Shown piece by piece: positions 1-64,000 of a DNA stretch of 64,000 nucleotides. The stretch comes from Glutamicibacter nicotianae (GTDB lineage: Bacteria > Actinomycetota > Actinomycetes > Actinomycetales > Micrococcaceae), in the NCBI RefSeq assembly GCF_006539525.1, contig NZ_BJNE01000002.1, forward strand, positions 124,001 to 188,000, in the 5' to 3' direction. How positions within the stretch are numbered: position 1 is the first letter of the stretch; the number at the start of each line of letters is the position of its first letter. The notes beneath the pieces were generated by a model. It ran no database searches. It was not told the DNA's origin and saw only the letters and a program-made list of their open reading frames with translations. The translations under genes were made by a program, and so were the position numbers.

Positions 1-1
1 C

Positions 2-1606
2 TTCCGCATCCACCAGGGCTACCTGTACATGTCCCCGATCCCGGTGCCCGATGAGCAAATCGCCGCGCGCGTCTCTGAATTCGAAGCACGCATCGGCCAC
101 TACTTCGGCGACTGGGAGAACAAGCTGGCTGCCTGGCACACCAAGGTCAAGGGCACCATTGCCGATATGGAAGCGCTGCGCTTCGACCCGCTGCCGGAAA
201 TCGTCCCCTTCGAGGACATGGAGAACGGCGTGGGCAAGGACGGTTCGCAGGTCCTGCTGGATAACTACGACAAGCTGATCTCGCTGACCTACCAGAACTG
301 GCAGTACCACTTCGAATTCCTGAACCTGGGCTACATTGCCTACCTGGACTTCTTCAACTTCTGCAAGGAAGTGTTCCCCAACATCCCTGACCAGTCCATC
401 GCCACCATGGTGCAGGGCGTGGACATGGAACTCTTCCGCCCGGACGACGAGCTCAAGGCGCTGGCGCTGCTGGCAGTCGAGCTTAAGCTGTCCGAGCTTT
501 TCTCCAACACCGACGACCCGGCCGCCACCCTGGCCGCCATCGCCGCCGCACCCGGCGGAGAGCGCTGGATCGCGCAGTGGGAAGAAGCCCACGAGCCATG
601 GTTCAACTTCACCATCGGCAACGGCTTCTACGGCCACGACAAGTACTGGAATGAGAACCCGGAAATCCCGCTGGGCTTCATCGCCGACTACATCCGCCGC
701 GTCGAGGAAGGCGCGCAGATCCTGCGTCCCACCGAGAAGCTGATCGCGGAGAAGGAACGCATTGTCGAGGAATACGCCGACCTGCTCGACGGCGAGACCG
801 CACAGGTCTTCGAGGCCAAGCGCGCGCTGGCAGCCACCGCCTACCCGTACGTGGAGAACCACAACTTCTACATCGAGCACTGGACCATGGGCGTCTTCTG
901 GCGCAAGGTCCGCGAGCTGTCGCGCATGCTGGCTGATGCAGGGGTCTTCGAGGATCCAGGGGACCTGCTCTACCTGGGCCGCAACGAGGTGCGCGACGTG
1001 CTCTTCGACCTGGTCACCTCCTTCGGCATCGGGGCCGGCGAGCCGATCGCCGCGGTGGCCCTGCCCAAGAAGATCGCCAAGCGCCGGCAGATCGTCGACG
1101 CGCTGAAGACCGCGCGCCCGGCCCCGGCGCTGAACACCCCGCCGGAATCGATCACCGAGCCATTCACCCGCATGCTGTGGGGCATCACCACCGAACAGGT
1201 GCAGTCCTGGCTGGGCAATGACGAGGACGCCCAGGAGAACGTGCTCAAGGGCATGGCCGCCTCGCCAGGCACCGTCGAGGGCGTGGCACGAGTGGTCATG
1301 CACGCCGACGAGCTGGGCCAGATCCAGCCGGGCGAAATCCTGGTGGCGCCGATCACCGCGCCGAGCTGGGGCCCGATCTTCGGGAAGATCAAGGCCACGG
1401 TCACCGATATCGGCGGCATGATGTCGCACGCGGCGATCGTCTGCCGCGAATACGACCTGCCTGCGGTCACCGGTACCGGCAGCGCCTCGACCACCATCAA
1501 GACCGGCGACCGCCTGCGGGTGGACGGCGGCAAGGGAACCGTGGAAATCCTGGTGGACAGCCCCGTGCTGACCGGGCCTTCAGCCCATTCCCACAACCAC
1601 GGCTAA
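2..1606 (+). CDS. creH: PEP-utilising aryl-phosphate synthase subunit, partial at left edge
   Basis: The frame is open from base 2, so the true start lies outside the window; 535 codons are visible. Near the C-terminus is the swivelling phosphohistidine domain of PEP-utilising enzymes, with the motif TDIGGMMSHAAIVCREYDLP whose histidine carries phosphate. No ATP-grasp domain is visible, so a partner subunit is expected upstream. Downstream are an SDR, a [2Fe-2S] ferredoxin, a ferredoxin reductase, an HD hydrolase and an aldehyde dehydrogenase. That is the reverse of the creC-D-E-F-G-H order as I recall it for the Corynebacterium glutamicum 4-cresol pathway, where CreH/CreI phosphorylate the phenolic hydroxyl before P450 oxidation. 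The family is clear from sequence; the symbol rests on gene order, and it could equally be the CreI-type subunit. Confidence 0.75.
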   Translation, partial: FRIHQGYLYMSPIPVPDEQIAARVSEFEARIGHYFGDWENKLAAWHTKVKGTIADMEALRFDPLPEIVPFEDMENGVGKDGSQVLLDNYDKLISLTYQNWQYHFEFLNLGYIAYLDFFNFCKEVFPNIPDQSIATMVQGVDMELFRPDDELKALALLAVELKLSELFSNTDDPAATLAAIAAAPGGERWIAQWEEAHEPWFNFTIGNGFYGHDKYWNENPEIPLGFIADYIRRVEEGAQILRPTEKLIAEKERIVEEYADLLDGETAQVFEAKRALAATAYPYVENHNFYIEHWTMGVFWRKVRELSRMLADAGVFEDPGDLLYLGRNEVRDVLFDLVTSFGIGAGEPIAAVALPKKIAKRRQIVDALKTARPAPALNTPPESITEPFTRMLWGITTEQVQSWLGNDEDAQENVLKGMAASPGTVEGVARVVMHADELGQIQPGEILVAPITAPSWGPIFGKIKATVTDIGGMMSHAAIVCREYDLPAVTGTGSASTTIKTGDRLRVDGGKGTVEILVDSPVLTGPSAHSHNHG

Positions 1607-1704
1607 TTCCGTCCCAGTACCCCAAGCCGGGATCACCCCGGGTGCCGGCCCGTCCCAGGGCCGGCACCCGCTCAAGAATCTCCAACTGACGAAAGGCACG
1701 ATCC

Positions 1705-2451
1705 ATGAGCAGCTCACCTACGGTGCTGATCACCGGGGCCGCCGGCGGACTGGGCCGGGCCTTCGCCCTCGGGTTCGCCGAACGCGGCTACCAGGTAGCC
1801 GCCGCCGACATCGATTTGGCAGGCACCGAGCAAACCGTGCAGCTGGTCCGCGAAGCCGGCGGGCAGGCGCAGGCCTTCGAAGTGAATGTCACCGACCCGC
1901 AATCCACCGAGCAGATGGCGGCCGGCGCCGCGGAATTCGCCGGCGGACGCATCGACGTGCTGATCAACAACGCGGCGATCTACGCCACCGTGACCCGCTC
2001 GCTGTTCGAGGACATCGACCCCGGCGAATGGGACAAGGTCATGGGTGTGAACCTCAAGGGACCATGGATGGTCACCCGCGCGGCCTCCCCGTTCCTGGCC
2101 GCCGGATCCCGCGTGATCAACCTGGCCAGCGCCACCGTCTACTCCGGCTCCGAGCAGTGGGCCCACTACGTGGCATCCAAGGGCGGAGTCATCGCCCTGA
2201 GCCGGGTGATGGCCAAGGAGCTGGGGCGGCGCGAGATCACCGTGAACACCATCGCCCCGGGGTTCACCCTCACCGAAGCCAGCCTGGGGCTGATGGAAGA
2301 CGCCGCCAGCTACGGCGTGGACCGCGGAGCGCTGAAGCGGGCCAGCCAGCCGGCCGACATCGTCGGCGCCGCACTCTTCCTGGCCGGCCAGGACTCATCC
2401 TTCATCACCGGGCAGACCCTCGTCGTCGACGGCGGACGCCAATTCATCTGA
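1705..2451 (+). CDS. creG: Short-chain alcohol dehydrogenase of the alkylphenol pathway
   Basis: A 248-residue classical SDR. The N-terminal TGAAGGLGRAF is the nucleotide-binding TGxxxGxG motif, NNAA follows near residue 90, and the catalytic pair is YVASK. The ATG is preceded by GAAAGG at good spacing. By position it should oxidise the 4-hydroxybenzyl alcohol left after dephosphorylation to the aldehyde used by the aldehyde dehydrogenase at the end of the operon. It lies 98 bases after the phosphotransferase gene and 51 bases before the ferredoxin gene, on the same strand. The SDR assignment is certain; the substrate is inferred from context. Confidence 0.72.
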   Translation: MSSSPTVLITGAAGGLGRAFALGFAERGYQVAAADIDLAGTEQTVQLVREAGGQAQAFEVNVTDPQSTEQMAAGAAEFAGGRIDVLINNAAIYATVTRSLFEDIDPGEWDKVMGVNLKGPWMVTRAASPFLAAGSRVINLASATVYSGSEQWAHYVASKGGVIALSRVMAKELGRREITVNTIAPGFTLTEASLGLMEDAASYGVDRGALKRASQPADIVGAALFLAGQDSSFITGQTLVVDGGRQFI

Positions 2452-2502
2452 CAACACGCTTCAACCCACAAGACTTCAGTCACTTAAAGAGGAGTGATCA
2501 TC

Positions 2503-2823
2503 ATGGCGACAGTAAATTTCACCGATTTCGAAGGCAACGCACGCAGCGTTGAGGCCAACACCGGCGACTCGGTGATGGAAACCGCTGTGCGTAACGGTGT
2601 CGAAGGCATCGTCGGCGAATGCGGCGGTTCGCTGTCCTGCGCCACCTGCCACGTCTTCGTTGCCGACAGCGATCTGGAATCGCTGGAGCCGATGAGCGAA
2701 ATGGAAGACGAGATGCTCTACGGCACCGCGGTAGACCGCGAAGAGAACTCGCGCCTGTCCTGCCAGATCAAGCTGTGCGAAGGGCAAACGCTCAACGTCA
2801 CCACACCGGAAACGCAGGTATAG
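2503..2823 (+). CDS. creF: [2Fe-2S] ferredoxin (putidaredoxin/adrenodoxin type)
   Basis: A 106-residue plant/vertebrate-type ferredoxin. Cluster ligands are seen as C-x5-C-x2-C in GECGGSLSCATCHVF, with the fourth Cys in RLSCQIKL. This spacing is typical of ferredoxins that feed class I P450s. I place the start at the second candidate, the ATG at 2503, because AGAGGAG lies about ten bases upstream; a GTG at 2494 sits too close to that site. The stop is three bases before the reductase start, so the two are co-translated. It should pass electrons from the reductase to a CreJ-like P450, which is not in this window and presumably lies left of base 1. Confidence 0.8.
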   Translation: MATVNFTDFEGNARSVEANTGDSVMETAVRNGVEGIVGECGGSLSCATCHVFVADSDLESLEPMSEMEDEMLYGTAVDREENSRLSCQIKLCEGQTLNVTTPETQV

Positions 2824-2825
2824 CC

Positions 2826-4121
2826 ATGAACACCGCCACCGCAGTCTCCACCGCCGGCGCCCCGGCCCCGGCGGCGCACACCGCCACCGGCCTGCTGATC
2901 GTCGGCGCATCCCAGTCTGGCGTCCAGCTGGCGATCTCGCTGCGCGCGCTGGGCTACACCGAGCACATCACGCTGCTCGGGGACGAGGACCACCGCCCCT
3001 ACCAGCGCCCGGCGCTGTCCAAGGAATTCCTGCAGGACAAGATCGGCAGCGAGTCGCTGATCTTCCGTTCCAACGACTACTGGGACGAGCACAACGTCAC
3101 CCTGGTCAAGGGCGAACGCATTCAGGACATCGACTCCAACCCGGATGGCTCCGGGGTTGCCGTGGGCAGCTCCGGCACCCGCTACCCCTACACCCGCCTC
3201 GCGCTGGCGGTCGGCGCCCGCCCCCGCCGATTCGAGGCTGAAGGCAGCGACCTGCACGGCGTGGTGTACCTGCGCAACGCCGATGACGCACTGCATCTGA
3301 AGGACCTGGCCCCGAATGCCACCGATGTGGTGGTCATCGGCGGCGGATTCATCGGACTGGAAGCGGCCAGCTCGCTGCAGGCCATGGGCAAGAGGGTCAC
3401 CGTGCTGGAATACGGCCCGCGCCTGGTCGGCCGCGCGGTCGGCGAAGACACCAGCGGCTACTTCCTGCGCAAGCACCGCGAACGCGGGCTCGACATCCAT
3501 CTGGAAGCCCGGGTGCGCAAGATCCATGGCGCCGACGGCCAGGTGAGCGCCGTCGAGCTGGAAACCGGAGAGGTGATCGACGCGCAAATCGTGCTGGTCG
3601 GCATCGGTGTCATCCCGAACACCGAGCTCGGCGAGAAGCTCGGCCTGGACATCGAGAACGGCATTGTTGTCGATCACGCGGCCCTGGCCTCGGATGGCCA
3701 TACCCTGGTGGTCGGCGACGTGGCGAACATGCCCAACCCGGTCCCCTCAGCGCCCGAGGGCGAACGCATCCGTTTGGAGTCGGTGAACAACGCCGTGGAG
3801 CACGCCAAGGTGGCAGCCTACGCCCTGATGGGCCAGCGCGAAGCCTACGCCGGCATCCCGTGGTTCTGGTCCAACCAGGCCGACATGAAGCTGCAGATCG
3901 CCGGCCTGTCCCTGGGCTTCGACTCCACCGTGAAGCGCGAAGTCCCGGAGAAGGGCAAATTCACCGTGCTGTACTACCGCGACGGCCGGATCATCGCCGC
4001 CGACTGCGTGAACGCGCCGCTGGACTTCATGGCAGTGAAGCAGGCTTTGGCCGCCGGGAAGAACATTGACCCGCAGGCCAGCGCCGATCCTGCCGTCCAA
4101 CTCAAGACCCTGATTGCCTGA
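2826..4121 (+). CDS. creE: FAD-dependent ferredoxin reductase (putidaredoxin reductase type)
   Basis: 431 residues. A first dinucleotide fold begins near residue 23 (LLIVGASQSG) and a second near residue 165 (VVVIGGGFIGLEAAS); PYQRPALSKE is the usual FAD-contact segment, and VVGDVAN near residue 300 is the second FAD motif. This matches the NADH-dependent putidaredoxin/rubredoxin reductase family in length and order. The first dinucleotide motif reads GASQSG instead of GxGxxG, a variation that some members tolerate. It directly follows the ferredoxin gene and precedes the HD hydrolase by seven bases. The role is NADH to ferredoxin to P450 electron transfer. Confidence 0.8.
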   Translation: MNTATAVSTAGAPAPAAHTATGLLIVGASQSGVQLAISLRALGYTEHITLLGDEDHRPYQRPALSKEFLQDKIGSESLIFRSNDYWDEHNVTLVKGERIQDIDSNPDGSGVAVGSSGTRYPYTRLALAVGARPRRFEAEGSDLHGVVYLRNADDALHLKDLAPNATDVVVIGGGFIGLEAASSLQAMGKRVTVLEYGPRLVGRAVGEDTSGYFLRKHRERGLDIHLEARVRKIHGADGQVSAVELETGEVIDAQIVLVGIGVIPNTELGEKLGLDIENGIVVDHAALASDGHTLVVGDVANMPNPVPSAPEGERIRLESVNNAVEHAKVAAYALMGQREAYAGIPWFWSNQADMKLQIAGLSLGFDSTVKREVPEKGKFTVLYYRDGRIIAADCVNAPLDFMAVKQALAAGKNIDPQASADPAVQLKTLIA

Positions 4122-4128
4122 GGACATC

Positions 4129-4797
4129 ATGACTACTTTGAATGACACCCGGCCACTGCCCGCGCAGGGCACCATCAACACCTCGCCGATTGCGCTCGAT
4201 GAGCACCTCGACGGCGAGCTGGATGCGATCTGGGCCGCAGTGGAACCCGAAACCCGGGCCCGCGGCAACGACATCCACCTGCCGATTTCCCTGTCCTTCG
4301 CCCGCCGCTTGTGCGACGCCTACCCGGACGCGGACCGCACCCTGGTGCTGGTGTCCACCTTGCTGCACGACACCGGCTGGGCCCACGTGGATGAGGACAA
4401 GATCATCTCCGACGGCTTCCGCGGGGACTGGCGCAAGGCAGATATCCGCTTCCAGCATGAGCAGGAGGGCTGCGCAGTGGCCAGGCGCGTGCTGCCGCCG
4501 CTGGGCTATGACGCAGAATTCGTCGAGGCGGTCTGCGCGATCATCGACGGGCATGACACCCGTGCCGAGGCGTATTCGCTGGAGGACGCGCTGATGCGCG
4601 ACGCGGATCGGCTGTGGCGCTTCGACCAGGCGGGCATTGCGCTGGCTTCGGGCTGGTTCGGCCAGGACCCGAGCACCTACACTGACCGGCTGGAAACCGA
4701 GATCATCCCGGAGCTGATCACCGAGGCTGCGGTCGCCATGGCAACCGCCGACCTGGCCCGTTCCCGTTCGCTGCTGCGCACGAAGGTGCTGCGATGA
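4129..4797 (+). CDS. creD: HD-domain phosphohydrolase (4-hydroxybenzyl alcohol phosphate type)
   Basis: 222 residues with HD-superfamily signatures: TLLHDTGW holds the HD pair, a HEQEG histidine and IIDGHDT follow, and the closing Asp is in DADRLWRFD. The start is set at the ATG preceded by GAGGA five bases upstream. The stop overlaps the aldehyde dehydrogenase start (ATGA), implying translational coupling. In the cre pathway the phosphate added to the phenol is removed after methyl oxidation by an HD phosphohydrolase, and this gene fills that slot. HD proteins hydrolyse many phosphates, so the assignment is contextual. Confidence 0.7.
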   Translation: MTTLNDTRPLPAQGTINTSPIALDEHLDGELDAIWAAVEPETRARGNDIHLPISLSFARRLCDAYPDADRTLVLVSTLLHDTGWAHVDEDKIISDGFRGDWRKADIRFQHEQEGCAVARRVLPPLGYDAEFVEAVCAIIDGHDTRAEAYSLEDALMRDADRLWRFDQAGIALASGWFGQDPSTYTDRLETEIIPELITEAAVAMATADLARSRSLLRTKVLR

Positions 4798-6287
4798 TTA
4801 CGGCCGCAACCACGCGCGAGCAGCTGGCGATCCCGCACCGCCACGTCGACACGCATTTCATTGACGGTCAATGGGTCCGCTCCGCCGGAACCGAACGCAT
4901 CGAAGTCACCGACCCGGCCACCGGGAAAGTCTGGGGTTCGGTGCCGGCAGGCAATACCCGGGATGTCGAGCGCGCGGTGGGAGCCGCGCACTCAGCCTTC
5001 CACGGCGAGCAGTGGCGAAGCTATTCGCCGTCGGACCGTGCGGCGCTGCTGTTGCGCATCGCCGAGGAAGTCGAAGCCCGGGCCACCGAGCTCTCGCTGA
5101 CCAATACGCTGGAGAACGGTTCCCCGGTCTCCGAAACCGGTGGAGCGGCGGCCAATGCCGCTGGCATCTTGCGCTACTTCGCCTCGCTGGCACCGATGCT
5201 GGAAAACGAGGACCTGCGGCCCTTCCCGAACGGGGCAGGGGAGTCCCTGGTGCGCCGCGACCCGGTTGGGGTCTGCGCGCTGATTGCTCCGTGGAACTTC
5301 CCGATCAACCTGATGGTGATCAAGCTGGCTCCGGCGTTGCTGGCCGGGTGCACCGTGGTCATGAAACCGGCCTCGCCCACCCCGCTGTCCTTCCGCATCA
5401 TCATGGATGCCATGGCTGCCGCCGGGGTGCCGGCAGGCGTGGCGAACCTGGTCACCGGACCGGGGCGCATGGGCGATGAGCTGGTCCGCCATCCCCTGGT
5501 CTCCAAGGTGGCCTTCACCGGCTCCACTCCTGTGGGGCGCAAGATTGCCGCGGCCTGCGGCGAGCTGCTTCGGCCGGTCACCTTGGAACTGGGAGGCAAG
5601 TCCAGCGCGCTGGTGCTGCCGGATGCGGACCTGGACGTGCTCAGCTCGCGGCTGATCCGCTCATGCATGCGCAACACCGGGCAGACCTGCTACATCTCCA
5701 CCCGGATTCTGGCTCCGGCGCAGCGCTATGGCGAGGTCGTCGAGGCGGTACGTGCAACGATCGCCGCCGGAGTCCAGGGGGACCCGCTGAAGCCGGACAC
5801 GGTGTTCGGCCCCTCGGCCAACAAGAGCCAGTACGAGACGGTGCTCGGCTACCTTGAGGCAGGCCATGCCGAAGGTGCGCAGGCGGTCACCGGTGGACGC
5901 AAGGCCACGATGGGCGGAGACCTGGCCGGCGGCTACTTCATCGAGCCAACGGTCTTTGCCGACGTCACCCCGGACATGAGGATTTCCCGCGAGGAGATCT
6001 TCGGGCCGGTGATTACCGTGCTCAAGTACCAGGACGAGGCCGAGGGCATTGCGCTAGCGAACAACACCGAATTCGGGTTGGGCGGACTGGTCTTCAGTGC
6101 CGATGAGAAGCATGCGGTGCAGGTCGCTGACCGGATCGATTCAGGCAGTGTGGGCATCAACTTCTTCGCTTCGAACCATGCGGCGCCATTTGGCGGCCGG
6201 CACGACTCGGGCCTGGGCGCCGAATACGGTCCCGAGGGTCTCTCGGCGTACCTGAGCTACAAGTCGATTCATCGCGAGGTCCGCTAG
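4794..6287 (+). CDS. creC: Aldehyde dehydrogenase (4-hydroxybenzaldehyde type)
   Basis: 497 residues, normal length for the NAD(P)-dependent ALDH family. APWNFP is the cofactor loop, FTGSTPVG the Rossmann segment, ELGGKS carries the catalytic Glu, and NTGQTCYIS the nucleophilic Cys. It is the last gene of the + strand operon, overlapping the HD hydrolase stop by four bases, and is followed within 25 bases by a strong terminator. It should convert the aldehyde made by the SDR into 4-hydroxybenzoate, which enters the protocatechuate pathway. The family is certain; the substrate is inferred. Confidence 0.75.
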   Translation: MITAATTREQLAIPHRHVDTHFIDGQWVRSAGTERIEVTDPATGKVWGSVPAGNTRDVERAVGAAHSAFHGEQWRSYSPSDRAALLLRIAEEVEARATELSLTNTLENGSPVSETGGAAANAAGILRYFASLAPMLENEDLRPFPNGAGESLVRRDPVGVCALIAPWNFPINLMVIKLAPALLAGCTVVMKPASPTPLSFRIIMDAMAAAGVPAGVANLVTGPGRMGDELVRHPLVSKVAFTGSTPVGRKIAAACGELLRPVTLELGGKSSALVLPDADLDVLSSRLIRSCMRNTGQTCYISTRILAPAQRYGEVVEAVRATIAAGVQGDPLKPDTVFGPSANKSQYETVLGYLEAGHAEGAQAVTGGRKATMGGDLAGGYFIEPTVFADVTPDMRISREEIFGPVITVLKYQDEAEGIALANNTEFGLGGLVFSADEKHAVQVADRIDSGSVGINFFASNHAAPFGGRHDSGLGAEYGPEGLSAYLSYKSIHREVR

Positions 6288-6307
6288 CAAAACACCTTCC
6301 GGAAAGC

Positions 6308-6361
6308 ATGGCGGCAGGACGTTTCAGGCCCACTGGGTCTGAGGCGTCCTGCTGCCATTTT
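6308..6361 (+). terminator. Terminator after the cre-type operon
   Basis: A long, nearly perfect hairpin: the arms 6308-6332 and 6333-6357 pair over about 25 bases with a few mismatches, followed by TTTT. It starts 21 bases after the aldehyde dehydrogenase stop. The rest of the gap up to 6623 holds no coding sequence that I can support. Confidence 0.75.
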
Positions 6362-6623
6362 CGGGTGCTGGAACCGAATCGCGGATACCTGCGAAAATCG
6401 CCAAAATTACAGGTCAAATACGATAAATGCGGTTTGCTAAGAGGGCTTCCGCTGGGTGGAAGATTGCCATGGTGCTTCGGCGTGGAAGGAAGCGGGATTG
6501 CTGCTAGCCCTCAATGTGTCCCGCATCACAATGACGCGTAGATGAGGAAACTTTTCCGGATCATCGGCAGCGACAGCGCAGTTGACGCTCGATGATCACG
6601 CCACCCAGCTAAGGAGCCCCAGG

Positions 6624-8462
6624 ATGCAGTAGCACCACGACGGATATGTCGGCCGCAATCCCTGGATCAGTAATGCAGAAGGAACGGGCCCGAATCGCAG
6701 CGCCGAACTGCCTGAGACCATGGATGTGCTCATCGTCGGCGCAGGGCCTGCCGGCATCGTCCAGGCTGCCCAGCTGACCGAATACCCCGAAGTCCACACC
6801 CGCATCATCGAGGCCCGCCCCCAGTGGCTGGCCGCAGGCCGTGCCGATGGACTGTTCCCGCGCAGCTGCTAAACCTTCCAGGCCTTCGAGTTCTACGACG
6901 AGATTGCCCACGAGGCGGCGCATATGCGCGAGATGAGCTTCTGGGGACCCCACCCGGAGAACCCGGCAGAAATTGCCCGCGGAGCCCGCGCCGATGACCC
7001 GCCGGCCTATGTCAGCGAATTCCCGATCCTCACCGTCAACCAGGCCCGCGTCAACATCAACTACGGCGTGGAGTTCCTGGACCTGGTGGTCCACGAAACA
7101 GGCGAGTACCCGGTTCAGGTGCGCATCAACGACGAGCACGGCATCGAACGCACCGTGCGCGCCAAGTACGTGGTCGGCTGCGGCGGCGCACGCAGCAAGG
7201 TGCGCAGCTGCATCGGCGTCGAGGTCGTCACCGACCCGGCCGACCAAGCCTGGGTGGTCATCGACATGCTGGCCAACACCGACTTCCCCGATTTCCGCAC
7301 GCGCAGCGGCATCCAGTCCGACAAGGACGGATCGATTCTGCTGATACCCCGAGAAGGCGGCTTCCTGACCCGCTTCTACGTTTCGCTGGAAACCCCGAAC
7401 GATGAAAACCGGGCACGGATCCGCGCCACCACCGCGGAAGAAGCCATCGCCCGCGCCAATCGCATCCTGCGTCCATACTCGGTGGATGTGCGCGAGGTGA
7501 CCTGGTTCAGCATCTACGAGGTGCGCCACTCGGTGGCCCAGAGCTTCGACGATGTTGCCGCGAAGAACGACCCGTCGCTGAACCCGCGGGTGTTCATTGC
7601 CGGGGACGCCTGCCATACGCACAGCGCCAAGGCCGGCCAGGGCATGAATGTCTCCATCCAGGATGGGTGGAACCTGTCCTGGAAGCTGGGCCAGGTGCTG
7701 ACCGGGCGCAGCGACGGGTCCCTGCTGAAAACCTACAACGAAGAGCGCCAGGACGTAGCGCAGAAGCTCATCGACTACGACAAGGAATGGTCGGCGATGA
7801 TGTCGCGCAGCCCGGAGGAAATGGAGGGCCCGCACGAGATCGTCGACTTCTTCGTGAATACCGCCAGCTTCCCGGGCGGCTTCGACACCAGATACGAGCA
7901 GTCCTCGCTGACCGGCGGCACCGAGCACCAGCAGCTGGCCGAAGGCTTCCCTGTGGGCATGCGCTTCAAGTCCGCGCAGGTCTCCCGCGTGTGCGATACC
8001 ACCACGGTGCACCTGGGGCACCACTTCCGTGCCGATGGTCGCTGGCGGCTCTACGCCTTTGCCGACGAATCGGGGCAGGAGGTTGCCGCGCTCGCCGGCT
8101 GGCTGGAGCATTCCGCCGATTCGCCAATCACCGCGTACACCGCTGAGGGCCAAGATATCGACAGCGTTTTCGATGCCAAGGTGATCTACCAGCAGGATTA
8201 CCACGACGTGGACATCAATAAGGTGCCGCGGCGGTTCCTCCCGAAGGTGGGCCAGGCACAGATCATGGACTGGGAAAAGGTCTACACGGCGATCGGGCAC
8301 CAGGACATCTTCACCGAGCGCGGGATCGACCGGGCAGGTGCCCTGGTCGTCGTCCGCCCGGACATGTATGTAGCCCAGGTGCTGTCGCTGGCTGCCCGTG
8401 CGGAACTGGCCGAGTTCTTCGCGCAGAACATGGCATCGCCGAAGGTGCCTGAATTCTCCTGA
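6624..8462 (+). pseudogene. 3-hydroxybenzoate 4-monooxygenase-like FAD enzyme with two nonsense codons
   Basis: One continuous frame from ATG 6624 to 8462 encodes a flavoprotein aromatic hydroxylase of the MobA/phenol 2-monooxygenase type, interrupted by TAG at codon 3 (6630-6632) and TAA at codon 83 (6870-6872). Upstream of the second stop is the FAD motif VLIVGAGPAG; downstream are the NQARV segment, FIAGDACHTHSAKAGQGMN (second FAD motif) and the C-terminal thioredoxin-like domain. Family members I remember start MQYHHxGY, so codon 3 looks like a mutated Tyr codon and codon 83 a mutated Gln codon. About 15-20 residues expected after NQARV also seem missing. Translation from an internal ATG near 6924 would lack the FAD-binding fold. 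Read as a recent pseudogene; sequencing error is less likely because both lesions are substitutions. Confidence 0.8.
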
Positions 8463-8481
8463 TCTTCGCCCGGCTGTGCAG

Positions 8482-8525
8482 CAGCAGGTTGCCCCGGTGT
8501 CCCTAGGGCCCGGGGTAACCTGCTG
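8482..8525 (+). repeat. Inverted repeat after the broken hydroxylase gene
   Basis: Arms 8482-8497 and 8510-8525 pair over 16 bases with one mismatch around a 12-base loop. There is no T-run after it, so it may be a weak terminator or mRNA-stabilising hairpin. It lies 20 bases after the hydroxylase stop. Confidence 0.5.
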
Positions 8526-8669
8526 TCCAGAACATGTCGGGACTTCTTGGCGGCGTGGCGGTTGAAGATGACTGTTGCAGTGCGGGCAGATGCGTCTCCA
8601 GCGAGCAGGATGCAGGGGCTACTTCGTGGCAGTGTGCGGCCGGGGGCTGGGAAATGGTCCGAAAATCAA

Positions 8670-8705
8670 GGGAACCCCGGTGCCGAAGCACCGGGGTTCC
8701 CTTTT
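8670..8705 (+). terminator. Rho-independent terminator
   Basis: A perfect 13-bp stem (8670-8682 with 8689-8701), a six-base loop and TTTT at 8702-8705. It closes the + strand unit of the broken hydroxylase and faces the convergent racemase gene. Nothing else is seen between 8463 and 8794. Confidence 0.85.
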
Positions 8706-8794
8706 GTCATCACTCGCACCTTCATGAGGTACTTATTACTCTAGAACGGCTGACTGTGAGCTCGCTGGGTTGAGCCTGCCATTTGGCTTGGCAT

Positions 8795-9541
8795 TCAGCG
8801 GCTCGCCAGGCCGGCGGTCGCCGGGACCATCGGAAAGCCGGTTACGGTTTTGGGCCGCGGGGGAGCGTAGGTGCGCACCTTGGAGGTGCTCAGCCCCATC
8901 CGGACCAGCGACTCCGCGATGGTTACCGCCGCACGCACGCCATCGACAATCGGCACGCCGGTGGCCAGCCGCACCTGGTCCTCCAGCTCGGCCATGCCGC
9001 CGCAGCCCAGGCAGATCACTTCGGCCTTGTCCTGCTCGACCGCTTGGCGGGATTGCTCGACAATGGCCGCCACCGCGCGCTGCGGATCGGATTCCAGTTC
9101 CAGCACGCCCAGCCCGCTGGCACGCACCGAGGCGAGCCGGTCGGTCAGGCCAGCCAATTTCAACCGGTCCTCGATCAGCGGCACCGTGCGGTCCAGCGTG
9201 GTGACCACCGAATACTTGTGGCCGAGGAATTGGGCGGTGGAGGCGGCGGCTTCGGTGATGTCCACAACCGGGACATCCAGCAGCTCCTGCAGGCCCTCGC
9301 GGCCGTGCTCCCCGTAGCCCGCCTGGATGACCGCGTCGAAAGGCTCGGTGTAGCGGACCACCTTGTCCATTACGGCGATGGCGGCCAGATAGCTTTCGAA
9401 ATTGCCTTCGCAGGAATCGGCCCCGAAGTCCGGGGTCAGTTCGACGATTTCCGTGCCTGGCGAGGCGACCTGCCGGGCGGAATCCCCGATGGCGCGGGTC
9501 ATGGATTGCGTGGTATTGACGTTCAGGATCAGAATGCGCAT
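8795..9541 (-). CDS. Asp/Glu/hydantoin racemase family, probable allantoin racemase
   Basis: 248 residues of the hydantoin/allantoin racemase family: NVNTTQSMT near the N-terminus, one catalytic Cys segment (DSCEGNFESY) near residue 50, and the second in ICLGCGGMAE near residue 175. It starts eight bases after the NCS1 permease stop, so the two form an operon. With allantoinase, glyoxylate carboligase and tartronate semialdehyde reductase divergently encoded, the likely job is interconverting allantoin enantiomers so that a stereospecific allantoinase can use the racemate (HpxA-like role). Hydantoin racemase activity is the alternative. Confidence 0.7.
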   Translation of the reverse strand: MRILILNVNTTQSMTRAIGDSARQVASPGTEIVELTPDFGADSCEGNFESYLAAIAVMDKVVRYTEPFDAVIQAGYGEHGREGLQELLDVPVVDITEAAASTAQFLGHKYSVVTTLDRTVPLIEDRLKLAGLTDRLASVRASGLGVLELESDPQRAVAAIVEQSRQAVEQDKAEVICLGCGGMAELEDQVRLATGVPIVDGVRAAVTIAESLVRMGLSTSKVRTYAPPRPKTVTGFPMVPATAGLASR

Positions 9542-9549
9542 GAGTAGTC

Positions 9550-11073
9550 CTAGTGGGTTGGTGCCACGGCGATCGGCTCGCCATCGATGTCTGCCAAATC
9601 GTGCTGGCGCTTGGCCAGGGCCAGGTAGGCCAGGGCGCCGGCGCCCGAACCCAGGAACCAGGCGAACGGGCCAACAACGTGCAGGGCGGGAACGAAGGCC
9701 AGCACCAGTGCGATGATCGAGCTGATCACCAGCGCTCCGACGGCCCGGTAGTTCACGCCGCGGGTGAAGTAGTAGGTGCCATCGGCATCCGAGCGGTACA
9801 GGTCCATGACGTTGATCCGGGCTTTGCGGATCAGCCAGTAGTCGGCCATGATGATGCCGAACAGCGGGCCGAGTAGCGCGCCCAGGCCGCCCAGGAAGTA
9901 GTTGATGATCTCGGGGGAGTTGTACAGGTTCCAAGGCAGGATGACCAGTCCGATGACCCCGGAGATCAGTGCGGCGGCACGGAAGTTCAGCTTCTTCGGG
10001 AACAGGTTGGTCAACGCGTAGGTCGGTGCGACGAAATTGGCCATCAGGTTCACCGCGATGGTCAGCACCAGCAGGGCGGCGGAGGCCAGCAGCAGCAGCA
10101 CCGTGTTCGGGATGGCTCCGACGATATCCGATGGCGAGGTGATGACCTGGCCGTTAATGGAGAACTGCGTGCCGGTGAGCACCACCACGATGGCACCGAA
10201 GAACAGCATGTTCAGCGGAATGCCGAAGAAATTGCCCTTGACGATGGCTTTCTTGGAGGATGCGCCGCGGGTGAAGTCGCAGAAATTCAGGACGAAAGTG
10301 CCATAGATCGAAACCCACAGGGCGGCCGCACCGAACATCGCGGTCCACATCTCGACGCCGGACTTCGGCTCGCCGGTGCTCATCGACACGTTGAAGCCGG
10401 ATTCGAACAGCATCCAGATAGCCAGGCCCAGGAAGGTGACCAGGATGACCGGGCCGGCGAAGGCCTCGTACTTGCGGATCATTTCCATGCCGTAGCTGAC
10501 GATCACCAGCTGCACGGCCCACAGGACCACGAAGCAGATCCAGCCAAGCGCATTCAGCCCCAGGAAGCTGGCCTGCTCCAGGGCCGCGGAGCCCGGCGCC
10601 ACGGCGATCACCATGACCGAGAGGACCTGGGCGGCCAGGTAGGTCTGGATGCCGAACCAGGCGATGGCCACGGCCCCGCGCAGCAACGCCGGGATCTGGG
10701 CGCCGGTGATGCCAAAGGCGATGCGGCTCATCACAGGGAAAGGGACGCCGGTCTTCTCGCCCATGAACCCCGAGAAATTCAGCAACGCGAAGAGCAGGAT
10801 CGCTCCGATGCCCAAGGCGCCGAGGATCTGCCAGCCGCTCATGCCCAATGCGAAGAGCCCGATGGCGAAGGTGTAATTGCCCAGCGAGTGCACGTCGTTG
10901 GCCCACAGGGTGAAGATGCTGTAGGAGTTCCAGGTGCGTCCCTTGCGGGTGGTTGGTGCCAGATCCTGGTTGTAGAGCGAAGCGCTCAGTTCGAAGGGAT
11001 TGACCCGGTCGATAGTGGGCGGGTTCTCCTGCGGTGCGTCCATGGGCACCATTTCAGGGGTCTTTTGCGACAT
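9550..11073 (-). CDS. NCS1-family allantoin/nucleobase permease
   Basis: 507 residues with about 12 membrane segments. NCS1 features are NQDLAPT before the first helix, LWANDVHSLGNYTFA at TM1, a PFPVMSRIAFG loop and MADYWLIRKA near the C-terminus. The layout resembles Bacillus PucI (allantoin permease) and the hydantoin permease Mhp1. I choose the ATG at 11073 because AAGGA lies eight bases upstream; an in-frame ATG at 11082 is too close to that site. It is transcribed away from hyi across a roughly 640-base control region. The substrate is inferred from neighbours. Confidence 0.75.
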   Translation of the reverse strand: MSQKTPEMVPMDAPQENPPTIDRVNPFELSASLYNQDLAPTTRKGRTWNSYSIFTLWANDVHSLGNYTFAIGLFALGMSGWQILGALGIGAILLFALLNFSGFMGEKTGVPFPVMSRIAFGITGAQIPALLRGAVAIAWFGIQTYLAAQVLSVMVIAVAPGSAALEQASFLGLNALGWICFVVLWAVQLVIVSYGMEMIRKYEAFAGPVILVTFLGLAIWMLFESGFNVSMSTGEPKSGVEMWTAMFGAAALWVSIYGTFVLNFCDFTRGASSKKAIVKGNFFGIPLNMLFFGAIVVVLTGTQFSINGQVITSPSDIVGAIPNTVLLLLASAALLVLTIAVNLMANFVAPTYALTNLFPKKLNFRAAALISGVIGLVILPWNLYNSPEIINYFLGGLGALLGPLFGIIMADYWLIRKARINVMDLYRSDADGTYYFTRGVNYRAVGALVISSIIALVLAFVPALHVVGPFAWFLGSGAGALAYLALAKRQHDLADIDGEPIAVAPTH

Positions 11074-11445
11074 GATGGACATCCTTGTCAAAGGGTCATG
11101 AATCCGGGCACGGCGCATCCGGGCGCACTGCAGCAGGGAAAATGACAAATCTGGGGGAAGCGGAACGTTGAGTGCAACGGCCCGTGCCTGCCGTGCGGGG
11201 ACGCAAGGCAGCGAGGCGGGCCCGCTTACGGGTAGATCGGCTGTCCGAAATTAGCGTAGAACTCGGCCGGCGAGCCGAGAAGCGGCATGGCCGGGCGCGG
11301 TGCGGCGGCAAGCGGCAGTGCGCTGTGCGTGAAGCACGATGGATAAAGCATGGCTGCTCCTGAGCTAGGAAGTCACTCCGAGATATGTGCCAGGTGAGTA
11401 CCCACCACTCTATGCTCTGGATCACATTACCGCAATAGAAAATGA

Positions 11446-11491
11446 TAATTTCGCAAAGCGGTATTCTTCGCGTATTCTGGAGCGCTTTATT
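11446..11491. promoter_or_regulatory. Candidate operators near the leftward permease promoter
   Basis: An A+T-rich stretch contains CGCAAAGCGG (about 11451-11460) and, inverted, GCTTTAT at 11484-11490 within GGAGCGCTTTATTCC. These resemble the two ATAAAGC boxes upstream of hyi. The remaining sequence from 11074 to 11618 shows no gene that I can support. Confidence 0.35.
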
Positions 11492-11618
11492 CCATTCCAG
11501 GAAACTGCAGGTGAACAGTTCTTTGCCTGCGTGCTTGGCCCTGCCGCCCACTCTAATCCCATGAGGATAGGTATTTAGGCAGCCTTCGGGCGGTTCGGCA
11601 AATTGCCGGGAAACCTTC

Positions 11619-11684
11619 TTGACAGTGATCGGCGTCTCGTCCTACAGTTTTCATAAAGCAAAAGCTAACTTCCATAAAGCGGAA
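11619..11684 (+). promoter_or_regulatory. hyi operon promoter with tandem ATAAAGC operators
   Basis: TTGACA at 11619-11624 and TACAGT at 11643-11648 are separated by 18 bases. Just downstream are two related boxes: one at 11649-11663 (core TCATAAAGCAAA) and TTCCATAAAGCGGAA at 11670-11684, a TTCC-N7-GGAA dyad of the kind bound by IclR-family regulators. Their position over and after the expected start of transcription suggests repression. No IclR/AllR gene lies in this window. Confidence 0.5.
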
Positions 11685-11715
11685 TTATTGGAAGGTGTTC
11701 TTGAAGGGAAATCCA

Positions 11716-12519
11716 GTGTCCTACACTCTGAACTGCTCGATCCTCCTCACCGAGTTGCCACTGCTGCAGCGCGCGGATGCCGCCAAGCAGGCAGGTTTCG
11801 ACAGCGTCGAATTCTGGTGGCCATTCAACGAAGCAGCGCCTTCCGATAAGCAGATCGACGAATTCGTCGCCTCGCTGGCCAACGCCGGCGTCCAGCTCGA
11901 CGGACTGAACTTCTTCGCCGGCGACATGCCGGCAGGCGACCGCGGCCTGGTTTCCTGGCTGGGACGCGAAGCCGAATTCAAGGACAACATCGATGCCGTA
12001 GTGGCCATCGCCGAAGCAACCGGCTGCAAGGCCTTCAACGCCCTGTACGGCAACCGCATCGAGGGTGCCGACCCGGCGGCCCAGGACGCACTGGCCTTGG
12101 AGAACCTGGTGGCCGCGGCCCAGGGCGTGGCCAAGGTGGGCGGCAGCGTGCTGATCGAGCCGGTCTCCGGCACCGAAGCCTACCCGCTGAAGACCGCGGC
12201 CCAGGCGCTCGCTGTCGTCGACGCCGTCAAGGCCCAGGGCGAAAGCAACATCGCGCTGCTGGCAGACTTCTACCACCTGTCAGTCAACGGCGATGATGTG
12301 CCCGCCGTCATCGAGGCGCATGCCAAGGACTTCGGCCACATCCAGATCGCCGACGCGCCAGACCGCGGAGCTCCGGGCACCGGGAGCCTGCCGCTGCTGG
12401 ACTGGATCGCCCGCTCCCGCGAGCTGGGCTACAGCGGCAACGTCGCCCTGGAATACAAGCAGGACGCCGCCACAGCCTTCGACTGGATGCAGACCGCCAG
12501 CAGCAACGCAACCGCCTAG
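11716..12519 (+). CDS. hyi: Hydroxypyruvate isomerase
   Basis: 267 residues of the Hyi/TIM-barrel isomerase family: FDSVEFWWPF, the EPVSG metal-site glutamate, LADFYHLSVNGDD, HIQIADAPDRGAPGTG and the final glutamate segment ALEYK are all recognisable. The GTG at 11716 is chosen because GAAGGGAA sits five bases upstream. It is the first gene of a hyi-glxR-gcl-allB run and interconverts hydroxypyruvate and tartronate semialdehyde made by Gcl from glyoxylate. The length matches the family. Confidence 0.85.
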   Translation: MSYTLNCSILLTELPLLQRADAAKQAGFDSVEFWWPFNEAAPSDKQIDEFVASLANAGVQLDGLNFFAGDMPAGDRGLVSWLGREAEFKDNIDAVVAIAEATGCKAFNALYGNRIEGADPAAQDALALENLVAAAQGVAKVGGSVLIEPVSGTEAYPLKTAAQALAVVDAVKAQGESNIALLADFYHLSVNGDDVPAVIEAHAKDFGHIQIADAPDRGAPGTGSLPLLDWIARSRELGYSGNVALEYKQDAATAFDWMQTASSNATA

Positions 12520-12555
12520 AGAACACCTTTCGCACAAGACTTTTTGGAGAATCAC

Positions 12556-13455
12556 ATGTCGCAGAACATCGCCTTCATCGGACTGGGAATCATGGGCCTG
12601 CCGATGGCAAAGAACCTCGTCAACGCCGGCTACAACGTCACCGGCTACAACCGCAGCGACAAGGCCGGCAATGAGCTGGCAGCCGCTGGCGGCACCAAGG
12701 CCGCATCGATCGCGCAAGCAGTGGCCGACGCCGACGTCATCATCACCATGGTCCCGGACTCCCCGGATGTCCAGGACGTCACCCTCGGCGCGGAAGGCGT
12801 CTTCGCCAACGCGAAGCCCGGCGCCCTGTGGATCGACAACTCCTCGATCCGCCCGGACGTCGCAGTGCAGCTCTCGGACGCGGCCCGCGAAGCAGGCCTG
12901 CGCCCGCTGGATGCCCCGGTCTCCGGGGGCGAAGCAGGAGCCATCGAGGGCGTGCTGTCCATTATGGTCGGCGGCGAGCAGGCGGACTTCGACGCCGCCA
13001 AGCCGGTACTGGAAGCAGTGGGCAAGACCATCGTGCTGGTGGGCCCCTCGGGCTCGGGCCAGACCGTCAAGGCGGCCAACCAGCTGATTGTCGCCGCCAA
13101 CATCCAGGCATTGAGCGAAGCGGTGCTGTTCCTCGAAGCCTACGGCGTGGACACCGACGCCGCAGTCAAGGTCCTCGGCGGCGGCCTGGCCGGCTCCAAG
13201 GTGCTTGACCAGAAGGCCCAGAAGATCCTGGACCGCGAATTCACCCCGGGCTTCCGCCTGGCCCTGCACAACAAGGACATGGGCATCGTGACCTCCGCCG
13301 CCCGCGAAGCCGGCGTAGTGCTTCCGCTAGGTGCACTGGTGGCCCAGCTGGTTACCTCCACCGTCGCCTCCGGTGACGGTGCACTGGATCACTCCGGGCT
13401 GTTCCGCGGAGTGCAGCGCCTGGCCGGCAAGGTCGAGGCCCCGGTTCCTGCCTAG
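12556..13455 (+). CDS. glxR: 2-hydroxy-3-oxopropionate (tartronate semialdehyde) reductase
   Basis: 299 residues of the beta-hydroxyacid dehydrogenase family. FIGLGIMGLPMAKNL is the NAD(P) motif, DAPVSGGEAGA the substrate loop, and KAANQL holds the catalytic Lys. The start is the ATG with GGAG six bases upstream. It reduces tartronate semialdehyde to D-glycerate. It follows hyi by 36 bases and precedes gcl in the classical glyoxylate-to-glycerate order. A second member of the family with a different role is at 53873-54766. Confidence 0.85.
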   Translation: MSQNIAFIGLGIMGLPMAKNLVNAGYNVTGYNRSDKAGNELAAAGGTKAASIAQAVADADVIITMVPDSPDVQDVTLGAEGVFANAKPGALWIDNSSIRPDVAVQLSDAAREAGLRPLDAPVSGGEAGAIEGVLSIMVGGEQADFDAAKPVLEAVGKTIVLVGPSGSGQTVKAANQLIVAANIQALSEAVLFLEAYGVDTDAAVKVLGGGLAGSKVLDQKAQKILDREFTPGFRLALHNKDMGIVTSAAREAGVVLPLGALVAQLVTSTVASGDGALDHSGLFRGVQRLAGKVEAPVPA

Positions 13456-13772
13456 GGAATACCACCCCAGGGCACACTGACTTCCTGCGGCGGGGAGGCC
13501 AAGGTATCTCCGCTTCCTCGGATGCTGGCCGCGCAATTGCGGGCCCGGCCGATGCAGGCCGCTTGATGACACGGCAAGCTGCCAACGCAGGCCCCGCCCG
13601 CCGCGCAATGGGCTTTGTTCCAGCTCATTGCCGGCATCCGATGCTCAAGGAAACGGCGTTGTGGTGACTCATGCACCTTCCGCCCCGCCGCAGGTTTCCT
13701 TATCTTTCTCCCAAGCTTTCTCCCAAGCAACCCACCTGCACCCTTGCCGGTGCTCCTAAGGACGTGACTGAA

Positions 13773-15566
<1,794 letters not shown>

Positions 15567-15717
15567 AAGGGAAGTCGTCGCTGACCTGCACCCCGCAACG
15601 TTGGGCGCGAGGCACCGGTTCACCATTTCGGGTGTGCCTCGCGCCACAACAATCCAGGTTCGGCATAGAGCTGCCGAGCACCAAGAAACCTGAGCTATCA
15701 ACGAGTAGGAACGCCTC

Positions 15718-17100
15718 ATGAGCATCAACGAAGCTGTCGGACGCGCATCGACCCAAGACACCACCGGAACCACCTTTGACCTGGTGCTGCGCGGGCAGCA
15801 AGTGCTGGCCGGGCAGGACATCGCGCCGCGCGAAATCGGCGTGCGCGATGGGAAGATTGTCGCCGTTGAGCCCTACGGCACCGGTCTGTCCGGTACCCGC
15901 GTGATCGAGGTGGCCGCCGACGAGGTGCTGCTGCCCGGGCTCGTTGATACGCATGTGCACGTGAACGAGCCAGGGCGCACCGAATGGGAAGGCTTCGAAT
16001 CGGCCACCAAGGCCGCGGCCGCCGGTGGCGTGACCACCATTGTGGATATGCCGCTGAATTCCATCCCGCCCACGGTGAACCTCGAAGCGCTGGAGATCAA
16101 GCGCGAGGCCGCTGGCAAGAACGCCTACGTGAATGTCGGCTTCTGGGGCGGCGCCATCCCGGGCAACAAGAAGGACCTGCGCGAGCTGCACGAAGCAGGG
16201 GTCTTCGGCTTCAAGTGCTTCCTGCTGCACTCGGGAGTGGACGAGTTCCCGTCCCTGAGCGTTGACGAGATGGAAGAGGACATGGCCGAACTGGCCTCCT
16301 TCGACTCGCTGATGATCGTGCACGCCGAGGACGCCGAGATCATCGACAACTCCCCGCAGCCGGTAGGCGGCAAGTACGCCGGATTCCTGGATTCGCGCCC
16401 GCGCGATGCCGAGAACACCGCCATCGCCCAGGTGATCGAACGTGCCCGCACCACCGGGGTGCGCGCCCACGTGCTGCACCTGTCCAGCTCGGATGCGCTG
16501 GAAATGATCCGCGAGGCGAAAGCCGAGGGCGTGAAGCTCACCGTGGAAACCTGCCCGCACTACCTGACCTTGCTGTCGGAGGACATCCCCGACGGGGCCA
16601 CCGCTTTCAAGTGCTGCCCGCCGATCCGCGAGAATGACAACCGCGAGCTGCTCTGGAAGGGCCTGGAGGAAGGCGTTATCGACTGCATCGTTTCGGACCA
16701 CTCGCCATCGACCATCGATCTGAAGGACGTGGAGAACGGCGACTTCGGTGTCGCCTGGGGCGGCGTGGCGTCGCTGCAGCTGGGCCTGCCGCTGATCTGG
16801 AGCGAGGCGAAGCAGCGCGGACTGAAGCTGGAACAGGTTGTGCAGTGGATGGGCGTCAACCCGTCCAAGCTCGCCGGCCTGGGCGCCAAGGGCAGCATCG
16901 AGGAGGGCAAGGACGCCGACTTCGCGATCTTCGCTCCAGAGGACACCTTCGAGGTGGACGTGCAGAAGCTTCACCACAAGAATCCGATCTCCCCGTACCA
17001 GGGCAAGACCCTGCACGGCGTGGTGCGCCGCTCGATCATTGCCGGCAATGACGTGGACTTCCAGACCCCATCCGGCCAGCTGATCCGCCGCGAGCACTAG
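15718..17100 (+). CDS. allB: Allantoinase
   Basis: 460 residues of the cyclic amidohydrolase/allantoinase family. DTHVHVNEPGRTEWEGF contains the metal HxH, FKCFLLHSGVDEFP the carboxylated Lys, TCPHYL a metal His, and CIVSDHSPS the catalytic Asp. It hydrolyses allantoin to allantoate. The ATG has AGGA eight bases upstream. It is the last gene of the rightward operon and is followed by a perfect terminator. Allantoate amidohydrolase and ureidoglycolate genes are not in the window. Confidence 0.9.
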   Translation: MSINEAVGRASTQDTTGTTFDLVLRGQQVLAGQDIAPREIGVRDGKIVAVEPYGTGLSGTRVIEVAADEVLLPGLVDTHVHVNEPGRTEWEGFESATKAAAAGGVTTIVDMPLNSIPPTVNLEALEIKREAAGKNAYVNVGFWGGAIPGNKKDLRELHEAGVFGFKCFLLHSGVDEFPSLSVDEMEEDMAELASFDSLMIVHAEDAEIIDNSPQPVGGKYAGFLDSRPRDAENTAIAQVIERARTTGVRAHVLHLSSSDALEMIREAKAEGVKLTVETCPHYLTLLSEDIPDGATAFKCCPPIRENDNRELLWKGLEEGVIDCIVSDHSPSTIDLKDVENGDFGVAWGGVASLQLGLPLIWSEAKQRGLKLEQVVQWMGVNPSKLAGLGAKGSIEEGKDADFAIFAPEDTFEVDVQKLHHKNPISPYQGKTLHGVVRRSIIAGNDVDFQTPSGQLIRREH

Positions 17101-17114
17101 GCACTGGGAAATGA

Positions 17115-17155
17115 CTTCGGCATCCTGCAAAAGAGCAGGATGCCGAAGCCTTTTT
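17115..17155 (+). terminator. Terminator after allB
   Basis: A perfect 14-bp stem (17115-17128 with 17135-17148), a six-base loop, then CC and TTTTT at 17151-17155. It starts 14 bases after the allantoinase stop. Confidence 0.9.
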
Positions 17156-17352
17156 GCGGGGAATTGCTTCTGATTAGGCACGGCGGAATACCGGAGTTTG
17201 GCGCGTATTCATCGCGTGGTTGACGGGTGTCCGGGAAGTCCGTAACAAACGCATATCGATTGCCGTGTCCTGGACCATTCCAGCAACGCAGCCCATAGAC
17301 TGGCAGCCACGTGGGGATGAAGCAGACGCAACTCTAGATACAGGAATTGGGT

Positions 17353-17667
17353 ATGGACACGATTACTGTTGCATCGGTGCTGACCCAGGAAGTCGAGGAC
17401 CTGTCCTTGGGCGAGGTTGTCCAGGCGTCGGTAGTCCTCGGCCTCGTGGTCTTGGCCGTGTTGCTGGCCTTCGGCATCAAGACCTATGTCCACTGGCGTC
17501 GCCAGTTGAAGAACGCCAAGCGTATCGGAGTTGCCCCGCCAGCTGGTTTCACTTGCCCTGGAAGTAAGGGTAATCAGCATCGGGCACCGCGACTGGACGT
17601 GCTCTCAACCCTCGGGGATCTGCGTAGGCCGGAAACCTTGAAACGCAGTTTCGAGGATGGCAAATGA
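17353..17667 (+). CDS. Small single-span membrane protein, unknown function
   Basis: 104 residues, not recognised. An acidic N-terminus (LTQEVEDLSLGE) is followed by one hydrophobic helix at about residues 24-44 and a basic segment (HWRRQLKNAKR), suggesting an N-out, C-in single-pass protein; the tail is Pro/Gly-containing and polar. The ATG has AGGA eight bases upstream. It stands alone between the allB terminator and the ASCH gene. No function is proposed. Confidence 0.55.
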   Translation: MDTITVASVLTQEVEDLSLGEVVQASVVLGLVVLAVLLAFGIKTYVHWRRQLKNAKRIGVAPPAGFTCPGSKGNQHRAPRLDVLSTLGDLRRPETLKRSFEDGK

Positions 17668-17771
17668 CGCCAGCGGTCCGGCCTGCCGCAACGCGGTGGT
17701 TAGCCAACGGCGGGATTGGCGACGGCCAGTTCATCGTCACGCTGGATGCTGTCCGCGGTTAGGATCTAGGC

Positions 17772-18302
17772 ATGGCAGAAAATTCCGTTCCTGACTTGCC
17801 TCCTGTCAATGCTGAAGCTGCCCAGAAGATGTGGTCCGAGTATCTGGGGAGCAGGGGGATTCCGCTGGCTGATGCGCCGCATCATGTAGCCGAATCGTTC
17901 GGGGATAACCCTGCGCTTGCCGATGAGCTGCTACACGAAATGCTGCACGGAACCAAGCGGGCGACTTCATCTCTGGCTAGCGACTACGCCTATTACAACG
18001 AACGTGTCCCGCAGCCTGAAGACCACTGCATCGTTTGCGACGGCGACGGTCAGCCGCGAGCAATCTTGCGCGTGCTGTCCGTCGAGCGCGCATCGTTCTT
18101 CGAGGTGGATGCCCAGTTTGCCGCAGCTGAGGGCGAAGGTGATCTCTCGTTGGAATACTGGCGCGCAGAACATGAGAAATTCTGGCGCCGTACGCAAAAA
18201 TCAATTGGTGTCGATTGGAAACCTGAAGACACGCTCCAACCCGGGGGAGAGCTGGTCCTGGAACGCTTTGAACTTTGCTGGCCAATGGAGCATGCCGACT
18301 AG
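17772..18302 (+). CDS. ASCH-domain protein
   Basis: 176 residues. The ASCH signature is GTKRATSSL near residue 62, followed by the beta-barrel segments CIVCDGDGQPRAILRV and a terminal aromatic/acidic stretch (EYWRAEHEKFWRR). The fold is PUA-like and expected to bind RNA or modified nucleosides; some members hydrolyse N4-acetylcytidine. It is a stand-alone gene about 100 bases before the mhuD-like gene. The exact activity cannot be read from the sequence. Confidence 0.8.
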   Translation: MAENSVPDLPPVNAEAAQKMWSEYLGSRGIPLADAPHHVAESFGDNPALADELLHEMLHGTKRATSSLASDYAYYNERVPQPEDHCIVCDGDGQPRAILRVLSVERASFFEVDAQFAAAEGEGDLSLEYWRAEHEKFWRRTQKSIGVDWKPEDTLQPGGELVLERFELCWPMEHAD

Positions 18303-18405
18303 CCGGACCAAGTTCGTCACGCCGGCCTGCGGTGAAGAATGCGCAGGCGTAGGGTGGAAGCAGAGGGTTTCCCTATCGTCGAAACCCGGTCACGAAAGGT
18401 TGAAC

Positions 18406-18702
18406 ATGTCGATTGTCGTCATCAATGCCCTATCGGTTCCCGGCGAAGCCGGACCGGAACTGGAGAAGCGCTTCGCCGCTCGCAAGCATTCGGTGGATTC
18501 TTCGCCGGGCTTCGAGGGGTTCAAGCTGCTGCGTCCGGTCAACGGTGGAGACAAGTACTTCGTGTACACCCAGTGGGCCACCCGCGAGGACTTCGAGAAC
18601 TGGCGCGCGCAGCGCGCGGATGCGGCGCATGCCGGCAACGATGCCAAGAAACCGGTGGCCACCGGCGCTGAACTGCTGGAATTCGAGATCGTAGAACTTT
18701 AG
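18406..18702 (+). CDS. mhuD: MhuD-like haem-degrading monooxygenase
   Basis: 98 residues of the antibiotic-biosynthesis-monooxygenase fold. Asn7, Trp66 and His75, the haem-site residues of mycobacterial MhuD, occur here at exactly the same positions, and the flanking segments (INALSVP, PGFEGFKLLRPV, ATGAELLEFE) closely match what I remember of MhuD. The likely role is release of iron from haem in the cytoplasm. The ATG follows AAAGG at good spacing. No haem transporter is adjacent. Confidence 0.82.
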   Translation: MSIVVINALSVPGEAGPELEKRFAARKHSVDSSPGFEGFKLLRPVNGGDKYFVYTQWATREDFENWRAQRADAAHAGNDAKKPVATGAELLEFEIVEL

Positions 18703-18715
18703 GCACTCCCGAATC

Positions 18716-18757
18716 CAGAAACGTCTCGATGCCATTGCGGTATCGGGGCGTTTTCTG
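18716..18757 (+). terminator. Hairpin terminator between convergent mhuD and MFS genes
   Basis: Imperfect stem of about 18 pairs: CAGAAACG at 18716 pairs with GCGTTTTCTG ending at 18757, followed by a short pyrimidine run. It lies between two convergent genes and may act in both directions. Confidence 0.6.
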
Positions 18758-18773
18758 CCTCCAGGATCGGCGA

Positions 18774-20171
18774 CTATCTTTTCCACTTTTCCTGGCGCCG
18801 TGCGGAATCGGCCAGTAGTGCCACGCCGAGTCCGATGCACAGCAGGGCACCGAGCAGGAAAGTCATGTCGATGCTTTCGGGACTGGCCTCGCCGTTGAGT
18901 CCCGGGTGGGTGGCGATGATTGCCGCGGAAATCGCCGTGCCGAAGGAAGAGCCCACGGTACGCAGCACCTGGTTGAAGCTTACGGAGCTGCCCAGTTCCT
19001 GGGTCGCCACGCTGCGGGCAATCAATGCCGGCATCGCCGCGTAGCTTGCGCCCATGCCGATGCCGAAGACCAGCATGCTCAGCAAGATCTCCCAGAGCTC
19101 CGCATGGAGCAGCCAGAGCATGGTTCCAGCAGCTGCCATGATGATCGCCCCAACGGGAAGCATGACCTGCATGCCAACGCGCTTTGCCAATACCCGAACC
19201 GTGCGGTTGGCGGCCAAGCTGCCTACCGAGAGCGGGAAGATCACAAATCCTGCCCAGAAGACCGGGAGGCTCAGCCCGTATCCTGTTGCGGTATCCGCTT
19301 GGGCTACCAGTGACGAGACGGACATGGCGATATACAGTGCCGCGCCCAGGGCGATGGCCGAGATATTGGCCAGGAGGACTTCGCCCTGCTTCAGTGTGCG
19401 AAGGTTGATCAAAGGGTGGTCCAGGCGGATTTCCACCCGTACCCAAAGGGCCAGCACGATGATTGAAAAAGCGGCCAGTGCGAGGGTGGTCCCAGAGACC
19501 CAACCCCATTTGGGTCCCTCGGATATGGTCAGCAGCAGGGAACCGAGCCCCACCGCCAGCAAGCAGGAGCCGGCGAAGTCGAAGGGGTGCTGCTCTGCGC
19601 GGCCATCGGGGCCCGAGGGGACGACTTTCCATACAACGAAGATGGTGGCCAGCACGAATACCGCACCAAACCAGAAGGCGAAGGAGTAGTCGAAAATGCC
19701 GGCGATGATGCCGGTCAGCGGATAGCCGATGCCGATTCCGGAGGCAACGGTCACCGACAGGGTAGAGATGGTGTTCTGCGCGTGCTCGGGAGGCACGTAG
19801 CGCCGGGCAATGGCGATGGTGACAGGGACAATGCCGTAGGACAGGCCCTGGAGCACGCGTCCGGCAAGAAATACCCCGAAGGTTGGCGCGGCCGCCGCCA
19901 TGACCGAGCCGACGAACATGGTTGCAAGCGAAGCGAGCAGCAGCCGCTTCTTATGCGGTCCATCGCTGAGTCGTCCCATGATGGGTGTTGCCACGGCGCC
20001 GGCCAGGAGATTCACGGTGAGCATCCACTGGGCGGTGGCAACGTCGACGTCGAAGCGCTGGGAAATCGAGGGGACCAGCAGCATTCCCAGCGAGGAGACG
20101 ATGGCAGTGGCGAGCGCGGCAAAGACCAGCGTCGGCACCAGCGGATTTCGGGCGGTTGCGGTGCGATTCAT
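18774..20171 (-). CDS. MFS drug-efflux transporter
   Basis: 465 residues with 12-14 predicted membrane segments. MGRLSDGPHKKRLLL after TM2 is the MFS motif A, and GRVLQGLSYGIVPV is the motif typical of DHA-type drug/H+ antiporters. It begins four bases inside the MarR gene stop (ATGA overlap), so regulator and pump are translated together. The substrate is unknown; a toxic phenolic or antibiotic would be typical for a MarR-controlled pump. Confidence 0.8.
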   Translation of the reverse strand: MNRTATARNPLVPTLVFAALATAIVSSLGMLLVPSISQRFDVDVATAQWMLTVNLLAGAVATPIMGRLSDGPHKKRLLLASLATMFVGSVMAAAAPTFGVFLAGRVLQGLSYGIVPVTIAIARRYVPPEHAQNTISTLSVTVASGIGIGYPLTGIIAGIFDYSFAFWFGAVFVLATIFVVWKVVPSGPDGRAEQHPFDFAGSCLLAVGLGSLLLTISEGPKWGWVSGTTLALAAFSIIVLALWVRVEIRLDHPLINLRTLKQGEVLLANISAIALGAALYIAMSVSSLVAQADTATGYGLSLPVFWAGFVIFPLSVGSLAANRTVRVLAKRVGMQVMLPVGAIIMAAAGTMLWLLHAELWEILLSMLVFGIGMGASYAAMPALIARSVATQELGSSVSFNQVLRTVGSSFGTAISAAIIATHPGLNGEASPESIDMTFLLGALLCIGLGVALLADSARRQEKWKR

Positions 20172-20602
20172 GGTCGGACCGCCGTGTTGATCTTCTTCAG
20201 TGCAGGCAAGGCGGCACGGATCAGGGAAATCTCTTCATCGCTCAGGTTCTCGCCGATGGCTTGCATCAACGCCCTCTGGCCCAGCTGGATTTCATGCTCC
20301 AGCTTTTGCCGGCCAGCATCGGTGAGCTTGAACCAGAGCTTGCGCCGGTCGGCTTCATCCCGGTGCCGCTCAATCAGCCCGAGGCCTTCCAACTCCTTGG
20401 TGGTCAGCGAGATGGCTTGCTGGCTGACCCCGATGGCCTGCCGCATCCGGGCGGCACTTGCCCGGCCTTCGGTGGCCAGGGTGTGCAAAATGCCCAGCTT
20501 GCCCGGGGAAATGGACCGGGCTGTGCGTATCAGGCTCAGCAGCGGCGACAACGCTTCATGCATCTGCTCTGGAAGGTCTGACGGCTCTTGCTCAAATTCC
20601 AT
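20168..20602 (-). CDS. MarR-family transcriptional regulator
   Basis: About 144 residues with a winged helix: GKLGILHTLATEGRASAARMRQ, the recognition helix VSQQAISLTTKELE and the wing RHRDEADRRKLWFKLT are typical MarR. The ATG at 20602 is preferred; an in-frame TTG at 20617 has no better site. No clear Shine-Dalgarno is seen. It is first in a MarR-MFS operon and is expected to bind its own promoter palindrome just upstream. Confidence 0.8.
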   Translation of the reverse strand: MEFEQEPSDLPEQMHEALSPLLSLIRTARSISPGKLGILHTLATEGRASAARMRQAIGVSQQAISLTTKELEGLGLIERHRDEADRRKLWFKLTDAGRQKLEHEIQLGQRALMQAIGENLSDEEISLIRAALPALKKINTAVRP

Positions 20603-20612
20603 AGGTACAGAA

Positions 20613-20631
20613 TACAATTAACTTGTACAAG
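20613..20631. promoter_or_regulatory. MarR-type operator upstream of the MarR-MFS operon
   Basis: TACAA-N5-TTGTA at 20613-20627 overlaps the perfect palindrome CTTGTACAAG at 20622-20631. It lies 11-29 bases upstream of the MarR start, where repression by the encoded protein would be expected. Confidence 0.6.
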
Positions 20632-20689
20632 CGTCTTGTGAAAATATTCGTGAGATAGGGCACCGCCCATGGATGGTGGACCGCAAACA

Positions 20690-20730
20690 CAATCCCCGCC
20701 TGCATCTGTTGAAAATGCGGGCGGGGATTG
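20690..20730. terminator. Hairpin downstream of the usp operon
   Basis: Arms 20690-20705 and 20715-20730 pair over 16 bases with one mismatch. It lies 32 bases after the usp stop on the minus strand. No strong T-run follows on either strand, so efficiency is uncertain. Confidence 0.55.
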
Positions 20731-20761
20731 CGTTGGTTGATTCTGTTGGCGAAGCGAAGGA

Positions 20762-21139
20762 CTAGTCTTTCGCCTTCACTGCAAGCACCGGGCAGTCGGC
20801 CTCGATCAGGATGCGTTGGGCGATGCTGCCCATGAGCAGCTTGCCTACGCGCGAGCGCTTGCGCAGCCCGAGGACGATCAATGCGGCGGAATGCTCCTGC
20901 TCTGCCTGGAGGACGAAATCGGCAGCGTCATGGACCGGGCCGTCCTGCGGCAGGATCTGCAGTGGAACCCCGAGATCCAGCAGGGCATCGAGGTCGATGT
21001 CCAGATGCTGCTCGGTGATCGGCTCCTTGTCCAGGTTCGCGATCAGCAACCGGTCCTGTGCCTTGTGGGCCTCGGCCAGCCCGCGCCGTATGGCCAAGCG
21101 GCCCGCGGGGGTGTCGCTGTAGCAGGCGATGATAGCCAT
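20762..21139 (-). CDS. Universal stress protein (UspA family)
   Basis: 125 residues. The UspA ATP-site region is seen as GLRKRSRVGKLLMGS followed by AQRILIEADCPVLAV at the C-terminus. The ATG has AGGAG six bases upstream. It is the last gene of the tct operon, 25 bases after TctB. UspA proteins are known passengers in tripartite transporter operons; a regulatory or nucleotide-sensing role is likely but not shown. Confidence 0.82.
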   Translation of the reverse strand: MAIIACYSDTPAGRLAIRRGLAEAHKAQDRLLIANLDKEPITEQHLDIDLDALLDLGVPLQILPQDGPVHDAADFVLQAEQEHSAALIVLGLRKRSRVGKLLMGSIAQRILIEADCPVLAVKAKD

Positions 21140-21164
21140 GGTGTTCTCCTAATGGATCTCGGAA

Positions 21165-21926
21165 TCAGAGCCAGTTGGCCAGCAGGCCCTGTGGCAGGTC
21201 GATGGGAAGCAATGACGGCAGGGCCAGCATCAGGATGAAGAACACCACCGTGTAGATCATCGTGGTCTTCAGCTTTGCTCGGGCCACGATGAGCAGGAAG
21301 GCCGGAACGAAGACCGAGATGGCTGCCAGGTATCCCACCAGCGAGGTGAGCACGAGGAACCCAGCCATCCAGCTGAAAGTCCGCAAGGCGAAAGACGCAT
21401 CGTTGGTCCACTTGGGGCCCCAAGCCGAGTTGCGGCCAGTGCCCGCTGTGCTGGTTCCAGCCGGATATCCGGTGCCCGGACCGGTGTCCGGCTGGTGGAT
21501 CGCAGCCGTTGCCTGGGCAGTGCCGGATGGTGCATGCCCTGCAGCTACGGGGACGGCTTCGGCAGGCGCGGTGAGATAGGCTGCGGCCGATACGTTGACC
21601 TGCCGGTCCGCGGCCATCGCCGTCTTGCGGGTGCGCAGTTCCAGCGCCAGGAGGATTCCGGACATGATAACTCCGACCCAGCCGACCAGCTGCGGAACAA
21701 GTTTCGCATCCGGGGAGTAGCTGGAGGAGAGCAGCAACGATCCGGCGAAGACCAGCAGCAGCACTGCGGCCGCGGCCAGAGACCACACCGAGTTCTTCAG
21801 CGGTGCTTCGGCATCCGGAGCGCTGTCCGACTTCGGATCGTCGTCGGCGCCGAGCTTGCGGCGGGAACGGACCCACTTGAAGACGTTCCAGAGGATCGGC
21901 AGCACGAGCACGGCGATGAACACCAT
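21165..21926 (-). CDS. tctB: TctB-like small membrane subunit, probably the 3' part of a frameshifted TctA-TctB fusion
   Basis: 253 codons from ATG 21926. The first about 30 residues (MVFIAVLVLPILWNVFKW) look like the last helix of TctA, not a TctB start. Four TctB-like helices follow: about 50-70, 80-98, and a pair after residue 180, separated by a long Ala/Gly/Pro/Thr-rich loop of roughly 70 residues. The frame is +1 relative to TctA. If one base were restored near 21930, TctA and TctB would be one polypeptide of about 720 residues. As sequenced, TctB could start at ATG 21926 inside tctA. Confidence 0.6.
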   Translation of the reverse strand: MVFIAVLVLPILWNVFKWVRSRRKLGADDDPKSDSAPDAEAPLKNSVWSLAAAAVLLLVFAGSLLLSSSYSPDAKLVPQLVGWVGVIMSGILLALELRTRKTAMAADRQVNVSAAAYLTAPAEAVPVAAGHAPSGTAQATAAIHQPDTGPGTGYPAGTSTAGTGRNSAWGPKWTNDASFALRTFSWMAGFLVLTSLVGYLAAISVFVPAFLLIVARAKLKTTMIYTVVFFILMLALPSLLPIDLPQGLLANWL

Positions 21927-23323
21927 GGTCCCGGACGCAGCATCCACTCGAAGCCCTCGTACAGGCTGTCGGTCAGGAAGTAGTAGCGCTCCATCGGGAT
22001 CGCCAGCACGAAGCCGATGAGGAAAGGAGCCCGCGGGAATCCTGTGGACTTCAGCACCCAGCCGGCCACGCCCAGCAGCACCATGACCCACAGGTCGCCC
22101 AGCTGACCGCCGTCCTGGAAGGAACCCAGCAGCATGATGACCACCAGGCCGGCGGCCAGGACAGCGAAGGGAACCTTGGTCAGCGAGGAGAGCGGACGCA
22201 CGGTCAGGAAGCAGAACAGGGCACCAAGCACCGAGGCGATGGCGAAGGCCCAGATGATCATGTACATCAGGTCCAGGTGCTCGTTGATGATGCTCGGGCC
22301 CGGCTGGATGCCGTAGGTCAGCAGCATGCCCAGCAGCATCGCCGAAGGCACGCCTCCGGGGATGCCGAACAGGAAGGTGGGGATCAAATCGCCGGCTTCC
22401 ACCGAGTTGTTCGCGCTCTCCGGCCCGACGATGCCGCGCGGGTCGCCCTTGCCGAACTTGCGCTTGTCCTTGGCGGTAGCCACCGCCTGGCCGTAGGCCA
22501 GCCAGGTGCCTGCGGTGGCGCCCACGCCCGGCAGCACGCCGGCCCAGATGCCAATCAGCCCGCCGCGCAGCACCTGGGACCAGTGCCCCAGCCACTCGCG
22601 GATGCCCGAGCCCCAGCCGCCGGTTACTTCTACGCTCTGCTGGTCGCCGCGGCGCTGGCTGGCGCGCGAGGCGATCTCGGCCAGTCCGAAGACGCCCAGG
22701 GCCACTGCCACCAGCGACAGCCCGTCGCCGAGGAACAGCGAACCGAAGGTGAAGCGCTCTTCCGCGGTGGTCGGCGCGGTGCCGATCATTCCCACCAGCA
22801 GACCGGCCAGGCCGGCGGTCAGCCCCTTGATCACGTTGCCCCGGGAGAGCACCGCGGCCAAGGCGACGCCGAGCACCGTGAGCATGAACAGCTCAGGGCT
22901 GGCGAAGGACAGGACCAGCGGGCGGGCCAGCGGGATGGCCAAGGTCAGGCCGACCGCGCCGATCAGCCCGCCGGCCATCGAGGAGAGGAAGGCCAGGGAC
23001 AGGGCGCGCTTGGCTTGCCCCTTGCGGGCCATGGCGTAGCCATCGAGCATCGTCACCGAGGCCGAGGCGGAGCCCGGGGCGCCGAGCAGGATCGCCGACA
23101 CCGTATCCGAGGTGTGCACCACCGCCAGCGCGCCGATCAGCAGGGCCAGCGCCGAGGCCGGGTCCATGCCGAAGGTGATGGGCAGCAGGATGGCCACGGC
23201 GGCGGTGCCGCCCAGGCCGGGGATCAGGCCCATGACCAGTCCCGAGATGACGCCGATGAGCAGCATGAGCAGCATGCTCGGGTCGGCCAGCGAAGCCAAT
23301 GCGGCCATTGCGGATTCCAGCAT
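21797..23323 (-). CDS. tctA: TctA large membrane subunit of a tripartite tricarboxylate transporter, C-terminus frameshifted
   Basis: 508 codons. IPGLGGTAAVAILLPITFGMDP and GILPGVGAT-like repeats (GVLPGVGATAGTWLAYG) are TctA hallmarks, as is PMERYYFLTDSLYEGFEW near the end. After LRPG (about residue 464) the frame reads 44 Ser/Pro/Arg-rich residues unlike any TctA, while the expected last helix continues in the next frame. The site near 21930 reads CCGGGACCATGG where CCGGGNACCATGG is expected, so one base appears deleted. GGAGG lies six bases before the ATG. It follows the PrpF-TctC fusion gene by 11 bases. With the UspA gene it forms one operon. Confidence 0.75.
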   Translation of the reverse strand: MLESAMAALASLADPSMLLMLLIGVISGLVMGLIPGLGGTAAVAILLPITFGMDPASALALLIGALAVVHTSDTVSAILLGAPGSASASVTMLDGYAMARKGQAKRALSLAFLSSMAGGLIGAVGLTLAIPLARPLVLSFASPELFMLTVLGVALAAVLSRGNVIKGLTAGLAGLLVGMIGTAPTTAEERFTFGSLFLGDGLSLVAVALGVFGLAEIASRASQRRGDQQSVEVTGGWGSGIREWLGHWSQVLRGGLIGIWAGVLPGVGATAGTWLAYGQAVATAKDKRKFGKGDPRGIVGPESANNSVEAGDLIPTFLFGIPGGVPSAMLLGMLLTYGIQPGPSIINEHLDLMYMIIWAFAIASVLGALFCFLTVRPLSSLTKVPFAVLAAGLVVIMLLGSFQDGGQLGDLWVMVLLGVAGWVLKSTGFPRAPFLIGFVLAIPMERYYFLTDSLYEGFEWMLRPGPWCSSPCSCCRSSGTSSSGSVPAASSAPTTIRSRTALRMPKHR

Positions 23324-23334
23324 TGCTTGCCTCC

Positions 23335-25620
23335 TTAGTCGATTTCAATTCCGTAGGAGTCCTTGAGCAACGCGGTCACGTAGCCCTTGGTCTCCTCGGT
23401 GACGGTGTACGCGTCCTTGACGCGCTGGGAGAGGTTCTCGTCTGCGACGATCGGGTAGCCGCCGAGAACATCCTCGGCCTTGTCGTTGAATTCCTTGTCT
23501 TCGGACAGCTGGTGCGCGGACTCGCGCAGCAGCTCGACAGCTTCCTCGGGTGCGTCCTTCGGTGCCCACAGGCCCTTCTGGTAGGTATAGGTCAGGCCCA
23601 GCAGGGTCTTGTAGGCCTCCAGCTTCGGCCCGCTCGGCGCCTTGCCGTGCAGCTCCTCGTATACCTCGACGACGGTTGGCGCGTCGGGGAAGTTCGGATC
23701 CCGCACGACCTTGCCGTTCTCGTCGAGCTGCCCGAAGGACATCAGCACGGTGGCGGAGCCTTCCTCGGCCAGAGGTTCCACCGCCGAGTGGTAGGAGGAG
23801 GTGGTCGAATAGTCGATGTCCACCTCGCCGCGCTGCAGGGCCAGGTTCACCGGACCGCGTCCCTCGAAACCGAAGGTCGCCGAGATGTCGGCTTCGAGCA
23901 GGTCGAAGGCGACTAACGTGGTCAGGTCCAGGCCGGTGGCGGTGATGCCGCCGAAGACCAGCGGCTTCTTGCGGTCCACCAAGTCCTTGACTCCGTCCAC
24001 GCCGGCGTCGGTGCGGGCGTAGATCACCCCGCCGGTGCCGTTGACCAGTACCGGTTCCAGCTTGTCGAAGGAATAGCGCACCACATCGCGGTCCAGCACC
24101 CACGGCACCACGGTGGTAGCGGTGCTCACCAGCAGTTCGGTCCCATCATCGGCGGCCGAGCTGGCGAAGCGGTTGCTGCCGGTAATGCCTTCGCCGCCGG
24201 CTTCGTTGATCGGGGCGAATCCCGGTTGCCCGGGAATGTCGTGCACCAGTTCCTGGCCGACGAAGCGGGCCCAGGTATCGGTGCCGCCGCCCTCGGCCAG
24301 CGGGATGACCATTTCCAGGGTCTCGCCAGCATAGTCGCCATCGGCGGTGGTGGCCGGCGGGTTGAGCAGACCGCCGCCGAGCAGGGTGGCTCCGAGCCCC
24401 AGGGCGGCGAATGCCGCCACCGAGGCGAAGACCGTGCGGCGCTTGTGCGGCGGCGGATCATCGAGCAACTGCGCGGACGCAGGGGCGAGCGCTGGTTCGC
24501 CGGCCAGCATGGCAGTGGCCTGCACTTCGGGCGGGGCGACCGGGTCGAAGCTAAGTTGCGCCTCGGCCAGCTCGCGGGCAGTTCGGGTGGTTCCGACCGC
24601 GGTCCTGCCCTCGATCTCGCGCTGCCAGGTCTGCATCTGCCCTGCAGGGGTCTGCATGCGCAGCACCTCGCCTGGTTCCGCGGAGAGCAGATTGGCGATG
24701 ATCGTGCCCCGCTTCCGTGCGGCCATGGTCAGCGCGACGCTGCCTGTGATGGCCAAGGCCGGGTGCGGCGCTCCCATGGAGAGCATCATGACCCTGAAAT
24801 CGCCTTCGTCGCCTTGATCCGCTGCCTGGGCGATGGCCAGTTTCGGGATGGCCCGCTGCGCGGATTCGGCGCTGTCGGACAGGCCCATGGCCACGGCCCC
24901 GGCCCGGCGGATCTTCTCCAGCTTTTCGGACTCGGCCAGCGCCTGAGCCGGCCAGTCGGCGAAATCCACGGCATCCAGGCCGGCCTGGGCGGCGCTGATG
25001 ATGACTACTGGCGCTCCGGCATCGATCAGCGTGGCCTCTGCCTCGAACCCCGGCTGCGTACCGTTGCCGGCTACCTGCAGCGTGCTCAGCGCTTCGCCGG
25101 CCGGCAAGAGCTGGCCGGTGGTGCCGCCGGCCGGATCGAGGAAGCCGATCTCCACTGCTTGGCCGGGGAAGGGTACCCCGGGAATGAACTCGGCGGACTG
25201 GGTGCCGTCAAGGTTCATGCGTTCGACGAGCAGCTGCCCGGTGTTGGTATTGCGGATGTGCACGGTCACCTGGCCGTCAATGGCATCAACCCAGCCGTGC
25301 TTGAGCGCGTACGGAGCGATGACTGCCGAGCAGTTTCCGCAGTTGCTGCCCCAGTCCACCACGGCTTGCTCGATGCCCACCTGCGCGAAGGTATAGTCGA
25401 CATCTACGCCGGGTTCCTCGCTGGGGCTGAGGATGACGGCCTTGCTTGTCGTCGAGGTTCCGCCGCCGACACCGTCGATTTGGCGCGGGTCAGGAGAGCC
25501 GAAGAGGCGCAGCAGCACCTCATCGGCGGTGAAGCCGGGAACTTCGAGCGCACTTCGCTCGAAGACCCAGCATTTGCTAGTACCCCCGCGCATCCAAGTG
25601 GCCTTAACCGAGTGTTTCAT
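23335..25620 (-). CDS. PrpF-family isomerase fused through a membrane segment to a TctC solute-binding domain
   Basis: One uninterrupted frame of 761 codons from ATG 25620 (an in-frame GTG at 25677 is possible). Residues 1 to about 365 are a PrpF/aconitate isomerase domain: YMRGGTSK-like WMRGGTSKCWVF, then Lys60 in TSTTSKAVILSPS and Cys94 in WGSNCGNCSAV match the PrpF catalytic pair. After a Pro/Ala linker comes HKRR and a hydrophobic span at about 397-420, then a TctC (Bug-type) binding domain to residue 761. Positive-inside charge predicts PrpF in the cytoplasm and TctC outside. The HKRR segment looks like a TctC signal peptide that has lost its own start; an ATG at 24510 with AGG upstream could still initiate TctC alone. 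The substrate is probably a tricarboxylate or unsaturated acid. Confidence 0.78.
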   Translation of the reverse strand: MKHSVKATWMRGGTSKCWVFERSALEVPGFTADEVLLRLFGSPDPRQIDGVGGGTSTTSKAVILSPSEEPGVDVDYTFAQVGIEQAVVDWGSNCGNCSAVIAPYALKHGWVDAIDGQVTVHIRNTNTGQLLVERMNLDGTQSAEFIPGVPFPGQAVEIGFLDPAGGTTGQLLPAGEALSTLQVAGNGTQPGFEAEATLIDAGAPVVIISAAQAGLDAVDFADWPAQALAESEKLEKIRRAGAVAMGLSDSAESAQRAIPKLAIAQAADQGDEGDFRVMMLSMGAPHPALAITGSVALTMAARKRGTIIANLLSAEPGEVLRMQTPAGQMQTWQREIEGRTAVGTTRTARELAEAQLSFDPVAPPEVQATAMLAGEPALAPASAQLLDDPPPHKRRTVFASVAAFAALGLGATLLGGGLLNPPATTADGDYAGETLEMVIPLAEGGGTDTWARFVGQELVHDIPGQPGFAPINEAGGEGITGSNRFASSAADDGTELLVSTATTVVPWVLDRDVVRYSFDKLEPVLVNGTGGVIYARTDAGVDGVKDLVDRKKPLVFGGITATGLDLTTLVAFDLLEADISATFGFEGRGPVNLALQRGEVDIDYSTTSSYHSAVEPLAEEGSATVLMSFGQLDENGKVVRDPNFPDAPTVVEVYEELHGKAPSGPKLEAYKTLLGLTYTYQKGLWAPKDAPEEAVELLRESAHQLSEDKEFNDKAEDVLGGYPIVADENLSQRVKDAYTVTEETKGYVTALLKDSYGIEID

Positions 25621-25635
25621 TGGATTGACCCAATC

Positions 25636-25744
25636 TATCGATAACGTAGCGCCCGCGTTAGATGTGACGCCGGGCACTTATGCCTGTATCGATAATGAGA
25701 CAGTCGACACTTAATTAGTAGTTACCCTTAGTTCAATAAATTGA
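25636..25744. promoter_or_regulatory. Divergent control region of the tct operon and lysR
   Basis: An A+T-rich gap of about 280 bases. Visible elements: TATCGATA at 25636-25643 and again at 25687-25694, 51 bases apart, and the dyad TTCAATAAATTGAA at 25731-25744, which suits a LysR-type T-N11-A site. No ORF is supported here. Confidence 0.45.
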
Positions 25745-25899
25745 AGCAACACTTAATTCAGCTTTTTTACTAGGAGAAAATGCGCGCCGAGCCGCTGATC
25801 GATTCGCGGCAGAGCCGTGCATTTCGTTGAAATTTCCGCAAGAATCCAGCAAATGTGCGCTTGATGAAATATAGTGAAGTTCTACTGCAAGGAGGAACC

Positions 25900-26805
25900 G
25901 TGCTTGATGCCAAGAGATTGCAGATATTGCTCTCCGTGGTCGAAGGGGGTTCGGTCACCGCGGCCGCCGACGAGCTGTTCTATACCCCGTCGGGGGTTTC
26001 GCAGCAGCTGCGCAAGCTCGAGGAAGAAGTGGGGCAGCCGTTGCTCCAGCGCCACGCCCGTGGCATGGTGCCCACCGACGCGGGCCATGTCCTGGCGGGC
26101 CATGCGCGCGCCATCCTGCAGCAGATGGATGCGGCCATGGCCGATTTGGACCAGCTGGCCGGCCTGAAGAGCGGAAGCCTGAGCCTGGGCACGTTCCCCA
26201 CGCTGGGCAGCTCGTTCATTCCGCTGGTCATCAGCCGCTTCCGCAAGATGTACCCGTCCATCAAGCTTGATGTGCGCAGTACCCGTCTGCGCGAACTCAT
26301 TGGCCTGCTCGCCAGGGGCGAGATCTCGATGGGCCTGCTGTGGGAATACGAATGGATGCGGCTCAAGCGCGACGATTTCGAGCTGACTACCCTGTTCACC
26401 GAGCCCACGGTGCTCGTGGTCGGCGCCGAGCATCCGCTGGCGCAACTCGAAGAGGTGGATGTGGCGGCCACTGCCCATGAGCAATGGATCGTCCGCGCCA
26501 ACGAGCACCCGGTTGCCGAGCTGCTGGAGCGCACCTGCAATGCGGCGGGGTTTTCCCCTAAGATCTCTTTCCAGGCCAATGACTACCAGGAAGCCCAGGC
26601 GATGGTTTCAGTGGGGCTGGGCATCGCCTTGGCCCCGAAGTCCGCAGTGGTGAACCATCATCCAGGGGTCAAGGTCCTCTCCCTGGGCGAAGCGGCCGCT
26701 TCGCGCAGCGTGCTGCTGGCCCAGCGGCGCGACCGGGTCCGCGCCCCTGCGGAAAATGCCTTCCAGACGCTGCTCGTCGACATGGGCAAGACCTGGATCG
26801 ACTAG
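25900..26805 (+). CDS. LysR-family regulator of the tct/PrpF operon
   Basis: 301 residues. The N-terminal winged helix-turn-helix (LLSVVEGGSVTAAADELFYT, then SGVSQQLRKLEEEVG) and a C-terminal inducer domain (SLGTFPTLGSSFIP onward) are typical LysR. The GTG at 25900 is chosen for its AAGGAGG four bases upstream. Divergent placement next to the tct operon marks it as the likely activator responding to the transported acid. Confidence 0.82.
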   Translation: MLDAKRLQILLSVVEGGSVTAAADELFYTPSGVSQQLRKLEEEVGQPLLQRHARGMVPTDAGHVLAGHARAILQQMDAAMADLDQLAGLKSGSLSLGTFPTLGSSFIPLVISRFRKMYPSIKLDVRSTRLRELIGLLARGEISMGLLWEYEWMRLKRDDFELTTLFTEPTVLVVGAEHPLAQLEEVDVAATAHEQWIVRANEHPVAELLERTCNAAGFSPKISFQANDYQEAQAMVSVGLGIALAPKSAVVNHHPGVKVLSLGEAAASRSVLLAQRRDRVRAPAENAFQTLLVDMGKTWID

Positions 26806-26863
26806 CCGAAGACGCGTGCCCGGGCTGGCTGATCCCCGGGATGGTGCCGGCCGCAAAAAATCC

Positions 26864-26915
26864 TTGACCGGAGTTCCGGAGGTGCTCTAGGCTTCAAGAT
26901 AACCTGATATACCAG
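26864..26915 (+). promoter_or_regulatory. folD operon promoter with downstream GntR-type palindrome
   Basis: TTGACC at 26864-26869 and TAGGCT at 26888-26893 with an 18-base spacer; the near-palindrome CTGATATACCAG lies at 26904-26915, just past the expected start of transcription. The same element and layout recur before purU, and a related one before the formaldehyde dehydrogenase gene. Confidence 0.6.
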
Positions 26916-27025
26916 TCGGATATTAAGGGATTCCAGCGGGCCGGACCGTGCTCCTGCGTGCCCTGGAATCCCGCCGAACGGTGCAGGGATCAACTGCCAC
27001 GCGTCCCGAGCGAGGGGAAACCCCA

Positions 27026-27649
27026 TTGATCTCCAACGAAACCGTCATCAGCTATCTCCACCGGCTTGCCTCTGGCGCCCCGACGCCGGGAGGAGGCGCG
27101 GCCGCAGGATTGCATGCGGCGCAGGCCGCGGCCCTGGTCTCGATGGTTGCCGAATTCACCTCCGGGCCGCGGTATGAAGCATTCCGGGAGCAAGCACAGC
27201 AGATTGCCCGGCAGGCCAAGGCAATGATGCGCCAAGGGCTCAGCGCCGCCGAGGAGGACGAACGGCTGTTCGGCGCCTTGGGTGCTGCCTACAAGCTGCC
27301 CAAGGACAGCGCAGAGCAGAAGTCGCTGCGCAGTGCGGCGATCCAAGACGCCACCATCGCCGCGGCAGCGCCACTGGTGACCACCGTCGAGGCCTCCATT
27401 GAGGTGATCAAGCTGGCCCAGCAGCTGCTGCCCATTGGCAACCGCTCGGTTATCAGCGACGTGGCCGCCGCTGCCGAAGCCACGCGGGCGGCCCTGGCCA
27501 CCGCGTTGGCTACCTTGGAAATGAACATTGGCGCCATCAACAATATCGCCCAGCGGGACCGGCTGGTGCAGGTGGCCAACCAGGCCAGCGAGGCAATCGC
27601 CCGCGCCGAAGAGCTCAGTGCCAGCGCCCGGACGGCGGTGGCCGCATGA
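27026..27649 (+). CDS. Cyclodeaminase/cyclohydrolase family protein (FchA-like)
   Basis: 207 residues of the all-helical FTCD C-terminal/Fch family: SGAPTPGGGAAAGLHAAQAA at the N-terminus and GNRSVISDVAAAAEATRAA near residue 150 are its signatures. The family includes formimino-THF cyclodeaminase and 5,10-methenyl-THF cyclohydrolase. The TTG at 27026 is chosen because AGGGGAAA precedes it at good spacing; an in-frame GTG at 26948 is the alternative. The stop overlaps the folD start (ATGA). With no histidine-degradation genes nearby and an adjacent FolD that lacks the cyclohydrolase lysine, methenyl-THF cyclohydrolase is the better guess. Confidence 0.72.
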   Translation: MISNETVISYLHRLASGAPTPGGGAAAGLHAAQAAALVSMVAEFTSGPRYEAFREQAQQIARQAKAMMRQGLSAAEEDERLFGALGAAYKLPKDSAEQKSLRSAAIQDATIAAAAPLVTTVEASIEVIKLAQQLLPIGNRSVISDVAAAAEATRAALATALATLEMNIGAINNIAQRDRLVQVANQASEAIARAEELSASARTAVAA

Positions 27650-28533
27650 CGGCACGGGACCTGTCCGGAGCGCCGGTGGCCGAAGCGATCCGCCAGCGCA
27701 CCACGGAACTGGTGGGGCGCCTGGCCGGTGCGGGGGTCACCGCCCGTGTCGCGGTCGTGGTGGCCACCGGCAACGAGGCCACCGCCTGGTATGTGCGCTC
27801 CATCGAGCGTGCCGCCGCGCAATTGGGGGTGGAATGCCAGGTGGTGGACTTGGCCGGTGCAACGCACCAGCAGCTGGCCGAAGCCATCACCGCATTGAAC
27901 GAAGATGCCTCGGTGCACGGCATCATCTTGCAGACCCCCTTGCCACCAGCGGTGGATGCGGCGGCGCTGGTGGCGCTGATCGATCCGGCCAAGGATATCG
28001 ACGGGGCGAACCCGTTGAGCCTGGGACGGCTCAGTGTTGGCCAGCCGGCATTTGCCCCGGCTACCGCGCGCTCGGTCATCGAGATCCTGGAGCACTACCG
28101 GATTCCGCTGTCCGGGCAGCATGTCGCAGTGGTAGGGCGCTCCGCGGTAGTGGGCAAGCCGCTGGCCCAGCTGTTGCTGCAGCGTGATGCCACGGTGAGC
28201 ATCTGCCACTCCAAGACCGTCGATCTGGGACGAATCACCAAGTCCGCCTCGGTGATCGTGACGGCCGTCGGCAGGGCGAACCTGCTCACTGCCAACGAGG
28301 CCGGGGAAACTTCCGTGGTGATCGATGTCGGAACCAATGTCAATGCCGAAGGCAAGCTGGTGGGAGACGTCCATGCGGCCTCGGTGCGCCCACTGGTGCG
28401 GGCCCTCAGCCCGGTCCCCGGCGGAGTCGGCACGGTCACCACGGCATTGCTGGTACTTCATGCCGCGCAGGCCGCGGAGGCCAGCTTGCAGCTGGACCCG
28501 GCGAAGGGAGCGCACATGGCCGGACGCCGGTAG
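27646..28533 (+). CDS. folD: FolD-like methylene-THF dehydrogenase lacking the cyclohydrolase lysine
   Basis: 295 residues of FolD. Tyr49, Gln96 (in IILQTPLPP) and Asp119 (KDIDG) correspond to the E. coli active-site Tyr50, Gln98 and Asp121; VVGRSAVVGKPLAQLL is the NADP motif and PGGVGTVTTALL the C-terminal signature. The position of the catalytic Lys54 (YVxxK) is Ile53 here (YVRSI). That lysine is needed for cyclohydrolase but not strictly for dehydrogenase activity. It is translationally coupled to the Fch-like gene and followed by a terminator. It likely oxidises methylene-THF formed during dimethylglycine demethylation. Confidence 0.85.
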   Translation: MTARDLSGAPVAEAIRQRTTELVGRLAGAGVTARVAVVVATGNEATAWYVRSIERAAAQLGVECQVVDLAGATHQQLAEAITALNEDASVHGIILQTPLPPAVDAAALVALIDPAKDIDGANPLSLGRLSVGQPAFAPATARSVIEILEHYRIPLSGQHVAVVGRSAVVGKPLAQLLLQRDATVSICHSKTVDLGRITKSASVIVTAVGRANLLTANEAGETSVVIDVGTNVNAEGKLVGDVHAASVRPLVRALSPVPGGVGTVTTALLVLHAAQAAEASLQLDPAKGAHMAGRR

Positions 28534-28694
28534 CTGGCTGGCCGGCGTTCCGGGATCCGCGGCAGGCAAGCCAGCGTGCAGCAGGGGCCGGGATGGCGGA
28601 ACCGCAATTGCCATGGCGAAGCGACTCACAGGCACGGTGCATGCCGGCGGGGAACAAGAACTGGGATCTGCCGCCGGCTGGATGCACCGGTGCC

Positions 28695-28738
28695 GCCGCC
28701 GCATCATCGATAGGAGTGTCGACGATGCGGCGGCTTTC
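28695..28738 (+). terminator. Terminator after folD
   Basis: A perfect 11-bp G+C stem (28695-28705 with 28724-28734), an 18-base loop, followed by TTTCT. It lies about 160 bases after the folD stop. The rest of 28534-28909 shows nothing that I can support. Confidence 0.6.
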
Positions 28739-28909
28739 TGCGTTCCAGCCATTGGCAAGATCCTGCCCAGGCTGGCAGCTGGTTGATCGTTCAGGTGTTC
28801 CCGTGCAGAGTATGCACACCTGTTTATGCGTCCAACTGGGTCGCGGGTTGTTCTCGCGTTTGGCGCTGGATTTCGAGACCGGAGGCGGCCTGGCTCGCTG
28901 CGACCGCGG

Positions 28910-29754
28910 TTAGGATGATCCTGTGCTGAACCCGATATCGGCAAGTGCCTTCAGCAGATCCTCTGCAAGGAATGCTGTCGAGAGAGCAACCTGCTGCGGA
29001 TCGCCGAGGCCGGATTCTGCGCGGCCAGCCATGACCGGACCCGGCGCGTTCGGACCTTCTGCAAAGTTCGAATTCAAGGACTGCAATGCTTCGATGGTTG
29101 TGTCGCGACTGACGCTGTCTTCTAGGAGGACGGCGAATCGATCGCGCAGTTCCATAGTTTCGATACTCCGCAGAATTCGGTAGGAGTCGTGTGCATCTTT
29201 GTCATTCAGCCGTGTCGGAGTGTCGAGCCTTTCTGTGATTTTGTGGATTTTGGCAACCAAGAGTGCTGCGGGGCCCGCGAGCTTTGCAAGAATACAGCGT
29301 GTGTCCCGTGCGTCCAGAGCGCCAATCTCCAAAACATCGAAGTCAACGGTGGTTGCTTCTATGCCTCTAGCCTTTCGGGCCGAGAGCTTGTCATGCGGGG
29401 GTATGCGCACACTGCGACGGCTTGGTCCCGCAAATATTTCTGGGACCATCAGGTCAACGGGGATTCCGTCCTTGTCCAGCCATGCACCGGGCTGCGAGCC
29501 GGGGAGAAAGCCTGCGCGACGCATGGCTTCCTCCAAAAGGGGATTCTCGCGAAGGAGCCGGGGGTCAAGGGAGAAATCGCTATCCTTGGGCGCTGGTGCC
29601 TGAGCGACGTCTAGGTCACCGGTGCGCAAGTAGACCGCCTGTGCGCCATCACGATCAAGGCTTCTCGTTGCTCTTCAAGGGCTTCAAGCGCATTGAGTAA
29701 TGTTTCGCGCGCAACTATCAAAAGATTCTCAGAATTAGCGCCAGTCTGACTCAT
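28910..29754 (-). pseudogene. Nucleotidyltransferase-like protein (AbiEii-like), frameshifted
   Basis: The intended start is ATG 29754 (MSQTGANSENLL). After EQREALIV the frame fails; a one-base deletion near 29648-29651 moves the reading frame to the one that runs AVYLRTGDLDVAQAPAPKDSDFSL and then intact to 28910. The downstream part has LDKDGIPVDLMVPEIF, VLEIGALDARD and LAKLAGPAALLVAKIHKITERL, resembling nucleotidyltransferase-like partners of AbiEi-type proteins. It overlaps the upstream decayed gene by 20 bases. G+C is visibly lower than in neighbouring operons. The functional class is tentative. Confidence 0.6.
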
Positions 29755-30825
29755 GATTTACCAGCCAATCGATTAATTCTTCGGCTTCGCTAGGTGCTCT
29801 GCCAGGGCCAGTTAGTAGGTCTGCGGCTACCTGGGCTGGAGCTGCTACGGAAAGTCCGTCCTCGCGTTGTAGAGAATTTCGTGTTAGCGAAGGGCAAGCG
29901 GGTTCAGCGAGCAGGACATTTGCACCAGTGTCTGTGGGTCGTAGGCCCCATCGCTTGGCTATTTAAATTGTGTTTTGCGTGTAAGCCATAAGCGAGCGTG
30001 CTGGTGCGTAAGATGCCCAAGTGGCCGCAGCAACTGAGCCCGTCACCGCGTACGATGCGGGGTCTGTGTTGCACGCAGCGCTGATCACGCTATCGATTCC
30101 ACGGGGGCGATCCATCGGGAGACGTTGTTGGTAGTTAGGAACTCATAGTCTGTGGACCAGCGGCGCAGAATGGTTCCCCAGTCCGGAACAGATATAGTGG
30201 AATCGCTATTTCGCAAGAGGAGATCTTCTGATTCCAAGAACTCTACGACTCGATATACGGAGCCGGTTGATGCTTGAGCGGAAGCAATGAGATCACGTAT
30301 TCTCCACGGACCTGGTGCGTCGATCAAGGCGCGAACAACCTGCGCTGCAGGCGAGCCCTTGAGAGTTCCGCGGGGGCGTCCCGGGCCCCGCCAAGGGTCT
30401 TGATCTAAACCTTGATCTCGGATAAATAGTGGCGGGGTATCTGACCGGATGTAGATGTTACCTGTTGCATCAACGAATGATAATCCGGCGTTTATGAGTC
30501 GTTTTCGCACGGGTGGTGATAGGTAGCGTGCTGCCAGTAGCCCGATATCCCAAAAGTTGCTGTTGCGCGCCGATTCAAGTCTTTCTTGCAGTCTTATTAC
30601 ATTTCGCGGCTCGATGACGCTCTTCGTCTCGCTTGCGACTCTTACTGATTCCCCTGAAGGCGCTGAGAAGTCAAGGAAGGCATCGATTCCAGTATCGGGC
30701 CCAGAAGTTGGCTCGGGGGCATCGACGGTCCATCCGGCAGGTAGGCGTTCTTGAAGTGCGCGCGGCACGGTTTCGAGTAGCAGGCGTTCAGTGACGAGAT
30801 TGGGAAGGTTCTTCGCAACGGGCAT
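29735..30825 (-). pseudogene. Winged-helix AbiEi-like protein, broken by a frameshift and a stop
   Basis: The N-terminal 246 codons (30825-30085) include a basic GRPRGTLKGSPA segment and a winged helix (WRIRDLIASAQASTGSVYRVV). In the run of five G at 30103-30107 one base appears lost; in the shifted frame the protein continues (YAVTGSVAAATWASYAPAR), meets a TAA at 29963-29965, and then reads intact to a normal end (AEELIDWLVNHESDWR) at 29735. Both lesions fall in an otherwise well-preserved sequence. It is paired with the nucleotidyltransferase-like gene as in type IV toxin-antitoxin (AbiE) modules; that function is inferred. Confidence 0.65.
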
Positions 30826-30881
30826 GTTCAGGTAATAGCAATATTCCGCAGTCTACGGAAGATGTTGATTGCCTGAACATG
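30823..30881. promoter_or_regulatory. Large dyad over the start of the AbiEi-like gene
   Basis: Arms 30823-30836 and 30868-30881 pair over 14 bases with one mismatch (CATGTTCAGGtAAT type); inside lies TTCCG-N7-CGGAA at 30844-30860. The left arm contains the start codon of the decayed gene. This suits an autoregulatory operator such as those bound by AbiEi proteins, or an mRNA hairpin hiding the start. From here to 31097 no gene is supported. Confidence 0.5.
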
Positions 30882-31047
30882 CCTGCAAGGCTCGTCGCTA
30901 TTCGCCGTAAGAAAACGGCAGCACCAGGTATCGGGAAGCTCTTGAACGTCTGAACACGGAATTCGAAAGGGCGAAAGCCTGGGCGCAGTGCGATTCCTGC
31001 ATCCTACTGAAAGGGGAAATGCCAGAGGACTCGTATATATAGGTATG

Positions 31048-31078
31048 CGGGCCACTGTTCTGGGTGAACAGCGGCCCG
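31048..31078. terminator. Hairpin downstream of the dimethylglycine oxidase gene
   Basis: A 13-bp stem (31048-31060 with 31066-31078) with a five-base loop, 20 bases past the oxidase stop on the minus strand. The minus-strand downstream sequence is A+T-rich but not a clean T-run, so the terminator call is moderate. Confidence 0.5.
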
Positions 31079-31097
31079 TCCTTTGCGGTGGGTTGCC

Positions 31098-35058
<3,961 letters not shown>

Positions 35059-35062
<4 letters not shown>

Positions 35063-36363
35063 GCCAGGTGCTCCAGCACGCGCTGGGTGTACCAGTTGAT
35101 GAACGCCTCCACCTGGTACTCGCTCTTCATGTACGGGCCTGGCTGGTAGGCGGGGCTGGCCGCGCCCTTCTGGCACAGCTCCACAAACGCCTTGTCCTGC
35201 AGGTTGGTCTGCTTCCAGGTGTGGGTCAGCTGCTCCAGGTCGTAGTCGTCGCCTTCCACCGCGTCATCGGCCACCAGCCAGGTGGTGCGCACCAGGGTCT
35301 GGTGCTCGTTGATCGGGTAGGCGGCGAAGGTGATCACGTGGTCGGATTGGAAGTGGAACCAGCTGTTGGGCTGCAGGTGCATGGAGCAGCGGCCCAGCCG
35401 GAAGTCGCGCAGCACGCCGAGCAGCTTCTTGGACAGGCGGTGCCCGTCGGCGGAGAAGGATTCGCCGTCGCCGTCCAGCGACTCGCGGGAAATGCGGATG
35501 CCCGCCACACGGGTGTCCAGCTGCTCGACGACCTCGTAGGGCATGCCATAGCGGCGGCAGCGTTCCTCCAGATCCGCCTGGGCCTTCTGGTTGCGCGCCC
35601 AGACCTCTTCCAGATGCGGCGGGACGGTCTCGTCGCTTAAGCCCCAGGTGGGGAACAGCGAGCAGGCCAGCTCCGGGTGCCCGTCGCAGTGGTAGCACTC
35701 GCGGTTGTTCTCCATCACCAGCTTCCAGTTGCCTTCCTCGATGATGTCCTGCTGGTAGGCGACCTTGGTGCGGGAGATGTCGTGCGGCGCGAGATAGGGC
35801 TCGAAGATTTCGGCGACCTCGTCGAAATCCGCCGGCGGCTCCTGGGCCAGGGACACGAAGATCAGCCCGGCGTGGATCCGTCCGTGGGCGCGCTTGAGCG
35901 CGAAGCAGTTCTTGTCGAAGTCGCCTTCGCCCGGGGCCGAGGCATGGATCAGGTCCCCCTCGGGGGAGTAGGTCCATGAGTGGTAGCCGCAGACCAGGTT
36001 GCCGGTGCTGCCCGAGGCGGCGGTCAGCACGCGGGCGCCGCGGTGCCGGCAGACGTTGTGCAGCACGTTGACCCCGCCGTCGTCGGTGCGCAGCACGATC
36101 AGCGAGTGCGGGCCGTAGTCGAGGGTGACGTAGTCGCCGGGCTCGGGGATTTCGGCGATGCTCGCGGCGAAGAGCCAGTGGGTTCCGAAGATGGCCTGCA
36201 TCTCGACATCGAATACCGAGCGGTCGGTATACAGCGGGGCCTCGAGCGAATAGCCCTTGCGCCGGTTCGCGAAGAGCTCGGTGATCTCGGCGAGCTGCTC
36301 ATGGCTCATCGATGAAGCAAGTTTTCCGCGCGTGGTGTGCGGCGCGCTGGCCGAAGCGGTCAT
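35059..36363 (-). CDS. gbcA: Glycine betaine monooxygenase, Rieske oxygenase subunit
   Basis: 434 residues. The Rieske centre is CRHRGARVL ... CGYHSW, with spacing C-x-H ... C-x2-H. The mononuclear iron site is in NNRECYHCDGHPEL with a downstream Asp. It demethylates glycine betaine to dimethylglycine with release of formaldehyde. GGAG lies six bases before the ATG. It is first in a gbcA-gbcB-dmg run and divergent from a LysR gene. Related Rieske enzymes act on stachydrine or carnitine, but the adjacent dimethylglycine oxidase and BCCT transporter favour betaine. Confidence 0.87.
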
Positions 36364-36500
36364 CTGGTACTCCTAGGGGCAAGACGCGCCAGGCGTCCTC
36401 GGGATGTGGATTTTCGGTGAACTTGTGAGGCGAGTCACCGCATGAGTCGAGACTAGGAAGAAATCCCCTGCAAGAAAAGCGCAAGAAATTGGATCAAACC

Positions 36501-36517
36501 GTGCACAATTAGTGCAT
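36501..36517. promoter_or_regulatory. LysR-type operator between gbcA and lysR
   Basis: GCAC-N5-GTGC (36503-36515), extended as TGCAC-N5-GTGCA, ends at the ATG of the LysR gene. The divergent gap has no Shine-Dalgarno for that gene, so its transcript may be leaderless with the operator over its start. Confidence 0.5.
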
Positions 36518-37454
36518 GATCGATCCACGCTTCTCCACCCTGCGGGTTTTCTCCTCCACGGGCTCCGTGGCCCGCACCGCGGAACTGACCGGATATTCGC
36601 CCTCTGCCGTCTCCGCCCAGCTGCGCGAACTGCAGCGCTCGCTGGGCATCAAGCTGATCGCCAAGGAGGGGCGCGGGGTGCGGCTGACCTCTGCCGGCCA
36701 GCAGCTCGTTTCCGGAATCGACTCGATTGTGACGCAGTGGGAGCTGCTGGCCGCCTCGGCGCGGTCCGCGTCGGGCCAGCTGCAGGCGCATTTCGGCCTC
36801 GGTGGATTCTCCACCGCGGCCGCGCAGCTGCTCGCCCCGCTGGCCGCGAGCTTGCGCGCCACCCGGCCTGAGGTCGAGGTCCAGCTGATCGAGGCGCAGC
36901 CGCAGCGCTGCCTGGATCTGCTGCTGGCCGAGCGCATCGACCTTGCGGTGATCGTGGCCAGCCAGGCCCCGGGCGGCGGCGGTGCCAAGGACCGCTTCGA
37001 GCAAACCGTGCTGCTCGATGACCCGCTGGATGTGGTGCTGCCCGCGTCGCACCGGCTGGCGCAGCGCAAGTCCGTGGCCCTGGAGGACCTGGCCGATGAC
37101 CCGTGGATCTCCGAATCCGGGCAGTCGGTCTACCGGGCACTATTCGTCGCGGCCTTCACCTCGCTGGGGGTCACCCCGCACATCGCACACGAGGCGGTGG
37201 AGTGGGAAACCATGATCGCCTTCATCGGCGCGGGCCTGGGCGTGGGTCTGCTGCCGCGCCTGGCGACCCTGGGCCACGCGGATGACGTGGTGCGCCGCCG
37301 GATTTCAGGGGCGGCCAAGCCCTCGCGGCGCATCGTCGCGGTGACCCGCAAGGGCAGCCGCGGCTCGCCGCTGATCGAGGAATCGCTGGAAATTTTGCAG
37401 CGCACCGCCGAACGCATCATTTCCCAGCGATCTGCCGAGGAATTGGACGGGTAG
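36516..37454 (+). CDS. LysR-family regulator of betaine degradation
   Basis: 312 residues. The helix-turn-helix is STGSVARTAELTGYSPSAVS with QLRELQRSLG; the effector domain follows, ending with FIGAGLGVGLLPRLA. No ribosome-binding site is visible before the ATG. Divergence from gbcA makes it the probable activator of gbcA-gbcB-dmg. Known betaine regulators in Pseudomonas (GbdR) are AraC-type, so this is a different solution. Confidence 0.8.
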   Translation: MIDPRFSTLRVFSSTGSVARTAELTGYSPSAVSAQLRELQRSLGIKLIAKEGRGVRLTSAGQQLVSGIDSIVTQWELLAASARSASGQLQAHFGLGGFSTAAAQLLAPLAASLRATRPEVEVQLIEAQPQRCLDLLLAERIDLAVIVASQAPGGGGAKDRFEQTVLLDDPLDVVLPASHRLAQRKSVALEDLADDPWISESGQSVYRALFVAAFTSLGVTPHIAHEAVEWETMIAFIGAGLGVGLLPRLATLGHADDVVRRRISGAAKPSRRIVAVTRKGSRGSPLIEESLEILQRTAERIISQRSAEELDG

Positions 37455-37503
37455 CGGACGCCGCAAAAGCCTGCCGGAGGGGGAGGGATTTCAAACCGGG
37501 CTA

Positions 37504-37570
37504 TTGACATGGATCACGCTCCATGCGCAGACTTGGGCACATCCAATTTGGTATCCAACTGATATTTCAA
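37504..37570 (+). promoter_or_regulatory. fdhA promoter region with GntR-type palindromes
   Basis: TTGACA at 37504-37509 is a clear -35; a weak -10 (CAGACT, about 37528) follows. TTGGTATCCAA at 37548-37558 abuts CTGATATTTCAA at 37559-37570. The second shares CAACTGATATWTCA with the purU operator. Confidence 0.5.
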
Positions 37571-37584
37571 GGGAGAAGTGCGCC

Positions 37585-38799
37585 ATGGGCAACTTGGCAG
37601 TGAGCTATGCCGGAGCCGGCAAGGTCGAATTGATCGACACCCCGTACCCCGAATTCGAATTGAAGGACGGTCCCGGGGTGCACCCGGCGAACGTCGGGCG
37701 GCAGGTGCACCACGGGGTCATCCTGCGCACCATCGCCACCAACATCTGCGGCTCGGACCAGCACATGGTCCGCGGCCGAACCACCGCCCCGGAGGGCCTG
37801 GTCCTCGGCCACGAGATCACCGGCGAAGTGGTGGAAGTAGGCCGTGACGTGGAGTTCCTCAAGGTGGGCGACGTCGTCTCGGTGCCCTTCAACATCTCCT
37901 GCGGCCGCTGCCGCAACTGCAAGAGCGGCCAGACCGGCATCTGCCTGAACGTGAATCCCGACCGCCCGGGCTCGGCCTACGGCTACGTGGACATGGGCGG
38001 CTGGGTGGGCGGCCAAGCGGAGTACGTGCTGGTGCCTTACGCGGACTGGAACGCCCTGAAATTCCCTGACCGCGACCAGGCCATGGAGAAGATCCTGGAT
38101 CTGGCCATGCTCTCGGACATCTTCCCCACCGGCTACCACGGGGCGATCGGCGCCGGGGTCACCGTCGGCTCCACGGTGTACGTCGCCGGTGCCGGGCCGG
38201 TGGGCCTGGCCGCCGCCACCTCGGCACAGCTGCTGGGGGCTGCCACGGTGATCGTCGGGGATTTGAACGCCGACCGGCTGGCCCAGGCGCGCAGCTTCGG
38301 CTGCGAAACCGTGGATGTCTCGCTTGGCGATCCTGCCGGGCAGATCGAGCAGATCCTGGGCGTGCCCGAGGTGGACTGCGGCATCGACGCGGTGGGCTTC
38401 GAGGCCCGCGGCCACGGGCATGATGCCGGGAAGGAGCAGCCTGCCACGGTGCTCAATTCGCTGATGGAAATCACCCGTGCCGGCGGCAGCCTGGGCATCC
38501 CGGGACTCTACGTCACCGGGGATCCGGGCGCCACCGACGAGGCGGCCAAGGTCGGTTCGCTGTCCATGCGCTTCGGCCTGGGCTTCGCCAAGTCCCACAC
38601 CTTCGTCACGGGCCAGTGCCCGGTGATGAAATACCATCGCGGGCTGATGCAGGCGATCCTGGCGGACAAGGTCTCGATTGCCAAGAACGTCAACGCCACG
38701 GCCATCGGATTGGACCAGGCCCCGCAGGGCTACGCGGCCTTCGACGAGGGTGCCGCGCAGAAGTTCGTGCTCGACCCGCACGGCCTGATCAGCGCCTGA
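37585..38799 (+). CDS. fdhA: Glutathione-independent formaldehyde dehydrogenase
   Basis: 404 residues of the zinc alcohol dehydrogenase family, FdhA/formaldehyde dismutase branch. ICGSDQHMVRGR and GHEITGEVVEVG hold catalytic-zinc ligands, CGRCRNCKSGQTGIC the structural-zinc cysteines, and VAGAGPVGLAA the NAD motif. The long insert SAYGYVDMGGWVGGQAEYV is characteristic of FdhA. It oxidises formaldehyde released by betaine and dimethylglycine demethylation. GGGAG precedes the ATG at 37585. It is followed by a strong hairpin and then the BCCT gene. Confidence 0.87.
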   Translation: MGNLAVSYAGAGKVELIDTPYPEFELKDGPGVHPANVGRQVHHGVILRTIATNICGSDQHMVRGRTTAPEGLVLGHEITGEVVEVGRDVEFLKVGDVVSVPFNISCGRCRNCKSGQTGICLNVNPDRPGSAYGYVDMGGWVGGQAEYVLVPYADWNALKFPDRDQAMEKILDLAMLSDIFPTGYHGAIGAGVTVGSTVYVAGAGPVGLAAATSAQLLGAATVIVGDLNADRLAQARSFGCETVDVSLGDPAGQIEQILGVPEVDCGIDAVGFEARGHGHDAGKEQPATVLNSLMEITRAGGSLGIPGLYVTGDPGATDEAAKVGSLSMRFGLGFAKSHTFVTGQCPVMKYHRGLMQAILADKVSIAKNVNATAIGLDQAPQGYAAFDEGAAQKFVLDPHGLISA

Positions 38800-38818
38800 C
38801 CGGCCGCGCAACCGCTGC

Positions 38819-38859
38819 CCGCCCGGCGGACCGGGAACCATTCCCGGCCCGCCGGGCGG
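38819..38859 (+). repeat. Very stable hairpin between fdhA and the BCCT gene
   Basis: Arms 38819-38837 and 38841-38859 pair over 19 bases with one mismatch, nearly all G/C. No T-run follows. It may attenuate or stabilise the fdhA transcript. The rest of 38860-39000 holds no gene. Confidence 0.6.
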
Positions 38860-39000
38860 CCTACCGGCCTTGGCCTTGAGCCAGGCCATCTCGCCGGCCC
38901 CGGCACCATTTAACGAGCAACCCCGGGACCCCGGCTGATTCGGCGCGCCCGCATGCCGTTGCCTGCGTGCCTCCTCTTGCCTTGATTGAAGGAAATCCAC

Positions 39001-40890
39001 ATGAAACGCACTGAGCAACCCGTGAACGATCTGGTCAGCGAGCTGCACTCGGCTCGCCGGCGCCGCCCTCGAAGGTATCTGGCTTCCGGCACCGACTACT
39101 GGGTCTTCGGCATCGCCGGAGTCCTCGCACTGGCCTTCATCGCCTGGGGCTTCGCCTCGCCCGCCGGACTGGGCTCCGCGGCAGGAAAGGCCTTGGACTG
39201 GGTCATCACGAATACCGGCTGGGTCTTCGTGATCGCCGCGACGGTGTTCACCGTCTTCGTGCTGGTGGTCGCGGCCAAGAGCTTTGGCCGCATTCCGCTG
39301 GGCAAGGACGGGGAGAAACCGCAGTTCAGCACCGTCTCCTGGATCTCGATGATGTTTGCCACCGGCATGGGCATCGGGCTGGTCTTCTACGGGGTGGGCG
39401 AGCCGCTGTACTTCTACATGTCCCCGCCGCCGGAAACCGTGGGCGGGCAGACCTCGGCAGCGGTGGGCACCGCCATGGGCACCACGATGTTCCACTGGAC
39501 GCTGTTCCCCTGGGCGATGTACGCGATTGTCGGGCTGGGCATGGCCTACAGCAGCTTCCGGCTGGGCCGCCCGCAGCTGTTCTCCTCGATGTTCAGCTCG
39601 ATCTTCGGCGAGAAGGTGGTGCACGGCTGGGGCGGGAAGACGATCAACATCCTTGCCATCTTGGCCACGCTCTTCGGTTCGGCCTGCTCGCTGGGCCTCG
39701 GTGCGCTGCAGATCGGCGGCGGGATCCAGTCCGTCGGGCTGCTGCCCTCGGTGGGTTCGGGGATCCTGGTGCTGATCATTGCGGTGCTCACCGCCATGTT
39801 CGTGGCCTCGGCTGTGTCCGGAATCGAGCGCGGCATCCAGTGGCTGTCGAATATCAACATGGTGCTTGCGGTGATCCTGGCCCTGGTGGTGTTCATTGGC
39901 GGTCCGACGCTGTTCATCCTGAATGTCATCCCCAATGCGGTGGGTTCCTTCATTGCCGACCTGCCGGAAATGGCATCGCGGACCGCTGCCTCCGGCGACG
40001 GGGACATGGCCGCCTGGCTGTCTTCCTGGACGATCTTCTACTGGGCATGGTGGGTTTCCTGGACCCCGTTCGTGGGCCTGTTCATCGCGCGGATCTCGCG
40101 CGGGCGCAGCATCCGCCAGTTCGTCACCGGCGTGCTGCTGGTTCCTTCCACCGTCACGCTGATCTGGTTCGCGATCTTCGGCGGCGGCGCCATCGGCCTG
40201 CAGGAGCGGGCCGAGCGCAACGGGGACATGGGCCAGGCGCTGGCCAGGATGGTGGACGGGGCACCTGACATCGACTTCGACTCGGTGCTCTTCGAGCTGC
40301 TCGGCGCGCTGCCGTTCCCCGAATGGTTCTCCATTGCGCTGATGGGGCTGACCGTGGTGCTGATTGCCATCTTCTTCGTTACCGGGGCGGACTCGGCATC
40401 GATCGTGATGGGTGCGCTCAGCGAGCGCGGTGCCGAGGACCCGTCGAAGAAATCGGTGGTCTTCTGGGGCGTTTCGGTAGGCGCGGTGGCGGCGGTGATG
40501 CTGCTGGCCGGCGGGGACCATCCGGCGGAAGCATTGAACGGGCTGAAGAACATCACGATCGTCTCGGCGCTGCCCTTCGTGCTGGTGATGCTGCTGCTCT
40601 GCGTGGCGCTGTGGAAGGACCTGAGCCGCGATCCGCTGGTGCTGCGCGGCAAGGTGGCCATGGAGGTGCTGGAACAGGCAGTGGATGACGGCATCGACCG
40701 CCACGAGGGCGAACAGTTCTGCCTGATGACCAGGGAGAACTCGATTGTCGCAGCCTCGGCGCCGGAAGCCGAAGCAGAAGAGCCGGAAGCACCTGTGGAT
40801 GAGCCGGCGGACGATGGGCAACAGGCCGAGGCGCGCGAAGTCCGCCAGCACCCCGATGCGGATCTGGAACCCGAGGGTGCCGGACGCTAG
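39001..40890 (+). CDS. BCCT-family glycine betaine/choline transporter
   Basis: 629 residues with 12 membrane helices. GMGIGLVFYGVGEPLYFY is the glycine-rich BCCT segment in TM3, and WAWWVSWTPFVGLFIARISRGRSIR is the TM8 signature with the conserved Trp box. A hydrophilic, acidic tail of about 90 residues (from residue 540) is cytoplasmic. The ATG at 39001 with AAGGAA upstream is preferred over an in-frame TTG at 38986. It imports betaine for the adjacent catabolic genes. The tail lacks the basic cluster expected of an osmosensor, so use as a nutrient importer is likely. Confidence 0.87.
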   Translation: MKRTEQPVNDLVSELHSARRRRPRRYLASGTDYWVFGIAGVLALAFIAWGFASPAGLGSAAGKALDWVITNTGWVFVIAATVFTVFVLVVAAKSFGRIPLGKDGEKPQFSTVSWISMMFATGMGIGLVFYGVGEPLYFYMSPPPETVGGQTSAAVGTAMGTTMFHWTLFPWAMYAIVGLGMAYSSFRLGRPQLFSSMFSSIFGEKVVHGWGGKTINILAILATLFGSACSLGLGALQIGGGIQSVGLLPSVGSGILVLIIAVLTAMFVASAVSGIERGIQWLSNINMVLAVILALVVFIGGPTLFILNVIPNAVGSFIADLPEMASRTAASGDGDMAAWLSSWTIFYWAWWVSWTPFVGLFIARISRGRSIRQFVTGVLLVPSTVTLIWFAIFGGGAIGLQERAERNGDMGQALARMVDGAPDIDFDSVLFELLGALPFPEWFSIALMGLTVVLIAIFFVTGADSASIVMGALSERGAEDPSKKSVVFWGVSVGAVAAVMLLAGGDHPAEALNGLKNITIVSALPFVLVMLLLCVALWKDLSRDPLVLRGKVAMEVLEQAVDDGIDRHEGEQFCLMTRENSIVAASAPEAEAEEPEAPVDEPADDGQQAEAREVRQHPDADLEPEGAGR

Positions 40891-40917
40891 CGTGACTGCC
40901 GCGTCCCGGAGCTGCGG

Positions 40918-41586
40918 TTACGGGGCGCGGCGCAGTGCCTGCTCGAAGTGGTCCACATGCTCGGAGACCAGCCGCGAGGCCAGCTCCGCGTCGCCGTCGA
41001 GGATGGCGCGCAACAGGGCTGAATGCTCGGAAATGTGCTCGGCGATGGGCGGCATCTGGTCGATGACCAGGCACCAGATCCGGGTCACCAGGTTATCCAG
41101 GCGCACCAGGGTTTCCTCCAGATGCTTGTTGGCCGCGGCCTTGTAGATGAGCCGGTGGATGTGCACATCGAGCAGCAGCAGCGAACGCTGGTCCAGCGCA
41201 GGGTCCAAGGCATCGATCTGCTGCAGGTAGCCGGCCAGCTCCTCGCGGATCAGCGGGTCCTTGTTGGCCGCCGCGTTGCGGGCGGCCAGCGGCTCGAGCA
41301 CCTGGCGCATCTCGGAGATGTAGTTCAGCTCGTGGAAATCCACGGCCGTGGCGAAGGTGCCGCGACGCGGATAGGACACGACCAGGTGGTCGGTTTCCAA
41401 GCGCTTGAGTGCTTCGCGCATCGGGGTGCGCCCGACGCCGAGCTCCTCAGCCAGCTGCGGCTCGTGGATCGGATGGGTCGGCGCGATTTCCAGCAGCACC
41501 AGCCGGTCGCGAAGTGCGTTGTAGGCGCGATCGGCCATCGAGCCTTGCTCCGTGGCGGTGCTGGTCAATCCTGTGGGCCTTGGCAT
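40918..41586 (-). CDS. GntR/FCD-family regulator, likely repressor of C1 genes
   Basis: 222 residues. The N-terminal winged helix contains LAEELGVGRTPMREALKRLE and the FCD domain carries the metal-ligand pattern of Asp and three His (LLDVHIHRL, HISEHSALL, SEHVDHF). ATG 41586 has GAAGAG five bases upstream; a TTG at 41607 is possible. It is divergent from purU. FCD proteins bind short palindromes of the GTATAC/GATATATC type, as found before purU, folD and fdhA. Its ligand is unknown. Confidence 0.82.
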   Translation of the reverse strand: MPRPTGLTSTATEQGSMADRAYNALRDRLVLLEIAPTHPIHEPQLAEELGVGRTPMREALKRLETDHLVVSYPRRGTFATAVDFHELNYISEMRQVLEPLAARNAAANKDPLIREELAGYLQQIDALDPALDQRSLLLLDVHIHRLIYKAAANKHLEETLVRLDNLVTRIWCLVIDQMPPIAEHISEHSALLRAILDGDAELASRLVSEHVDHFEQALRRAP

Positions 41587-41757
41587 ATCGCTCTCTTCAT
41601 TGCTCAAAAATCATTTGCCGACACACAAAGAGTATCGCCCCGGCTCCGAATTGGGCGCTTATCCCGCACAAATGCGCCTAATACGCCGTGCCCCGCCGGT
41701 CGGCAACAGAGCTGAAAACCTGTTTGGAACCCTGCAGAAATACGGCAGGAAAAGTCA

Positions 41758-41810
41758 TTGACGCTGTGCTGGGGCACACATAGTATTGTGATCAGCAACT
41801 GATATATCAG
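41758..41810 (+). promoter_or_regulatory. purU promoter with perfect CTGATATATCAG operator
   Basis: TTGACG (41758-41763) and TAGTAT (41781-41786) with a 17-base spacer form a good housekeeping promoter. The 12-bp perfect palindrome lies at 41799-41810, about six bases after the expected transcription start, so a bound GntR protein would block elongation or open-complex formation. Confidence 0.7.
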
Positions 41811-41811
41811 A

Positions 41812-42010
41812 CACTGTCCGAGGGATGCCGGGCATGCCAGCATCCACTTTGAAGGACAGTGCAAGGCGCGGATACCCGGCAGGAAAACCCCTGGCCTGGC
41901 GGCCCGGATTCCGCGGGGCAACGCGGGCAAGCGGGCGCATTGCGCGACCGTATTCCTTTCATCTGAAAACCACACGAGCCATGGCGAAGCTATAGCCATC
42001 TCGGCGAAAC
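41812..42010 (+). other. Structured 5' leader of purU
   Basis: About 200 untranslated bases separate the promoter from purU. An 8-bp stem (41812-41819 with 41854-41861) encloses a 6-bp stem (41823-41828 with 41840-41845); further hairpins occur near 41911-41926 (CCGCG/CGCGG) and 41935-41947 (GCGCA/TGCGC). No ORF is supported. I do not recognise a known riboswitch consensus. Confidence 0.45.
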
Positions 42011-42024
42011 CAAGGAGCGGCACG

Positions 42025-42897
42025 ATGACCGAACCGAACAACAAATACGTCCTGACCCTCACCTGCGCCGAGCGCCCGGGCATCGTGCATGCGGTCACCG
42101 GTCTGCTGCTCAAGCACCACGGCGATATCCGGGAGCTGAAGCAGCATGATGACCAGCGTTCGGGAACGCTGTTCATGCGCATCGAGTTCGAAGTCGCCGA
42201 GTCGAAGGAAATTGCCGCGGAGGTCGCGGAGCTCGAAGCGAGCCTCGGCCAGCTTGCCGAAGAGCACGAGGCTACCTGGGGGCTGCGCCCGACGGGCCAG
42301 AAGAAGCGCGTGGTGGTGATGGTCTCCAAGTTCGGCCACTGCCTTCACGACTTGCTGTTCCGCGCCCGGATGGGGGAGCTGCCGGTGGAGATCGCGGCAG
42401 TTGTCTCCAACCACCCCGATCACCGCCAGCAGGTCGAGTGGAACGGGATCCCGTTCTTCCATATTCCGGTCACCGCTGAGACGAAGCCCGAGGCCGAGTC
42501 CAAGCTGATGGACCTGGTGGAGCGCTTCGAGGTGGATCTGGTGGTCCTCGCCCGCTACATGCAGGTGCTCTCCGATGACCTCAGCCGCAAGCTCACCGGC
42601 CGGGCCATCAACATCCACCACTCATTCCTGCCCTCCTTCAAGGGCGCCAAGCCCTACCACCAGGCGTTCGAGCGCGGCGTGAAGACCGTGGGCGCCACCG
42701 CGCACTACGTGAATTCCGAGCTGGACGAGGGCCCGATCATCACCCAGCGGGTCCAGGAAGTGGACCACAGCTTCGAGCCCGAGCATCTGGTGGCCGCCGG
42801 CCGCGACACCGAGTGCAAGGCGCTGTCCGACGCGGTGCGCTGGCACTGCGAAGACCGTGTCTTCCTCAGCGGCTCGCGCACCGTCGTGCTGCGCTAG
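42025..42897 (+). CDS. purU: Formyltetrahydrofolate deformylase
   Basis: 290 residues. An N-terminal ACT domain (LTCAERPGIVHAVTG) is followed by the formyl-transferase fold with INIHHSFLPSFKGAKPYHQA, which contains the catalytic His, and the Asp in SELDEGPIITQ. It hydrolyses 10-formyl-THF to formate and THF, draining C1 units produced by betaine degradation. AAGGAG lies seven bases before the ATG. In Arthrobacter, purU and folD are known companions of dimethylglycine oxidase genes. Confidence 0.88.
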   Translation: MTEPNNKYVLTLTCAERPGIVHAVTGLLLKHHGDIRELKQHDDQRSGTLFMRIEFEVAESKEIAAEVAELEASLGQLAEEHEATWGLRPTGQKKRVVVMVSKFGHCLHDLLFRARMGELPVEIAAVVSNHPDHRQQVEWNGIPFFHIPVTAETKPEAESKLMDLVERFEVDLVVLARYMQVLSDDLSRKLTGRAINIHHSFLPSFKGAKPYHQAFERGVKTVGATAHYVNSELDEGPIITQRVQEVDHSFEPEHLVAAGRDTECKALSDAVRWHCEDRVFLSGSRTVVLR

Positions 42898-42913
42898 CGG
42901 CGGCAATTCCTGG

Positions 42914-42952
42914 AAGCCAGCCACGTTGCCATCGCGACGTGGCTGGCTTTCT
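42914..42952 (+). terminator. Terminator after purU
   Basis: A 13-bp stem (42914-42926 with 42937-42949) with a ten-base loop, leading into TTTCTG. It lies 17 bases past the purU stop and faces the convergent PucR gene. Confidence 0.75.
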
Positions 42953-42990
42953 GTGCCAGGGGGTCTTCTTGTGGCCGGCAGACCGGGGAC

Positions 42991-44592
42991 TCAAGCTGAC
43001 ACGTTCTGCTGGTAGACGGCCAGGCCCAGCGACAGGACGGTCAAGGATTGGGCATCATTCAGATCCATGTCCAGCAGGGATTCGAGTAGTCCGAGCCGCT
43101 GGTAAAACACCGACCGGGAGAGCTGGCAACGGGTAGCCGCCTGGGATCGGTTGGTCGGTGAAGCCAAATAGGCCTTCAGGACCCTCAGGCATTCGGTGCG
43201 CCGGGCAGGATCCAAGGCCAGGATTGGCGCGAGCACCTGCTGCGGCAGGCGCTGCATTGCCGGTTCATGGCGCAGTTCATGGGCAAGCAGTGCCAGTGGA
43301 TACTCCTCGGCCAGCACAACAGGCTGGTTCGCAGCCAGGGACAGTTCGCATCCGCCGATGGCTTGCCTGATGGAATCTGCAAGCAGGCCGAAGTCATTGA
43401 CGGCCGCACCCAGATAGAGCGGTCCGTCAAAATATCCGGCCACCTCATCCAGGTGCAAGGTCTGGGGCCAGTCTGGCGGCAGTTTGCCGGGGATAGCGGA
43501 GAAGAAGCCGAAGAGCTTGGACGCGGGCGCATTCCGGGCACCGATCACCGGACGCAGATCCTTGCCGATAGTGCGCTCGATCTGCCTGGCTGCTGCTCTC
43601 AGGTCGGCGCACGAGGCCAGCGGGATCGCGAAACCACGCAGCTGCCGGTGGCGCACCGGGAACCCGGAGGCTTCGAATTTCCCGGCGAGCAGGTCCGAGT
43701 CCGCGTCCTTTCGCAGCATCAGGTCGTCAAGCAGTTCGCAGGCCGTATCGAAAGCCAACGAGGCAGGTTCCTGTTTGCGCAGGAGCTCGGTGCCCAGCGC
43801 AATGCCCGCCATTGTCAGTACATGCAGGGATCCTGCCGGATGAGTGGCAGTGTCCGGGGCGATCAAAGAACCGAAATGCCTGCCATGGATCTGCACCGGG
43901 ATCACCTGGCGTCCAGCATTGCCTGTCACGTGCAAGCTGCGGGAACGGTCTTGCCAGTGCTCGAAGAAGTCCACGGGCACCGGAACGGCGCTGGCATGGC
44001 GCAGCACGTTGTAGCCTGAATCCTCCAGCACCACCGTGGCATTCAGCAGCCTGGCGCAGTCCCGGAGTATGGTTTCGGCCGGAGCGCCGAGCTGCATCAG
44101 CGCGGTGAAATGGGCGGTGACCTCGCCGCCGGCCTCGATGCGCCGGGTCTGGGAGGAGAAGAGCAGCTGGTGCAGTGCCTCGGTGATCTCCACAAAAGCC
44201 ACTGGTTCGTGCAATGCCACCAGCGGGAAGCAATGCTCTTTGCAGGACTGGATGAGCGCCGCCGGAACTGCGGGGCAATGGTTGCCGAGCTCTAGCAGCA
44301 GGCCGGCGGATTCCAGCTCGACCAATTCGGCCACGTACTTCTCGAAGCAGGTTTCTGGACCCCACCCGATGCCAGTGGTCAGCACCAGTTCCTGGCCGCG
44401 CAGGTAGGTCCTCGGATCCGAGTTCTCCAGCACGTGGACCCAACCAATGTGACGGTTCAATGACGACTGATCGGCAAAGACCTGCGGATTGCCGGCCAGT
44501 ACTGCGGGCAGCTGGAGCAGCTGTTCCATAGTGGCAATCGACTGCTCCGGACAGTCTGTCCGGACATCGCGTGTTTTCCCGACAAGTGTCAC
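42991..44592 (-). CDS. PucR-family transcriptional regulator
   Basis: 533 residues. The N-terminal PucR domain includes GWVHVLENSDPRTYLRGQELVLTTG; a GGDEF-like middle follows, and the C-terminal helix-turn-helix is NRSQAATRCQLSRSVFYQRLGLLE. The GTG at 44592 has GGAGG nine bases upstream and is preferred; an ATG at 44529 would place a palindrome in the leader. It is divergent from the symporter operon and probably controls it. PucR proteins usually respond to a nitrogen-compound catabolite; which one is not evident. Confidence 0.8.
   Translation of the reverse strand: MTLVGKTRDVRTDCPEQSIATMEQLLQLPAVLAGNPQVFADQSSLNRHIGWVHVLENSDPRTYLRGQELVLTTGIGWGPETCFEKYVAELVELESAGLLLELGNHCPAVPAALIQSCKEHCFPLVALHEPVAFVEITEALHQLLFSSQTRRIEAGGEVTAHFTALMQLGAPAETILRDCARLLNATVVLEDSGYNVLRHASAVPVPVDFFEHWQDRSRSLHVTGNAGRQVIPVQIHGRHFGSLIAPDTATHPAGSLHVLTMAGIALGTELLRKQEPASLAFDTACELLDDLMLRKDADSDLLAGKFEASGFPVRHRQLRGFAIPLASCADLRAAARQIERTIGKDLRPVIGARNAPASKLFGFFSAIPGKLPPDWPQTLHLDEVAGYFDGPLYLGAAVNDFGLLADSIRQAIGGCELSLAANQPVVLAEEYPLALLAHELRHEPAMQRLPQQVLAPILALDPARRTECLRVLKAYLASPTNRSQAATRCQLSRSVFYQRLGLLESLLDMDLNDAQSLTVLSLGLAVYQQNVSA
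44546..44564. promoter_or_regulatory. Perfect palindrome TCCGGACA-N3-TGTCCGGA
   Basis: An 8-3-8 perfect dyad at 44546-44564, inside the first codons of the PucR gene (or its leader if ATG 44529 is used). It may be the PucR autoregulatory operator. Confidence 0.5.
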
Positions 44593-44693
44593 TGTTGATC
44601 GGCCTCCAGCTATGCAAAACTGTCAATCACATGGATCTATAGTGATTCGCTTCACACAATACAGAGTGTTTGGCTTTTAGGGGGAATGCGTCG

Positions 44694-44822
44694 ATGTTTG
44701 GACTTCCGGCGTTCACGACCATGGTCATCATCGGGGTTCCGGCCCTCTGGGTGATCTATACCGGAGTTTTCCTGTGGCTCAGCCGCGGCTGGAAGCATGA
44801 GGATGCGGAGGAGCAGCGATGA
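44694..44822 (+). CDS. 42-residue symporter accessory membrane protein
   Basis: ATG 44694 to TGA 44822 encodes 42 residues: FGLPAFTTMVIIGVPALWVI and a further hydrophobic stretch to about residue 29, then SRGWKHEDAEEQR. This is one transmembrane helix with a charged tail, like the small accessory proteins encoded before SSS symporters. GGGGGA lies about nine bases upstream. Its stop overlaps the symporter start (ATGA), so the two are translationally coupled. Confidence 0.75.
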   Translation: MFGLPAFTTMVIIGVPALWVIYTGVFLWLSRGWKHEDAEEQR

Positions 44823-46366
44823 GCTTCGAGATCCTGTTCCTGGTCATCTATTTCGTCGCCATGGCAGGCATCGGCGTTTGGGCGATGAAGCGCGGCAAGC
44901 AGGATGCCGAGGGCTTTCTGCTGGGCGGACGCAGCCTCGGCCCGGGAGTCACCGCACTTCGCCTGCAAAGCTCATCCATGTCCGGCTACATGTTCATTGG
45001 TGCTGGATCCATGGGTTATACCCAGGGCTATTTCAGCATGTGGTACGCGCTGGGCGACCTGGGCGGCGGCATCTTGAACCTCTCGGTCCTTGGCCGGCGC
45101 ATGCGCAAGCTGTCCCAAATCCTGGGATCCATCACATCCATCGAGTACCTGGAGCACCGCTACCCCTCGAAGTGGATCCGGCTCATCGCCGCTCCCGTGG
45201 CGCTGTTCTGCATGTTCTTCTACGTCCTCGCGCAGTTCATCGCCGGCGGCCGCGGACTGGAGATGGTCTCCGGAGTCTCCTTCCCGGTGGCCCTGGCCAT
45301 CGCCATCGGCGTGATTGTCCTCTACACCTTCCTCGGAGGCTACCTGGCTGTGGCCTACACCGACTTCGTGCAGGCCATCATCATGGTGGTGGGCATGGTC
45401 TGGATCCTGGTTGCCACGCTGATGGCAGTCGGCGGTTTCACCAAAGGCAACGAGGCAGTGGGCGAGATCAACCCGAACCTGCTGACCATGTGGGGAGCGG
45501 ACCTGGGCTACCAGGGCCAATGGGGAGTCATCCTCGGAGCGCTGCTGGTCTTCTCGATCGGCTACATGGGGTGGCCGCACGTGGTGGTCAGCCATATGGC
45601 CATGAAAAAGCCATCGGTAGCACGCACCGCAGGTGTCTACTCATTGATCTTCAACCTCCTGTTCATCCCCGGCCCCTACCTCGTGGGCATGTTCGCGCTG
45701 ATTCTGCTGCCGAACCTGGCCAACCCTGAAACCGCAATTTTCGAGGTCGCCGATGCCGTGTTGCCGACCTTTGCCGTGGGCATTGTCATGGCTGCCATCA
45801 TGGCAGCGATCATGTCCACCGCCGATGCGCTGCTGCTGCAGGCGGGAACCATTGCCAGTCAGGACATTTACGCCCGGTTCATCAACAGGAAGATGAACGA
45901 TGCGCAGATGGTCTGGGTCTCCCGGATCACTGTATTGGCCCTGGCGATCATCGGCTATGCCATTGCCGCCTTTGACCCGCCCGCTGTCGCCGCCGTGGTC
46001 ATCTTCTCCACCACCGTGCTGGGCAGCGCTTTCGTTCCTTCCTACATCTGCGCAGTGTGGTGGAAGAAGGCCAACGCTGTTGGGGCCATTTCTTCGATGA
46101 TCGCCGGCACCTTGGTTTCGGTGCTCTGGCAGGTTTCCGGGGCCCCGGACGCTACGGGCATCGATCCGATGGTCACCGGCATTCTGGCATCCACCGCAGC
46201 GATGATTATTGGCAGCCTAGCCAGCCAGAAGTCGCATCCGGTGCCGGAACATATCGGACGGGCGCTGGATGAGACCGCGAAGATCGGGCCGATTCCGAAG
46301 AAGATGCTCATAGACCAGGACGCCCTGCTGGCCAGCCAGGCTGAAATGGCGGGTCGCCATGAGTGA
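44819..46366 (+). CDS. Sodium:solute symporter (SSS family)
   Basis: 515 residues with about 13 membrane helices. EGFLLGGRSLGPGVTALRL near the start and IMAAIMSTADALLLQAGTIASQDIY near residue 335 are SSS-family signatures (PutP-like). A first helix begins at the N-terminus, so the protein is complete. It is coupled to the preceding 42-residue protein and overlaps the next gene by eight bases. The substrate is unknown; an amino acid or short carboxylate is likely. Confidence 0.83.
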   Translation: MSFEILFLVIYFVAMAGIGVWAMKRGKQDAEGFLLGGRSLGPGVTALRLQSSSMSGYMFIGAGSMGYTQGYFSMWYALGDLGGGILNLSVLGRRMRKLSQILGSITSIEYLEHRYPSKWIRLIAAPVALFCMFFYVLAQFIAGGRGLEMVSGVSFPVALAIAIGVIVLYTFLGGYLAVAYTDFVQAIIMVVGMVWILVATLMAVGGFTKGNEAVGEINPNLLTMWGADLGYQGQWGVILGALLVFSIGYMGWPHVVVSHMAMKKPSVARTAGVYSLIFNLLFIPGPYLVGMFALILLPNLANPETAIFEVADAVLPTFAVGIVMAAIMAAIMSTADALLLQAGTIASQDIYARFINRKMNDAQMVWVSRITVLALAIIGYAIAAFDPPAVAAVVIFSTTVLGSAFVPSYICAVWWKKANAVGAISSMIAGTLVSVLWQVSGAPDATGIDPMVTGILASTAAMIIGSLASQKSHPVPEHIGRALDETAKIGPIPKKMLIDQDALLASQAEMAGRHE

Positions 46367-46853
46367 ACTTGTGCTGCGCACGCTGGTCGATGGCCAGGAT
46401 GCGCAGCGCATCCTCGCCGCCAAGGCGCCGGGGCTGGCGGTCACGTCGGCCAAGCTGCGGCATCACCCCTTCGCGGGGTTCGTCTTCGAGGTTCCGCAAC
46501 TGGCCGGGCGAATCGCGCAAGCGCATGCTTTGGTGGACTACTACTCGGGCAAGGCCTTTGTCACCGACCCGTGGCAAGTCCAGGACGCCCAAGCTGGCCA
46601 GCGAATGGACCTCGTGGCGGATCCGAAGTGGAACACCATCGATTTCGACACTGCGCGCGAGCGGGCCAAGGCTTTGCTGTCCACCGCGGTGCTGCGCCGT
46701 GCCCGGCTGGCCTGGCGCGGTGGAATCCGCGAAACGAGCAGTGTCGCCAAGGTCTGGAAACCCAACTGGGTGATCGAAGCGAAGCTGGAAGGAAAGTCCT
46801 ACCGCATCATGGTGGATGGACTGAACGGCGGCTACTTCTTCATCGGAAGTTGA
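46359..46853 (+). CDS. Unknown protein encoded after the symporter
   Basis: 164 residues, not recognised. It begins eight bases before the symporter stop. It is soluble, with no signal peptide or membrane helix. RHHPFAGFVFEVPQ, ALVDYYSGKAFVTDPW and a C-terminal beta-rich stretch (WVIEAKLEGKSYRIMVDG) are visible. Tight coupling to the symporter gene suggests a shared function. Note the repeated aromatic/basic pattern; no enzymatic motif is seen. Confidence 0.6.
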   Translation: MSELVLRTLVDGQDAQRILAAKAPGLAVTSAKLRHHPFAGFVFEVPQLAGRIAQAHALVDYYSGKAFVTDPWQVQDAQAGQRMDLVADPKWNTIDFDTARERAKALLSTAVLRRARLAWRGGIRETSSVAKVWKPNWVIEAKLEGKSYRIMVDGLNGGYFFIGS

Positions 46854-46930
46854 TGCCGGAAACGGCGCGTATCGCCTGCATGACCCAAGATTCCACCCCC
46901 ACCCCATCACAGGAAGACACTGGAGATTCA

Positions 46931-48007
46931 ATGAAGAATGATTCAAGGCAGTTCCCCGTCCGGATGCTGAAAAAGGGCACCTGCATCGTTGCTGGCTCGG
47001 CACTGTTTCTCGGCTTGGGGCTGGTCCCGGCCAACGCCGTGGGCAACGGACCCGATTTCAACGGAAACGAAACCATCAACACCTCGATCCTGCACACGCA
47101 CGAATCGATGGCCGCCGAACTTCAAAAGCAGGATGCCAAGCAGCCGGCGATGGAACTTGAAGTCATCGGCCAATCGGTCAAGGGGCGCGATCTGTTTCTT
47201 GCCAAATACCTCTCCGACCCGGACAACCCGACGATCATGTTCCTCACCCAGCAGCACGGCAACGAGCAGCTGACCACCGAGGGAACTCTGGAAGTCATCA
47301 AGCACCTGGGCAGCGGCCGGATGAAGGGCGTGCTGGAGAACGTCAACATCCTGATTGTGCCGATGCTGAACCCGGATGGCGCCATGGGAGATGTGGATTT
47401 CCCGCTCGATGACTACATCGCTTCGGGTGACCGCCACCTGACTCGTTACAACGCGAATAACCAGGATATCAACCGGGACCACGTCGCCAAGACCCAACCT
47501 GAAATCCAGGCGCTGCACAACAACGTGCTCTCCACTTACGACATCGACTACATGATCGACCTGCACCACCAGGGCGCTCGCTCGGCGGTGGACGGCAAGC
47601 TGGTTTCCGGCTCGATCCTCTACCCGACAACTCCGGATGTCTCTGAAGAAGTCCGTGAAGGCTCCAAGCGGCTGGGCGCAGTGGTCTACCAGAATGTGGA
47701 CCGGACCGGTTGGGGCCATTTGGGCAAGTACGTGGGAGGAACCGCGAACACCATTGCGCGTAATGGCATCGCGGCTGAATACGGCATTTCCACGCTGCTC
47801 TTCGAAATGCGCGGAATGAGCGACCACAGCAATCCGGATTATGTGCTGGGGCAGAAGTCGAATGGCTACCTGCGTCAGCAAACCATCCTGACCTTGGAAA
47901 GCACTATCAAGGCGGTAGCCGACGGTTCCGTGGAAACCATCGATACCTCTATGTGGGACAGCTTGCCCGAGCAGGAGCGTCTGCCAGGCGAAGCGGACGA
48001 CGAGTAG
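46931..48007 (+). CDS. Secreted M14-family zinc carboxypeptidase
   Basis: 358 residues. A Sec signal peptide is visible: basic start (RMLKKG), hydrophobic core to about residue 31, and an AxA site (ANAVG). The M14 zinc site is QQHGNEQ (HxxE) with the third ligand His in DLHHQG, and the catalytic Glu is in LLFEMRG. GGAG lies six bases before the ATG. It should release C-terminal amino acids outside the cell, which the symporter encoded upstream could import. A terminator follows. Confidence 0.78.
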   Translation: MKNDSRQFPVRMLKKGTCIVAGSALFLGLGLVPANAVGNGPDFNGNETINTSILHTHESMAAELQKQDAKQPAMELEVIGQSVKGRDLFLAKYLSDPDNPTIMFLTQQHGNEQLTTEGTLEVIKHLGSGRMKGVLENVNILIVPMLNPDGAMGDVDFPLDDYIASGDRHLTRYNANNQDINRDHVAKTQPEIQALHNNVLSTYDIDYMIDLHHQGARSAVDGKLVSGSILYPTTPDVSEEVREGSKRLGAVVYQNVDRTGWGHLGKYVGGTANTIARNGIAAEYGISTLLFEMRGMSDHSNPDYVLGQKSNGYLRQQTILTLESTIKAVADGSVETIDTSMWDSLPEQERLPGEADDE

Positions 48008-48018
48008 CTGGAACGGCC

Positions 48019-48048
48019 AATGGCGGACCCTTGAAGGTCCGCCATTTG
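48019..48048 (+). terminator. Terminator after the carboxypeptidase gene
   Basis: A perfect 11-bp stem (48019-48029 with 48036-48046) with a six-base loop, ending in TT then TGCC. It lies 12 bases past the stop codon. Confidence 0.7.
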
Positions 48049-48145
48049 CCTGTCTGGAGCAGGTTATCTAGTTGTAGTTCGGCCGATTCCAGCTTCGAAG
48101 ATCAGAACCGTTCCCCGCGAGCGGAACGGCTGGTTGGCTTGCCGC

Positions 48146-49195
48146 TTACAGCGGGCGGTAGAGCAGCGCGCCGACCACCGCGATGACCAGGATGACCAGC
48201 GTGGACAGCAGCGCCAGGACCAGCGAGCGGCCACCGGATTTCACGATCGACTTCAGGTGCACGCCCAGGCCCAGGGCGAACATCGCCGCGGCCAGCAGCA
48301 CGGTCTGCGCGGTGGAGGCCAGCTGCAGCAGCGACTCGGGCAGGATGCCGGTGGTGCGGATCAGCATGGCGACCAGGAACAATGCCACGAACAGCGGGAT
48401 GATCGGCGGGCGCTTGCCGCCCTCGATATGGTGCTTGCGGCTCATGTAGAGAGTCAGGCCAGCCATAATCGGCGCGAGCATGACCACGCGTGCCAGCTTG
48501 ACCGTCACGGCCACGCCCAGCGCGGTGGCGCCCACGGCACCGCCGGCGGCCACGACCTGGGCCACTTCGTGGGTGGACGCGCCGATCAGCACACCGGTGC
48601 TGGTTTCGTCCAGGCCCAGCAGCGCACCCAGTGCCGGGGTCAGCGGGATCATCAAGGTGCCGAAGAGCACCACCAGGCCGATGGCCGTGGCCACTTGGTC
48701 CTGCTTGGCGCGGGTTGCGCCCTCTGCGCCGGCCACCGCGGCCGCGCCGCAGATGGAGAAGCCGGCGGCGATCAGCAGGCGCTGGGGCAGTTCAATGCCC
48801 ATGCGCCCGCCGATCCACACGGTGGCCAGGAAGGTCACGCCCACGCAGAGCACCACGATGGCCAGCACGCCCGGGCCCAGGGCCAGGATGGCGCCGAGCG
48901 AGAGCTGGAAGCCCAGCAGCACGATGCCGGCGCGCAGCAGCTTCTTCGCGGAGAACGCCACGCCCTGCGCGAAGACTGCGGGCACCGGTGCCAGGTTGCG
49001 CCACAGCGCGCCGAGCAGGATGGCAATCAGCAGCGCGCTCATCCCGGGGATGAGCTTCGCCGCGGCCAGTGCCACGCCGCCCATCACCAGGCACAGGAGG
49101 ATGCCGGGCATGAATCCGCCTACACGCGTCGACAGTGACGGCTTGGGCTCGGCGGAAGTCGGGGTTTGGGTTCGCTGTGAATGTTCAGGGGCCAT
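48146..49195 (-). CDS. YeiH-family putative sulfate/anion exporter
   Basis: 349 residues with about 10 helices. RVGGFMPGILLCLVMGGVA, AGIVLLGFQLSLG, ICGAAAVAGAEGATRAKQD and GASTHEVAQVVAAGG are hallmarks of the YeiH/UPF0324 family. GAAGAG precedes the ATG. The family is thought to export sulfate or sulfonate-derived anions; no sulfonate genes are adjacent. It stands alone. Confidence 0.82.
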   Translation of the reverse strand: MAPEHSQRTQTPTSAEPKPSLSTRVGGFMPGILLCLVMGGVALAAAKLIPGMSALLIAILLGALWRNLAPVPAVFAQGVAFSAKKLLRAGIVLLGFQLSLGAILALGPGVLAIVVLCVGVTFLATVWIGGRMGIELPQRLLIAAGFSICGAAAVAGAEGATRAKQDQVATAIGLVVLFGTLMIPLTPALGALLGLDETSTGVLIGASTHEVAQVVAAGGAVGATALGVAVTVKLARVVMLAPIMAGLTLYMSRKHHIEGGKRPPIIPLFVALFLVAMLIRTTGILPESLLQLASTAQTVLLAAAMFALGLGVHLKSIVKSGGRSLVLALLSTLVILVIAVVGALLYRPL

Positions 49196-49498
49196 GCTTT
49201 TGACTCTTCCATGACTGGCCAGTGAGCAGTGAGGCCCACTTGGCTATCACTGTCATATCACATTCATATGGCCCGAGGCTTGTCGTATGGGCATCCGGGC
49301 TTAGTGCACCGAGTCCCGTCGAATCGTTGCTCCTAGTCGTCCAGAATGCGCAGGATGTGATCATGCTGCCAGACGCGCTTTTTGCGCAATCCTGACTTCT
49401 CCTTCGCCGCGGGCGCCAGTGGTGCTTTGCTGAGCAGCGGACAGGAATCTCAATGCGGTCGTCGCTGTCGTTGTGCTTCATCGCTTCGTGCATCCTAG

Positions 49499-49528
49499 GT
49501 GATAGTTAACGACTCGCCTTACTATCAC
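49499..49528. promoter_or_regulatory. Inverted repeat GTGATAGT-N14-ACTATCAC
   Basis: Perfect 8-bp arms at 49499-49506 and 49521-49528 in a gene-poor 690-base gap (49196-49884). It may be an operator; no adjacent regulator is present to pair it with. Confidence 0.35.
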
Positions 49529-49714
49529 TTAGTCTTCTGCGGATGCGAGTACTGGTACTTCGCGGGCGAAATTGGGCCAATGCGCTGGAGTGCCGAAGTG
49601 GAGTTGATGCAATGGACGAAGGGGGCCCTTAGAGCAAAGTCTGAGCGGAGGGATTGACGTTGATGAGGCCGTTCAGGCGGTCGCCGTCGTGGCACTAGAA
49701 AACAGCCGGGGCGC

Positions 49715-49880
49715 GGATTGCTAGCGGCGGATCGAGCCCCCCGGAACTGATTGGCGGCGGCGACGAGGGCCATGAGCCCGGAAGAGCACTGGCGGTCGAG
49801 GCTCTGCCCAGGGACGCTGGCGGGCAGCTCGGCGTGCGATACCCTCGTACGAGAACTCGGTAATCGGGCAAAGGACTTCA
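49715..49880 (-). pseudogene. Thiolase (acetyl-CoA acetyltransferase) relic
   Basis: On the minus strand about 35 codons read LPASVPGQSLDRQCSSGL plus ALVAAANQF, which is the thiolase segment around the catalytic Cys. Both flanks lose similarity and no start or full domain remains. It is a decayed fragment immediately upstream of the amidohydrolase gene. Confidence 0.5.
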
Positions 49881-49884
49881 TTTC

Positions 49885-51108
49885 ATGCTCATCAGCAATG
49901 CCCGCCCTTGGGGCGGAGCGCCCAGCGACATCCTCATCGAGGGCGCCAAGATCACCTCGATCGCCGCCCATGATCCGCAGCGGATCCCGGAACCAACTGA
50001 TGTGGATGGCAGGGGCCGCATCCTGATCCCGTCCTTCTCGGACGTGCACGTGCATCTGGACTCCACGCGCATCGGCCTGCCCTTCCGCGAGCACACCGGC
50101 CGGCCCGGTGTGTGGGGAATGATGAGCAACGACCGCGAAAACTGGCGGGATGCCGAAATTCCGCTGCCCGAGCGCGTTGCCGGAACCCTGGAACGGATGA
50201 TCGCCCGCGGCACCACCCGGGTGCGTTCCTTCGCCCAGGTGGATGTGGATTCCAAGCTGGAGAAATACGAGGCAGTGGTGGCCGCGAAGGAGAAGTTCTC
50301 CAACGAGGCCGAAGTGCAGATCATCATCTTCCCCCAGGCCGGGATTCTGCGCGAACCGTGCACCGAAAAGTATCTGGAGGATGCACTGAAAGCCGGTGCG
50401 GATGCCATGGGCGGCATCGACCCCTGTGCACTGGACCGCGATCCGGTCCGCCACCTCGATACGGTGTTCGGGCTGGCCGAGAAGTACCAGGTGGATATCG
50501 ACGTGCACCTGCATGAGCCCGGTGCGCTCGCCGTCTTCTCCACGGAGCTGATTGCCGAACGTACCCGGGCACTGGGCATGCAGGGCCGGGTCAACCTGTC
50601 CCACGCCTACGAGCTGGGCAGCATCAACGAAGCGACCAGCCGCCGGCTGATCGAGACCTTCGCCGACCTGGACATCTCGCTGACCTCGGTGGCGCCGAGC
50701 ACCTCCAGCCATCTGCCGCTGGTGGACTTGGTGCAAGCAGGGGTGCGCTTCGGTCTGGGCGAGGACGGGCAGCGGGACTACTGGAGCCCCTACGGCAACT
50801 GCGATTTGCTGGACCGGACCTGGCAGCTGGCCTTCGTCAACGGATTCCGCAAGGACGAGCTGATCGAGCACGCGCTCGCGGTGGCCACCATGGGCGGTGC
50901 CTCGATCATGGACCGCGCGGTGCCGCGGCTGGCTTCGGTGGCGGACCGCCCGGGGGTGTCTGCAGGAGACCGGGCAGACTTGGTGCTGGTGGATGGCGAG
51001 AGCATTTCCTCCACCGTGATGGACCGGGGCACCGACCGCACCGTCATCCACGACGGTCGCGTGGTGGCCGACGGGTTGAAGGTGCTGTCGGTTGAGACTG
51101 CCTATTAG
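49885..51108 (+). CDS. Amidohydrolase, cytosine-deaminase-like
   Basis: 407 residues of the amidohydrolase superfamily. The HxH pair is FSDVHVHLDST, the metal His and Glu positions are VDIDVHLHEPG and NLSHAYELG, and the catalytic Asp segment is FGLGEDGQRDYWSPYGNCD. This layout resembles CodA-type deaminases, though the second motif differs (HLHEPG). The start ATG lies after GGCAAAGG. The substrate is unknown; a cyclic amide or N-heterocycle is likely. Confidence 0.75.
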   Translation: MLISNARPWGGAPSDILIEGAKITSIAAHDPQRIPEPTDVDGRGRILIPSFSDVHVHLDSTRIGLPFREHTGRPGVWGMMSNDRENWRDAEIPLPERVAGTLERMIARGTTRVRSFAQVDVDSKLEKYEAVVAAKEKFSNEAEVQIIIFPQAGILREPCTEKYLEDALKAGADAMGGIDPCALDRDPVRHLDTVFGLAEKYQVDIDVHLHEPGALAVFSTELIAERTRALGMQGRVNLSHAYELGSINEATSRRLIETFADLDISLTSVAPSTSSHLPLVDLVQAGVRFGLGEDGQRDYWSPYGNCDLLDRTWQLAFVNGFRKDELIEHALAVATMGGASIMDRAVPRLASVADRPGVSAGDRADLVLVDGESISSTVMDRGTDRTVIHDGRVVADGLKVLSVETAY

Positions 51109-51287
51109 CTACTGAGGAGTTTCCCTGCGGTTCGCGCAGAATCCGGACCCTACTCTTCTCTAACCGAGCAGGGAAATGGGAACTGACAGGTGCTCGTTCA
51201 GAACCAGAGCCAGCTAGGAGCCGGGTCGCAGGGTATGGCCTAATATGCCAATTATCTGTAGCTTGGAAGGATCAGGAGGAGCTCATC

Positions 51288-51482
51288 ATGCAAATTCGAA
51301 ATGTTGTTCTGACCGAGCGCCGGAAGCAAGAACATGAGATCAGGCTTGCAGTCCTGCGCGAGCCCGTCCTTGCCGGCGCCGTGGATATCGACGCTGGCCG
51401 ATGTACCAAACTCGAGCACACTGACATCGATGATTTCGTGATGACCTTGAGCCAGGAAGCGCGGCGCGAAGCGAAGCGATAG
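51288..51482 (+). CDS. ParD-like antitoxin remnant, internally shortened
   Basis: 64 codons with a good ribosome site (AGGAG six bases upstream). The first eight residues (QIRNVVLTE) match the beta strand of ribbon-helix-helix ParD proteins; the rest (EHEIRLAVLRE, VDIDAGRCTKLEH) matches the ParD C-terminal half. The DNA-binding helices between seem deleted, and no ParE gene follows. Tentative. Confidence 0.4.
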   Translation: MQIRNVVLTERRKQEHEIRLAVLREPVLAGAVDIDAGRCTKLEHTDIDDFVMTLSQEARREAKR

Positions 51483-51581
51483 CATTGTCCCCGGCCGTTG
51501 GCTCTGCCGCAGCCGGATACGCCGAAGGCCGCGGCGCCGGAACAAGGGAGTTCCTTCGCCGCGGCTTTCAATGGCAGCAAT

Positions 51582-52421
51582 CTATTTGGCTCTCAAGGAG
51601 TTGAAGGTCGCCGAGGAGACCTCGGTGACCGCTTGCTCCCAGTCGCCCATCAAGCCCAGCACATTCTGTCCGTCGGCGCGGCGGGCTTCCACCTGCCCGG
51701 CCAGTGCGGCCAGCGTCGCAGTGCGCAACTCGGTGTTCAAGTTGACCTTGCCCACTCCGAAGGAAATGGAACGCGAGAGGTCCGCAGGCGCGATGCCCGA
51801 TGCTCCATGCAGTACCAGCGGAACCGTTGATTCGGCGTGGATGGCTTCCAGCACGTCCCAGTGGATTTTCGGTTCGCCCTTGTATCTGCCGTGGACGTTG
51901 CCGATGGCCACTGCCAGCAGTTGCGCGCCGCTGTCCTGGACGAAGCGGGCCACCTGGGCCGGATCGGTCAGCTGCGAGGCCGACTGCTCGAAGGCCTTGT
52001 CCTCGTTGCCAGGCAGGGCGCCTAGCTCGGCTTCCAGTACCACCTGCGGGCCGATCAGTGAACGCACCTGCTGGACGAAGGCGATGTTCTCCTCCAGCGT
52101 CCCGGCCGAACCGTCGGCCAGCACCGCGGTGGCGCCGGCCTGCACGGCGCGGGCAATCAGTTGCGCGTCGCTGGCATGATCCAGTTGGACCGCTACCGGC
52201 ACGGCTGCCTGCTCGCCCAAGGTGCGCAGGGCCGAGATCAGCCGCAGTCCCGCGGTGTTTCCGGCGGTCTTCGGCGCGACATTCAGGATGACCGCGCGGC
52301 CCTGGTTTTCGGCTTCGGCGACCACTGCCAGCGCGGTGGTGAAGTCGTAGCAGGTGAACGCGGGGACGGCCTGTCCGGCGGCAATGGCCTCGGCGACCAT
52401 CTGGTTCATGGGGGTGAGCAT
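51582..52421 (-). CDS. Class II ketose-bisphosphate aldolase
   Basis: 279 residues of the FbaA/GatY/KbaY family. VQLDHASDAQL holds the first zinc His, VLEAELGALPGNED the second site, NVHGRYKGEPKI the third, LHGASGI the phosphate loop, and NLNTELR the C-terminal signature. It is the last gene of the leftward four-carbon sugar-acid operon, seven bases after GntP. Known erythronate/threonate operons instead carry a class II aldolase/adducin-fold decarboxylase (YgbL/OtnC). This enzyme may cleave or decarboxylate the phosphorylated tetronate to a triose phosphate; that is inference. Confidence 0.8.
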   Translation of the reverse strand: MLTPMNQMVAEAIAAGQAVPAFTCYDFTTALAVVAEAENQGRAVILNVAPKTAGNTAGLRLISALRTLGEQAAVPVAVQLDHASDAQLIARAVQAGATAVLADGSAGTLEENIAFVQQVRSLIGPQVVLEAELGALPGNEDKAFEQSASQLTDPAQVARFVQDSGAQLLAVAIGNVHGRYKGEPKIHWDVLEAIHAESTVPLVLHGASGIAPADLSRSISFGVGKVNLNTELRTATLAALAGQVEARRADGQNVLGLMGDWEQAVTEVSSATFNSLRAK

Positions 52422-52428
52422 CGGGAAA

Positions 52429-53814
52429 TTACACTCCTGCAGCGGTGATAATGGCGTAGGTGATGGCGGTGAGCGCGAATCCTGCCACGCCCAGCATGGT
52501 GGTCAGCACGGTCCAGGTGCGCAGGCCGTCGGCCACGGACAGGCCCAGGAAGCGGGTGACAATCCAGAAGCCCGAGTCGTTCACGTGGCTCAGGCCGAAG
52601 GCGCCGAAGCCCACAGCAGCCAGGATCAGCGCGGTCTGCACGGTGGAGTAGCCGCCGGCTTCCACGGCTGTGGCCAGCAGGCCGGTGGTGGTGATGATTG
52701 CGACGGTGGCGGATCCCTGCGAGACGCGCAGGATCGCGGCCAGGACGAATGCCATGACGATGACCGGCAGCCCGGCCTCGGCCAGGGATTCGGCCAGCAC
52801 GGTGCCGATGCCCGATTCGGTGAGCACCTTGCCGAACACGCCGCCGGCGCCGGTTACCAGGATCACGATGGCCGCCGGGGCCAGCGCCGAGTCCATGACC
52901 TTGCCGGTCTGCTCGCTGGTCCAGCCGCTTCGCACGCCCAGCAGGTAGTAGGACACCAGCACGGTGACCAGCAGTGCGATGGATGGAGAGCCGATGAAGC
53001 CCAGGACGTTCGCCGCAGTGGATTCTGCGGGGACCAGGGAGCCTCCCACGGTGCCGAGCATGATCATCACGATCGGCAGCAGGATCATGGAAATGACCAT
53101 GGAGGAGGTCGGGGCCTTGGTCTTGGTGGCCACTGCACCGTCATCGCTGGAACCTGCGCCGAAGGATTCGAACTGCTCGGCGGTTTCGGCCAGCATCGGG
53201 ATCTCGCGGCGGTTGATCCGCTTGGCCGCGAAGTAGCTCAGCACGCCTAGCGGGGCACAGAAAGCCAAGCCCAGGATGGTGGCCCAGCCGATGTCGGCGC
53301 CGAGGATCTCGGCACCGCCGACCACGCCTGGATGAGGAGGAACCACCACGTGGATGGCCAGCATGATCGCGCCGACCGGCAGGCCGATCTTCACCGGGGA
53401 GACGCCCAATGCCTTGGCGAAGCCGTAGATGATCGGCACCAGCACGATGAAGCCCACGTCGAAGAAGACCGGGATGGCCAGCAGGAAGGCAGCGGTGGTC
53501 AGCGCAGCGATCACCCGGCGTGGGCCGAAGAGCGCGGTGAAGCGGGTGGAGAGCACCTGGGCTCCGCCGGAGATCTCGATGACCTTGCCGAGCATGGCGC
53601 CCAAGCCCACCAGGACGGCGACGCTGCCCAGCGTGCCACCCATGCCCTCGGTGACCAGGCCGGCCACCTCCTGGATCGGGATACCGGCAGCCAAGGCCAC
53701 GAGGATGCTGACCAGCAGCAGGACGATGAAAGCGGGCATCTTGAATTTGATGACGCCGAGCAGCAGCAGGGCCACTCCGGCCACTGCAATCAGTACGAGC
53801 ATTAGCGGGCTCAT
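52429..53814 (-). CDS. GntP-family gluconate/sugar-acid permease
   Basis: 461 residues with about 13 helices: MPAFIVLLLVSILVALAAGIP, GLGAMLGKVIEISGGAQVLS and IPVFFDVGFIVLVPIIYG are GntP/YgbN signatures, and VVPPHPGVVGGAEILGAD is the conserved loop. It lies between the dehydrogenase gene and the aldolase gene, as YgbN does in ygbJKLMN operons. It probably imports the four-carbon sugar acid. Confidence 0.82.
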   Translation of the reverse strand: MSPLMLVLIAVAGVALLLLGVIKFKMPAFIVLLLVSILVALAAGIPIQEVAGLVTEGMGGTLGSVAVLVGLGAMLGKVIEISGGAQVLSTRFTALFGPRRVIAALTTAAFLLAIPVFFDVGFIVLVPIIYGFAKALGVSPVKIGLPVGAIMLAIHVVVPPHPGVVGGAEILGADIGWATILGLAFCAPLGVLSYFAAKRINRREIPMLAETAEQFESFGAGSSDDGAVATKTKAPTSSMVISMILLPIVMIMLGTVGGSLVPAESTAANVLGFIGSPSIALLVTVLVSYYLLGVRSGWTSEQTGKVMDSALAPAAIVILVTGAGGVFGKVLTESGIGTVLAESLAEAGLPVIVMAFVLAAILRVSQGSATVAIITTTGLLATAVEAGGYSTVQTALILAAVGFGAFGLSHVNDSGFWIVTRFLGLSVADGLRTWTVLTTMLGVAGFALTAITYAIITAAGV

Positions 53815-53872
53815 GGGTTGTGTCGTCTCCTTTGACGCAGTGCGCGGGTGTCGAACCCGCGCGCTGATGACT

Positions 53873-54766
53873 TTACTGGGCAGCCTTCGGGGCCACTGCC
53901 TTGATGACTGCTGAATCGTCGGCGGCGGCCAGCTCGTGGGCTTCGCCCAGCAGGTAGAGCTGCTCGGCCGCGGAGGCCACCGGGGTGGACAGGTGCAGGG
54001 AACGGGCCGCGCTGGTCACGATGCCCATGTCCTTCACGAAGATGTCCAGGCGCGAGAGCACCTCGGCGCCGTCCTCGCTGTAGGCTTCGAGCATGCGCGG
54101 GCCGCGGTTGCCGAGCATGAAGGAATTCGCGGCGCCGGCCTGCAGCGCTTCGAGGGTGGTGGTCTGGTCAAGGCCGAGCTTGCCGGCCAGGGCCAGGGCC
54201 TCGGCGGCGGCTGCGATGTGCACGCCGCACAGCAGCTGGTTCACAGTCTTCAGCGCCTGGCCATCGCCCGGCTTGTCGCCCACGATGCTCAGGGTGGAAG
54301 CCAGCAGGTCCAGCACGTTGCGGACCTTGGCCAGTTCCGCCGGCTCGGCGCCGACCACGATCAGCAGGTCGCCTTCGCCGGCGCGCACCGGGCCGCCGGA
54401 CAGCGGCGCATCCACCAGGCCGACGCCCAGTTCGGCCAGGCGCTTGGCGGTGGCAGGTACCGCGTCCAAGCCAACGGTGGAGGTCAGGATGACCACCGCG
54501 CCGGCCTTCAGCTGCCCGGCCACGCCCTGCTCGCCGAAAAGCACGGCGTCCAGCTGCTCGCCATTGCGCACGGCCAGCAGCAGCGCATCGGCGCCGGTGA
54601 CCGCTTCGCGGGCGGAAGCAAAGGTGGCGATGCCCGCGTTGCTGGCCAGTTCCATGCGTTCAGCCGAGATGTCGAATCCGTTGACCTGAAGCTCGGTGGC
54701 CAAGCGGGTGGCCATGGGCAGGCCCATGGCGCCCAGGCCGAGGACTGCAACTGTAGTGGTGCTCAT
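53873..54766 (-). CDS. ltnD: NAD-dependent tetronate (L-threonate-type) dehydrogenase
   Basis: 297 residues of the beta-hydroxyacid dehydrogenase family. VLGLGAMGLPMATRL is the NAD motif, VDAPLSGGPVRAGEG the substrate loop, and KTVNQLLCGVH the catalytic Lys region; KTVNQLL is typical of LtnD/YgbJ. The ATG at 54766 has GGAG six bases upstream. With the DUF1537 kinase it would produce and phosphorylate 3-oxo-tetronate. LtnD versus GarR cannot be separated by motif alone; context decides. Confidence 0.75.
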   Translation of the reverse strand: MSTTTVAVLGLGAMGLPMATRLATELQVNGFDISAERMELASNAGIATFASAREAVTGADALLLAVRNGEQLDAVLFGEQGVAGQLKAGAVVILTSTVGLDAVPATAKRLAELGVGLVDAPLSGGPVRAGEGDLLIVVGAEPAELAKVRNVLDLLASTLSIVGDKPGDGQALKTVNQLLCGVHIAAAAEALALAGKLGLDQTTTLEALQAGAANSFMLGNRGPRMLEAYSEDGAEVLSRLDIFVKDMGIVTSAARSLHLSTPVASAAEQLYLLGEAHELAAADDSAVIKAVAPKAAQ

Positions 54767-54794
54767 TGAAATCTCCAAGGAGTAGTAAAGATGG

Positions 54795-56243
54795 TTAGAA
54801 AGTGGCGCTCAGCTTGGCGGTGACGGCAGTCAGCGAACCGTCATCGCCCACATTGCCGGCGAAGACGATGTAGGGGATGCCGGCTGCAGGCCCGTCCACC
54901 GATTCCCAGAGCGAGACAATGCCCGGGAGCATCGGTCCGCGCACGATCGCATGGCGGATTTCCAGGCCATGCGCGGCGACATCCGAAGAAGTGATCCCGC
55001 CCTTGGCGATGACGAAACGCGGGGGAGTAGCGTGCAGGATCTGGTTGACCACCGAAACCACCGCGGCGCTCACGGTGCGGGCGATGTCCAGCGATTGCGC
55101 CGCGTCGTCGGTTTTCACCAGCTTGCGCGAGGTGTGCACAATGACATCCTGGGTGGCCAAGGCGGCACCGATCTGCTCGGCCTTGCCTGCCAGGTAGGCC
55201 TCGGCCCCTTCGGCGAGGATGGCCGGGACATCCAGCTCGATGACCGTGGCATTCGAATGCTGGCCGGTCAGGTCGGCCAGCTGGCGGGTGGTCACGCCCA
55301 CGTGGGAGCCCACGACGATCAGCCCGCCGGCGGTGCGCTGCTCGGCACCGTTCTCGGCGTAGATCTCGTCTGCGGTGAGCGGCTGGCGCTTTTCCTGCCC
55401 GATGCGGGCGCGCATGAATGGCGGGCCCACGCGGTACAGCACGCGGGTTCCGGACGCTTCGGCCTGCTGCAGGCCTTCGGCCAAGGCCAGCAAGTCGTTT
55501 TCGGTGACGATATCCGCGGTGGCCACCTGGGCGTTGGATGCTTCGGCCAATCGGCCGGCGATGGCTGCGGCGCCGGAGCGGATGGTGTCCAAGTCCAGGA
55601 TCATCACGTCCTCGGGCGCGATGCGCCCGCCGGTCTTCTCGGCGACGTAGTCAGGCAGGTAGCTGGTGCTGAAGCCGAAGGTGGCATCCTTGGCGAATTC
55701 AGTCTCGCTGACCTTGGCGACCTGGCCGTCGGTGGTGCGCATGTAGTGCTCGCCGGCAACGGTGATACGCCCGGCTTCGCCGAAGGCGGGAACCATCAGC
55801 ACTGCATCTACCGAGGAAGACGGATCAACGGACGCCGTGGTGGCCGCCAAGGTGTCGGTTTCCAGCGGGAAATGCCCGCGCAGGGTGGAATCGCTGCGGC
55901 TGACGAAGGATACCGAGAGGCCGGCTTCTGCAGCTGCCTGCAGGGCAGCCCGGGCTACCTGCTCATTGCGCAGTGCGGCATCGGCGGCATCCAGGGAACG
56001 CGTGTTAGTCAGCACGTAGACGGCCAATGGGCGTTCGCCATCCAGTTGCAGGTCGAAAGCCCAGCGGAAATCCTCGACGTCCCAACGAGTGAGCACCGGC
56101 AGGTTGCTCACGGACTGGGTTCCGGTCGGGTCGTCATCCAGGACCACCAGCACGCTGCCGGTGGAACGCGCCGTCTCGGCAATCTTCGCGGGCGCGATTT
56201 CGCGCTCCGGGAGATATCCGGCGAGCAACTCGGACTCAAGCAT
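54795..56243 (-). CDS. otnK: Four-carbon acid sugar kinase (DUF1537, OtnK-type)
   Basis: 482 residues. The N-terminal substrate domain has LDDDPTGTQSV, and the C-terminal nucleotide domain has RFVIAKGGITSSDVA and GNVGDDGSL. The ATG at 56243 has AAGGAG nine bases upstream. It phosphorylates a 3-oxo-tetronate made by the dehydrogenase. First gene of a kinase-dehydrogenase-transporter-aldolase operon, divergent from its GntR. Confidence 0.82.
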   Translation of the reverse strand: MLESELLAGYLPEREIAPAKIAETARSTGSVLVVLDDDPTGTQSVSNLPVLTRWDVEDFRWAFDLQLDGERPLAVYVLTNTRSLDAADAALRNEQVARAALQAAAEAGLSVSFVSRSDSTLRGHFPLETDTLAATTASVDPSSSVDAVLMVPAFGEAGRITVAGEHYMRTTDGQVAKVSETEFAKDATFGFSTSYLPDYVAEKTGGRIAPEDVMILDLDTIRSGAAAIAGRLAEASNAQVATADIVTENDLLALAEGLQQAEASGTRVLYRVGPPFMRARIGQEKRQPLTADEIYAENGAEQRTAGGLIVVGSHVGVTTRQLADLTGQHSNATVIELDVPAILAEGAEAYLAGKAEQIGAALATQDVIVHTSRKLVKTDDAAQSLDIARTVSAAVVSVVNQILHATPPRFVIAKGGITSSDVAAHGLEIRHAIVRGPMLPGIVSLWESVDGPAAGIPYIVFAGNVGDDGSLTAVTAKLSATF

Positions 56244-56290
56244 GGTCAAGGACTCCTTCGTCATTGGGCACCACATCTGCATCATAGGTA

Positions 56291-56305
56291 AGATGTCAGA
56301 CATCT
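56291..56305. promoter_or_regulatory. Operator AGATGTC-A-GACATCT of the sugar-acid operon
   Basis: A perfect 7-1-7 palindrome in the divergent gap, 48 bases before the kinase start and 107 bases before the GntR start. It is the probable binding site of the adjacent FCD-type GntR protein. Confidence 0.65.
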
Positions 56306-56411
56306 GTCATGACGAATAGTTTTACACGGATCGTGGTCTGCTGCAACTGCCTGCGGGACATAGACTAGACAGGTCTTTGGCGGGATGAGCAGTCCCGGGG
56401 ATGGAGGAATC

Positions 56412-57113
56412 GTGGCCCGGAAGTCACTGGTCGTAGAGGTAGCGGACAGCGTGTTGGACCGCATAGTCAGCGGTGAACTGCCGGTTGACGAGTTGATTCC
56501 TGGCGAGCTGGAACTTTGTGAAACCTTGGACGTCAGCCGGATGACGGTCCGCGAGGCGATCAAGACGCTGGCGGCGCAGAACATTATCCGCGTCGAGCGA
56601 GGCCGTGGAACGTTTGTGAATCCGATCAATATGTGGAATTCACTGGAGGCTGTCGTTCGTGCCACGACCGCCGGCGTGGGTGCCGCCGCGGCCGCTGTGC
56701 AGCTGATCGAGTTGCGCCGGATGCTGGAGACCGGCGCCTGCGAACTGGCTGCCTCACGGATCACCGAAGGGCAGCTGGCAACGATGGGCGAACTGCTTGA
56801 TGCCATGCGTGCTGCCCATGCATCTGCGGATTTGGATGGGTTTGTCGAAGCCGACTTGGAATTCCATGATGTGATCCTGCGGGCTTCGGGCAATGTTTTC
56901 GTTTCGGCGCTCTATGAGCCGCTGGGCCGCGTCCTTTCTTCACGCAGGCGCGAAACCAGCGCATTCGAGCAGATTCAGAAGCATGCAATAGCGGAACATG
57001 AGCAGATCCTTGCCGCGCTTCGGCAGGGCGACAGTACACAAGCCCGCCAATCCATGGACAGCCACATGCAGCAAACGCTCGATGATCTGAACACTTACGT
57101 GCTCAAGCAGTAA
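56412..57113 (+). CDS. GntR/FCD regulator of the sugar-acid operon
   Basis: 233 residues. The winged helix is ELELCETLDVSRMTVREAIKTL; the FCD domain has the Asp/His metal ligands (EADLEFHDVIL, AIAEHEQIL, MDSHMQQ). The GTG at 56412 follows GGAGG by four bases and is preferred over an ATG at 56385. It is divergent from the kinase gene and next to the palindrome in the gap. Confidence 0.82.
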   Translation: MARKSLVVEVADSVLDRIVSGELPVDELIPGELELCETLDVSRMTVREAIKTLAAQNIIRVERGRGTFVNPINMWNSLEAVVRATTAGVGAAAAAVQLIELRRMLETGACELAASRITEGQLATMGELLDAMRAAHASADLDGFVEADLEFHDVILRASGNVFVSALYEPLGRVLSSRRRETSAFEQIQKHAIAEHEQILAALRQGDSTQARQSMDSHMQQTLDDLNTYVLKQ

Positions 57114-57155
57114 GCGAGCCAGCGCATTGGAGTTGGCGAGGTGCACCCCTGAGAG

Positions 57156-58073
57156 CTAGGCGTTAAAGCACTCTGCGAGCAGGCGATAGGACTGCAGCCG
57201 GTCTGCCGGGTCGCTGACCAGGGTGTTGAGCATCAGTTCATCGGCACCGTGGGACTGCGCCAATGCCAGCAGCTCATCGCGGACCTTCTCAGGAGTGCCC
57301 ACGATCAGCGCATGGCTGCGTTCCGTAGCCATGGCACGTTCTTGCGCGTTCCACTCGTAGTTCGCTGCCGTTGCGGTCGAGGGGATTGGTCCATCGTGTC
57401 CGAGATCCTTGCGCACACGCCACAGCAAGAGCGCGTTGGCCAAGGCTTGGGCCTTCTCCTCGGTGTCAGCGGTGGCGAAGCGAACCGCCAGCACGGTATG
57501 GGCGGCGTGCCCGGAGTTGGCCGCGGCCTCGCGGTAGGCGCGGGTGGCAGGCTCGCCACCGGCAGGCCGCAGGAAGTGGCCGTGCACGTAGCCAGCGCCG
57601 AGCGTTCCGGGCAGGGGAGCGGTGGAACCGCCAGCGCCCAGCACCCAGACCCGGCCTGCCGGCTCAGTGTCCGAGGCTTCGTGGACTGCATCAAGGTCTT
57701 GCACGAGCGCGGCGATCTTCTGCGCGTAGTACGGGTCGGATAGCGCAGCGCGGCCCACGCCGATATCCACCCGGTCCGGATGCACAGCGGCCAGCAGGCC
57801 CATGGCTTCGATGACCTTCTGCGCCTGGTAGTAGGGCAAGAGGATGGCTCCGGTGCCAACCCGGATGCGGGAGGTACGTTCCAGCGCCAGTGCGGTCATC
57901 ATTTCAGGGGCGGCGCTGGCGAAGGACTTGGAATGGTGGTGCTCGGCAAACCAGATGCGATGGTAGCCCAGTGCTTCGGCATCCTGCGCCAATTGCAGGC
58001 CGCTGGACAAGGCATCTCTCACGGTAGTGGCATGCTCGGTGAGCGGAACCTGATCAAGGATGGAAAGCCTCAT
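57156..58073 (-). CDS. LLM-class flavin-dependent oxidoreductase
   Basis: 305 residues of the luciferase-like family, MsnO8 branch: LSILDQVPL, GYHRIWFAEHHHSKSFASAAPE, and VGTGAILLPYYQAQKVIEA are its signatures. F420 or FMN use cannot be decided. Converges with the GntR gene 42 bases away. The stretch 58074-58352 holds nothing that I can support. Confidence 0.8.
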   Translation of the reverse strand: MRLSILDQVPLTEHATTVRDALSSGLQLAQDAEALGYHRIWFAEHHHSKSFASAAPEMMTALALERTSRIRVGTGAILLPYYQAQKVIEAMGLLAAVHPDRVDIGVGRAALSDPYYAQKIAALVQDLDAVHEASDTEPAGRVWVLGAGGSTAPLPGTLGAGYVHGHFLRPAGGEPATRAYREAAANSGHAAHTVLAVRFATADTEEKAQALANALLLWRVRKDLGHDGPIPSTATAANYEWNAQERAMATERSHALIVGTPEKVRDELLALAQSHGADELMLNTLVSDPADRLQSYRLLAECFNA

Positions 58074-58352
58074 GACGGCAGCCCTGCTGCGTGATTATCA
58101 GGGGCAAACTGCTGCTGCATGATCAAGTCCTTTCAATGGCGGGGATCCGTGGGCGAGTTTACCCGCTTGCACCGGGTCCCAAGGCATCCACGACGCGGGA
58201 CCCGTGCGATGCTGGCGATGCAAGTCTCCACCTAGAGGCGGACGCCAACGAGCAGAGATCATTCTCGGCGTTGAGGACAGCAGGTGCGTAAAAAACTAGT
58301 GTTGATCAGTAGATAGAGCATTACCCGCTTCAACCTCGGAAAAAGGAAAACC

Positions 58353-58829
58353 ATGCACGGCACTTCCCGTTCGGCAATCAATCGCACTTCGACTTGGCTG
58401 GCAGCCAGTTCCGCGGCACTCGTCCTCGGCATGGGCCTGACCGGCTGCGGTGCCGTTGATGATTGGGACAAAGCGACTGCGGATGCCTGGGCAGTGACCT
58501 ACCAGGTGACCGTGAGCGGGGAAAACGCTGATGCGCTGAGCGATGTGTCCTACCTCGATTCGTCCAGCCGTGGCGAAGACTCTGCCGAGGTGACCGAGGA
58601 GTCGGTGGCCACTACCAGCGACGCCGGCAAGAAGAACGAAACGAGCTGGAGCACCGAAAGCGTCATCACCGCAGAAAAAGACGCAGCCATTGCGGCCACG
58701 CCTGCCGAAGGCAGCACTGCCACCTGCCGGATCCTGCTTGACGGGGTGAAGGAAATCGCGGCACAGACCGGCAAGCCCGGAGAACGCGTGGAATGCGCGG
58801 TCACGACCCCTGCCTTCGGCGAAAAATAG
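58353..58829 (+). CDS. MmpS-like lipoprotein
   Basis: 158 residues. A lipoprotein signal ends in the lipobox LTGC (Cys about residue 32). The mature part has a beta-sandwich pattern, VTYQVTVSGENADALSDVSY and later WSTESVI with TCRILLDGVKE, like the MmpS family, which support RND exporters in actinobacteria. No RND transporter gene is adjacent. The ATG has GGAAAA upstream. Confidence 0.65.
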   Translation: MHGTSRSAINRTSTWLAASSAALVLGMGLTGCGAVDDWDKATADAWAVTYQVTVSGENADALSDVSYLDSSSRGEDSAEVTEESVATTSDAGKKNETSWSTESVITAEKDAAIAATPAEGSTATCRILLDGVKEIAAQTGKPGERVECAVTTPAFGEK

Positions 58830-58962
58830 AGCACGGCATCACCCGACATGAGGATCTAGCTACCGGACTGCAGCCGAAGCCAGCAGGCCAGCAGGTCTTG
58901 AGTTTATCGCCCCGGAGCCACGGATCCGCCGTTCAAGCGCACCCTTAAGAACGCAATACAAC

Positions 58963-59000
58963 ACGCCACCCCCAGCAGATTCATCTGCTGGGGGTGGCGT
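58963..59000. repeat. Perfect 18-bp hairpin with two-base loop
   Basis: Arms 58963-58980 and 58983-59000 are exact reverse complements. No T-run follows on the + strand. It lies about 130 bases past the lipoprotein stop and probably ends that unit. The remaining sequence 58830-59105 holds no gene. Confidence 0.65.
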
Positions 59001-59105
59001 TCGCCGTTGCGGCTTCCGTGGCACCCTGAGAGCCCACGAATGCAAGCTCGACGCGAAGCAATCTGGCCCCGCAAAAGCGAGTTCAAGAAAAATCGAATTC
59101 AACTC

Positions 59106-59131
59106 TTGCGTGATATGTGATCACAAATTAC
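59106..59131. promoter_or_regulatory. GntR-type operator A (TGTGATCACA core)
   Basis: A 26-base element with the palindromic core TGTGATCACA at 59116-59125, extended to GTGAT-A-TGTGATCACA-A-ATTAC. It matches the element at 63168-63193 with only three differences. It lies about 200 bases before the flavin oxidoreductase gene. Confidence 0.7.
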
Positions 59132-59329
59132 AGTAGTAAATGTGAGGGCGATTACATGGCCTTGTGATTCAGGCGATGCCGTTGCTCGCTCACCATCTAG
59201 CTTTGTCCTTGGCGCCACGAGCATGCAAAGGGCTGACAGATGCCCAACTCGGCCGTGCCTAACAGCCGCGCACTTCCAAATCTGCAACCCTGCCGTGGGC
59301 TTGCCCTGTCCAAAATCGAGGAGCCAAAA

Positions 59330-60727
59330 ATGAAAGACGTCGTGATCGTAGGTGCCGGGCTTGCTGGCCTTTCAGCAGGGTGGCGCTTGCGTCATTGGGA
59401 CAGCCTGGTGCTGGAAGCCGACACCAGGATTGGCGGACGCATTAAGTCCGAGCGCCGCGGAAACTACTGGCTCAACTGGGGCGGGCATGTCTTTGCCGGG
59501 GAAGGATCTTCCACCGAAAACCTGCTGAGCGAAGTCGGGGTCACCGCCGTAGCTATCCCGGGCTCGCTGCAGGCCATGAGCTTGAATGGCAAGTTCCTGC
59601 GCAGCGGCCATATCGCAACGTACCCGCTACGCCTGCCGATGCCGCTGGCTGACCGCATCGCCACGGTGCGCGCCGGTCTGAAGGTCGTGGCCGGAGTTGC
59701 GCGCTACACGCAGGTGGTCAAGAAGCGTCCGGGGGAGTCCGGAGCCATGCGCCAGCAGCGCATCTACGATTTCGAGAACGAGCGGACCTTCGAGGATTTC
59801 ATCGGCGAGATGCCCGAAGACGCGGCATCCCTGTTCAAGACCACCGTCACCCGTTCGGCCGGCAACATGGACCAGATCGCTGCCGGTGCAGGCATCGGCT
59901 ACTTCAGCCTGGTGCTCGGCTTCGGCCAGGGGTTGAGCAATGGCATCGTGGGCGGTCCATCCACCCTGACCGAATCCATCGCCGCCTCCTTGGGCGATCG
60001 TGTCCAGCTGGGCGCCGCGGTGCACGAAGTGGTGCACAAGAAGGATTCCGTGGTGGTCCGCTACGTGCAAGACGGGCGCGAGCACGAGGTCGAGGCCCGC
60101 GCGGTCGTGCTGGCCACCACCGCCGATGTGTGCCACCGTGTCGGCGTGGACCTGCCCGGGGAGCTGCGCGATGCCCTGTCCCAGATCAAGTACGGCCCGC
60201 ATGTGAGCACCGCGTTCCTGACCAACGAGAGCGGCCCGCGTCCATGGGATGACATCTATGCCATTGCCGCACCCAAGCGCTCCTTCGCGATTGCGCTGAA
60301 CCAGGCGAGCATCGTTCGTGGTGCCGAATCCGAGCGCCAGCCCGGCGGCAGCATGATGACCTTCTCTCCCGCGGCCCTGGGCCAAGCACTGCTGGAGAAG
60401 CCCGAGGATGAAGTGATCCAAACCCACCTGAAAGATCTTGACGAGGTGCTGGGCGGCAAGTTCGCAGACAGCGTCGTCGAGGCCAAGGTCTCGTCGTGGA
60501 AAAACGCTTCTCCCTATTCCTTCCCGGGGCGCGCCAAGCTGCAGTCCACCTTGACGCGGGGAGGCGACCGCGTATTCCTGGCCGGCGATTTCATGGGAAC
60601 CCTCTACACCGAAAGCTCGATTACGTCCGGATTCTCCGCTGCCCAGTCGGCAGCCAGCCTGCTGGCCACCGAACGGCAGAAGAACGGCCATGGCCGCTTC
60701 ACCGGACTGACGATTGCCTCTGCCTGA
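59330..60727 (+). CDS. Flavin-containing amine oxidoreductase
   Basis: 465 residues. VVIVGAGLAGLSAGWRL with RIGGRIKSE is the amine-oxidase/protoporphyrinogen-oxidase FAD signature; FLAGDFMGTLYTESSITSG is the C-terminal FAD motif. GAGGAG lies six bases before the ATG at 59330. It is followed after 97 bases by an AGCS symporter, suggesting an imported amine or amino acid substrate. The exact substrate is unknown. Confidence 0.78.
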   Translation: MKDVVIVGAGLAGLSAGWRLRHWDSLVLEADTRIGGRIKSERRGNYWLNWGGHVFAGEGSSTENLLSEVGVTAVAIPGSLQAMSLNGKFLRSGHIATYPLRLPMPLADRIATVRAGLKVVAGVARYTQVVKKRPGESGAMRQQRIYDFENERTFEDFIGEMPEDAASLFKTTVTRSAGNMDQIAAGAGIGYFSLVLGFGQGLSNGIVGGPSTLTESIAASLGDRVQLGAAVHEVVHKKDSVVVRYVQDGREHEVEARAVVLATTADVCHRVGVDLPGELRDALSQIKYGPHVSTAFLTNESGPRPWDDIYAIAAPKRSFAIALNQASIVRGAESERQPGGSMMTFSPAALGQALLEKPEDEVIQTHLKDLDEVLGGKFADSVVEAKVSSWKNASPYSFPGRAKLQSTLTRGGDRVFLAGDFMGTLYTESSITSGFSAAQSAASLLATERQKNGHGRFTGLTIASA

Positions 60728-60824
60728 TTCCAAAACGCACGAAGCATTCGCGCAAGGCCGGGAATCCAGAGCCGGGACTTGCATCTAACCAATCACCACG
60801 AAGAAATCTTAAGGAGGGGTTGAC

Positions 60825-62312
60825 ATGGAAAGCTTTGACTTTGCAGAACTCCTATCACGAATTTCCGACGTCATCTGGGGGCCGATGGCCTATGTAGTAC
60901 TGGGTCTTGGCGTGGCCTACTCGGTGGCAACCAAAGGAGTGCAGTTCACCCGCATTCCCGACATGTTCCGCCAGTTGCGCGAGAACGACGGCAGCCAGGG
61001 CGGCCTGTCCTCGTTCCAGGCGCTGGTGCTGGCCCTGGCGTCACGCGTTGGCGTCGGCAGCATTGCCGGTGTCGCCACGGCAATCTTCGCCGGCGGCCCC
61101 GGGGCGCTGCTGTGGATGGCGGTTACCGGGCTGGTGGGATGCACCGTTGGCTACGCCGAGGCAACCCTGTCCCAGGCCTTCAAGCGGCAGGTGCTTGACG
61201 AGGACCGGCGGGCGGCCAACGAGGATATCGGCGGCATGCCCTACTACATCAAGCACGGTCTCAAGCTGCCGAAGATTGGCGCGCTTGTGGCGGTTCTCGG
61301 TGTCATCGGCTACGGCGTGGTGTTCCCCGGCTTCCAGGTCAACACGATTGCGGCCAGCGCAGAACTGGCATTCGACATTCCCACGTGGATCCCGGCGATC
61401 CTTGTAACTGCCATGATCGCCGCGGTGATTTTCGGTGGCACCACCCGCCTGGTCAAGGTCACCCAGCTGCTGGTGCCGTTCCTGGCCATCGGGTACTTGC
61501 TGCTCGCGCTGACGGTGATTGCGTTGAACATCAGCAAGGTTCCCGAAGCCGTTTCGCTGATCTTCTACTCGGCCATGGGCGTGGAACCGGTGTTCGGTGG
61601 CATCGCTGGCGCGGCAATCGCGTGGGGCGTGAGGCGTGCGGTCTTCGCCTCTTCCAACGGCTTGGGCGAGGCAACATTCGCCGCGGCGGCCGCCCGCACC
61701 TCGCACCCGGCAAAGCAGGGACTGGTGCAGACCTTCAGCATCTACATCGACGTGCTGCTGATCTGCATGGCTACCGGGCTGATGATGGTGGTGTCAGGCA
61801 AATTCAACGTCTCAGATGGCGCGGATGGATTCCTCGCGAATAATGTGCCGGACGTGGCCGCCGGAGCGAACTGGGTGCAGGAAGCCATCGACTCGGTGAT
61901 CCCCGGTTGGGGTGCCGGCTTCGTGGCGGTGGCGGTGCTGCTCTTCGGCTTCGCCTGCCTGCTCGCCTACTTCTACGTTGCGAACTCGAACCTGCTGTAT
62001 TTGCTCGACGGGCGAACCGGCAATGGCTGGAAGCTTGTGCTGAAGATCGGCACAATGCTCATCGTCTTCGTCGGCTCCATCGCCAACGCGAAGCTGATCT
62101 GGGCCGCCGGAGACATTGGGCTCGGTTTGATTGCCTGGGTCAACCTCATCTGCCTCGCGCTGCTCTTCCCTACGGTGCGCAAGATCCACCGCGATTACGA
62201 ACGGCAACGGAGAATGGGCCTCAATCCGGTCTTTGATCCCGTTTCACTCGGGATCACCGGTGCTGACTTCTGGGTCGAAGAGAACAACAAGAACAAGGTT
62301 GAGGCGAACTAG
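60825..62312 (+). CDS. AGCS-family sodium:alanine/glycine-type symporter
   Basis: 495 residues with about 11 helices. GGLSSFQALVLALASRVGVGSIAGVA is the AGCS signature, with GPGALLWMAVTGLVGC and FYSAMGVEPVFGGIAGAA also characteristic. AAGGAGG lies six bases before the ATG. It likely forms an operon with the flavin oxidoreductase gene. A terminator follows. Confidence 0.85.
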   Translation: MESFDFAELLSRISDVIWGPMAYVVLGLGVAYSVATKGVQFTRIPDMFRQLRENDGSQGGLSSFQALVLALASRVGVGSIAGVATAIFAGGPGALLWMAVTGLVGCTVGYAEATLSQAFKRQVLDEDRRAANEDIGGMPYYIKHGLKLPKIGALVAVLGVIGYGVVFPGFQVNTIAASAELAFDIPTWIPAILVTAMIAAVIFGGTTRLVKVTQLLVPFLAIGYLLLALTVIALNISKVPEAVSLIFYSAMGVEPVFGGIAGAAIAWGVRRAVFASSNGLGEATFAAAAARTSHPAKQGLVQTFSIYIDVLLICMATGLMMVVSGKFNVSDGADGFLANNVPDVAAGANWVQEAIDSVIPGWGAGFVAVAVLLFGFACLLAYFYVANSNLLYLLDGRTGNGWKLVLKIGTMLIVFVGSIANAKLIWAAGDIGLGLIAWVNLICLALLFPTVRKIHRDYERQRRMGLNPVFDPVSLGITGADFWVEENNKNKVEAN

Positions 62313-62320
62313 CCTCAGTG

Positions 62321-62356
62321 CCCTGATGCGCTTCTGCCGAAGCGTGTCAGGGCCTT
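62321..62356 (+). terminator. Terminator after the AGCS gene
   Basis: A 14-bp stem with two mismatches (62321-62334 with 62339-62352), a four-base loop, followed by CCTT. It lies eight bases after the stop. Confidence 0.65.
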
Positions 62357-62400
62357 CCGTGTTGCGTCCGAGAATTTTCCCGTGCAGTGCCATGGATAGA

Positions 62401-63099
62401 ATGAGCATCATGACACTGAACAAACTTGAACCCAGCGCACTCGTGGGAGAACAGGTTTACGACGCCATTCACCGCAGCATCATCAACGGTGAACTTGAGG
62501 CGGGGCAGCGTCTGCGCATCCGGGACCTGGCCGAGCAGCTCGGCACCAGCGTCATGCCCGTGCGCGAAGCCCTGCGGCGCCTCGAGGAAGGCGGACTGGT
62601 CCAGACCATTCCGTACCGCGGCGCTGTGGTCAAGGGCTTCACCGCCCAGGAATTGCTCCATATCTATGCGGTGCGCCGCCTGCTGGAGGTCGAAGCCGCC
62701 AAGCTGGGTGCCCCCAACCTCAGCGATGCTGACATTGCAGGGCTGCATGCTGACTACGACAAGATGATCGCGGCCCTGGAGCGGGAGGACATCAACGACT
62801 GCCTGGCCCAGGACGAGGCTTTCCTGTCGCGGATGTACGCCGCCTCCGGCAACCCCTTTCTCATTGAAAGCATTGAGCGGCTGTGGACCCAATGCCGGGC
62901 GTACAAGGTCATCGGTGCCCGCCGGGCCGTGGCCAGTGGCCGGCAGAAGATGCTGTGGGAATTCCAGCAGCAGATGCTCGAGGCTGCCGAATCCCGGGAC
63001 GCCAAGAAAATTGCCGACCTCAATGACGCCTCGATCATGGCGGCCATGGAGCGCATCCGCACTGCGCTCTCCGAGTCCGAGGAGCCCCAGGAGTCGTAG
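62401..63099 (+). CDS. GntR/FCD regulator of the amine/DapA-like module
   Basis: 232 residues from ATG 62401; ATGs at 62392 and 62410 are in frame and no clear Shine-Dalgarno separates them. The winged helix is IRDLAEQLGTSVMPVREALRRLEEGG; the FCD domain follows with an AQDEAFLSRMYAASGN segment where a His is more usual. It sits between the two transcription units that carry near-identical TGTGATCACA operators. Confidence 0.8.
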   Translation: MSIMTLNKLEPSALVGEQVYDAIHRSIINGELEAGQRLRIRDLAEQLGTSVMPVREALRRLEEGGLVQTIPYRGAVVKGFTAQELLHIYAVRRLLEVEAAKLGAPNLSDADIAGLHADYDKMIAALEREDINDCLAQDEAFLSRMYAASGNPFLIESIERLWTQCRAYKVIGARRAVASGRQKMLWEFQQQMLEAAESRDAKKIADLNDASIMAAMERIRTALSESEEPQES

Positions 63100-63167
63100 C
63101 GCTATTGCTTCCTCCAGTCTCCTGAAAGATCCTTTGCTTCTTCCGCTGAAATACTTGCTGTCACCCA

Positions 63168-63193
63168 TTGTGTGATTTGTGATCACAGATTAC
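63168..63193. promoter_or_regulatory. GntR-type operator B (TGTGATCACA core)
   Basis: Core TGTGATCACA at 63178-63187 in a 26-base element differing from operator A (59106-59131) at three positions. It lies about 140 bases before the DapA-family gene. Confidence 0.7.
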
Positions 63194-63332
63194 GATTGAA
63201 TGAGACGCCGGTTACATCTCCGGCACGAAGCCACACGCCGCACCCGCGGCAGATCCGGCAGCGGGACGCCCTGGAGCGTGCCGCGCATTCTCAATTCAAA
63301 CGCACATCATATTCAGCAAGGGAGCACTGCTC

Positions 63333-64000
63333 ATGTCTGTAAATCTTCATGGCATCCTGACCGCGCTTGTCGCGCCATTCACGGCCGACGGAAGCCTCGA
63401 CGAGACCGCGCTGCGCTCCCTGGTGGAGCGTAGCATCGCCGGCGGAGTCAACGGCGTTGTCGCCAATGGCTCCACCGGAGAATTCAGCGCGATGACCCAC
63501 GACGAGCGCAAGCGCGTGGTCGAGGTAGTTGTCGAAGCCGCCGCCGGCCGCGTCCCGGTAGTAGCGCAGACCGGAGCCACCACTGCCCGCGAAGCCATTG
63601 AACTCACCCAGCATGCGCAGCAGGTCGGCGCCGATGTGGCAATGATCGTGACTCCGTACTACGAGCCGATCTCCGAAGAGGAAACCGTCGACTACCTCAA
63701 GACCGTCTGCGCCTCGGTATCCATCCCGGTCATGCTCTACAACATCCCGCCAGCCACCGGCATCAACTTGGATCCCGAGCTGGTCGGCCGCCTCGCCGAC
63801 GAGATCCCGAACGTCAAGTACATCAAGGACTCCTCGGCGAACATGGAACAGGCAGTGCAGCTGATCCACCATCTTTCCGGCAAGATCCAGACCTTCGTAG
63901 GCTGGGACGTGCTGACCCTCTCGGGCTTGCTGGAAGGCGCGGCGGGCATCGTTGCCGGCGCTGCCAACGTGGTTCCGGCCGAACTGGCACAAGTCTACGC
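63333..64000 (+). CDS. DapA-family (dihydrodipicolinate synthase-like) lyase, partial at right edge
   Basis: 222 codons are visible, open at the right edge. GILTALVAPFTADGSLD, ANGSTGEFSAMTHDER (phosphate-loop-like GSTGE), the catalytic Tyr in LYNIPPATG, and the Schiff-base Lys in VKYIKDSSAN define the family. AAGGGAG precedes the ATG by eight bases. With an amino acid transporter and flavin oxidase next door, a catabolic lyase or deaminase such as pyrroline-4-hydroxy-2-carboxylate deaminase is as likely as DHDPS; this is inference. Confidence 0.78.
   Translation, partial: MSVNLHGILTALVAPFTADGSLDETALRSLVERSIAGGVNGVVANGSTGEFSAMTHDERKRVVEVVVEAAAGRVPVVAQTGATTAREAIELTQHAQQVGADVAMIVTPYYEPISEEETVDYLKTVCASVSIPVMLYNIPPATGINLDPELVGRLADEIPNVKYIKDSSANMEQAVQLIHHLSGKIQTFVGWDVLTLSGLLEGAAGIVAGAANVVPAELAQVY

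Follow-up and report, generated by a model that had tools for sequence, protein, structure and literature searches.

Among the closest described counterparts of the locus reported here is the tar system of Bacillus velezensis (TarR-TarA-TarB), in which a PrpF-family aconitate isomerase is combined with a trans-aconitate transporter and a regulator of the LysR type (PMC11495376). In the same enzyme family, PrpF of Shewanella oneidensis has been reported to isomerise trans-aconitate to cis-aconitate, and its K73 and C107 variants did not support growth on propionate (PMC5690661). The aconitate-delta-isomerase Adi1 of Ustilago maydis interconverts cis- and trans-aconitate and favours trans by 88 to 12 (PMC4720413), the form likewise favoured by the aconitate isomerase of tar (PMC11495376). 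On the transport side, TctCBA systems are built from TctA, TctB and TctC parts, a fused TctA-TctB being a rare case (PMC5812351), and TAXI-GltS, described from Bordetella pertussis, joins a binding protein to an unexpected partner; one organism couples the two in translation, and others have them as a complete fusion (PMC12344293).

Here, we examined a 64,000-nucleotide stretch of the Glutamicibacter nicotianae genome (the window), in which a PrpF-family isomerase and a TctC-type receptor are encoded as one chain. Like tar, the operon around this gene has a LysR-type regulator, a PrpF-family isomerase, a dedicated transporter and no other enzyme; unlike tar, whose transporter is the MFS protein TarB, it encodes TctA, TctB and TctC instead, and the available text on tar describes no fusion (PMC11495376). 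Shewanella PrpF shares the family and the active-site Lys and Cys but is unfused and works with AcnD in the methylcitrate cycle (PMC5690661), whereas Adi1 is fungal, cytosolic and biosynthetic in role, serving itaconate production (PMC4720413). The receptor also departs from described TctCBA systems, as TctC here appears as a signal-anchored domain at the C-terminus of an enzyme, and the available part of that work mentions no TctC-enzyme fusion (PMC5812351); in TAXI-GltS the partner is a permease, in our gene a metabolic enzyme (PMC12344293). A first-pass annotation, made from the letters of this DNA, had known of no described PrpF-TctC fusion. In line with this, we found none in the literature covered on PrpF with TctC or PrpF with tripartite tricarboxylate transport, a coverage lying mostly outside the subscription journals.

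The fused gene runs from 25620 to 23335 on the minus strand, which the first-pass annotation had left unstated, as a single uninterrupted reading frame of 761 codons and a stop; the same frame is open upstream to 25677 (780 codons). No clear Shine-Dalgarno sequence precedes its own apparent start in the window (25620-25640, minus strand) or in L044-L047, L050, L052 and L056-L058, and the transcript may be leaderless or short-leadered, or the start may lie further upstream. The PrpF domain (residues 1-358; 24547..25620, minus strand) has matches among PDB structures and scores 251.9 bits against PF04303 over residues 5-353 (cut-off 27). Lys60 (codon 25443-25441) and Cys94 (codon 25341-25339), already named as catalytic at first pass, are indeed at those positions, within TSK and NCGN motifs shared in alignment with the Shewanella PrpF chain 2pvz; both are invariant in a 3-row alignment (A1), and we read them as the counterparts of K73 and C107. 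The domain falls short of both NCBIfam equivalog cut-offs, that of oxalomesaconate tautomerase (NF033377, 235.7 against 440) and that of PrpF (TIGR02334, 205.0 against 440.55), so that any substrate named for it is a probable one at best.

The C-terminal domain (residues 426-761 plus stop; 23335..24345, minus strand) stays below the PF03401 (TctC) gathering score of 27, with 20.1 bits for the whole protein and 23.2 bits for the domain alone, and PF03401 was matched at E 0.01 or better in 16 of 26 scanned TctC rows. A profile built from relatives (A2, including 26 of 41 TctC domains) matches, among other solved Bug/TctC receptors, BugD, 25hk, 6hke and 5oei at 1.3e-10 to 2.5e-8, over at most positions 2-227 of 335. 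Given these matches and TctA as the next gene, the C-terminal half reads as a divergent TctC. Structure prediction on alignment A1 reached a mean pLDDT of only 31.8. The host genome holds one PrpF gene (the fused one), four TctA genes, four TctC genes (three above the cut-off and the fused one) and one TatC gene.

The fusion proved to be shared. Among 395 genomes sampled from the family, 13 in four genera are fused at the junction (the window, L044-L047, L049-L052 and L055-L058), and in 12 of them the frame is intact; in the thirteenth (L055, genome G118) the junction is fused and the frame is broken inside PrpF. The frameshifted L048 (G013), counted apart, lacks one base just past the anchor, and its TctA is broken as well. 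The breaks in L048 and L055 are either decay or sequencing errors. As 12 genomes carry the frame uninterrupted and the thirteenth is fused with its break elsewhere, chance or a sequencing slip as the source of the fusion is ruled out, and the uninterrupted 761-codon frame noted at first pass is real. The wider search for such chains that had been proposed with it gave no further fusion in overlapping samples of the order (396 genomes), class (394) and phylum (296), with the best two or three candidates scored in each genome; the only full-length stop-free rows there came from the window's own genome and from G034, both already counted.

It had further been asked whether close relatives have two genes with a stop and a start at this junction. 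The next relatives do, but not uniformly, in view of the 13 fused loci: two separate frames are present in 14 nearer relatives (L053, L054 and L059-L070) and in 12 distant ones (L071, L072, L084-L086, L091, L092, L099-L102 and L107), and L087, cut by a contig end, is without PrpF. Of the 14 nearer relatives, 13 have their separate tctC start 65-87 bases past the stop of PrpF, whereas in L060 it lies 8 bases before the PrpF end. A tree of TctC unites the 13 fused rows with L048 in one clade (support 100/98). The TctA tree, with 37 of 41 rows (L099-L102, having less than 200 residues of TctA in the locus, were left out), places the split row L060, on a long branch, beside the fused rows on an open fork. 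Of 18 Glutamicibacter genomes, five carry the fusion and one the frameshifted form, while the other 12 are without a strong match to the TctC half. In nine chosen pairs both domains are under purifying selection, with dN/dS of 0.03-0.13 for TctC and 0.08-0.26 for PrpF.

Candidates from elsewhere were rejected. A plasmid search matched 359 records, one of which, from Sinorhizobium sojae, covered at least 80% of the query; there prpF and tctC are neighbours separated by a stop codon, and the signal looks, by eye, like an ordinary secretory one of the Sec type. Rows of about 820-1110 codons, twelve of which were inspected (L073-L079 and, in part, L080-L083, L088 and L089), consist of PrpF, a stop and then a different transporter gene, mostly MatC-like. 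A MatC-like permease follows PrpF in 12 of the 14 PrpF loci without TctC (L073-L083 and L088-L090; by sequence, with Pfam on L073 only). In 10 of these 12 permeases the N-terminal tail and helix are picked up by a profile made from 30 TctC anchors (E 2.6e-11 to 7.1e-4 over 1138 frames), namely the MatC/CitMHS-type loci L073-L080, L088 and L089; L082, where MatC begins without the extension, and L090 are unrecognised. Either the anchor module would have been put to use again on a transport partner of unrelated kind, or it would be a relic of a tctC replaced by matC.

The operon is ordered LysR, PrpF-TctC, TctA-TctB and Usp. The LysR-type regulator (25855..26805, plus strand) is divergent and recurs in 11 of the 12 other fused loci, the contig of L055 stopping before its position. 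TctA starts 11 bases past the stop of the fused gene; this permease (21797..23323, minus strand; PF01970, 422.3 bits) loses its frame near the 3' end, and a TctB-like part, found by blastp to relatives' frames, runs in another frame from ATG 21926 (21165..21926, minus strand). TctA-TctB is a single frame in 11 fused relatives and in L055. Compared with five relatives (L044-L048), the window has a one-base deletion near 21930 (21926-21930, minus strand) at the TctA/TctB boundary, with ATG 21926 immediately after. TctA/TctB function may survive the deletion, or the deletion may be a sequencing error; the operon of the window may be decaying or misread. The TctB part has no Pfam match in the window, and in the relative L061 its PF07331 score, 21.0 bits, stays under the cut-off of 29.1. 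The receptor is hence encoded with TctA, next in the operon, and with a weakly recognised TctB. A universal stress protein family gene (20762..21139, minus strand) ends the operon in the window and in 12 of 12 other fused loci. The other ORFs scanned nearby, besides Usp, were a MarR-type regulator with an MFS transporter and a cyclodeaminase-like gene; no Rfam match and no sigma-70-like promoter match was found near the operon. Plasmids of other bacteria carry comparable gene sets: in Gemmobacter fulvus (L133) a TctC-TctA-PrpF operon has tcuA, annotated as tricarballylate dehydrogenase, one gene beyond, and in Shinella (L134) a related TctC-TctA-PrpF operon is followed by an isocitrate/isopropylmalate-type dehydrogenase gene.

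We consider it probable, with real room for doubt, that the fused gene encodes a membrane-tethered isomerase joined to the receptor of its own importer, acting most likely on trans-aconitate or a similar C6 tricarboxylate. The reading starts from what the sequences show, namely a conserved fusion, its operon context, the presence of the catalytic residues and the likeness of the anchor to a Tat signal; from these we infer the topology, the substrate and a benefit of proximity. The PrpF-family isomerase would fold in the cytoplasm, the arginine-flanked signal-anchor helix would span the membrane once, and the TctC receptor domain outside would supply the TctA/TctB permease with a tricarboxylate, in all likelihood trans-aconitate. 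The tethered isomerase, placed at the importer's exit, would then make the TCA-cycle intermediate cis-aconitate at its inner face, and the divergent LysR regulator would govern the operon. Since the balance of aconitate isomerases lies toward trans, tethering by itself would not draw the reaction forward; the drive would have to come from uptake together with the TCA cycle. Among the window ORFs scanned around the operon we found no second enzyme of a tricarboxylate pathway, which fits a substrate needing one isomerisation to reach the TCA cycle. Trans-aconitate is the best candidate by analogy, favoured by the logic of tar, by Shewanella PrpF and Ustilago Adi1 and by the Gemmobacter tcuA. By the logic of the operon and that of tar (PMC11495376), the isomerase would permit growth on trans-aconitate. 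The available text on tar also cites a Glutamicibacter arilaitensis genome among its references for plant-beneficial isolates, and use of a Glutamicibacter isolate in that study is suggested (PMC11495376). Counting against our reading are the PrpF scores under the equivalog cut-offs, the TctC score under its Pfam cut-off, the deletion in the window's TctA/TctB, linker dN/dS values of up to about 1.0, the 12 of 18 Glutamicibacter genomes without a strong match to the TctC half, the placement of L060 and the absence of the twin arginine from L107.

The predicted topology turns on the anchor (residues 392-425; 24346..24447, minus strand). Hydrophobicity over 19-residue windows peaks at residues 396-419 (mean up to 1.96), directly after HKRR (392-395), and the runner-up, 554-572, lies inside the TctC domain with a mean of 1.57. 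As the first outscores the second, a single membrane helix is the likely and simplest reading, short of proof, and it agrees with the one helix, enzyme inside and receptor outside, predicted at first pass. The helix is kept, to judge from dN/dS of at most 0.10 in all nine pairs, which are not independent of one another. The predicted layout of cytoplasmic isomerase, one helix and outside binding domain could also suggest that the isomerase is controlled across the membrane by ligand bound at the receptor, in the manner of receptor enzymes with a single membrane pass; we return to this below.

By its sequence, the signal-anchor resembles the Tat-type signal of lipoprotein-like relatives. In the window RRTVF precedes a mildly hydrophobic stretch, and RRxhh occurs in the upstream segments of 35 of 40 relatives, being missing in L048 and L087 (both cut), L071, L072 and L107, the last of which keeps the anchor helix. 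The window's anchor has neither a lipobox Cys nor, by eye, a clear AxA cleavage site; a Cys near the signal is present in 9 of 40 relatives, all of them distant. Tat lipoproteins begin with an RR-type signal followed by Cys, and by eye this arrangement is found in 7 of the 12 distant PrpF-linked TctC proteins (L084-L086 and L099-L102); L071 and L072 have the Cys and no twin arginine. Members of the wider clade around the window have lost the Cys and have a tail before the helix, and all but L107 keep the RR. A plausible order, inferred from these present-day sequences, would lead from a lipoprotein to a signal-anchored receptor, then to a fused frame with an inner start and finally to an obligate fusion. 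The graded series supports the first-pass suggestion that the helix is a captured TctC signal. We tentatively extend this to a scheme, speculative at present, in which the receptor's export signal was captured stepwise in mid-chain, the export machinery threads the receptor behind a folded 360-residue enzyme, the product is an importer with a built-in first enzyme, and the tail-and-anchor module may dock a transport partner beside PrpF; docking is hinted at by the same tail and anchor on an unrelated MatC-type permease after PrpF.

Between the two domains lies a variable linker (residues 359-391; 24448..24546, minus strand). Measured from the TAR.LA motif to the anchor His, its length is 37, 39, 46, 50, 53, 56, 64 or 67 residues, in frame in all 13 fused loci. 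The lowest linker dN/dS, 0.11, belongs to L044/L045, where dS is close to saturation; pairs within g8 give 0.24-0.46, the two that include the window 0.50-0.56 and L049/L051 about 1.0, L046/L047 being saturated. Among fused frames the linker is unconserved in both length and sequence. Such variability would also be expected if the fusion were a near-neutral expression device, in which the stop between operon neighbours was lost and the two proteins gained a fixed 1:1 ratio and a membrane site, with no kinetic or regulatory advantage; the operon is the same in relatives with two separate genes, which indicates that an unfused pair is functional too. Yet the frame has outlived several in-frame length changes within one clade of four genera, and the separate tctC start appears to have been lost in Glutamicibacter. 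We regard this alternative as possible, though on the unlikely side.

The history of that start bears on a second alternative, in which each gene gives two products, the full-length fusion and a shorter, free TctC from an internal start, the short one serving transport. All eight fused frames outside Glutamicibacter keep a Shine-Dalgarno-like site with ATG (seven) or GTG (L055) at the position of the separate tctC start; with energies of -8.8 to -10.8 kcal/mol, these sites take ranks 1-3 in frames that have 21-34 in-frame ATG/GTG codons. In all five Glutamicibacter fused frames, the window included, the retained start is absent, which counts against the alternative. Initiation at ATG 24510 (Met371, in the linker), which the first-pass annotation had raised, is not borne out: at -4.3 kcal/mol its ribosome site is weak, coming eleventh of the 39 in-frame ATG/GTG codons, and the linkers of L044, with neither ATG nor GTG, and L045, with only a GTG (-1.5, 36 of 38), offer no matching ATG. 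The linker sites of L046 and L047 reach -3.1 (6 of 22) and -1.9 (21 of 30), and the graded series, too, argues against initiation at ATG 24510. Energies must be read with caution, as the strongest site of the window (-10.7) belongs to Met322, within the PrpF domain, and sites of the same strength occur at other positions in several fused frames. Strong-looking ribosome sites arise by chance too, and for this reason the argument for an internal start rests on conserved position and not on energy alone. As the start is present in unfused relatives, its loss in Glutamicibacter is suggested, a point on which the within-clade tree alone does not say. We find the production of two such products rather improbable.

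Gating of the isomerase by the receptor fares less well. Pfam found no signalling domain in the fusion protein, the linker through which a signal would pass is conserved in neither length nor sequence, and to our knowledge no PrpF protein requires an activator; despite the suggestive order of domains, we judge it very unlikely. A pseudogene or assembly artefact, to which the deletion in the window's TctA/TctB and the breaks in L048 and L055 might point, is hardly credible for a fusion that is intact in 12 genomes and in which purifying selection acts on PrpF and TctC alike (dN/dS 0.03-0.26 in the nine pairs).

Physical coupling of import to the first step of metabolism is often proposed and, in our judgement, seldom testable. 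The fusion raises a question for protein export, namely whether a signal-anchor of Tat-derived appearance can function downstream of a folded enzyme. Further, one bacterial family holds the split pair, the fused frame with an internal start and the obligate fusion, all within the same operon, and with these natural versions at hand the benefit of tethering, if there is one, would become testable by comparison.
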